Shown here in pieces: positions 1 to 35,775 of a stretch of 35,775 nt of DNA. The stretch covers positions 1 through 35,775 of the forward strand of contig CAIRGJ010000030.1 of the NCBI GenBank assembly GCA_903878085.1. Direction: 5' to 3'. The stretch is from an uncultured Hyphomicrobiales bacterium. Lineage in GTDB: Bacteria > Pseudomonadota > Alphaproteobacteria > Rhizobiales > Xanthobacteraceae. The notes under the pieces are model-generated. The model did no database searches. It saw only the letters and a program-made list of their open reading frames with translations, and was not told the origin of the DNA. Position numbers and translations under genes: made by a program. Every line of letters starts with the position of its first letter. Position 1 is the stretch's first letter.

Positions 1-120
1 AGCATGAGCGAAGCGCATGATGCGCCGCTGATCCGGGGCCGTTCCAAATTCTGAATGTGTAACGGTCCTGGTTCTGCAGCGCACCGTCAAACGACGCTGC
101 GCTGCGCCCGGGACACGGCC
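1..120. repeat. Intergenic repeat element of the Bradyrhizobium type (partial)
   Basis: The stretch has blocks that recur in intergenic repeats of Bradyrhizobium-like genomes: a GATCCGGGGCC block, a GGTTCTGCAGCGCACCG block and a GCTGCGCCCGGGACACGG block next to the stop of the dehydratase gene. The left edge is cut by the window. An open frame from base 1 to a TGA at 52-54 could be read as the 3' end of a gene, but its composition is that of the repeat. The assignment rests on remembered family resemblance, not on a second copy in this window. Confidence 0.45.
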
Positions 121-1287
121 TCACTCAAACAGCGGCTTCATCACCGCATAAAGCGCATTCTTCGCCTCGAAACCGATGCCCGGCACGTCCGGCATGGTGA
201 CGCGGCTGTCGACCACCGCGCAAGTGTCGGCAAAGCCGCCGAACGGCGCGAACACCTGCGGATACGATTCGTTGCCGCCCAGCCCTAAGCCCACCGCGAT
301 ATTCAGCGCGAACTGATGCCCGCCATGCGGCACGCAGCGCCGCCGCGACCAGCCGTGCGCGGCCAGCATGTCGAGCGTGCGCAGATATTCGACGAGACCG
401 TACGACAGCGCCGGGTCGAACTGCAGCCAGTCGCGGTCGGCGCGCAGGCCGCCGTGACGGATCAGGTTGCGCGCATCCTGCATCGAGAACAGGTTTTCGC
501 CGGTGGCGAGCGGCGGCCGGTAGCGCGTCGCCAAGGCGGCGTGCAGCAGATAATCCAGCGGATCGAGCGGCTCCTCGTACCAGCGCAGGTTATAGGGCGC
601 GATGGCGTCGCCGCAGGCTAGCGCCTCATCGAGATCGTAGCGGCCGTTGACGTCGACGCAGAGATTCTCGCCCTTGCCGCCAACCACCTTCAGCGCCGCC
701 TCGATGCGCTTGAGATCGTCGGCCAAAGGCACGCCGCCGATTTTCATCTTCACGGTTGAATAGCCGAGGTCGAGATAGTGCTTCATCTCGTCCTGCAGCG
801 CCGGAATATCCTTATCGGGATAATAGTAACCGCCGGCGGCATAGACCCACGCCGCCTTGTCGGCGACTCCATGGTTGTAGCGGTCGGCCAGCAGCCGCCA
901 CAGCGGCACGCCCTCGGCTTTCGACACCGCATCCCACAGCGCCATGTCGAGCACGCCGACCGCGACCGAACGCTCGCCGTGGCCGCCGGGCTTTTCGTTC
1001 TTCATCATCGCCGCCCAGGCTTTGCCCGGATCGATGATGCCGCGCGCATCGACGATGTCGTCCGGCTTGGCCGCCTTCAGCCGCGGCATGAAGCGCTCGC
1101 GCAACAGGCCCTGCGGCGCGTAGCGGCCGTTGGAATTGAAGCCGAACCCGACAACTGGCCTTCCGTCATGAACCACGTCGGTGAAGATCGCGACCACGCT
1201 CGCCGTCATGGTCGAGAAGTCGATATAGGCGTTGGCGATTGACGACGAGATGGGAACGACGATGTCGCGGATAGCGGTAATGCGCAT
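121..1287 (-). CDS. tarD: D(-)-tartrate dehydratase, enolase superfamily
   Basis: This 388-residue protein belongs to the mandelate racemase group of the enolase superfamily and closely resembles the Bradyrhizobium D-tartrate dehydratase, which dehydrates D-tartrate to oxaloacetate in the cytoplasm. The N-terminal capping domain holds NAYIDF (19-24) and NEKPGGHGERSVAVG (97-111). In the barrel, KMKIGG supplies the probable base Lys182. The metal ligands are probably Asp212 in VDVNG, Glu238 in WYEEP and Glu264 in TGEN, and PHGGH supplies His321. All expected catalytic residues are present and the length is normal. The ATG is followed at once by the conserved N terminus. The RidA-like gene lies upstream on the same strand, separated by a repeat. 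A related acid-sugar dehydratase is possible, but the tartrate subfamily fits best. Confidence 0.85.
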   Translation of the reverse strand: MRITAIRDIVVPISSSIANAYIDFSTMTASVVAIFTDVVHDGRPVVGFGFNSNGRYAPQGLLRERFMPRLKAAKPDDIVDARGIIDPGKAWAAMMKNEKPGGHGERSVAVGVLDMALWDAVSKAEGVPLWRLLADRYNHGVADKAAWVYAAGGYYYPDKDIPALQDEMKHYLDLGYSTVKMKIGGVPLADDLKRIEAALKVVGGKGENLCVDVNGRYDLDEALACGDAIAPYNLRWYEEPLDPLDYLLHAALATRYRPPLATGENLFSMQDARNLIRHGGLRADRDWLQFDPALSYGLVEYLRTLDMLAAHGWSRRRCVPHGGHQFALNIAVGLGLGGNESYPQVFAPFGGFADTCAVVDSRVTMPDVPGIGFEAKNALYAVMKPLFE

Positions 1288-1301
1288 GCCTATCTCTCAT
1301 T

Positions 1302-1443
1302 CCCCTCCCCCACGAACTCTTGTGAGTGTGGGGAGGGGTTAGGGGTGGGGGCGATATTCAATGAGGGACGCAAGCACCCCCACCCCGGTTCACATCGCTG
1401 ATGCGATGCGAACCGGCCCTCCCCACGCTTCGCGGGGGAGGGA
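1302..1443. repeat. REP-like palindromic element, CCCTCCCC family, copy 1
   Basis: The element is a chain of GC-rich inverted repeats. CCCCTCCCC with GGGGAGGGG forms the left hairpin (about 1303-1338). A central hairpin has arms close to GGTTC-CATCGC and GCGATG-CGAACC. CCCTCCCC with GGGGGAGGG forms the right hairpin, just before the 3' end of the RidA-like gene. A similar element is at 28891-29010. It lies between two genes on the same strand, so it may act on the shared transcript as a stabiliser or terminator. Confidence 0.8.
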
Positions 1444-1452
1444 AAGGAAGCG

Positions 1453-1926
1453 CTAGCGCCTCTTCTTCTTCGATGTCTTCTTGTTCTTCGACGCCTTCTT
1501 AGCGGCCGGGACAACCACCCGCGTCGGCATCACGGCAATGGCTTCGACCTCGAACAAGGCGCCGGGCCGCGCCAGTTGCGAAATCGCCACCGTGGTCGAG
1601 GCCGGCGGCGCCTTGGTGTTGAGGAACTGGTCGCGCACCTCGCGGAAGATACCGATATGCGCCATATCGACCAAATAATTATTGATCTTCACCACGTCGC
1701 GGAACGTGGCGCCAACCGCCACGAGGGCAAAGCCAAGATTCTCGAACGCCTTGGCGCACTGCGCGCGGAAGTCGCCCGGGCCGCCGACCAGTTTGTTGTC
1801 GAGATCGAGCCCGAGCTGGCCGGCGATATAGACCGTTCGCCCCGGCCCCGTGGTTTCGACCACGTAAGTGTAGCCCGGCGGCTTGGCCAACGTTTTCGGA
1901 TTGAGGAAGCGGGTCAATGCAGCCAT
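1453..1926 (-). CDS. RidA (YjgF/YER057c/UK114) family protein with lysine-rich tail
   Basis: The 157-residue product has the Rid fold: a YIAGQLGLD strand near residues 33-41, FENLGFALVAVGATFRDVVKINNYLVD around 61-87, and PPASTTVAISQLARPGALFEVEAIAV around 111-136. RidA proteins hydrolyse reactive enamine/imine intermediates made by PLP enzymes, but an Arg within a conserved C-terminal context decides activity and this subgroup is uncertain. The last about 18 residues (PAAKKASKNKKTSKKKRR) form a strongly basic tail not found in standard RidA. It is encoded by CTT/TTC-rich DNA against the repeat element. A role with the neighbouring tartrate dehydratase is only suggested by position. Confidence 0.85.
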   Translation of the reverse strand: MAALTRFLNPKTLAKPPGYTYVVETTGPGRTVYIAGQLGLDLDNKLVGGPGDFRAQCAKAFENLGFALVAVGATFRDVVKINNYLVDMAHIGIFREVRDQFLNTKAPPASTTVAISQLARPGALFEVEAIAVMPTRVVVPAAKKASKNKKTSKKKRR

Positions 1927-1947
1927 GTGTCCCCTCGCCGTTTGTTG

Positions 1948-3183
1948 TTATTCGTCCAAAAGCCCGAGGCGTTTTCCCAGCCACTTGGTGGTCGGCGCCT
2001 GGATCAAAATCGTCATCAGAATGGCGATGAAGGTGACCGACGCGATCATCTCAGCGCCCGGCGCCTTCATGCCGAGCAACAGCCCGGCAAGCGCCGCCGG
2101 AATGACGCCGGTTTCGCGCGTCCAGCACATGAACAGCATCTCGTTGAAGCTCCATTTCGCGCGTCGATCGGGCATGGCGCAAGCAAAGACCGCGAGCGGA
2201 CGGGCCACCATCATCAAGATCGACACGACGATGATGCCGCCGAGCCCAAATTGCGCCATCAGATGAAAATCGACCTGGGCACCGAGCAGCATGAAGATGA
2301 ACAGCCGCATGATGAAAGCCGTCGTCATCACATAATCGTCGAGCTTCTGTGTTTCGCCCGGCGTCATCGTGAAGCCGAACGCGTCTTTATTGCCGATCAT
2401 GATGCCGAACACGAAGACCGCCATGAAACCGCTGGCTTGCAAACCGTCGGCGGCGAAATAGGCGCCAATCACCGCCACCAGCGTCACCACCGGCGCATGA
2501 TCGCTCAGAAAATTCCACCGCCCATGCGCGATCAGCAACGCGCCCAGATAGCCGAGCGCGGCGCCGGCGACAATTCCGACGGAGGCTTGCTTGAACAGTT
2601 CGAACAACGAGGTGGCAAAAGAGAATTCTCCGGTGCCCATCGCCACCGCCAGCACACCGAACGTGACAATGGCGCCCATGGCGTCGTTGAACGCCGACTC
2701 GCTCATCACCGTCTGCGCCACGCGGTCGCGGATTTTCACCTGACGGAAGATCGGCACCAGCGTCGCCGGATCGGTCGAGGCCAGCGCAGCGCCGAGCAGC
2801 AGCGCCACGATCCATGGAACGCCGAAGACGACGTGGGCGGCAAAGCCGGTCACAGCCGCCGTGATGAGGACGCCAATGGTCGAGATCACGACAATGGTGA
2901 TCCAGACCCGTTTCAGCACACTGAATCGGAGCGACGCGCCGCCATCGAACAGAATGTAGCTGGCGCCGAATAGCAGAATGATCTGATACAGCGCCGAATC
3001 GGCTTTGATGTCGATCAGCCCCAATGCTTGCGGGCCGATCGCGATGCCGACAATCAAAATCAGCGCGACGTCGGGAATCTTGCACTTCTGCGCCACAAAA
3101 CCGACGACGGTACCGATGGCTAGAATGAGCCCGCCCGACAGCAGCGTTTGTTTCGCAACTTCAACCGCTCCAGACGCTTCCAC
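1948..3183 (-). CDS. NhaP-type cation:proton antiporter (CPA family)
   Basis: This is a polytopic membrane protein of 411 residues with about a dozen hydrophobic segments, which exchanges Na+ or K+ for protons across the inner membrane. TDPAT (137-141) and SESAFNDAMG (161-170) match the transport core of CPA-type antiporters, with Asp167 the likely ion/proton-binding acid. I chose the GTG at 3183 because GAGGGG lies six bases upstream and the first helix follows soon after. The open frame runs on upstream to 3285, but that part is arginine-rich and overlaps the next gene's leader. There is no regulatory TrkA-C domain after the membrane part. Ion specificity cannot be told from sequence. Confidence 0.85.
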   Translation of the reverse strand: MEASGAVEVAKQTLLSGGLILAIGTVVGFVAQKCKIPDVALILIVGIAIGPQALGLIDIKADSALYQIILLFGASYILFDGGASLRFSVLKRVWITIVVISTIGVLITAAVTGFAAHVVFGVPWIVALLLGAALASTDPATLVPIFRQVKIRDRVAQTVMSESAFNDAMGAIVTFGVLAVAMGTGEFSFATSLFELFKQASVGIVAGAALGYLGALLIAHGRWNFLSDHAPVVTLVAVIGAYFAADGLQASGFMAVFVFGIMIGNKDAFGFTMTPGETQKLDDYVMTTAFIMRLFIFMLLGAQVDFHLMAQFGLGGIIVVSILMMVARPLAVFACAMPDRRAKWSFNEMLFMCWTRETGVIPAALAGLLLGMKAPGAEMIASVTFIAILMTILIQAPTTKWLGKRLGLLDE

Positions 3184-3455
3184 TGCAGTCCCCTCGTTCC
3201 CGGCGTTTTGATTTTTTGTCACCCGCGCCCCGAATGCTGCCCGACACCCCCTGAAATGACAAGGTGACCCAGCTCTCGAACCCATTCGCCTCGTTTCGAC
3301 ATTCCGCTAACGCGGCGTTTACCCAGCTGGGCTCTGCTGCGACTGCTCCGGGCCCGAATCGGGTGCAACTTTCTCCCTGTCCGGACGTTGAGGAACACAC
3401 CCCGCGAGAAGGGTGTTTAAGCAGGTGGTGCGATGGCTGGCCGGACCAAAATGTC

Positions 3456-4193
3456 ATGTTGGGCTTGGCGATCCTGACCGCAGGCATCGCCACAGGCTTG
3501 GCGGCCAGCACACCCGCGTCCGCGCAGAACATTTTCGACCGCATTTTTGGCGGCATACGCCACGTTGTCTCGGCGCCAGCCCGCCAGCCGAGCGATATAA
3601 ACTCCTTTTCCGACCCGTTCTCCAGCCTCGCCAATGCGATCAACCCGCAGGCGCAGCCGGAGCGACGCGCCGAATTTGGCCCGTCCAAGGGCTTCTGCGT
3701 GCGCACCTGTGACGGCCGCTTTTTCCCGGTGCAGGCCCGCGCCGGCATGAGTGCCGCGGAATCGTGCAATGCGTTCTGCCCGGCCAGCCAGACCAAGCTC
3801 TATTCCGGCGGCACCATCGACAACGCGGTCGCCAGCGACGGCACCCGCTACAGCGATCTCGACAGCGCCTTCGTCTATCGCGAGCGCGTGGTCGACGGCT
3901 GTAGTTGCAACGGCAAGACGCCGTTCGGGCTGGCGCGCGTGGACGTCAACAGCGATCCGACGTTGCGGCCTGGCGATGTGGTCGCCACCAAGACCGGGCT
4001 GATGGCCTTCACCGGCGCCAATGACAAGGTCGCGAATTTCACGCCGATCGATTCCTATCGCGGCCTGTCGCAGAGTTCGCGCGACAAGCTCGCCGACTTG
4101 AAGATCATGCCGCCCACGCCGGGCGCCGATGATCTCACCACCGCGACCGTCACGCCCGTGACCGACCGCCACCGCGCTCAGCTCTCGAGATAG
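3456..4193 (+). CDS. Secreted DUF2865 domain protein
   Basis: The 245-residue protein starts with a signal peptide (hydrophobic LGLAILTAGIATGLAAS, then ASA-Q cleavage near residue 24), so it should reach the periplasm. The mature part has the cysteine-rich DUF2865 pattern: FCVRTCDGRFFPV, ESCNAFCPASQTKLYSGG, and VVDGCSCNGKTPFGLARVDV, followed by a disordered Pro/Thr-rich tail. DUF2865 proteins are common in Rhizobiales and have no known activity; the paired cysteines suggest disulfides. The frame is open from 3264, but the ATG at 3456 gives a clean signal sequence. Its last 16 bases overlap tail to tail with the flavoprotein gene on the other strand. Confidence 0.8.
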   Translation: MLGLAILTAGIATGLAASTPASAQNIFDRIFGGIRHVVSAPARQPSDINSFSDPFSSLANAINPQAQPERRAEFGPSKGFCVRTCDGRFFPVQARAGMSAAESCNAFCPASQTKLYSGGTIDNAVASDGTRYSDLDSAFVYRERVVDGCSCNGKTPFGLARVDVNSDPTLRPGDVVATKTGLMAFTGANDKVANFTPIDSYRGLSQSSRDKLADLKIMPPTPGADDLTTATVTPVTDRHRAQLSR

Positions 4194-5272
4194 CCCGCGA
4201 CTTCCTCGCCCAGCGACAGCGAGCTGGTCAGCCCCGGCGATTCAATTCCGAACATCTGCACCAGCCCCGGTACGCCGTGCTGCGCCGGCGCGTCGATCAG
4301 GAAATCGGCCTGCCCGTCTTTCGGGCCGCCGAGCTTGGGACGGATGCCGGAATAATCCGGCGCCAGCGATCCGTCCGGCAATCCCGGCCAATAGGTGCGG
4401 ATGCGGTCATAGAAAGCGTCGGCGCGCTTGGGGTCGACGTCGTAATTCTCGGTCTCGACCCATTCGACGTCCGGCCCGAACCGCATGCGGCCGGCCATGT
4501 CGAGCGTGACATGCACGCCGAGCCCGCCGACGATCGGCGTCGGATAGATCAGCCGCGAGAACACCGGCCGCCCGGCGTAGGAGAAATAATTGCCCTTGCC
4601 CAGCACCAGCCGCGGCACCCGCGCCGTCGGATAGTCTTCGATGGTCCGCGCCACGCGCTGCGCGCTTAAACCCGCGCAATTGGCGATGGCGTCAAATTCG
4701 AACGTGCCACCGTCTTTGCCGCCGAAATCGACCTGCCACTGCCCACCCTTGCGCCGCGCGCCCGTCACCGGCGTATTGACCGCGATGGCGCCGCCCAAGT
4801 CCTCGAGGTCGCCGCGCAGCGCCAGCATGTAGGCGTGGCCGTCGATGATGCCGGTCTCCGGCGACAGCAGCGCGCCGACGCAGGCCAATTCCGGCTCGAG
4901 CGCACGCGCCGCATTGCCGCCGATCAGCTCCAGCCCTTCGACGCCGTTGATCTGGCCCTGCGCCTCGATGGCCTTGATCTTCTCCATCTCGACATCGTTG
5001 GTGGCGACCACCAGCTTGCCGCACTTGCGGTGCGGCACGCCGTGCGAGGCGCAGAATTCGTACAGCATGCGCCGGCCGCGCACGCAGTGCCGCGCACGCA
5101 GCGTCCCGGTCGGGTAATACATGCCGCCGTGGATCACCTCGCTGTTGCGCGCCGAGGTGATGGTGCCGATGGCGGATTCGGCCTCCGCCACGATAACCTC
5201 GTGGCCTTTACGGGCGGCGGCGCGGGCGACCGCCAGGCCGACGACGCCGGCGCCAATGACCAGGACTTGCAT
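4178..5272 (-). CDS. FAD-dependent oxidoreductase, L-2-hydroxyglutarate oxidase-like (DAO family)
   Basis: The 364-residue protein begins directly with a Rossmann FAD-binding motif (VIGAGVVG, Gly7/Gly9/Gly12) and an acidic residue at the end of strand two (Glu30). SARNSEVIHGGMYYP (41-55) is diagnostic of the L-2-hydroxyglutarate dehydrogenase/oxidase group of D-amino-acid-oxidase-like enzymes. IANCAGLSAQ (around 196) and a C-terminal FGIESPGLTSSLSLG segment complete the FAD site. Such enzymes oxidise L-2-hydroxyglutarate or related 2-hydroxyacids and pass electrons to oxygen or quinone. It is transcribed away from the transglycosylase genes, with about 165 bases between the two starts. The substrate is inferred from family only. 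Confidence 0.85.
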   Translation of the reverse strand: MQVLVIGAGVVGLAVARAAARKGHEVIVAEAESAIGTITSARNSEVIHGGMYYPTGTLRARHCVRGRRMLYEFCASHGVPHRKCGKLVVATNDVEMEKIKAIEAQGQINGVEGLELIGGNAARALEPELACVGALLSPETGIIDGHAYMLALRGDLEDLGGAIAVNTPVTGARRKGGQWQVDFGGKDGGTFEFDAIANCAGLSAQRVARTIEDYPTARVPRLVLGKGNYFSYAGRPVFSRLIYPTPIVGGLGVHVTLDMAGRMRFGPDVEWVETENYDVDPKRADAFYDRIRTYWPGLPDGSLAPDYSGIRPKLGGPKDGQADFLIDAPAQHGVPGLVQMFGIESPGLTSSLSLGEEVAGYLES

Positions 5273-5437
5273 GCGGCTTACTGTCTCGGGAAGGATTGCT
5301 GCGGGAAAGGCTTCATAGATTTAGACCATCATTTGCACAAGAAGCGGTCTTAACGCTTTCGGCCATTCGTCCTTGACGCCAGACCGCCTTTGGCAAGAGT
5401 CGGGGCCCAAAGCCCCGAAAAACGAGCGGATACACAG

Positions 5438-6640
5438 ATGCGTAAAACGGCCCTGATTTTGGCTGCCGGCTTCATCGGTCTGGCGACCCCGGCCTTGGCC
5501 GCCCCCCGCTGCCAGAACACCGGCAGTTTCGAGAAGTGGGTCGAGCAGTTCAAGAAGGACGCCGCCGCCCAGGGCATCTCGCCCAAGGTGATCGCTGCCG
5601 CGTCGCCTGAACTGACCTTCGACGAATCGGTGATCAAGCGCGATTCCGGCCAGGCGGTGTTCACGCGCACCTTCCTCGACTTCTCCAAGCGCCTGCTCGG
5701 CGGCCAGCGCATCCCCAACGGCATTGCCAAGATGAAAGAGCACGCGGCGCTGTTCGCGCGCATCGAGAAGGCCTACGGCGTGCCGCCCGAAGTCATCACC
5801 GCGGTCTGGGGCCTGGAAAGCGATTACGGCGCGCTGTTCGGCAAGTTCAAGATTTTGCCGTCGCTGGCGACGCTGGCCTATGACTGCCGGCGCGGCGATC
5901 ACTTCCGGCCTGAGCTGATGGATGCATTGCGCATCGTGCAGCGCGGCGATCAGCGCATCGACGAAATGAACGGCAACTGGGCCGGCGAATTCGGCGGCAT
6001 GCAGTTCACGCCGTCGAACTACATCAAATACGGCGTCGACTTCGACGGCGACGGCCGCCGCGACCTGATCAAGAGCACCCCCGACACGCTGGCCTCCGCC
6101 GCCAATTATCTCAAGAGCATCGGCTGGCGCCGCGGCGAACCTTGGCTGCAGGAAGTCGAAGTCCCCGCCACCATGCCGTGGCAGGAAGCCGATCTCGAGA
6201 TCCAGCACCCGCGCTCGAAATGGGCGGCCTGGGGCGTCAAGGCGGTCAACGGCACGCTGCCGAAGGACACCATGCAGGCCTCGCTGATCCTGCCGATGGG
6301 CCGTCTCGGTCCGGCCTTCCTCGCCTACCCGAACTTCAAGGTCTTCATCGACTGGAATTCCGCCTTCGTCTATTCGACGACGGTGGCCTATTTCGCCACC
6401 CGGCTCGGCGGCGCGCCGCCGGTGCGCGAAGAAGGCGCCGCGCGCGTCGAACAGCTTTCGACTGAGCAGATCGTGGCGCTGCAGACGCTGCTCAATGCGC
6501 AGGGCTATAATATCGGCGAAGCCGATGGCAAACTCGGCGCCGGCACCCGCAAGGCAGTCAAGAAGGCGCAGCTCAAATATAATCTGCCGGCGGATTCCTG
6601 GCCGACCTCGGAACTGCTCTCGCGCATGCAGGGCAGCTGA
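5438..6640 (+). CDS. Lytic murein transglycosylase, MltB family (first of tandem pair)
   Basis: The 400-residue enzyme has a signal peptide (RKTALILAAGFIGLATPALA, cleaved before APRCQ), an SLT_2/MltB catalytic domain (about 25-325) and a C-terminal peptidoglycan-binding domain (about 335-395, QTLLNAQGYNIGEADGKLGAGTRKAVKKAQ). Glu127 in VWGLESDYGA is the predicted catalytic acid. GEFGGMQFTPSNYIKYGVDFDGDGRRD matches the substrate-cleft region. It cuts glycan strands to 1,6-anhydro ends in the periplasm. There is no lipobox, unlike E. coli MltB, so it is probably soluble. The frame is open from 5390, but the signal sequence fixes ATG 5438. A short hairpin (arms TCGGGGC/GCCCCGA, 5400-5418) lies in the leader just before the ribosome site. 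Confidence 0.92.
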   Translation: MRKTALILAAGFIGLATPALAAPRCQNTGSFEKWVEQFKKDAAAQGISPKVIAAASPELTFDESVIKRDSGQAVFTRTFLDFSKRLLGGQRIPNGIAKMKEHAALFARIEKAYGVPPEVITAVWGLESDYGALFGKFKILPSLATLAYDCRRGDHFRPELMDALRIVQRGDQRIDEMNGNWAGEFGGMQFTPSNYIKYGVDFDGDGRRDLIKSTPDTLASAANYLKSIGWRRGEPWLQEVEVPATMPWQEADLEIQHPRSKWAAWGVKAVNGTLPKDTMQASLILPMGRLGPAFLAYPNFKVFIDWNSAFVYSTTVAYFATRLGGAPPVREEGAARVEQLSTEQIVALQTLLNAQGYNIGEADGKLGAGTRKAVKKAQLKYNLPADSWPTSELLSRMQGS

Positions 6641-6668
6641 TTTCTCTTACTCCAGAAAGCTTTCAACG

Positions 6669-7901
6669 ATGCGAACGACAGCGCTGAAACTGACGGCGGC
6701 CGCGATCGGCGCGCTGTGGGCGGGACAGGCCTTCGCCGCCACCTGCCACAACACCGGCAGCTATGAGCGCTGGCTCGACGCTTTCAAGAAGGAAGCCATC
6801 GCGCAGGGCATTTCGGCCAAGGTGATTGCCGACGCCTCGCCGCAGATGACCTTCGATCCGGCGATCGTGAAGCGCGACCACGGCCAGTCGGTATTCCAGC
6901 AGACCTTCATCCAGTTCTCCGACCGCATGACCGGCGGCGGCCGCATTCCCAACGGCCAAGCCAAGATCAAGCAGCACGCCGCGCTGTTCGCCAAGATCGA
7001 AGCGCAATACGGCGTGCCGGCGCCGGTGCTGGTGGCGTTCTGGGGCCTGGAGAGCGACTTCGGCGCCAATTTCGGCAATTACAAAATCCTCAGCGCCATC
7101 GCGACGCTGGCCTATGATTGCCGCCGCCCCGAATTCTTCCGCACCCAATTGTTCGATGCGCTGCGCATCATCGAACGCGGCGACCAGCGCGTCGAGGACA
7201 TGGTCGGCGACTGGGCCGGCGAGTTCGGCGGCCTGCAGTTCACCGCCTCCGACTATCTCAAGAACGCCGTCGACTTCGACGGCGACGGCCGCCGCGATCT
7301 CATCAAGAGCATCCCCGACACTATGGCGTCGGGCGCCAACTTCCTGGTCAGCCTCGGCTGGCAGCGCGGCCAGCCCTGGCTGCAGGAAGTTTTGGTGCCC
7401 AAGGAAATGCCGTGGGATCAGGCCGACCTGACGATCCAGCTTCCGGTGTCGCAATGGGCGGCCTGGGGCGTGAAAGCCGCGCATGGCTCGCTCGCCGCCG
7501 CCGATCTGCCGGCCTCGATGATCCTGCCGATGGGCCGCACCGGCCCGGCCTTTCTGGTGTATCCGAACTTCAAAGCCTTCCTCGGCTGGAATTCGGCTTA
7601 CGTCTATTCCACCACGGTCGCCTATTACGCCACCCGCATCGCCGGCGCGCCGGCTTTGAACCGCAGCGGCGCGGCCAGCATCGTGCCGCTGACGGCGCAG
7701 CAGATGACCGACCTGCAGCGCGCGCTGATCAAACAAGGCTATGAAGGCGTCGGCGAGGTCGACGGCAAGTTCGGCGCCGGCACCCGTGCCGCCGTCAAGA
7801 AGGCGCAGATGAAAGTCGGCCTGCCAGCGGATTCCTATCCGACCGTCGAACTGCTCGACAAGCTCGGCGTCTCGCGCGCACCGGCTGCGCCGAAGCCGTA
7901 A
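6669..7901 (+). CDS. Lytic murein transglycosylase, MltB family (second of tandem pair)
   Basis: The 410-residue protein is a close paralogue of the gene 28 bases upstream, with the same order: signal peptide (RTTALKLTAAAIGALWAGQAFA), a Cys-His-Asn-Thr-Gly-Ser N terminus, an SLT_2 domain with catalytic Glu128 in FWGLESDFGA, and a peptidoglycan-binding domain (ALIKQGYEGVGEVDGKFGAGTRAAVKKAQ). It carries a short extra Ala/Pro tail (SRAPAAPKP). The frame is open back to 6495 inside the first gene, but only ATG 6669 gives the signal sequence. Only a weak Shine-Dalgarno (AGAAAG) is seen, so translation may depend on the upstream gene. The pair looks like a local gene duplication that has diverged, with both copies keeping active-site residues. 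Confidence 0.92.
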   Translation: MRTTALKLTAAAIGALWAGQAFAATCHNTGSYERWLDAFKKEAIAQGISAKVIADASPQMTFDPAIVKRDHGQSVFQQTFIQFSDRMTGGGRIPNGQAKIKQHAALFAKIEAQYGVPAPVLVAFWGLESDFGANFGNYKILSAIATLAYDCRRPEFFRTQLFDALRIIERGDQRVEDMVGDWAGEFGGLQFTASDYLKNAVDFDGDGRRDLIKSIPDTMASGANFLVSLGWQRGQPWLQEVLVPKEMPWDQADLTIQLPVSQWAAWGVKAAHGSLAAADLPASMILPMGRTGPAFLVYPNFKAFLGWNSAYVYSTTVAYYATRIAGAPALNRSGAASIVPLTAQQMTDLQRALIKQGYEGVGEVDGKFGAGTRAAVKKAQMKVGLPADSYPTVELLDKLGVSRAPAAPKP

Positions 7902-7912
7902 CGGAATTCCCC

Positions 7913-8707
7913 ATGAAGGTCTCGGCCAACGGATCGACCTTCAATTGCCGAGTCGATGGCAATGCCGGCCCCTGGGTCATGCTGAGTCACGGCCTCGCGA
8001 CCGATCTGACGATGTGGGACGAGCTGACCGACGCGCTCAAGGAGCGCTATCGCGTCCTGCGCTACGACGCACGCGGCCACGGCGCCTCGGCGGCGCCGCC
8101 GGGCGATTATACACTCGATCAGCTGGTCAATGATGCCGCCGCCATCCTGGATGCGTTCGACGTTAAGCAAACGCACTTCGCCGGCCTCTCGATGGGCGGC
8201 ATGATCGGGCTCGGCATGCTGATCACCCATCCGCACCGCATGAAGAGCGCCGTCATCGCCGATTCCCGGCACACGACGACGCCGGAATTCACCGCCGCCT
8301 GGCTTTCGCGCATCGACACCGTTCGCAAGAACGGCATCGAGTCCATCGTGTCATCGACGGTGTCGCGTTGGTCGAGCGCCGGACTGGCGGAGCGCAATCC
8401 GGCGACGGTCGCACGCATGGACGCGATGATCCGACACACATCTGTGAACGGATATTGCGGATGCGCGGCCGCGTTGGCCCGGCTGAACTACGGATCGAGG
8501 CTCGGCGAAATCAATGCGCCGGTGCTCGTCATGTGCGGCGACGAAGACCATGGTGCGCCGCCGGACAACAGCCGTCAGATGGCCGCGATGATCGAGGGCG
8601 CGCGCTTCCTCGAGATCAAACAGGCCGGCCACATCGCGAATATCGAGCAGCCAGCGATCTTCAATTCTGCAGTGCGGGGCTTTTTCGACGAGGTCGAATC
8701 CAGGTAG
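7913..8707 (+). CDS. Alpha/beta hydrolase, 3-oxoadipate enol-lactonase-like
   Basis: The 264-residue cytoplasmic protein has a complete alpha/beta-hydrolase triad: Ser93 in the elbow GLSMGG, Asp210 (or Asp212) in VLVMCGDED, and His240 in AGHIANIEQP. The oxyanion region is LSHGLATDLTMWD (24-36), and YDARGHGAS (51-59) matches the PcaD/enol-lactonase group. It starts 11 bases after the second transglycosylase stop and is probably in the same transcript. PcaD-like annotation is common in this superfamily and does not prove a role in beta-ketoadipate breakdown; no other pathway gene is present. It could equally be a carboxylesterase or lactonase of unknown substrate. Confidence 0.82.
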   Translation: MKVSANGSTFNCRVDGNAGPWVMLSHGLATDLTMWDELTDALKERYRVLRYDARGHGASAAPPGDYTLDQLVNDAAAILDAFDVKQTHFAGLSMGGMIGLGMLITHPHRMKSAVIADSRHTTTPEFTAAWLSRIDTVRKNGIESIVSSTVSRWSSAGLAERNPATVARMDAMIRHTSVNGYCGCAAALARLNYGSRLGEINAPVLVMCGDEDHGAPPDNSRQMAAMIEGARFLEIKQAGHIANIEQPAIFNSAVRGFFDEVESR

Positions 8708-8814
8708 GCCGCCACGATGGACAGCCCCGAGTGTCGACTGTAAGTTTCGTGGGGGCGAGTAACGGCGAGACCACAACGGTCCGCATCGTAAAAAATGAGT
8801 TCCTGGGAGGAATC

Positions 8815-9795
8815 ATGTTCAGTCGCGTTCATGCTTCGGCATTCGCCGTCGCACTTCTCGCCTTCGGCTTGACCGCGGCGTCCGTTGCCGCGCAGGATTA
8901 TCCGGCGCGCCCCATCACCATCATCGTGCCGCAGCCGCCGGGCGGCGGCACCGACATCATTTCGCGCCTCGTCGGCGCGAAGCTTTCGGCGCAGCTCAAA
9001 CAAACCGTTGTCATCGAAAACAAGACCGGCGCGGGCACGGTGGTCGGCACCGTCGCTGCGGCCAATGCCTCACCGGATGGCTATACGCTGCTGGCCGGCC
9101 TTAATGCCAACATGGCGGTCAATTCGAGCATCTACGCCAAGCTGGCCTACGATCCGATTAATGACTTCACCGCGGTCGGCATGATGGCGGAGTTTCCGTT
9201 CGTTCTCGTCGTCAGCAAGGATTTCCCGGCGAAGTCGGTCAAAGACCTCATCGCGATGGCCAAAGCGAAGCCCGGCGAGATCAACTTTGCCTCGGCCGGC
9301 AACGGCAGCGGCCAGCATCTGTCGATGGAGCTGTTCAAGCTGATGACCGGCACTAACTTGACGCATGTGCCCTATCGCGGCGCTTCGCCGGCTTACACCG
9401 ACGTCATATCGGGACGCACGCCGGTGTTCTTCGACAACCTGTCGAGCGCCTTGGGTCAGATCAAATCAGGCAACGTCCGGGCGCTCGCGGTGACCGGCAA
9501 GGAACGCTCACCATCATTGCCCGACGTGCCGACGGTCGCCGAGTCCGGCGTGCCCGGCTATCAAAACTATGTCTGGTTCGGCTTGTGGGCGCCGAAGAAG
9601 ACGCCGCAAGCCATCATCGACAAGCTGCACGCCGAGGTGAAAAAGGCGATCGCCGATCCGGAGATGCAGAAGCGCATCACCGCGGACGCCGGGGTGCCGA
9701 TGAAGACGCCGCTCGCCGACATCGAGCCGATGGTCAAAGCCGAGATCGCCAAATGGGCTGACGTCGTCAAACGCGCCAATATATCGATCCAGTAG
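8815..9795 (+). CDS. Bug/TctC-family tripartite tricarboxylate transporter binding protein
   Basis: The 326-residue protein has a signal peptide (VHASAFAVALLAFGLTAASVAAQ) followed by the hallmark YPARPITIIVPQPPGGGTDIISR of Bug periplasmic binding proteins, then AGAGTVVGT, PYRGASPAYTDVISG and SGVPGYQNYVWFGLWAP. Such proteins bind small carboxylates and deliver them to TctAB membrane partners or to signalling systems. GGGAGG six bases upstream of ATG 8815 fixes the start; the open frame runs further upstream but lies in the preceding hydrolase. No tctA or tctB is nearby, so it is an orphan, as is common for this expanded family. The ligand cannot be predicted. Confidence 0.9.
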   Translation: MFSRVHASAFAVALLAFGLTAASVAAQDYPARPITIIVPQPPGGGTDIISRLVGAKLSAQLKQTVVIENKTGAGTVVGTVAAANASPDGYTLLAGLNANMAVNSSIYAKLAYDPINDFTAVGMMAEFPFVLVVSKDFPAKSVKDLIAMAKAKPGEINFASAGNGSGQHLSMELFKLMTGTNLTHVPYRGASPAYTDVISGRTPVFFDNLSSALGQIKSGNVRALAVTGKERSPSLPDVPTVAESGVPGYQNYVWFGLWAPKKTPQAIIDKLHAEVKKAIADPEMQKRITADAGVPMKTPLADIEPMVKAEIAKWADVVKRANISIQ

Positions 9796-9834
9796 CATCG
9801 CCGCCGGGGCTGCGCCGGCGTATCGACCGGAAAT

Positions 9835-9867
9835 AAAAAAAGGCGGCCACCAAGGCCGCCTTTCTTT
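9835..9867. terminator. Bidirectional Rho-independent terminator
   Basis: The stem AAAGGCGGCC/GGCCGCCTTT has a five-base loop and is flanked by an A run on the left and a T-rich run on the right. It can stop transcription from both sides and lies between the convergent Bug protein gene and the small gene at 9874-10119. Confidence 0.88.
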
Positions 9868-9873
9868 GCGCTG

Positions 9874-10119
9874 TCATCTGAGCAGCGACGTCCGGCTTCG
9901 CGCGGCCGGGTGCTCGCGCGTTGTGCCCAGCCTCGACCTGCCCGCGATAGCCGGTTTGGGGGCCGGGGGCTCAGCCGCAACCGGCACCGCGGCCGTCGGC
10001 GCCGGGGATTTAAAGAACGCGCCGAGGCTGGCGTTGAACTTTGCGTCCTGAGCGTCAAGGTTGGCCTTGAGCTCGGCGCGGGCCTCGTCGCCGCTGCCAT
10101 TGATAACGAATTTTGTCAC
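9874..10119 (-). CDS. Small hypothetical protein
   Basis: The predicted 81-residue protein reads (V)TKFVINGSGDEARAEL..., then a helical segment (ANLDAQDAKFNASLGAFF), an Ala/Pro-rich linker and a basic end. I do not recognise the family. The GTG at 10119 is preferred because GGAG lies six bases upstream; the frame is also open to an ATG at 10131, which lacks such a site. The gene ends a few bases before a strong terminator shared with the convergent neighbour, which supports expression. No signal peptide or membrane segment is visible. Confidence 0.55.
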   Translation of the reverse strand: MTKFVINGSGDEARAELKANLDAQDAKFNASLGAFFKSPAPTAAVPVAAEPPAPKPAIAGRSRLGTTREHPAARSRTSLLR

Positions 10120-10243
10120 CGCAAACTCCATTAAGTCCGAACGGAGGTATTACTGGCAGCCAGCGGATAAGATTTCAGTACTGAGATTGCTAGAGTTTTA
10201 CGCAATGCCTCTCCGCGCGATTTTTTTCGGACAAACCTGGAAA

Positions 10244-10267
10244 CAAAAAAGCGGCCCCCCGGGCCGC
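10244..10267 (-). terminator. Rho-independent terminator, minus strand
   Basis: Read on the minus strand, GCGGCCC and GGGCCGC form a seven-base-pair stem with a three-base loop, followed directly by six T residues. No gene of recognisable size ends here on the minus strand. It may end a short RNA or peptide transcribed from about 10400 leftward. Confidence 0.7.
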
Positions 10268-10404
10268 GCGCCTTCATCCAACCGTCATAAAGCGGCCTTC
10301 GCCGGCATTTCTACCGACCGTCATCGTCATATTGATTCATCTCAATGAGGCTTCTGCTCTGACGTCGCTATTGTTAACGGCAATGACGCGAGGAGTTGGC
10401 GACG

Positions 10405-10566
10405 ATGAACCCCATGGATGCGGCTGGCGATGATTTCGTCCGGGCTGACAAACTGCGCCGGCTTCGCCTGCAATTGGCGGAAACAACGGAAGAGGCGCAG
10501 CGGCACGTCATCTTGAGGCAGATCGAAGAACTGGAAGATGAGGCGAAGCGAAAATTGAGCGGTTAG
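10405..10566 (+). CDS. Small helical hypothetical protein (53 aa)
   Basis: An ATG with AGGAG nine bases upstream opens a 53-codon frame. The product, from MNPMDAAGDDFVRADK to EAKRKLSG, is highly charged and predicted to be almost entirely helical, with leucine/isoleucine spacing like a short coiled coil (RLRLQLAET, RQIEELEDEAKRKL). A clear terminator follows 35 bases after the stop. The ribosome site, codon composition and own terminator support a real gene. The family is not recognised. It resembles the small stress-related helical proteins common in Rhizobiales, but this is only an impression. Confidence 0.65.
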   Translation: MNPMDAAGDDFVRADKLRRLRLQLAETTEEAQRHVILRQIEELEDEAKRKLSG

Positions 10567-10600
10567 CATCTTCGCATTTTGCGGATGATCTGCCGGAATC

Positions 10601-10630
10601 AAAAAGGGCGGCCGTAGCGGCCGTCCTTTT
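10601..10630. terminator. Bidirectional Rho-independent terminator
   Basis: Arms AAAAGGGCGGCCG and CGGCCGTCCTTTT pair (one G-U) around a three-base loop, with A and T runs at the two ends. It separates the small plus-strand gene from the convergent glutathione S-transferase gene. Confidence 0.88.
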
Positions 10631-10645
10631 GATTCCCCCGCATCA

Positions 10646-11305
10646 TCACGCCGCGGTTGCCAATTGCGCCACGCGTTCCCAGGTTGTCGCCTCGAAGCTG
10701 GCACGCGCGTTCATCCGGTCGAGATATTCGCGTAAATTTGTATGAGCGTTGGTGAGCGGCAGCCATTCCGGCAGACCGGCAAACAAATCCATTTGTGGTG
10801 CGACCGACAGATCGGCCAACGACACCATGTCGCCGCCGAAATACTTATTGTTTCCGAGGAGACGCGCCAGTTCGTCGAACACCGCGTGCGCTTTTGGCAT
10901 GGCGGCGGCGATGGCGGCTTCGTCCGGCGCTTGACCGAACAGACGCGGGAATATGACTCGTTGGGCGACGATGACATTCGCCACGCCCTGATACAGATAC
11001 CAGTCATTGATATTCATGATCTGGTCCGTGCGGGCAGCGGCCTTTGGATCGGCGGGCATCAACGCCGGGCTGGGCAACACGCGGTCTAGATAGCGCAGGA
11101 TGGCTTGCGTCTCGTACAGCATGAAGCCGTCGTGTTCGAGCACCGGGATGCGCCCGAATGGATGGCGCGACAGATGGGGCTCGGCGCGATGAGCGCCGAC
11201 CGCGATCGGCAAGAGCCGGTAGGCCACACCTTTTTCTTCCAACGTGGCAAGGACCGAACGGCCGTACGGACTGCCGGGCATGCTGTGTACGATGAACGTG
11301 GACAT
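10646..11305 (-). CDS. Glutathione S-transferase family protein
   Basis: The 219-residue protein has the two GST domains. An N-terminal thioredoxin-like half (about 1-80) carries SPYGRSVLATLEEKG near the glutathione site, the cis-proline segment FGRIPVLEHDG and the ETQAILRYLD motif. The helical half holds GDMVSLADLSVAPQMD, the conserved N-capping box. It conjugates or reduces electrophiles in the cytosol; the substrate is unknown. An AGGAGA ribosome site lies just before ATG 11305. It starts 15 bases after the stop of the SRPBCC gene and is the third gene of the ArsR-headed operon. Confidence 0.92.
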   Translation of the reverse strand: MSTFIVHSMPGSPYGRSVLATLEEKGVAYRLLPIAVGAHRAEPHLSRHPFGRIPVLEHDGFMLYETQAILRYLDRVLPSPALMPADPKAAARTDQIMNINDWYLYQGVANVIVAQRVIFPRLFGQAPDEAAIAAAMPKAHAVFDELARLLGNNKYFGGDMVSLADLSVAPQMDLFAGLPEWLPLTNAHTNLREYLDRMNARASFEATTWERVAQLATAA

Positions 11306-11320
11306 GACGGTCGTCTCCTT

Positions 11321-11783
11321 TCACATATGGGTGTTGGCGAATTGGGCGAAATCGCTGAGACGCGTCGGCCAGCCGCCACCGAGCTTGGCAACATGCTGTG
11401 CACCGTCGACCCCGAAGCGTTCCAGGTTGCGATGTTCGAGTGTGACCAGCGTGCCGCCGCCTTCGGCGGGTACGAAGGTCATTTCGACCTCGGTCAAAAG
11501 ATTGGGATCGTAGGTCCACTGCGTGTTGAGCCGCCAGGCCAGCAGCAGACGCGACGGCGGCTCCCAGGCGAGCACATCGCCCCATTGCGCCTCATTGCCG
11601 TCGGCGTCGCGCTCGAACCAGCGTCCCTTCGGCCGCGGCTCGATGACGATGGCCACGTGTGGCCCCTTGCCGACGGTGGTTCCTTTCGGCCACCAGTCCG
11701 ATATGCGGCCGGTGAACAGATCGAAAAGCCTTGGCCGGCGGCGCCTTGACGGTCACGCTCTTGAAAATCGGAGCGATACTCAT
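11321..11783 (-). pseudogene. AHSA1/SRPBCC-domain protein, broken by a one-base frameshift
   Basis: The ATG at 11783 overlaps the ArsR stop (ATGA) and starts MSIAPIFKSVTVKAPPAKAF, the normal N terminus of an Aha1-type START-like protein. Frame is then lost, and the rest continues in another frame: DLFTGRISDWWPKGTT, then VAIVIEPRPKGRWFERDADG, FVPAEGGGTLVTLEHRNLERFG and GGWPTRLSDFAQFANTHM. Removing one base from a run of four A (11724-11727 on the plus strand) restores a 153-residue protein of normal length. SRPBCC proteins bind hydrophobic ligands and are often partnered with ArsR regulators, as here. No other damage is visible, so a sequencing error, a recent mutation or slippage are all possible. 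Confidence 0.85.
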
Positions 11784-12115
11784 TTGGACTTCTCCTCATC
11801 CTGTTTGTCGGCAAATTCCTTGAAGGCATCGAGCGCGAACGCCCAGTGAGAGTCGAGCCACGCGCGCATGGCGGCGATGCCGCGCGGGTCGATGCGATAG
11901 ATGCGGCGTGCGCCCTCGGGGCTTTCAGTCACCAGCCCGGCCTCCTTGAGCACGCGCAGATGTTGCGACACCGCCGGGCGGCTCACCGGCAAGCCCTTCG
12001 CCAAATATCCGACGGAGGCGGGTTTCATCGCGACGCGTTCAAAAATCGCCCGGCGGGTCGGATCCCCCAGCGCGGCAAAACTGTCGATTGCGAGTGTGTT
12101 ACGAGTGTAAGTCAT
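11780..12115 (-). CDS. ArsR/SmtB-family transcriptional regulator
   Basis: The 111-residue winged-helix protein has the ArsR arrangement FAALGDPTRRAIFERVA (13-29), the recognition helix region LPVSRPAVSQHLRVLKEAGLV (42-62), and the wing ESPEGARRIYRIDP. It lacks the metal-binding ELCVCDL cysteines, so it is probably of the non-metal subgroup usually paired with SRPBCC proteins. It heads the operon with the SRPBCC and GST genes, with a four-base overlap to the next gene. A palindrome immediately upstream overlaps its promoter, which suggests autorepression. Confidence 0.93.
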   Translation of the reverse strand: MTYTRNTLAIDSFAALGDPTRRAIFERVAMKPASVGYLAKGLPVSRPAVSQHLRVLKEAGLVTESPEGARRIYRIDPRGIAAMRAWLDSHWAFALDAFKEFADKQDEEKSK

Positions 12116-12149
12116 AACTTACCGTAAGTTCTCACTTACGGTTTGTCAA
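12116..12149 (-). promoter_or_regulatory. Promoter and nested palindromic operator of the arsR operon
   Basis: On the minus strand TTGACA (12149-12144) is followed 17 bases later by TACGGT (12126-12121). A perfect inverted repeat, ACCGTAAGT-GAGA-ACTTACGGT, spans 12121-12142. A second one, AACTTAC-G-GTAAGTT, overlaps it at 12116-12130. The operator thus covers the spacer and -10 box. The arsR ATG (12115) lies about where transcription would start, so the message may be leaderless. Confidence 0.75.
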
Positions 12150-12203
12150 CTGCCAAGAATCCCCGCCAAAGCAGCCACAATGTCGGCGTGGCCTCTGAAA
12201 CGA

Positions 12204-12233
12204 AGAAGGGCGGCCCCGGCGGACCGCCCTTCT
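12204..12233 (-). terminator. Terminator hairpin downstream of pckA
   Basis: AGAAGGGCGG and CCGCCCTTCT form a ten-base-pair stem with a ten-base loop, 23 bases past the pckA stop. The following T tract is interrupted (CTTCGTTTC), so strength is uncertain. Confidence 0.7.
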
Positions 12234-12256
12234 CTATTGCCTTGCCTGGGAGTTGA

Positions 12257-13876
12257 TTATTCCGCCGCGATGCGAACTTCCGGCGCCGCTGCCTTGATGT
12301 CCGGCGTGACGTGGCTTTCGAACTTGGCGAAGTTCTTCTGGAACATGGCGACCAAAGCGCGCGCGGTCTTGTCGAACGCGGCCTTGTCCTTCCAGGTCTT
12401 GACCGGATTGAGCAGGTGCGGCTCGACGCCCTTCACCGAGGTCGGCACCGAGAAGCCGAAATAGGGATCGGTGCGGAAGTCGGCGTCCTTGAGCGAACCG
12501 TTGAGCGCGGCGGTGAGCAGCGTGCGGGTCGCCTTGATCGGCATGCGGCGGCCTTCGCCGTAGATGCCGCCGGTCCAGCCGGAATTGACCAGCCAGACGT
12601 CGACCTTGTGCTTGCTGATGTATTCTTTGAGCAGGTCGGCATAGACCGACGGATGCCGCGGCAGGAACGGCGCGCCGAAGCAGGTCGAGAACTCGGGTTC
12701 AACGCCAACCAGCCCCTTCTCGGTGCCGGCGACCTTGGCGGTGTAGCCGGAGAGGAAGTGGTACATCGCCTGGTTGGGATCGAGCTTGGCGATCGGCGGC
12801 ATCACGCCATAGGCGTCCGCCGTCAGGAAGATGATGTTCTTGGGATGCCCGGCGCGGCCCGAGCGCGACGCGTTCGGAATGAACTCGAGCGGATAGGCCG
12901 AGCGCGTGTTCTCGGTCTTGGAGCCGTCGTCGTAATCCGGAATGCGGCTGAGCGGATCGAACACCACGTTCTCCAGCACGGTGCCGAAGCGGTTGGTGGC
13001 GTCCCAGATCTGCGGCTCGGCTTCCTGCGACAGCTTGATGGTCTTGGCGTAGCAGCCGCCCTCGAAATTGAAGATGCCGTCCGGGCCCCATCCGTGTTCA
13101 TCATCACCAATGAGAATTCGGTGCGGATCGGACGACAGCGTGGTCTTGCCGGTGCCCGACAGGCCGAAGAACAGTGCGCTCTCGCCTTCATGGCTGACGT
13201 TGGCCGAGCAGTGCATCGGCATGACGTTTTCGGCCGGCAGGTAGAAGTTGAGTGTAGTGAACACCGACTTCTTCATCTCGCCCGCGTAGGACGAGCCGCA
13301 GATCAGCACGATCTTGCGGGTAAAATCGATCGCCACCTGAGTGTCGGAGCCTTCGCGGCCGCCGTGACGCTTGGCGTCGGGCTTAAACGACGGCAGATCG
13401 ACGATGGTGAGTTCGGGGACGAACTTCGCGAGATCGGAGCCATCGGGACGGATCAGCAATTGACGGATGAACAGCGAATGCCAGGCGAGCTCGGTGAAGA
13501 CGCGGGTCTTGATCTGGTATTTCGGATCGGCGCCGCCGTAGAGATCCTGCGCGAACAGGGTCTTGCCCTGCACGTGGGCCTGGAAGTCGGCGAGCAGGTT
13601 ATCGAAATTCTCGCGCGTCATCTTGCGATTGCCGTCCCACCACAGAACGTCACGCGTCAGATCGTCGACAACCGTGTGCTTGTCCTTGGGCGAGCGGCCG
13701 GTGTGGTGACCGGTCTCGGCGCAGAGCGCGCCACCGTCGACCAGCGACGCTTCTTTGTTGGCCAGCGCGTGCTCGTAGAGCGGCGCCTCGGACAAATTCC
13801 AATGAACGGCTTTGAGGTCTTTAAAACCGAATTTGTCGGCGCCATAGGCACCGTTCCGCACACCCGTTTCTTGCAC
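12257..13876 (-). CDS. pckA: Phosphoenolpyruvate carboxykinase (ATP)
   Basis: The 539-residue enzyme converts oxaloacetate and ATP to phosphoenolpyruvate, the entry step of gluconeogenesis from C4 acids. Diagnostic segments are the kinase loop [15 protein letters not shown], the metal-binding [18 protein letters not shown], the substrate loop with [37 protein letters not shown], and the C-terminal [13 protein letters not shown]. Length and motifs are typical and no defect is visible. Translation starts at GTG 13876 with GAGGAGG eight bases upstream. In several Rhizobiales pckA is next to chvI; here it is about 12 kb away. An upstream inverted repeat (13945-13966) may take part in regulation. 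Confidence 0.98.
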
Positions 13877-13944
13877 GCGTAGTCCTCCTCAACAGGCAGG
13901 CTTTTTTAACTGCCGGTCCCTTAACGAGCCCGCAGGCCCACAAC

Positions 13945-13966
13945 GGCTATAGACGTAAGTATAGCC
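13945..13966 (-). promoter_or_regulatory. Inverted repeat in the pckA upstream region
   Basis: GGCTATA and TATAGCC form a perfect inverted repeat with an eight-base spacer about 70-90 bases upstream of the pckA GTG. On the minus strand it includes TATACT, a good -10-like hexamer, although no convincing -35 box fits. It is a candidate operator or promoter for pckA. Confidence 0.4.
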
Positions 13967-14026
13967 CCTCTTGCAAAAACGCGCGACCATATGCACGAAC
14001 GCGCTGAAATGCCAAGGCTAAATGCC

Positions 14027-14058
14027 ATGCAGCGGCGCCGATCCGCATTGCGCTGCAT
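14027..14058. promoter_or_regulatory. Long-spaced inverted repeat upstream of pckA
   Basis: ATGCAGCG and CGCTGCAT are perfect inverted eight-base arms with a 16-base spacer, between the 44-codon ORF and pckA. It could be a regulator site or a weak hairpin ending the upstream operon. No T tract follows. Confidence 0.35.
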
Positions 14059-14098
14059 CAATAGCGGGGGCGGAACGCAGGCCGTGATGTTTTATAAA

Positions 14099-14233
14099 TC
14101 AGCCGGCCGCCAATTCCCCATCGGCCGGCCAGATTAACCAAGCCAGCGTTTTCTCTTCCGGCAGCCCGGCGAGCCTCAGGCCTGCGACGAACTTTTCCCA
14201 GAGCCCCGCAACCGGCGGCTTCTCGCCGGTCAC
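14099..14233 (-). CDS. Candidate 44-residue protein translationally coupled to the upstream hydrolase
   Basis: A GTG overlaps the stop codon of the secreted hydrolase gene (GTGA) and opens a 44-codon frame. The product begins MTGEKPPVAGLWEKFVAGLR and continues LAGLPEEKTLAWLIWPADGELAAG. It looks like a single amphipathic helix followed by a tryptophan-containing hydrophobic stretch. The four-base overlap and natural-looking composition suggest translational coupling. I do not recognise the family, and chance cannot be excluded at this length. Confidence 0.5.
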   Translation of the reverse strand: MTGEKPPVAGLWEKFVAGLRLAGLPEEKTLAWLIWPADGELAAG

Positions 14234-15243
14234 TCCACCAGACCTTTATCGCTGAGCCACTTCTGGATCAGCGCCGCGATCTGGTCGCTGTTCTTGTCCA
14301 TCATCATCAGGTGCGAGTTGCCCTTGAGACCGGCGTCCGGCAGATCGACGAAGGTGAAGTCGCCACCGGCGGCCTTGAACGCCTCCGCATAGACGACGCT
14401 GTTGTTGCGGATGTTCTTCCAGCGCGGGTGATCCTTGGCGTTGTCGCCAATGATGGTCAGGATCGGCGTGCCTTTGATCGAGGCGATCTTGTTCTTGTCG
14501 CCGGCCAGCGTCGGCTCGACCGCAACAAGCGCCTTCACCTTGTCCGGCCGCGCCTCAAGAACCTTGTAACCGAAGGTGCCGGACTGGCTGTGCACCAGCA
14601 CGACGCACGGACACACCTTGTCGACCAGCGCGATGTAGGCCTTCACGATCTCGTCGTCGGTCGTGACCCAGCGCGGCACGCCCTGTTTCATGAACTGCGG
14701 ATATGAATCGGTCGGGAACTGCGCGCCGGGAAAGGTCACGCGCTTGGCCGCGTCATCATTCCACGAGCCAATCGGCCCGATGCGGAAGCGCTCCCACGGG
14801 TCATTGAAGGGCAGCTCCATCGCCTCGCCCTTGAAGGTGCTGCTCCAGCCGGCGCGGCCGCGCTCCATCGCGTCGGAGATATAGGTGTCCCAACCGGCGC
14901 GGATGAAATAATTGAGCCAGCCCGGCTGGCCGTCAGGCTTGGTTTCGTAGGTCACGGCCGTCAGTCCGCCGCCGTGCCACAACAGCAGCGGCAACTTTCC
15001 CTTCTTGTTCTGCGGCAGGAAGTACTGCACGTACATCTGCTCGACCTGATACTTGCCGTTCGGGTCGACCTTGGCCGGCACGCCGCCCGGCGTGAACACG
15101 ACCTCCTTCACCGGCTTGCCGGTGATCTCGACGATACGGCCGCCGACGTGGAACGAACCCATGTCGCGCAAGGCGATCGGCTCGGCGGCCATCGCTGGAA
15201 ACGCCACCGCACTCAACAGAATTGAGAACAGGATCTTCCGCAT
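14230..15243 (-). CDS. Secreted alpha/beta hydrolase (esterase-like)
   Basis: The 337-residue protein has a signal peptide (RKILFSILLSAVAFPAMA, cleaved before AEP) and is probably periplasmic. After a beta-rich N-terminal part (FHVGGRIVEITGKPVKEVVFTPGG) comes an alpha/beta hydrolase core with WHGGGLTAVTYE as the oxyanion region. The nucleophile elbow is VLVHSQSGTFGY (Ser in HSQSG), the acid is likely in ILTIIGDNAKDH, and the histidine is in KGNSHLMMM. This type is often annotated as esterase in Proteobacteria; no substrate is established. ATG 15243 is preceded by GGGGAG. It is transcribed divergently from the phosphonate-type importer across a region rich in palindromes. Confidence 0.82.
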   Translation of the reverse strand: MRKILFSILLSAVAFPAMAAEPIALRDMGSFHVGGRIVEITGKPVKEVVFTPGGVPAKVDPNGKYQVEQMYVQYFLPQNKKGKLPLLLWHGGGLTAVTYETKPDGQPGWLNYFIRAGWDTYISDAMERGRAGWSSTFKGEAMELPFNDPWERFRIGPIGSWNDDAAKRVTFPGAQFPTDSYPQFMKQGVPRWVTTDDEIVKAYIALVDKVCPCVVLVHSQSGTFGYKVLEARPDKVKALVAVEPTLAGDKNKIASIKGTPILTIIGDNAKDHPRWKNIRNNSVVYAEAFKAAGGDFTFVDLPDAGLKGNSHLMMMDKNSDQIAALIQKWLSDKGLVE

Positions 15244-15335
15244 CGTTTCGCTCCCCAAAAAACCGGCTGCGACTCTGTTGTTCGCGAGCCGGACTTGTTC
15301 GAGAGTTTGGCTTATCTATTCAAGGACGGCTATCG

Positions 15336-15409
15336 TGCACTGCGGTAGTGCAAACGCCGGTGTGGGCGGATTTGGCGTCGCCAAATAGTGGGCTAAGCTG
15401 TTGCGCAAC
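15336..15409. promoter_or_regulatory. Cluster of three palindromes between the hydrolase and phnD
   Basis: Within the 220-base divergent region lie TGCACT-GCGGT-AGTGCA (15336-15352), ATTTGGCG-T-CGCCAAAT (15370-15386) and GTTGCGCAAC (15400-15409). All are perfect inverted repeats. They are good candidates for regulator sites controlling the importer, the hydrolase or both. No recognisable Pho box was seen. Confidence 0.5.
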
Positions 15410-15463
15410 GATAACGCCGGTGCGTGGGCAGACCCCCGCAAGGCCCGGTGCAGGGAGGCGACC

Positions 15464-16438
15464 ATGGTTCGGCAATTCAACACCATCGCGAGCATCGTTA
15501 CGGCGCTTATCATGGGCACCGGATTCACCATGTCAGCGCAGGCACAGGATTGTCCGCGCGGCGATCTCGACAAGGCCTACTGCGACCGCAACGGCGATCT
15601 GGTCGCCGACACGCCGGCCGATCCGAAACTGCTGGTCAACCCGTCGACGCTGATCTTTGCCTATACCCCGGTCGAAGATCCCGCGGTCTACACCAAAGTG
15701 TGGGACGGCTTCATCAAACACCTGGAGAAGACGACCGGCAAAAAGGTTGTATTTTTCCCGGTGCAGTCGAACGCCGCGGAAATCGAGGCGATGCGCTCCG
15801 GCCGCCTGCATATCGCGGGCTTCAACACCGGCTCCAATCCGATTGCGGTGAACTGCGCGGGCTTCGTGCCCTTCGCCATTATGGCCGGCAAGGACGGCGC
15901 TTTCGGCTACGAGATGGAAATCATCGTGCCTGCCGACTCAGCCATCAAGACGCCGGCGGACATCAAGGGCAAGAAGCTCGCCTTCACCGCGCCGACTTCG
16001 AATTCCGGATTCAAGGCGCCGTCGGCGCTGCTCGCATCGGAATTCAATCTCGAAGCCAAACGCGACTACGAGCCGGTGTTCTCCGGCAAGCATGACAACT
16101 CGGTGCTCGGCGTCGCCAACAAGGATTACGACGCAGCCGCCATCGCCAACGAAGTGATGTTCCGCATGTTCGAACGCAACGTGGTGGACAAGGCGAAGAT
16201 CCGCACGATCTACAAGTCGGAAACTTTCCCGACCACCGGCTACGGCGTCGCGCACAATCTCGATCCCAAGCTGGTCGAGCAGATCAAGCAAGCCTTTTTT
16301 ACGTTCAATTGGGAGGGCTCGAGCCTTCAGGCCGAGTTCAAAGGCAACGACAAGTTTGCCCCGATCACCTACCAGAAGGACTGGAGCGTGATCCGCAAGA
16401 TCGATGCGGCGAGCGGCGTAAAATACACTTGCAAGTAA
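15464..16438 (+). CDS. phnD: Phosphate/phosphite/phosphonate ABC transporter substrate-binding protein
   Basis: The 324-residue periplasmic protein has a signal peptide ([24 protein letters not shown]). The mature start [20 protein letters not shown] is typical of the rhizobial PhnD group and contains a cysteine pair. The ligand-binding body has [79 protein letters not shown] and [24 protein letters not shown] before ATG 15464 fixes the start. It is the first gene of a four-gene importer operon. Ligands in this family include phosphonates, phosphite and aminoethylphosphonate; which applies cannot be told. Confidence 0.93.
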
Positions 16439-16463
16439 AGCTGCTGCCGCCAGGGGGCGCTGC

Positions 16464-17312
16464 ATGTTGCGTATCAAAGGGCTGATCAAGCGCTATCGCA
16501 CTGGCGATCTCGCGCTCAAGGGCATCGACCTCGAGGTGCCGGACGGCCAGGTGATGGCGCTGATCGGACCGTCCGGCGCCGGCAAGTCGACCGTCATCCG
16601 CTGTATCAATCGTCTGGTCGAACCGACCGCCGGCTCGATTGCGCTCAACGACATCGAGATCGTCGGGCTCGGCAGTTCGCAATTGCGCCAGGCGCGCCGG
16701 CGCATGGGGATGATCTTTCAGGAATACGCGCTGGTCGAGCGTCTCACGGTGATGGAAAACGTGCTGAGCGGCAGGCTCGGCTATGTCGGTTTCTGGCAAA
16801 GCTGGCTGCGCAAGTTCCCACAATCGGACATCGACGAGGCCTTTCGGCTGCTGGCGCGCGTCGGCCTCGATCACATGGCCAGCAAACGCGCCGATGAATT
16901 GTCCGGCGGCCAGCGCCAGCGCGTCGGCATCTGCCGCGCCCTGATCCAGAATCCGGAATTGCTGCTGGTGGACGAGCCGACCGCCTCACTCGACCCGAAA
17001 ACCTCGCGCCAAATCATGCGGCTGATTAAGGAGCTGTGTGCCGAGCGCAAACTGTCGGCGATCATCAACATCCACGACGTCATGCTGGCGCAGATGTTTG
17101 CCGAGCGCATCGTCGGACTGAAGCAGGGCGAAATCGTCTATGACGGCCCGCCCGACAAGCTCACGCCCGAGGTGCTGACCTCGATCTACGGCGAGGAGGA
17201 CTGGTCGGCCACCATCCGTAAGGCCGACGAGGCAGACGAGCCTGCGGCGGACAATGTCGTGCCGTTCGAGCCTCCTTTGCCCAGCCGCGATCGCCTAGCG
17301 GGACTGACGTGA
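16464..17312 (+). CDS. phnC: Phosphonate-type ABC transporter ATP-binding protein
   Basis: The 282-residue ATPase energises the importer from the cytoplasmic side. It has Walker A GPSGAGKS (35-42), a Q-loop in [24 protein letters not shown] (typical of PhnC), the ABC signature [11 protein letters not shown] (about 146-156), Walker [14 protein letters not shown] and the switch histidine in NIHDVMLAQ. The C terminus carries an extra acidic, proline-rich stretch ([19 protein letters not shown]). It starts 25 bases after phnD, and its stop overlaps the first permease start by four bases. Confidence 0.96.
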
Positions 17313-18115
17313 GCATCGCGCTTGAGCCGCCGCGAACCTGGAAAAAGCCGCCGCTGATCAAGCGCGCATGGCTGCGCTGGATACTTGGCCTGGGCGCGGC
17401 GCTTTATCTCGCACTCGCCTTCGGCACCATCGACGTCAACTGGCACCGCGTCTGGGAAGGCCTGCCGCGCGGCGCGCAATTCATCAAGGCGTTCTTTCCG
17501 CCGGACTTCATCAGCCGCTGGGACGAGATCGCCGAAGGCATTGCCGAAAGCCTGTGGATGACGGTGGTGTCCACCGTGGTCGGCATCGCGATTTCGATTC
17601 CGGTCGGCATCGGCGCCGCGCGCAATATCGCGCCCGCGCCGGTTTATTATTTTTGCCGCGGCATTTTGTCGGTGTCGCGCAGCTTCCAGGAAGTCATCCT
17701 CGCCATCTTCTTCGTGAAATTGTTCGGCTTCGGCCCCTTCGCCGGATTCGTGACGCTGTCGTTTGCCACCATCGGCTTCTACGGCAAGTTGCTCGCCGAA
17801 GACATCGAGGACATGGACGCAAACCAGGCCGAAGCCGTGCGCGCGACCGGCGCCAGCTGGCTGCAGTGGATCAATTTCGGCGTGCAGCCGCAGGTGATGC
17901 CGCGCATGATCGGGCTTGGGCTGTACCGGCTCGACATCAATTTCCGCGAGTCGGCGGTGGTCGGCATCGTCGGCGGCGGCGGCATCGGCGCCACGCTTAA
18001 CACCGCGTTCGACCGTTACGAATTCGATTCCGCCGCGGCCATTGTGCTGATCATTATCGCCATCGTCATGCTGGTCGAATATTCGTCCGGATTCCTGCGC
18101 CGGTGGGTGCAGTGA
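17309..18115 (+). CDS. phnE: Phosphonate-type ABC transporter permease (first)
   Basis: The 268-residue inner-membrane permease has six or so hydrophobic segments and the conserved cytoplasmic coupling loop (EAA type) [24 protein letters not shown]. It ends with a segment [15 protein letters not shown] shared by PhnE proteins. Start codon GTG overlaps the phnC stop (GTGA), which points to translational coupling. With the second permease it would form a heterodimeric channel. Confidence 0.95.
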
Positions 18116-18927
18116 TGACGCCAGCCACCGTGCGCGTGAAGGTCTGGCAGCGGCGCGACCGCAAGTCCCAGCTTGCGATCTGGGCGGCCTGGCTGATCGC
18201 GACGGCGATCTTCGTCGCCTGCTTCCATCTCATTTCGGAAAAAACCATTTGGGATTTTGTCTGGGATGCGCCGGCCCAGGCCGGCGATCTCGGCGCCCGC
18301 ATGGTGCCGCCGGACTGGAAATACATTCACCAATTGTGGCGGCCGCTGTGGGATACGCTGAACATCGCCACGATCGGCACGTTGATGTCGATCGTGCTGG
18401 CGGTGCCGGTCGCCTATTGCGCCGCGCGCAACACCACGCCGAGCGTGACCTTCGTGCGGCCGATCGCACTGTTCATCATCGTGTCGTCGCGCTCGATCAA
18501 TTCGTTGATCTGGGCCTTAATGCTGGTCACCATTGTCGGCCCCGGCGTGTTCGCCGGCATCATTTCCATCGGCATCCGCTCGATCGGCTTCTGCGCCAAG
18601 CTGCTGTACGAAGCTATCGAGGAAATCGACGAGGCCCAGGTCGAAGCGGTGCGCGCCACCGGCGCAAGTGCGGCGCAGACCACAGTCTACGGCATCGTGC
18701 CGCAAGTGATGCCAGCCTTCGCTGGAATTTCGGTGTTCCGCTGGGACATCAATATCCGCGAGTCGACCGTGCTCGGCCTGGTCGGCGCCGGCGGCATCGG
18801 CCTCGAACTCAACGCCGCCATCACGCAGTTGTACTGGACGCAAGTCTCGCTGATGCTGCTGGTGATCATCGGCGCCGTGGTCGTCGGCGAATGGGTGTCG
18901 GCCAAAGTCCGCCACGCCATTATTTGA
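18115..18927 (+). CDS. phnE: Phosphonate-type ABC transporter permease (second)
   Basis: The 270-residue permease is homologous to the preceding one, with coupling loop [24 protein letters not shown] and the terminal RESTVLGLVGAGGIGLELN. ATG 18115 overlaps the previous stop by one base (TGATG). Two permease genes per operon is usual for rhizobial PhnCDE systems. No C-P lyase, phosphonatase or phosphite dehydrogenase gene follows, so the metabolic fate of the imported compound is encoded elsewhere. Confidence 0.95.
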   Translation: MTPATVRVKVWQRRDRKSQLAIWAAWLIATAIFVACFHLISEKTIWDFVWDAPAQAGDLGARMVPPDWKYIHQLWRPLWDTLNIATIGTLMSIVLAVPVAYCAARNTTPSVTFVRPIALFIIVSSRSINSLIWALMLVTIVGPGVFAGIISIGIRSIGFCAKLLYEAIEEIDEAQVEAVRATGASAAQTTVYGIVPQVMPAFAGISVFRWDINIRESTVLGLVGAGGIGLELNAAITQLYWTQVSLMLLVIIGAVVVGEWVSAKVRHAII

Positions 18928-19009
18928 GGCCGTGGCGGCCGCTTGTTCGCCTTGGCGCGCGGCGTGGACGCCGCTAAGGTCCGCGCCCAACAATGGGGCG
19001 GAGCAAAAA

Positions 19010-19942
19010 ATGAAGTCGAACACGAGCGCGGGGACAATCGACCCGCAGCATATTTCCGTCATCGAGGCGGTGCGGGGTTCCGGCATCCCGGTGCGGCTGA
19101 TGTACATCGAGTTGATCGACGGCGTCTACGCGCCGATCGGTCTGCGCCTACCGCCCGGCCCCGGCCCGTTTCCGCTGGTGATGTTCGCGTCCGGCAATGG
19201 CGGCGGCGGCATGGCGATGGTGCGCGACTACACGCAGAATGTGGGCTGGACCCAGGAGCAATTCCTGAAAGCGGGTTATGCCGTCGTCTGGCTGCGCTAC
19301 CGCGCCGAGGTCGACTATGCCTACGACAAGATCGGCAAGCTCGTCGAAGACAGGCGCCAGAACCGCCAGTTGTTGAACCGCGGACCGCTGGAATACGAAG
19401 ACGTCATCTCAATCACCCAATATCTCAAGACGTTGCCGGAGATCGACGGCAACCGCATCGGTTACATGGGCATGAGCCATGGCGGCGAAATGGCGCTCAA
19501 GATTGCGTCGGAATATCACGGCATCCGGGCAATGGTGGCGAGCGAGCCGGCCGCGCACGAATTCCTGCGGCTCAAGCCGGACAACACGGCGCGCATCAAT
19601 CCGGCGACCGGCCTGCTCGATGTCGAAAAAATGCTGATGCGCGAGGCGAACAAAGTTCGCCCCCGCATTACCGAGGATGTCGCCGTTGCGCGCGTGCAGC
19701 CGATCGATACGCCGATCTTCGTGCAGGGCCGCAACACCGACGAACTGCAGGGCATTTTCCGCGTCTGCTACGATCTGCTGGTCGAGCTCGGCAAGGACGC
19801 CAAGTGGCAGTCCTACGAACACGACGTTCACGGCTTCGTCTATGTGCGAAGAAACGACAAAGGCGACTACGCGCCGGACGCCGTGCAGATTCAGGCGGTG
19901 AACGACTCGATCGCGTTTTTCGATCGGTATCTGGCGGCGTGA
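19010..19942 (+). CDS. Alpha/beta hydrolase, dienelactone hydrolase/prolyl-oligopeptidase-like
   Basis: The 310-residue protein has a central alpha/beta hydrolase fold: PFPLVMFASGNGGGG as oxyanion region, an elbow RIGYMGMSHGGEMAL with Ser in GMSHG, a probable acid in the TPIFVQGRNTDELQ loop, and His in YEHDVHGFVY. It has no signal peptide. ATG 19010 has a GGAG-like site upstream; the open frame begins earlier, but that part is arginine-rich and unlikely. It lies 83 bases after the importer and may belong to its operon. A fragment resembling its last codons recurs at 23705-23757. Confidence 0.8.
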   Translation: MKSNTSAGTIDPQHISVIEAVRGSGIPVRLMYIELIDGVYAPIGLRLPPGPGPFPLVMFASGNGGGGMAMVRDYTQNVGWTQEQFLKAGYAVVWLRYRAEVDYAYDKIGKLVEDRRQNRQLLNRGPLEYEDVISITQYLKTLPEIDGNRIGYMGMSHGGEMALKIASEYHGIRAMVASEPAAHEFLRLKPDNTARINPATGLLDVEKMLMREANKVRPRITEDVAVARVQPIDTPIFVQGRNTDELQGIFRVCYDLLVELGKDAKWQSYEHDVHGFVYVRRNDKGDYAPDAVQIQAVNDSIAFFDRYLAA

Positions 19943-20000
19943 CGATCGGCGCGCGGTCTCATCACGTCTGCTCTCGACCTCAGGCGGATATCGACGACAA

Positions 20001-21047
20001 CTACGCCGCCCTCATCCCCTTCCGGTAAAGCGCCCACAGCGTCCGCAGCAGACCCGGCTGCGTCATTTTGCCATAGCTGTCCGGCATCGCCGCCGACAGC
20101 CGGCGGAAGGCGCGCGGCAGTGCGTGATAGGGGATGCCCGGAAAGGCATGATGCGTCGCGTGATAGCGCAAGCCGACCGGCGCCCACAATTCAGTCAAGA
20201 GGCTGCCCGGAATATCGTGGGAGTCGGCCGTTTGCGCGGCCTTGTCCATCGGCTCGCCGGAGCTCTCGTAAGAATGCGCCGCGAGCGTGCGCAGGCCGTC
20301 GATGACATTGATCGCCGCCATGAGGAGATACCAGAGCACGGCGGCGCGGACGGGGATGAAGGCATCGACGATTGGCGCATGCCCTTTTCCAAAAACGGCT
20401 GCCCACGCTTCGGGATTATGCGCCAGGAACCCCAAGCCGATTAGTATCGTCCACATCGCCAGCAGCAGCCAGGTGTCGCGGCGCACCACGCGGATCAACG
20501 CCGCGCTCGCCGTGCGCCGATAGGCGCGATTGATGGTGATGGCGGACGCATGCTCGATCAGCCAGATTTCAAAACGTCTGGAAAAAAGCCCGATCGGGGC
20601 GAGCAGCAGAAAGCGTATGACGAGAAGCGCCGGTATGATTAAGGCCTGCAATATATACACCGTCGTCAGCGCGGCCGAGCGCGCGAACGGCAGATATTCG
20701 GGATCGTTCCTGGTGCCATAGGTCGCCACCCGATGGTGGTCGAAATGGACTTGCGCATACGTGAAAGACGGCAAGAGCAGTGGAAATCCGGCGAGCGCAT
20801 TCCACGCCGCCTCGAAGCCGGGCAAGCGGTGACGCTGGTGGCTGATCTCATGAGTGAACGCAACCGCGCGGTAGAGCGCAAAGACGGCGACCACGGCCGA
20901 CGCAATGCCGATCGGTGAGCCTAACGGTTCCGCGGCGGCGACGGCGAACGCGGCCCAACCGAGCGTGGCGCTGAGCAGCAGATCCGCCCAATAGATCGCC
21001 GGGCGGACCGCGTGCAGATCGGTAAGCGCGGGGAGTGGCTGGGTCAT
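20001..21047 (-). CDS. Membrane fatty acid desaturase
   Basis: The 348-residue membrane protein has the three histidine clusters of di-iron desaturases: HEISH (66-70), HFDHH (101-105) and a C-terminal HATHH within GLRYHATHHAFPGIPYHALP. Hydrophobic hairpins lie before and between them. Such enzymes introduce double bonds in acyl chains or hydroxylate lipids or carotenoids; specificity is not evident. The frame is open to 21164, but the ATG at 21047 starts just before the first conserved part. It is convergent with the upstream hydrolase and divergent from the GNAT-like/DUF4118 gene, and its lower-GC surroundings suggest acquisition together with its neighbours. Confidence 0.88.
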   Translation of the reverse strand: MTQPLPALTDLHAVRPAIYWADLLLSATLGWAAFAVAAAEPLGSPIGIASAVVAVFALYRAVAFTHEISHQRHRLPGFEAAWNALAGFPLLLPSFTYAQVHFDHHRVATYGTRNDPEYLPFARSAALTTVYILQALIIPALLVIRFLLLAPIGLFSRRFEIWLIEHASAITINRAYRRTASAALIRVVRRDTWLLLAMWTILIGLGFLAHNPEAWAAVFGKGHAPIVDAFIPVRAAVLWYLLMAAINVIDGLRTLAAHSYESSGEPMDKAAQTADSHDIPGSLLTELWAPVGLRYHATHHAFPGIPYHALPRAFRRLSAAMPDSYGKMTQPGLLRTLWALYRKGMRAA

Positions 21048-21251
21048 TGGGGCAACACGATAGGCGCCAGATGAAATTTGAGAATTGATAATTTCTAAGT
21101 GAGGACGGGGTAAGGCGTCCAGATGCTGCTCATGCAGCCTGCGCGGGCACTGCGGCATAGTCAAAATGGGGTCATTTATGGGATGTGCTGAGTTTTGACA
21201 TAAGACAAAGGCGGAACACTGAGGCTCCTATAATTTCATTCAAAGGATAGA

Positions 21252-21297
21252 TTGACGGCCTTGATTATGCGAATATTGTCCGCTTGGGGATGACGTT
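21252..21297 (+). promoter_or_regulatory. Sigma-70-like promoter and ribosome site for the GNAT-like/DUF4118 gene
   Basis: TTGACG (21252-21257) and TATTGT (21274-21279) are 16 bases apart. A GGGGATGA ribosome site follows before ATG 21298, implying a leader of only about a dozen bases. A perfect TATAAT at 21229-21234 has no -35 box at proper distance. Confidence 0.5.
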
Positions 21298-22398
21298 ATG
21301 TTTGTGTGCCGTGTGCCGAGAGATTCGGCTGAGTTCGTGCGTCTATTGAATGTTGAGCAAAAGCTGTTCGAGGGACTTTCGATTCCTCCGGCGATGGCGC
21401 AAAATTTCTTTCGGCTGCGACCAGAACTCTTCACCGCCATTATCGCATCCGATGATTCTGTAGCGGCCTATACGATCGCTTTGCCGTTGCAGCCAAGGTG
21501 GGCTGAAGCATTCATCGCCGGCGATATTACCGAGACCGAACTGACGCCGGGCATGCTGCTCGAACGGAATCAAAGCCTCGAAGGGGCCAATATCTACATC
21601 GCGTCTGTCGTGGTTTCCGACCGATATGACCCGCTGACGAAATTGGTCTTAATCGCCGGCCTGCTTTCATGGCGGATCAAGCAGCTGCAATCCGTCGCCG
21701 TCAGTCAATTGTCGGTCATCATGACGCCGGTGACGGAACAAGGCGAACGATTGGCGCGGTTTGCCGGCGCCACATTATTGAACAGCGGCATCAATCGAAA
21801 AGATGGTTATGCCGTTTGCGGCCGTGAAGTTACATCGGGCTTTCTCAGCCGGGCGGCTACCGCAATGGAAAGGTGCCTGAACGGCGCCGTTATTAGAATC
21901 AACTTCGATGCCCCGCTGAACGCGGGCCAGCCGGAAGCCGCCGCAATCAACGTAGAGGCCGGTGTCAAAGCGAAGGCGTCGTCGCCGGCTCACGCTTTTG
22001 GCGGCATGGTCTCGTTTGCCAACCGCGGCCTACGCAATGCGCTTGCGTCGCTTCGCATCGGGGGCGTTGGCGTGTCCATTGCAATCATGGCGATGACGAC
22101 CGCGGCGTTGTTCGATTTAAATACTTTCCTCGCGGTCGATCATTTGGGTCTTGTTTATGCGCTTCCGATTATCTTGATAGGCCTAAGATACGGCACCATG
22201 AATGCGATCATGGCCTCGATCTTCGGCGGCCTGGCTGCGGCGTTTTTCCTCTACGAACCGGTATTCAGCTTCTACATCGACGATCCTCACGATATCTTGG
22301 AAGTCGCTCTGATTTTCGTGATGGCATTGGCGACAAGTCATTTCGTCGGCAAACAATCGATGCTGGCCATGGGGCGGCTATGGGGTCGCCGGTCGTAA
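21298..22398 (+). CDS. Fusion of a GNAT-like domain with a DUF4118 membrane domain
   Basis: The 366-residue protein has two parts. The first about 190 residues look like an acyltransferase-fold (GNAT-like) domain: VPRDSAEFVRLLNVEQKLFEGLSIPPAMAQNFFRL, AAYTIALPLQPRWAEAFIAGDI, and ANIYIASVVVSDRYD as a typical core strand, but the acetyl-CoA loop is degenerate. A linker leads to four transmembrane helices (about 265-360; VGVSIAIMAMTTAALFDL, LGLVYALPIILIGLRYG, IMASIFGGLAAAFFLY, LEVALIFVMALATSHFVG). These match DUF4118, the membrane module of KdpD-type sensor kinases. No kinase domain follows. The product may sense or modify something at the membrane; the function is unknown. Base composition is less GC-rich than in flanking genes. 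Confidence 0.65.
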   Translation: MFVCRVPRDSAEFVRLLNVEQKLFEGLSIPPAMAQNFFRLRPELFTAIIASDDSVAAYTIALPLQPRWAEAFIAGDITETELTPGMLLERNQSLEGANIYIASVVVSDRYDPLTKLVLIAGLLSWRIKQLQSVAVSQLSVIMTPVTEQGERLARFAGATLLNSGINRKDGYAVCGREVTSGFLSRAATAMERCLNGAVIRINFDAPLNAGQPEAAAINVEAGVKAKASSPAHAFGGMVSFANRGLRNALASLRIGGVGVSIAIMAMTTAALFDLNTFLAVDHLGLVYALPIILIGLRYGTMNAIMASIFGGLAAAFFLYEPVFSFYIDDPHDILEVALIFVMALATSHFVGKQSMLAMGRLWGRRS

Positions 22399-22476
22399 CA
22401 ACTTGTTGCGCCGGCCGGGTCGCGCTGATCAATTAGTCAATAAGGCGCTGCCTGCCTTCCAATATTGTGATCGTTG

Positions 22477-23649
22477 ATGACGACATTCCTCTATATTTGG
22501 CTTGCCGCGCAGGCGGTGTCGGTAAGTCTTGTTTGGCTTTTCACGATCGGCCTTGGCCGGACGGTCAACCTCACAAGCGCGCCGCGATCCGTCGTCATTG
22601 TCGCGGTTAAAGGTCCGGATCGCGAGTTCGAACATTTTCTGACCGGTCTATTCGCGCAGGATTACCCGGCGTTTTATCGGGTGATTTTTGCCGTCGAGTC
22701 CGCTGACGATCCCGCGATGGCGCTCATCCAAGCCTATCAAGCAAGGCAACCGGAGCAGGTCTCGTTCGTCGTTGCCGGCGCCTCGCAGGACGAGGGGCAA
22801 AAGACCGCAAACCTGCGTGCGGCGCTAACGCAAATAACCCCTGCCGACGACGTTGTCGTTTTCGCCGACGCCAATATTCGGCCGGCCTCCGACTGGCTTC
22901 AGCGGCTTGTCGAGCCGCTTGTCGGCGGCAAAGCCGACGTCGTGTCGGGCTTTTCTTGGGTCGTGATAAAAAATCGCACATTGGCTTCGTATGTGCTGGC
23001 CTCGATGTCCGCCGCTGTTGTCACGATACCGCGGCTGCCGCTGCTCAATGCGGCGTGGGGCGGCTCCACCGCTCTCACGCGAGAGCGGTGCGAGGCCTTG
23101 AACCTGGGCGCTGCCTGGAAAGGGACGTTGTCCGACGATTTGCATTTGACCGTATTGGCCCAGCGTGCCGGTTACACGATCGCCGCGCCGCGCGAGATTC
23201 TGCTGCGCAGCTTTATTGCTGCCGATGGCTTTACCAATATCGTCGCGGAAGCGACGCGATGGTTGCTGCTGTTCCGCATCTATTTGCCGGCAACCTTTGC
23301 AATCGCAATGATCGGACTGACTTTCATCGCCGCCGGATGGATTGTCGCGTTCGCCAGTCTGTTCACTCAGCGGCAGGAGGCTGCAACGATCCTGCTTATT
23401 GCATTGGCGTTGATGTTGCTCCGGACGGCCGGACGCGCCCTCGTCGTTGCGCGGCTCTGGGGCAAGGCCGGGCTGAGGGAAAACCTGGGCTTTTTTATTT
23501 TGGACCCATTCATCGCGCCGATGGCGGCGATCTTGTCCGCTGCTTGCGGCTGGTTCGCGCTGTTTACAAAGCGAACGACCTGGGCCGGCATCACCTACGA
23601 GATCACAGGCCCGCAGCGCGTCAGGGTCGTATCGCGGCGCGCGCCTTAG
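22477..23649 (+). CDS. Membrane glycosyltransferase family 2 protein
   Basis: The 390-residue protein starts with a membrane helix, followed by a GT-A catalytic domain: VVIVAVKGPDREFEHFLTGLFAQDYP, VVVFADANIRPASDWL (metal/sugar-nucleotide acidic residues), WGGSTALTRERCEAL, LSDDLHLTVLAQRAGY (catalytic acid) and EATRWLLLFR in the place of the usual Q/R-x-x-RW box. Three or four membrane helices follow. This layout resembles ceramide glucosyltransferase and HpnI-like GT21 enzymes acting on lipids. A TTG lies immediately before ATG 22477 and no strong ribosome site is visible. The final codons run into a duplicated scar (23650-23757). The substrate is unknown; the neighbouring desaturase is consistent with lipid modification. 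Confidence 0.82.
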   Translation: MTTFLYIWLAAQAVSVSLVWLFTIGLGRTVNLTSAPRSVVIVAVKGPDREFEHFLTGLFAQDYPAFYRVIFAVESADDPAMALIQAYQARQPEQVSFVVAGASQDEGQKTANLRAALTQITPADDVVVFADANIRPASDWLQRLVEPLVGGKADVVSGFSWVVIKNRTLASYVLASMSAAVVTIPRLPLLNAAWGGSTALTRERCEALNLGAAWKGTLSDDLHLTVLAQRAGYTIAAPREILLRSFIAADGFTNIVAEATRWLLLFRIYLPATFAIAMIGLTFIAAGWIVAFASLFTQRQEAATILLIALALMLLRTAGRALVVARLWGKAGLRENLGFFILDPFIAPMAAILSAACGWFALFTKRTTWAGITYEITGPQRVRVVSRRAP

Positions 23650-23757
23650 CCGTTACCGCGCCCGCGGTGGGGCTCGCGAGATACTTGATTAAAGCATCGC
23701 CCGCCAGGCCGTGAACGACTCGATCCCGTTTTCGATCGGTGTTTACGCGCCTGACGA
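23650..23757. other. Duplication scar: two abutting gene-end fragments
   Basis: Bases 23655-23695 match 24442-24482 (3' end of the ModA-like gene) at 37 of 41 positions, with weaker similarity to about 23704. In translation the fragment reads ALIKYLASPTAGAV against ALIKYLASPAASAV. Bases 23705-23740 match 19892-19928 (3' end of the hydrolase gene) at 34 of 37 positions with one deleted T, and similarity resumes over the TGACGAT at the stop. Both are in the same orientation as their sources. The order (right end, then left end) is that of a tandem-duplication junction. Confidence 0.8.
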
Positions 23758-24006
23758 TTCCAATGCGTCGGTTGAAGCCGCCTCAGATTTCCCACCCGAC
23801 CGCACGCTTTCGAGGACGAACAGCCGGATTGCCGACGACAGGTTGGCTTGTTGGCGGCGCCCGTCGATCCCGCCAACGACGTTTGCCAATGTGTCGCGCC
23901 GGTTGTGGGCGATTTCTTTCAGCCCCAGCCAGAAGGGCTCTTCAAGACTGACGCTGGTTTTATGTCCGGCGAGAATGATTGATCGTTTGACGATGGTTGA
24001 TTTCAT
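23743..24006 (-). CDS. Ribbon-helix-helix domain protein
   Basis: The 87-residue protein has the small RHH_4-type domain common in Rhizobiales: KRSIILAGHKTSVSLEEPFWLGLKEIA, then GGIDGRRQQANLSSAIRLFVLESVR. It is predicted to bind DNA as a dimer, with an N-terminal strand contacting the major groove. ATG 24006 has AAAGGGGAAGGA upstream; the longer open frame upstream is not family-like. Its last codons (ESSGA) overlap the duplication scar in antisense, so the native C terminus may have been altered. Targets are unknown. Confidence 0.85.
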   Translation of the reverse strand: MKSTIVKRSIILAGHKTSVSLEEPFWLGLKEIAHNRRDTLANVVGGIDGRRQQANLSSAIRLFVLESVRSGGKSEAASTDALESSGA

Positions 24007-24404
24007 GGTCCTTCCCCTTTTACGCAGATGCGGTGGTTGAAAAAAGTCGGAGTATTGCGTGCCCAACTCTGCGCTACCGAGCGCTACGGTCGCTACGCGG
24101 CAACCGCCACGGCTTGGCAAAAGCCGCCACAATATCGATCTTGAAAGTATCTAGATGCCGACGACATCAGACGAGGGCCGCTAGCGGGGACCAAATCGCT
24201 CAATTCGCTTGGGATTATCCTGCGAACTTTCGCTATGGCCCCTAGTGCAAGGTCAACCGCATCACGGCGCGCAGGTTCCAAATTACAGCCCGAATCGTGT
24301 TGCGATTTTTTGCCGCAGCCTGGCCAGGCAGGATCGAAGGAGCGGTCGTCGAAGCGTCCTCGACCGCGCCAAGCGCCATGTCCGTTCGGCAAACGGCGTG
24401 AATA
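24007..24404. other. Long stretch without a recognisable gene
   Basis: About 400 bases between the divergent RHH start and the 3' end of the ModA-like gene. Both strands hold only short frames with low-quality composition. A minus-strand frame near 24240-24380 ending in RAVIWNLRAVMRLTLH may be a gene remnant, but I cannot assign it. The stretch probably holds the RHH promoter and decayed DNA related to the duplication. Confidence 0.6.
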
Positions 24405-25160
24405 TCACCGCGCCGGTGGCTCCAACCCCTTCGCCTTGAACACCGCGCTCGCGGCCGGGCTCGCGAGATACTTGATCAAAGCGGCAGCCGCCGCCGGCTG
24501 CTTCGCCGTCGCGCCGACCGCGGCGGTCTGCATGACCGTGTTTTGCAGCGAAGCTGGCACCGGCCCGACCAGATCGACACCGGGCGTCGCCAAGATATCG
24601 CTGACCAGCACGATGCCGAGTTCGGCCTCGCCTTTGGCCACCGCCACCGTGGTCATCGCGCCACCCGGCTGAAGCTGGAGTTTGTCCTTGAGCGTGTCGG
24701 CAAGGCCGAGACGTTCGAGCTGCTTGGTGAGATAGACGCCAGTCTGGCTTTGCTTGGTGTAGGTGATCGATTTCGCCGCCAGCAGCGTGCGCTTGAACGC
24801 CTCCTCGCTGCTAATGTCGGGCTTGGCCGCGCCGGCTTTCACCGCGACGCCGATGCTGGTGCTGGCAATGTTCGTCACCGTTGCCGCGTTCACCTTGCCT
24901 TCCTTGCTCAGGGCCTCGATCTGCGGCGTGGCGAAGATTGCGACGTCGAAATCGCCTGACTCGATCCGCTGCTTCTGACCCGGATAAATCTCGAAGTGGA
25001 AGACGACCTTGTCGCCGCTGTCGCGCTCGAACTGCGGCAGCAACGCTTCAAACGCGGCGCGCAGACCGGGAATGCAAAGAACCTTGATGTCGGCAGCGCG
25101 CGCCTCGAGCGCAAAGCACATCACGAGCGCCGCTGCGGCGGCGCGCCAAAGCCATCCCAT
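24405..25160 (-). CDS. ModA-like periplasmic molybdate-family binding protein (orphan)
   Basis: The 251-residue protein has a signal peptide (LWRAAAAALVMCFALEARAA) and the fold of the molybdate-binding protein group: IKVLCIPGLRAAFEALLPQFERDSGDKV, DVAIFATPQIEALSKEGKV, ITYTKQSQTGVYLTKQLERLGL, VAVAKGEAELGIVLVSDIL and a C-terminal AAALIKYLASPAASAVFKAKGLEP. The usual serine-rich first ligand loop of true ModA (SSL) is replaced by IPGLRAAF, so molybdate may not be the ligand. No modB or modC is nearby. GGAGG before ATG 25160 supports the start. Part of its 3' end is duplicated at 23655-23704. Confidence 0.85.
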   Translation of the reverse strand: MGWLWRAAAAALVMCFALEARAADIKVLCIPGLRAAFEALLPQFERDSGDKVVFHFEIYPGQKQRIESGDFDVAIFATPQIEALSKEGKVNAATVTNIASTSIGVAVKAGAAKPDISSEEAFKRTLLAAKSITYTKQSQTGVYLTKQLERLGLADTLKDKLQLQPGGAMTTVAVAKGEAELGIVLVSDILATPGVDLVGPVPASLQNTVMQTAAVGATAKQPAAAAALIKYLASPAASAVFKAKGLEPPAR

Positions 25161-25208
25161 CGTATCCTCCAGGTTATTGTTTTTTGTCGAACAAGCTTGC
25201 CGGCCAGC

Positions 25209-26012
25209 CTAGCGCGCCCGCGCCTGCTCGGCGAGTTGCTTGAGCACCGCACGCAGCGGCCCCGGTCCGGTGACGCGTTGCGGAAATGTCAGCCGCAAAG
25301 CAAGAGGTCCGTTCTGCAAGTCGATGCCGTCCGGATCGATGCCGGTGCAACGCCAGTCGCCGCCCGGGCCGCCGAGCAGCTTGGTGGCGTAGAGCCGGCA
25401 GGCTTCGGCGTGGTCGGCATTCATGTGCGCCATGGCGTCGGCTTCCGCGTCGATCAGCGCCTCGGCGCCGGAAAGATCGGTCAGCAGGTCGGCGGCGGTC
25501 AGGTCGGCGGCCCGGGCGAAGCCGCCGTTGAGATGCGCCGAAACGACGCTCATCCGCCAGAACGCGAAATCGCCGAAGCCGGCATAGAGTTTCGACTTAG
25601 GATGATGCGCCAGAAATCGTCGGCGAATGCGAGGCTCGTCGGCGCTGTCGCGGTCGACCGGCGCCAGCATGCCCAGCACGGTGAGACGCGGATGGGTCAG
25701 CGCGTCGCCTTTGCCGGTCTCCGCCAACAGAAACGAGGCGCGGCCGTCGCGCTCCAGATTGGCGGTATGGGTGGCGAGCTTGGACACCAGGATCAGCGGT
25801 GCGCCGTCGACATCGGTTGCGACATTGACCAGCGAGGCGAAGGGATAACCGGTATTGCGGTCGAGCGTCGACAGCGCGCCGGAGCGGATCGTCCGCAACA
25901 GCCCCTTGGCCCAGTCGCGCGGCACAAAATCCGCCGGTTGAGGCGCGTTTTCGGGCACGCGGCCGGGCATGGCCCCTGGCAATGGTGTTTCGGCTGGATT
26001 TTCAGGCATCAT
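25209..26012 (-). CDS. HugZ-like pyridoxamine-5'-phosphate-oxidase-fold protein with DUF2470 domain
   Basis: The 267-residue protein has a split-barrel flavin-binding-like domain (DWAKGLLRTIRSGALSTLDRNTGYPFASLVNVATDVDGAPLILVSKLATHTANLERDGRASFLL) and a C-terminal DUF2470-type domain (DAMAHMNADHAEACRLYATKL), as in heme-oxygenase-like HugZ and related proteins. Members degrade heme or are of unknown role. Two ATG codons lie together at 26012 and 26009; either could be used. The long open frame upstream (to 26114) is not family-like. It is divergent from chvI with about 180 bases between them. Confidence 0.85.
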   Translation of the reverse strand: MMPENPAETPLPGAMPGRVPENAPQPADFVPRDWAKGLLRTIRSGALSTLDRNTGYPFASLVNVATDVDGAPLILVSKLATHTANLERDGRASFLLAETGKGDALTHPRLTVLGMLAPVDRDSADEPRIRRRFLAHHPKSKLYAGFGDFAFWRMSVVSAHLNGGFARAADLTAADLLTDLSGAEALIDAEADAMAHMNADHAEACRLYATKLLGGPGGDWRCTGIDPDGIDLQNGPLALRLTFPQRVTGPGPLRAVLKQLAEQARAR

Positions 26013-26195
26013 GGCATTGGGACTTTGGCGGTTAAAGGCTCGGTCCGTGCGGCTAGTTTGCGCCGTAAGGGTTGAATTCGCTACAGAATCACATAGTTGT
26101 TGCAAAGAGGCCACATTTCAGACCCCGTTTTTACGCTTCAAACCTTGCGGGACGGCACGCCAGAGAAGCTGCAACGTGACGCATAGAGGGGCTTT

Positions 26196-26894
26196 ATGCC
26201 AACAATCGCTCTCGTCGACGATGACCGCAATATCCTGACCTCCGTTTCGATGGCGCTCGAGGCCGAGGGCTACCGGATCATGACTTATACCGATGGCGCC
26301 TCCGCCCTCGAAGGTTTCAAGACCTCACCGCCGGATCTGGCCATCCTCGACATCAAGATGCCGCGCATGGACGGCATGGAAACCCTGCGCCGGCTGCGCC
26401 AGAAATCAGACATGCCGGTGATCTTCCTGACGTCGAAGGACGAGGAGATCGATGAGATGTTCGGCCTCAAAATGGGCGCCGACGATTTCATCCGCAAACC
26501 GTTCTCGCAGCGCCTGCTGGTCGAGCGCGTCAAGGCGGTGCTGCGCCGCGCCAGCCCGAAAGACGCCACGACCCAGAAGGAAACCGACGCCAAGGCGCTC
26601 GAGCGCGGCCAGCTTCGCATGGACCCGGAGCGTCATACCTGCACCTGGAAAAACGACCCGGTCACCCTCACCGTCACCGAATTCCTCATCCTGCAGGCGC
26701 TCGCGACCCGCCCCGGCGTGGTCAAGAGCCGCAACGCGCTGATGGATGCCGCCTATGACGACCAGGTCTATGTCGACGACCGCACCATCGACAGCCACAT
26801 CAAGCGCCTGCGCAAGAAGTTCAAGGTTGTCGACGACGACTTCGATATGATCGAGACGCTGTACGGCGTCGGCTATCGCTTCAAGGAAGCGTAA
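26196..26894 (+). CDS. chvI: Response regulator ChvI/BvrR (OmpR type)
   Basis: The 232-residue regulator has a receiver domain with acidic pocket Asp8-10, phospho-acceptor Asp52 (LAILDIKMP), Thr79 and Lys101 (IRKPF), followed by an OmpR-type winged helix (about 135-230) ending [12 protein letters not shown]. It is very similar to ChvI/BvrR, which in rhizobia, Agrobacterium and Brucella controls the response to acid and envelope stress and host entry. GAGGGG precedes ATG 26196. It is followed by chvG, separated by a repeat, and then the PTS genes. In other Rhizobiales pckA is near this gene; here a HugZ-like gene is its divergent neighbour. Confidence 0.97.
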
Positions 26895-26902
26895 TTCACC
26901 GT

Positions 26903-26988
26903 TCATCCCCGCGAAAGCGGGGATCCAGTGCGTAAGCACGCGGCTTGGGATTGTGGCCCTGGATTCCCGCTTTCGCGGGAATGAGCGG
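26903..26988. repeat. Palindromic repeat pair, CCCCGCGAAAGCGGGG family, copy 1
   Basis: ATCCCCGC-GAAA-GCGGGGAT near the chvI stop is followed after about 35 bases by a related hairpin, TTCCCGC-TTTC-GCGGGAA, with shared GGATCCAG and CTGGATT borders. A second copy is at 35367-35437. It lies inside the chvI-chvG operon, and its right end includes the likely chvG start codon. Confidence 0.88.
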
Positions 26989-28858
26989 AAATTGCGAGAT
27001 TGAGGTAATCTCTCGGGGCACAAATCAACCGGGCTGGATCAACGACGTGCTCGATCGAACCGCGGAAATTCAAGCGCAAAAAGCCGAGGCCAAACGCAAC
27101 GGCGCGGCTGCCGCAGCGCCCGCCCGCCGCAGCTTCAGCAGCCTGCGCCGATTGGCCGCTTCGGTCTGGCATTTCTTCGTCGCGCAAAGTTTCTCCAGCC
27201 TCACCCGCCGCATCGTCTTCCTCAATCTCACCGGGCTGATCGCGCTCTTGGCGGGCGTGCTTTATCTCTCGCAATTCCGCGCCGGCCTGATCGACGCGCG
27301 CGTGCAAAGTCTGCTGGTGCAGAGCGAGATCATTGCCGGCGCCATCGCCGCCTCGGCGACGGTGGAAACCGATTCCATCACCATCGATCCCGACCGCCTG
27401 CTGGAATTGCAGGCCGGCGAAAGCTACGGCCCGTCCGACGACCAGCTTTCCGGCATCGAATTCCCGATCAACCCCGAGCGCGTCGCGCCGCTGCTGCGCC
27501 GCCTGGTGTCGCCGACCAACACCCGCGCGCGCATCTACGACCGCGACGGCGTGCTGATCCTCGACAGCCGCAATCTCTACGGCCGCGGCGACGTGCTGCG
27601 TTTCGATCTGCCGTCGCCGACCGCCGAGCAGCCCGGCCCGATGGAGCGCACGTTCATCGCCATCCGGCGCTGGTTCGGCCGCGGCGATCTCCCGCTGTAC
27701 AAGGAGCTCGGCCCCGAGAACGGCAAGGGCTATCCGGAAATCGGCCAGGCGCTGAACGGCCTGCATGCCAGCATGGTGCGGGTCAACGACCGCGGCGAGG
27801 TCATCGTCTCGGTCGCGGTGCCGGTGCAGCGTTTCCGCGCGGTGCGCGGCGCGCTGATGCTGTCGACGCAAGGCGCCGATATCGACGAGATGGTGGAGGC
27901 CGAGCGTCTCGCCATCGTCAAAGTGTTTCTGGTCGCCGCCGCCGTCATGGTGGTGCTGTCTATGCTATTGGCCGGCACCATCGCCGGTCCGGTGCGGCGG
28001 CTGGCCGAAGGCGCCGAGCGCGTGCGGCGGCGCATTCGCACCCGTGTCGAAATTCCCGACTTCACGCGGCGGCGCGACGAGATCGGCCATCTGTCCGGCG
28101 CGCTGCGCGACATGACCGGCGCGCTCTACAGCCGCATCGAGGCGATCGAAAGTTTCGCCGCCGATGTCGCGCACGAACTGCGCAACCCGCTGACCTCGCT
28201 GCGCTCGGCGGTGGAAACGCTGCCGATGGCCAAGACCGACGCCAACCGCAAGCGGCTGCTCGATATCATCGAGCACGACGTGAAGCGGCTCGACCGGCTG
28301 ATCTCTGATATTTCCGACGCCAGCCGACTCGACGCCGAACTGCAACGCCAGGAAGTCGCCGCCATCGATCTCGCCAGCCTGCTCGACGCGCTGGTGAAGG
28401 CAGCCAACGAAGTCCACAACACGGACGTCAAAGTGACGCTGAGCTTCGAAGGCGGGAGCCCACGCGATTTCAAGGTGCCAGGCCATGACTCGCGGCTCGG
28501 CCAGGTCGTCAGCAACCTGGTCGACAATGCCCGCTCGTTCTCGCCGCCCGGCGCCACGGTGCGCATCACCTGCCGCAAGCTGAAGAAGGACGTCGAGATC
28601 GTGGTCGATGACGACGGCCCCGGCGTGCGGCCGGAAGCGCTGGAGAAAATCTTCGAGCGTTTCTACACCGATCGCCCGCATCAGGGCTTCGGGCAAAACT
28701 CAGGTCTTGGCCTGTCGATCACCAAGCAGATCGTCGAGGCTCACGGCGGCACGATCCGGGTCGAGAACCGCACCGTCCCGGCGGGCCGCGGTGAGGAGCC
28801 GCAAGAAGGGCCTAAAGTGCTCGGCGCCCGCTTCACGGTCCGCCTGCCGGCGATGTGA
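26981..28858 (+). CDS. chvG: Sensor histidine kinase ChvG/BvrS
   Basis: The 625-residue kinase is the partner of ChvI. After a basic N terminus it has a first membrane helix (FLNLTGLIALLAGVLYLSQF) and a periplasmic sensing domain (RAGLIDARVQSLLVQSEIIAGAIAASATVETD... onward). A second helix follows (VFLVAAAVMVVLSMLLAGTIAG), then HAMP, a HisKA box with phospho-His398 (DVAHELRNPLTSLRS) and an ATPase domain (NLVDNARSFSPPG, DDDGPGV, NSGLGLSITKQIVEAHGG). The ATG at 26981 lies in the last bases of the repeat; no strong ribosome site is visible. Later candidates such as GTG near 27047 would shorten the basic tail only, so the start is uncertain. The rest is normal. Confidence 0.95.
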   Translation: MSGNCEIEVISRGTNQPGWINDVLDRTAEIQAQKAEAKRNGAAAAAPARRSFSSLRRLAASVWHFFVAQSFSSLTRRIVFLNLTGLIALLAGVLYLSQFRAGLIDARVQSLLVQSEIIAGAIAASATVETDSITIDPDRLLELQAGESYGPSDDQLSGIEFPINPERVAPLLRRLVSPTNTRARIYDRDGVLILDSRNLYGRGDVLRFDLPSPTAEQPGPMERTFIAIRRWFGRGDLPLYKELGPENGKGYPEIGQALNGLHASMVRVNDRGEVIVSVAVPVQRFRAVRGALMLSTQGADIDEMVEAERLAIVKVFLVAAAVMVVLSMLLAGTIAGPVRRLAEGAERVRRRIRTRVEIPDFTRRRDEIGHLSGALRDMTGALYSRIEAIESFAADVAHELRNPLTSLRSAVETLPMAKTDANRKRLLDIIEHDVKRLDRLISDISDASRLDAELQRQEVAAIDLASLLDALVKAANEVHNTDVKVTLSFEGGSPRDFKVPGHDSRLGQVVSNLVDNARSFSPPGATVRITCRKLKKDVEIVVDDDGPGVRPEALEKIFERFYTDRPHQGFGQNSGLGLSITKQIVEAHGGTIRVENRTVPAGRGEEPQEGPKVLGARFTVRLPAM

Positions 28859-28890
28859 TGATGATCCGCGCGCGTTCCTTTCTTCTTTCA

Positions 28891-29010
28891 CCTCCCCCTC
28901 GAGGGGGGAGGTCGGTTCGCGAAGCGAACCGGGAGGGGGTGACAGCGCAAGAAAACTCACCCCACCCCGGCGCACTTCGTCCGCCGACCCTCCCCCTCCA
29001 GGGGAGGGTA
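28891..29010. repeat. REP-like palindromic element, CCCTCCCC family, copy 2
   Basis: The hairpin CCTCCCCCTCGAGGGGGGAGG is followed by GGTTCGCGAAGCGAACC and a distal pair, CCCTCCCC-CTCCA-GGGGAGGG. The layout resembles the element at 1302-1443. It fills the chvG-hprK gap and may stabilise or partly end the upstream message. Confidence 0.82.
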
Positions 29011-29020
29011 AAGGCTGCGC

Positions 29021-29473
29021 ATGCCTGACTCTTCCACCATCCACGCCTCCGCCGTTTTGGTCGGTGCGAAAGCCGTGCTGATCCGCGGCCCGTCCGGCTC
29101 CGGCAAATCGCGGCTGGCCTTCGACCTCATCGAAGCCGCGGCGCGAGGCGCCCTGCCCTTCGCCCGCCTGGTGGCGGATGATCGCGCCTATGTCGAGGCG
29201 CGGGACGGCCGGCTGCTGGTCCGGCCCGCCCCGCAGCTTGCCGGGCTGATCGAGATCCGCGGCCTCGGTATCCGGCGGTTGGTTTTCGAACCGGTGGCGA
29301 CGGTGGGGCTGGTTATCGATCTTGGCGACCCAAATTCGATGAGAATCCCGGCCAATGCAGACCGGGAAACCACTTTGGAAGGCGTCCTTATACCGCGACT
29401 TTCGGTTGCACCGGGCGTGGATGCCCTACCTTTGGTATTGGCCGCGCTGAGGACAGCGGCGACGGTCGATTGA
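29021..29473 (+). CDS. hprK: HPr kinase/phosphorylase, short alphaproteobacterial form
   Basis: The 150-residue protein has only the catalytic domain. It holds Walker A GPSGSGKS (23-30), ARLVADDRAYVE, which aligns with the catalytic acidic region, and the family signature GLIEIRGLGIRRL. The N-terminal domain of Gram-positive HprK is absent, as usual for this group. It phosphorylates HPr on serine. It starts 10 bases after the repeat element, and the EIIA and HPr genes follow downstream. Confidence 0.95.
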   Translation: MPDSSTIHASAVLVGAKAVLIRGPSGSGKSRLAFDLIEAAARGALPFARLVADDRAYVEARDGRLLVRPAPQLAGLIEIRGLGIRRLVFEPVATVGLVIDLGDPNSMRIPANADRETTLEGVLIPRLSVAPGVDALPLVLAALRTAATVD

Positions 29474-29708
29474 CCTCAGGGTCAATGTTGGCTACCTCCG
29501 CGCCTCGATCCTGCTGGAAAAAATTAACCATACCGGGCCTAGGATCGCCCGCACCAAATACGGACATTCGAGCCCTGTCTTGGTCCCGCCTTTCCGCAGT
29601 GCAGCAGAACGCCTATATAGCGAGGAAGCCCCTTGCAATGGGCCTTTGAATGGGCGTGAATGCGACCCCAATCGTGCGGCGCAACCAAGCGCCCGCGAGG
29701 AGTTCGGG

Positions 29709-30110
29709 ATGATCGGCCTCGTATTAGTCACTCACGGGCGGCTCGCTATCGAGTTCCGCTCTGCGCTGGAGCACGTCGTTGGCCCCCAGCGCCAGATCGA
29801 GGCCATTACGATCGGCCCCGAGGACGACGTCGAGCAGTGCCGCAAGAATATTCTCGATGCGGTTAAACGCGTCGACAGCGGCGAAGGCGTTGCCATCCTG
29901 ACCGACATGTTCGGCGGCACGCCGTCCAACCTCGCTATTTCGGTGATGAGCCAGCCCAAGGTCGAGGTACTCGCCGGCATCAATCTGCCGATGCTGATCA
30001 AGCTCGCCAAAGTCCGCGAAACCTGCCCCCTCGAAGACGCCGTCGCAGCAGCCCAGGAAGCGGGACGCAAATACTGTACGATCGCGAGCCGGGTGCTCAA
30101 CGGTAAATGA
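29709..30110 (+). CDS. PTS EIIA component, mannose/fructose family (regulatory)
   Basis: The 133-residue protein has the EIIA-Man fold: IGLVLVTHGRLA with phospho-His9, EGVAILTDMFGGTPSNLA, and VLAGINLPMLIKLA. In Alphaproteobacteria without sugar permeases it acts as a regulatory sink for phosphate from HPr. GAGGAG lies before ATG 29709; the longer open frame upstream is rejected. The stop overlaps the HPr start by four bases. About 235 bases separate it from hprK, so it may have its own promoter, though none is convincing. Confidence 0.95.
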   Translation: MIGLVLVTHGRLAIEFRSALEHVVGPQRQIEAITIGPEDDVEQCRKNILDAVKRVDSGEGVAILTDMFGGTPSNLAISVMSQPKVEVLAGINLPMLIKLAKVRETCPLEDAVAAAQEAGRKYCTIASRVLNGK

Positions 30111-30421
30111 CCGGTCCCGCTCGAGCGGACGCCCCCGACGAGCACTCCACCCCGGTGGTGCGTGAAGTCGAGATCGTCAACAAAAAGGGCCTGCATGCCC
30201 GCGCTTCGGCCAAATTCGTGCAGACAGCCGAACAATATAACGCCGCCATTATCGTGACCCGCGGTCATGAAACCGTCGGCGGCACCTCGATCATGGGATT
30301 GATGATGCTGGCCGCCGCCACCGGCTCCACCATCACGATCCAGGCGACCGGCAAGCAGGCCGCCGCAGCCGTCGATGCGCTGTGCGCCTTGGTATCCGGC
30401 AAGTTCGGCGAAGACGAGTAG
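30107..30421 (+). CDS. ptsH: Phosphocarrier protein HPr
   Basis: The 104-residue protein carries phospho-His30 in KKGLHARASAKFV and the HprK target Ser61 in GGTSIMGLMMLAA. Both are shifted by about 15 residues relative to E. coli HPr because of an extra charged N-terminal tail. It passes phosphate from enzyme I (not in the window) to the EIIA protein. The ATG overlaps the EIIA stop (ATGA). Confidence 0.96.
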   Translation: MTGPARADAPDEHSTPVVREVEIVNKKGLHARASAKFVQTAEQYNAAIIVTRGHETVGGTSIMGLMMLAAATGSTITIQATGKQAAAAVDALCALVSGKFGEDE

Positions 30422-30429
30422 CTTCGCGC

Positions 30430-30444
30430 GCCGCCAGAGGCGGC
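30430..30444 (+). terminator. Hairpin after ptsH (weak or attenuating)
   Basis: GCCGCC-AGA-GGCGGC forms a strong short stem nine bases past the ptsH stop, but no T tract follows. It may stabilise the upstream message rather than end it. Confidence 0.35.
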
Positions 30445-30463
30445 GGGTATGGTAGCCTGCTAC

Positions 30464-30479
30464 ATAAAGAAATCTTTAT
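30464..30479. promoter_or_regulatory. AT-rich palindrome upstream of ahcY (candidate SAH/SAM-responsive operator)
   Basis: ATAAAGA-AA-TCTTTAT is a perfect inverted repeat about 85 bases before ahcY, conspicuous in high-GC DNA. Palindromes of this general type precede methyl-cycle genes controlled by SahR/SamR-type ArsR regulators in Proteobacteria. The link to such a regulator is inference. Confidence 0.6.
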
Positions 30480-30486
30480 ATATGCG

Positions 30487-30515
30487 TTGCAGGCCCGGTG
30501 GTGGCCTGTTATAGG
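30487..30515 (+). promoter_or_regulatory. Candidate ahcY promoter
   Basis: TTGCAG and TATAGG are separated by 17 bases, just downstream of the palindrome, placing the transcript start some 40 bases before ahcY. Box matches are moderate. Confidence 0.4.
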
Positions 30516-30563
30516 CACGCCCAGTCAATCACCCCTTATTTTTGTCAGTTGCACAGGATTGTC

Positions 30564-31997
<1,434 letters not shown>

Positions 31998-32022
31998 GAT
32001 TTAGCTTTATCGAGTTTGCGCG

Positions 32023-32055
32023 ATGGCCGGGCCGAAAGGTCCGGCCATTTTTATT
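32023..32055. terminator. Rho-independent terminator after ahcY
   Basis: ATGGCCGGGCC-GAAA-GGTCCGGCCAT makes an 11-base-pair stem (one G-U) with a GNRA-type loop, followed by TTTTTATTT. It ends ahcY before the convergent 5'-nucleotidase gene. Confidence 0.95.
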
Positions 32056-32074
32056 TAGGGCGCGCGCGTGTCCG

Positions 32075-33805
32075 CTACTCCGCGAAGCGCAGACGCCGCC
32101 TATTGATCAATTCGAGACCGGTCGCTTGCGCCGCACGAATGGCGTCCCCAGCCATTTTGCTGAGCAATTCCCCGCGATAGTCTGGATCGGCAGGATCGGT
32201 CGGCATCTTCTGGAGACCCTCAATGCATTCCTTGCTCGCACCACCCGGCAGAAACGGATAATCGTCCCCGCCGCAGAGGATGTAAGGCAACGCCGCCACT
32301 TTGATCGGCGTCTCGCTGTCGCATGTGACGCCGTCTTTTCCAATGAAACGCGTCACCGCAGCGGCTTGGGTATTGTTGCGGCGGGTCACCGCCGCTTCCA
32401 CGCCGGCAAGATGCGGCCATGCGCCGGTGCCAGCCTGCTGCAAGCCATGCGTTATCGCGGCGCAGACTTGCCTAGCCGGGAACGAGCGGACCGCAATGAC
32501 GTCGTCAAAGCGGAAAATATCGATGACGTGCTTCAGCGTGAGTTTCGAGCCGGACGGCAGATTTTCGTTGAGCCCGAGATTGCCTGAATTGATCAGGGCC
32601 ACATCGGCCCTGGTTTTGCTCAGCACCAGATCGCCGAGCCAGTCACCAAATCCCGTTTCCTGACTGCGGTTCGGCGTCTCCTCCAGCTCCATCATCGAGC
32701 GTATCCAGCCGACCGGCTGGCCAAGACAATGCGCATCGGCGGCCACCATCTTCTCGCAAAGCACCTTTTCCGTCCGCGCGAACCAGGACTCCGCAAGCTT
32801 TTCGAGAGCGGCATCCGGCGGGATCGCCGCGTTGAGCAAGATAAGCTGACCTTCGATGCGCGGTTTTTGTCCCCGCGACAGATGGACATCGATCCGCCAG
32901 GCCGAACGCGCATCCGAGTCCGCCTTGAAGCCGCGGCCGTCGCGGAGCACCATGTTCTCATGGTCATGCCCGCCGACCACCAGGTCGAGCCCGGCGCCGG
33001 AAAGCTCCGTGATCAGGGCCTCGTCGTCCTCGCGCGGCAGATGCGTCAGTGCGACGATGAGTTCGGCGCCTTGGGCGCGCAAATAATCGATGCTGCGCCG
33101 GGCCGCAGGCAGGGCTTTTTCAAATTGCGGGTAGCGCGGCGCACCTCTTTTGTCGGGCGTGAGACCGATACCGAAGAGGCCTACCTTGACGTTGTCGACG
33201 TCCAGAACAAAGCCATCCTTGTGCACGTTCTTGCGGCTCAATATCCCGCTCATGGCTTTGCAATTCGGAAAATCCAGATTTGCGGCAAGCCAGGTGAACT
33301 GCGATTCGTCGACCCGCGCGTTGAGCGGCGGCTGAGCGTCCTGGCATCGTGAGTCGTCGAATTCATGATTGCCGAAGGCGACAAACATCCGCCGGTCGAA
33401 GGCCTTGGGATCGCCGTCAAGATTGTTCAAGGCATCGATCATCTGCTCACCCTTGAACACCTTGCTGATCAGGGAGGGCGATAGAAAATCGCCGGCGTGA
33501 AGAAGGATGGCGTTCGGCGCGTCGCGTTCGATCCACTTCCGCAGCGTGCGCACCCGCGTGAGCCCGCCGATCGTGCCGTCGGCGAGGCCGTCGAGACGAT
33601 AGATGTCATTGATGGCAAGGAAGGTGACGCGCCTTTCGCCGCCAGCAGACGCCTGCTTACCGGGCGAGCCAAGATTGTTTGGCGGCACGGCGAGAATATA
33701 GAACAGCGGCAGCAGCATTAGCGCCGCCGCCAGGATACCAACAATGAACCATCCGACGGCCGACGGCCTTGATGATCTACGGCGGCGTTCTTCAAGATAC
33801 GGCAT
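32075..33805 (-). CDS. Membrane-anchored UshA-like 5'-nucleotidase/metallophosphoesterase
   Basis: The 576-residue protein has an N-terminal membrane helix (VGWFIVGILAAALMLLPLFYI) and then the two UshA domains. The calcineurin-like domain shows HAGDFLSP, FVAFGNHEFDD, ALTHLPREDDE and VGGHDHEN. The C-terminal substrate domain shows VALINSGNLGLNENLPSGSKLTLKHV. The first metal motif, normally D-x-H, reads NDIYRL (Asp67, Tyr69), so one ligand is altered, as in some Tyr-type subfamilies. It probably acts on nucleotides or other phosphate esters at the periplasmic side. GGAG precedes ATG 33805, which lies 12 bases after the GT39 stop, so the two form an operon. Confidence 0.86.
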   Translation of the reverse strand: MPYLEERRRRSSRPSAVGWFIVGILAAALMLLPLFYILAVPPNNLGSPGKQASAGGERRVTFLAINDIYRLDGLADGTIGGLTRVRTLRKWIERDAPNAILLHAGDFLSPSLISKVFKGEQMIDALNNLDGDPKAFDRRMFVAFGNHEFDDSRCQDAQPPLNARVDESQFTWLAANLDFPNCKAMSGILSRKNVHKDGFVLDVDNVKVGLFGIGLTPDKRGAPRYPQFEKALPAARRSIDYLRAQGAELIVALTHLPREDDEALITELSGAGLDLVVGGHDHENMVLRDGRGFKADSDARSAWRIDVHLSRGQKPRIEGQLILLNAAIPPDAALEKLAESWFARTEKVLCEKMVAADAHCLGQPVGWIRSMMELEETPNRSQETGFGDWLGDLVLSKTRADVALINSGNLGLNENLPSGSKLTLKHVIDIFRFDDVIAVRSFPARQVCAAITHGLQQAGTGAWPHLAGVEAAVTRRNNTQAAAVTRFIGKDGVTCDSETPIKVAALPYILCGGDDYPFLPGGASKECIEGLQKMPTDPADPDYRGELLSKMAGDAIRAAQATGLELINRRRLRFAE

Positions 33806-33817
33806 GGGACTCCGCGC

Positions 33818-35320
33818 TCAACCCGGTGGCACGATGACGATGCTGTAGCGCTGCGGCTTGCCCGGCATGGCCCAGAAACTCCTCCAGATTTCGCTCGCAT
33901 TGACGGCGGCATGCGGCGCCTGCGCGCGGGCGGCGCTCACGCAAGCGGTGTCCGCGGCGAAACAGACCAGCGCCATGCCGCTTTGCGCCAGTTGCGCCGC
34001 ATCGCGCGGCGGCAGACCGGGCAGCGCGCGCGGGCGATCGTAGGCATAGGCGACGACGCTATAGGCGATCTCGGCGTCGCCGCCGACAAAGCGCAATGGC
34101 AGCGGCGTCGCCTGATGCCAGAGCTGTTCGACCTGTATCGCCAGCAGCCGGCCCTGCGCCGCGGCGGGCTGCGGCCCGTTGCGATGCACGAAGACGGCAA
34201 ACGCCGGCGCGACGATCAGCATCGCCAGCGGCACCGCAGCCGTGGCCACGAGCATGCGGCGGGTATCGGTGGCGCGCAGCGTCACCTTCGGCGACGATAG
34301 CAGCAGCACCGGCAACAGCGTCCAGGCCGGCATCGACCACAGCGACGTGATTTCGGTGCCGCTCGCCACCGCGCCGAGCATCGGCAGCAGGAACGGTCCC
34401 CAGAATGCCGCGGCGGCCAGCCGGCGCGACGGCTCGCGCGGCCAGATCATGTCGGCGAGCGTTTCCCGGCTCGGCCACGATGCCACCAGCACGATGAGCA
34501 GCGGGATCGCGATATAGCCGATCGAACCGCCGAAATAGCCGAGCGTGCTGATCAGCGTGGCGCCGACCGGTTTGTCGCCGTGCACGACCATCGCATAACG
34601 GAACGGCGCGAATTCGTAGCGCACCAGCCATGCCACGTGCGGCGCCAGCGCCATCAAGCCGGCGGCAACGGTGAGCCACGGCGCCGCCGAGCGGAAATAG
34701 ACGCCGCGCCGCACATCGATCAGCGCCGCCAGCGCCAGCCCCGCCAGCAGGAACACCGACCAGTATTTGCCCAGCATGCAGCCGGCGGCGCCGAGACCGG
34801 CGAGCACGGCATAAAGGCGGCTGCGGGTCTCGAACGAGCGCAGAAACCAGAACGTGGTCGCAGCCCATAGCGGGATCAGCACCGTGTTGACGTTGAACTT
34901 CAGCGCATGAAAATTGAAAAACGGCACCAGCGTCAGTAGCGCCAGCCCGGCGACGCGCTTTTCGAGGACGAGATAATCCGCCGACACCGCCCAAGCGAAC
35001 CACAGCGCGATCGCCGGCATCGTCATCGCCAGCAGGTAATAGGACCACTCGGCGACCGGGAAAACGCTGAACCATAGCCACGCCGTCCAGGCGGCCAGCG
35101 GCGGATGCTTGAAATAGCCGAGGCCGAGATCGCGCGACCAGGCGATCACCTCGGCCATGTCGTAGTGCAGGCCTTGGCTGCCTTTGGCGATGGTGGCGTA
35201 GAGCGCCCACAGCACCGCGTAGAGCACGAGCGACATCAGCACCGTACGGTCGGCGCGGGCCGGGTCGGTCAGGGCGTCGCGGTAACGGCCGGCGGCGGTC
35301 AGGGGGTTCGGAAAGCGCAT
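33818..35320 (-). CDS. GT39/ArnT-like membrane glycosyltransferase
   Basis: The 500-residue polytopic protein has about eleven hydrophobic segments. Conserved features are an acidic residue in the first periplasmic loop (LHYDMAEVIAWSRDLGLGYFKHPPLAAW) and the FFNFHALKFNVNT region. Such enzymes move sugars from polyprenyl-phosphate donors to lipids or proteins (ArnT, PMT type). The frame is open from 35356, but the ATG at 35320 begins the conserved N terminus. It is the first gene of a short operon with the 5'-nucleotidase-like gene. Acceptor and donor cannot be told. Confidence 0.85.
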   Translation of the reverse strand: MRFPNPLTAAGRYRDALTDPARADRTVLMSLVLYAVLWALYATIAKGSQGLHYDMAEVIAWSRDLGLGYFKHPPLAAWTAWLWFSVFPVAEWSYYLLAMTMPAIALWFAWAVSADYLVLEKRVAGLALLTLVPFFNFHALKFNVNTVLIPLWAATTFWFLRSFETRSRLYAVLAGLGAAGCMLGKYWSVFLLAGLALAALIDVRRGVYFRSAAPWLTVAAGLMALAPHVAWLVRYEFAPFRYAMVVHGDKPVGATLISTLGYFGGSIGYIAIPLLIVLVASWPSRETLADMIWPREPSRRLAAAAFWGPFLLPMLGAVASGTEITSLWSMPAWTLLPVLLLSSPKVTLRATDTRRMLVATAAVPLAMLIVAPAFAVFVHRNGPQPAAAQGRLLAIQVEQLWHQATPLPLRFVGGDAEIAYSVVAYAYDRPRALPGLPPRDAAQLAQSGMALVCFAADTACVSAARAQAPHAAVNASEIWRSFWAMPGKPQRYSIVIVPPG

Positions 35321-35366
35321 GAGCCTAGCCCTATGACATGCCGGAAAAACGCGCAAATCCCTCCCG

Positions 35367-35437
35367 TTCGCCCCCGCGAAAGCGGGGACCCAGGCCGTTG
35401 AAGCACTGGATTCCCGCTTTCGCGGGAATGAGCGGTG
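35367..35437. repeat. Palindromic repeat pair, CCCCGCGAAAGCGGGG family, copy 2
   Basis: CCCCGC-GAAA-GCGGGG and TTCCCGC-TTTC-GCGGGAA are again separated by a short spacer with CCCAGG and CTGGATT borders and end in ATGAGCGG, as in copy 1 at 26903-26988. It lies between the divergent GT39 and lepA genes. Confidence 0.9.
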
Positions 35438-35499
35438 GAGAGGCCGCCACTGCGAGGAGATCGCTTGATGGTGCCGGATTCGAGTGTTATCTCGCCCCC

Positions 35500-35775
35500 A
35501 TGACGGCCGTCCCCATCAAAAACATCCGCAATTTTTCGATTGTCGCGCATATCGATCACGGCAAATCCACGCTCGCCGACCGGCTGATCCAGCTCACCGG
35601 CGGGCTCGACGCCCGTGAGATGGCCGGCAAGGAGCAGATCCTCGACTCGATGGACATCGAGAAGGAGCGCGGCATTACCATCAAGGCGCAGACCGTGCGC
35701 CTGAACTACCGCGCCAAGGACGGCCAGGATTACATCCTCAATCTGATGGACACCCCGGGCCACGTCGACTTCGCC
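35500..35775 (+). CDS. lepA: Elongation factor 4 (LepA), 5' part
   Basis: The first 92 residues of the ribosome-associated translational GTPase are present, and the gene runs off the window. Visible motifs are P-loop AHIDHGKST (16-24), the switch I region [16 protein letters not shown] and the G3 box DTPGHVDF at the end. ATG 35500 gives the standard LepA N terminus ([18 protein letters not shown]). No Shine-Dalgarno is visible in the preceding bases, so a leaderless or weak start is possible. Confidence 0.97.

Follow-up and report, generated by a model that had tools for sequence, protein, structure and literature searches.

A possible tandem-duplication joint made from the ends of two convergent genes in an uncultured Hyphomicrobiales bacterium

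How did fragments of the 3′ ends of two genes, one encoding an alpha/beta hydrolase (H) and the other a ModA-like substrate-binding protein (M), come to lie together in swapped order between a glycosyltransferase gene and an RHH_4 gene? The question is raised by a short scar in the window (the whole stretch of DNA analyzed, 35,775 nt). From H to M, the window carries genes for a desaturase (−), a DUF4118 protein (+), and a glycosyltransferase (GT2; +), which we call set X, followed by the scar and the RHH_4 gene (−) (Table 1). M scored 72.2 bits against NCBIfam TIGR01256 modA (cutoff, 62.5), and GT2 scored 95.1 bits against TIGR03472, below the cutoff of 310. GC3 was 0.78 in the desaturase gene, 0.65 in the DUF4118 gene, 0.72 in the GT2 gene, and 0.66 in the RHH gene, and it was 0.82 to 0.85 in H, M, RR, and HK. 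The desaturase value says little by itself because the native CREG gene also has a GC3 of 0.78. The phnDCEE genes (0.82–0.84) look native by GC3.

Table 1 Features of the window discussed in the text
Feature	Position	Strand	Basis and remarks
hydrolase2, intact, 337 aa	14230..15243	−	Adjoins M in G009 and L089
H, alpha/beta hydrolase (DLH/BAAT_C-like), intact	19001..19942	+	Pfam, relatives; start codon uncertain
Possible remnant of the ancestral 9-bp H/M spacer	19943..19951		7/9 as in G066
Fatty acid desaturase, first gene of set X	20001..21056	−	PF00487; start codon uncertain
DUF4118 protein, second gene of set X	21298..22398	+	PF13493; GC3 0.65
Glycosyltransferase (GT2; GT21-like, distant to HpnI), third gene of set X	22474..23649	+	PF13506
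M′, fragment of the 3′ part of a ModA-like gene	23655..23704	−	37/41 to 24442–24482; 42/50 if extended to 23704
H′, fragment of a hydrolase 3′ end	23705..23758	+	Core 23705–23740; frameshift; source 19892–19946
RHH_4 gene (Y)	23743..24006	−	PF13467; ATG at 24006
M, ModA-like/SBP_bac_11 substrate-binding protein, intact	24405..25160	−	Pfam, relatives

The DUF4118 protein has approximately 250 residues ahead of its DUF4118 domain without a Pfam match at E ≤ 0.001. No recognized gene lies in 24007–24404, the approximately 400 bp that separate M from the RHH gene, and when 24010–24440 was compared with the other genomes of the genus, two matches of 29–31 bp and none longer were found. Elsewhere in the window, 5491–6619 and 6728–7856 form a direct repeat of approximately 1.1 kb (73% identity), probably tandem paralogs. 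Two further regions, 26899–26988 and 35364–35435, are related, and each also aligns with its own reverse complement, as a dispersed palindromic repeat would; a repeat of this type is present also in one of the related M loci (L089, at 2466–2538).

Extent of the scar

Bases 23655–23695 matched 24442–24482 at 37 of 41 positions (ungapped, direct, 57.2 bits), and bases 23705–23740 matched 19892–19928 in 34 of 37 columns (two mismatches and one 1-base gap, direct, 51.8 bits). The matches that the preliminary description reported, and the orientation shared by both pieces with their sources, were thus recovered in full. BLAST carried the second match on to 23758/19946 (82% over 55 columns), with the tail (23741–23758) matched more weakly than the core. 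Both scores were higher than the best obtained from 1000 dinucleotide shuffles of 23600–23800 against the rest of the window (36.5 bits). Within the genome of the window (64 contigs), 23600–23800 had no DNA match at E ≤ 0.001 beyond the two sources and itself.

The pieces stand in direct orientation and swapped order (M end, then H end), so that the 3′ end of a segment is joined to its 5′ end, as in a tandem duplication. The 9 bp between them (23696–23704) agree with the continued M sequence at five of nine positions, and at most one base at the joint (C at 23705) fits both sources. Outside the pieces, identity was at the level expected by chance: to the left, 10/37 for the M piece and 3/25 for the H piece; past 23758, 4/30. 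The M′ reading frame is open over 50 bp, whereas H′ is frameshifted by a 1-base deletion. Both neighboring genes had been described as ending inside the scar; the RHH stop codon does (23743–23745), but GT2 stops 5 bp before the match. The last four codons and the stop of the RHH frame are read from H′ antisense, and apart from this contribution the fragments probably have no function of their own.

The H/M boundary in related genomes

The comparison covered 43 genomes of the genus, the window's own included and many of them incomplete drafts, together with a GTDB scan for M loci. H was present in 12 of the 43 genomes (E ≤ 1e-40), again counting the window's. Close relatives of M (≥72%) were found in two genomes of the genus besides the window's (G066 and G009); the GTDB scan added a third locus (L089) at 69%, its other two loci being the G066 and G009 contigs. 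G066, a draft of 74% completeness, was the only other genome with H beside M. There, the two genes are convergent and only 9 bp separate the H stop (4793) from the M stop (4803). The preliminary description depends on the two source genes having once been neighbors, and in G066 they are; the ancestral adjacency is drawn from this one genome. It had also envisaged close genomes with and without the intervening genes: H and M adjoin without them in G066, but among the 43 genomes none besides the window's was seen to have them in between.

The alignment of the window with G066 ran through H to 19952 and resumed at 24409 on the M side; hence, everything between these points sits at this single H/M boundary. 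In G009 and L089, M lies directly beside hydrolase2, and H was found neither in the G009 genome (E ≤ 1e-40) nor in the L089 stretch examined. The interval between hydrolase2 and M (15244–24404 in the window) contains no gene in G009 and L089, only H in G066, and phnDCEE, H, set X, and the RHH gene in the window. No phn genes were present on the 8.5-kb G066 contig. We infer that the direct hydrolase2–M adjacency came first and that H arrived before the split of G066 and the window lineage; phnDCEE, placed between hydrolase2 and H, and the 4.45 kb at the H/M boundary would be later additions in the window lineage. Loss of H in G009 and L089, instead of its gain elsewhere, is possible.

The remaining 10 genomes of the genus with H showed a different neighborhood. 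In all 10 stretches H was beside phoH, with a DUF6481 gene nearby in nine, an RHH_4 gene in six, and holB in five; in those six, the RHH_4 gene followed H by 2–4 kb and was oriented relative to it as in the window, at this other locus. The H genes of the window and G066 lie at the hydrolase2/M site instead, presumably by relocation. A radical-SAM gene, considered as a possible occupant of the H–RHH interval, was detected in 8 of the 43 genomes (E ≤ 1e-100), and G026 was the only one of the ten whose H stretch contained it.

Source of the pieces and the proposed duplication

H′ scored 33 against the window's H, 17 against that of G066, and 19 against that of G008. Over 50 bp, M′ scored 34 against the window's M, 32 against that of G009, and 26 against that of G066; its identity was 37/41 to the window's M vs. 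34/41 to that of G009, whose match to the scar was 81% over 57 bp. An A at 19902 was common to the scar and the window alone in a comparison with six relatives, and a C at 24462 was common to the scar and the window alone, with G in G066, G009, and L089. The scar agreed with the window against G066 at 19924–19927 and at 24448, 24460, 24464, 24471, and 24480 (G009 being the same as the window at the latter five), and against G009 at 24444, 24450, 24474, and 24476. Five sites went against the window: 24449 (C in the scar, G066, G009, and L089; T in the window's M), 24456 (G, as in G009), 19897 (C, as in G008), 19931 (T, as in G066 and G008), and 19939 (C, as in G008). We attribute these to substitutions that M and H underwent once the copies had been made, or to repeated change, and the C at 24449, retained in the scar and lost in M, may be what is expected of a sister copy. 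On the simplest reading of the alignments, the pieces would be sister copies that arose from the window's H and M after the G066 split; H′ groups clearly with the window's H, and M′ with the window's M over that of G009 by a slim margin.

Our leading explanation, in which we have moderate confidence, is that a tandem duplication took in the 3′ ends of H and M where these converge, and that 23655–23758 (104 bp) is its joint. The preliminary description had already recognized a joint of the right end of M to the left end of H in the same orientation, and this part of it is retained; the duplicated unit it proposed, the whole 19.9–24.5 kb segment with a filler, is not. Because H and M abut in G066, a unit of approximately 140–150 bp suffices, instead of one of 4.6 kb.

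In the ancestor, H and M would have been convergent and 9 bp apart. A stretch of 138–147 bp, comprising the last 51 bp of H, the 9-bp spacer, and the last 78–87 bp of M, would have been duplicated head to tail through an illegitimate junction sharing no more than about one base, and the resulting order would have been H–M′/H′–M. The desaturase, DUF4118, and GT2 genes would then have been placed between H and M′, at the cost of the final 37 bp of M′; the H′/M boundary would have received the RHH gene. The redundant H′ and M′ would have decayed, while H and M remained whole.

The two copies of the boundary differ in what they kept of the spacer. After the H stop at the left boundary, CGATCGGCG was the same as the G066 spacer at seven of nine positions, a level reached by approximately 1% of the 9-mers of the window. 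On the H′–RHH side, two of nine spacer positions were kept, although the first four bases after the stop were equal to those following the window's H. This difference weakly suggests that set X may have entered a boundary copy that never held the RHH gene, which is weak evidence against a duplicated filler.

Several points count against the small duplication. It calls for independent insertions into both copies of one boundary, which is not parsimonious, and, the pieces being short, order and orientation could agree with a duplication joint by chance in approximately one of eight cases. The intermediate without inserts (H–M′/H′–M) was not found among the 43 genomes of the genus, many of them incomplete drafts, or at the three GTDB M loci.

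Alternative histories and known events

It is possible, though doubtful, that one strain carrying H–X–M and another carrying H–RHH–M gave rise to the present order (H–X–M′/H′–RHH–M) in one step, by unequal illegitimate exchange or via a circle that carried an M′/H′ joint and recombined through H. This single step would give each copy its different gene set and leave the spacer remnant on the X side only, and the divergence of the pieces (4/41 in M′ and 3/37 columns in the H′ core) could be divergence between strains. However, no strain with set X only or the RHH gene only at the boundary was found among the 43 genomes; of the 11 other genomes with H, only G066 has M adjoining, and it lacks the inserts. 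In addition, the allele H–X–M would have to lack the final 37 bp of M.

Rather unlikely is an arrival of set X and the RHH gene as one fragment, with the end stretches of M and H copied into the GT2/RHH joint by microhomology template switching or end joining. In its favor, the pieces are short, and the DUF4118, GT2, and RHH genes share a low GC3 (0.65–0.72). Among 397 genomes of the order searched at E ≤ 1e-30, the stretches fetched around five GT2 homologs included one (in G174) with a convergent RHH_4 gene approximately 0.6 kb away, but four without an RHH_4 gene. Relatives of the RHH gene were present in 42 of the 43 genomes of the genus, often in several copies, which also speaks against a joint arrival, and the fit of order and orientation to a duplication joint would be a one-in-eight coincidence. 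Comparisons with the desaturase and GT2 genes revealed no donor of set X: at E ≤ 1e-20 the desaturase and GT2 genes each occurred in 1 of the 43 genomes (the window's own), the best GT2 match in the 397 genomes of the order was 33% identical, and the best matches in plasmids were 28% for GT2 (nine records) and 42% for the desaturase (three records).

The version of the preliminary description, in which H–RHH–M (or another filler) was duplicated as a whole and set X replaced the left filler, we consider improbable. It needs one insertion fewer, H′ keeps the first four bases of the window's own post-stop sequence, and the RHH_4 genes downstream of H in 6 of the 10 phoH–H stretches have the same relative orientation, albeit at the other locus. 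The spacer, kept at seven of nine positions on the left vs. two of nine at H′–RHH, argues against it. The window's RHH was 67% identical to a relative in its own genome (C26) and 70, 67, and 65% identical to those of G066, G009, and G026, respectively; with distances about the same, it did not arise by recent copying of the resident gene. We also considered that the RHH gene had traveled with H from the phoH–H locus; the orientation agrees, but the window's RHH gene is not markedly closer to those copies.

An origin of the fragments from other paralogs, as the preliminary description had offered as an alternative, or from a foreign H/M pair or an assembly chimera, is very improbable: although the genome has numerous ModA-like genes (seven matches at E ≤ 1e-40, counting M itself) and the scar agrees with relatives against the window at 24449, 24456, 19897, 19931, and 19939, DNA comparison with the genome yielded nothing further at E ≤ 0.001, there was no better-matching gene pair in the genome or in 60 relatives, and the window's own genes scored best, while a chimera would equal its sources and the pieces differ from theirs by 8–10%.

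Among known events, the short-junction type of tandem duplication in bacteria has a join point at which the right end meets the left end in direct orientation with little or no shared sequence. The scar is like it in all of these respects. It departs from it in the very small size proposed for its unit (approximately 0.15 kb), in its age and decay, and in that each copy of the boundary now holds other genes. In templated insertion, or short-patch illegitimate recombination, short stretches of local DNA are copied into a joint. The scar shares the short local copied DNA, but a duplication joint accounts better for pieces that lie in swapped order and keep the orientation of their sources. Events of this kind are known, and this one is well preserved. 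The scar being short and old and the sample small, a duplication ahead of both insertions is preferred only tentatively to strain exchange, a circle, or template switching.

The hydrolase2–M interval also resembles a horizontal-transfer hotspot between conserved neighbors, with variable content in the four genomes compared. As a tentative and rather speculative extension of the small-duplication reading, the micro-duplication itself may have seeded the hotspot: a tiny duplication of two convergent gene ends would make the boundary breakable without cost, and each copy would then capture a different foreign set. The scar is an ordinary but legible trace of the arrival of foreign genes at this spot. 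It may document the growth of an insertion hotspot, with simpler states in G009/L089 and in G066 and the scar as a stage on the way from the G066 state to that of the window. Should joints of this sort prove common at hotspots, short duplications would become testable as a route for harmless gene uptake between convergent neighbors.
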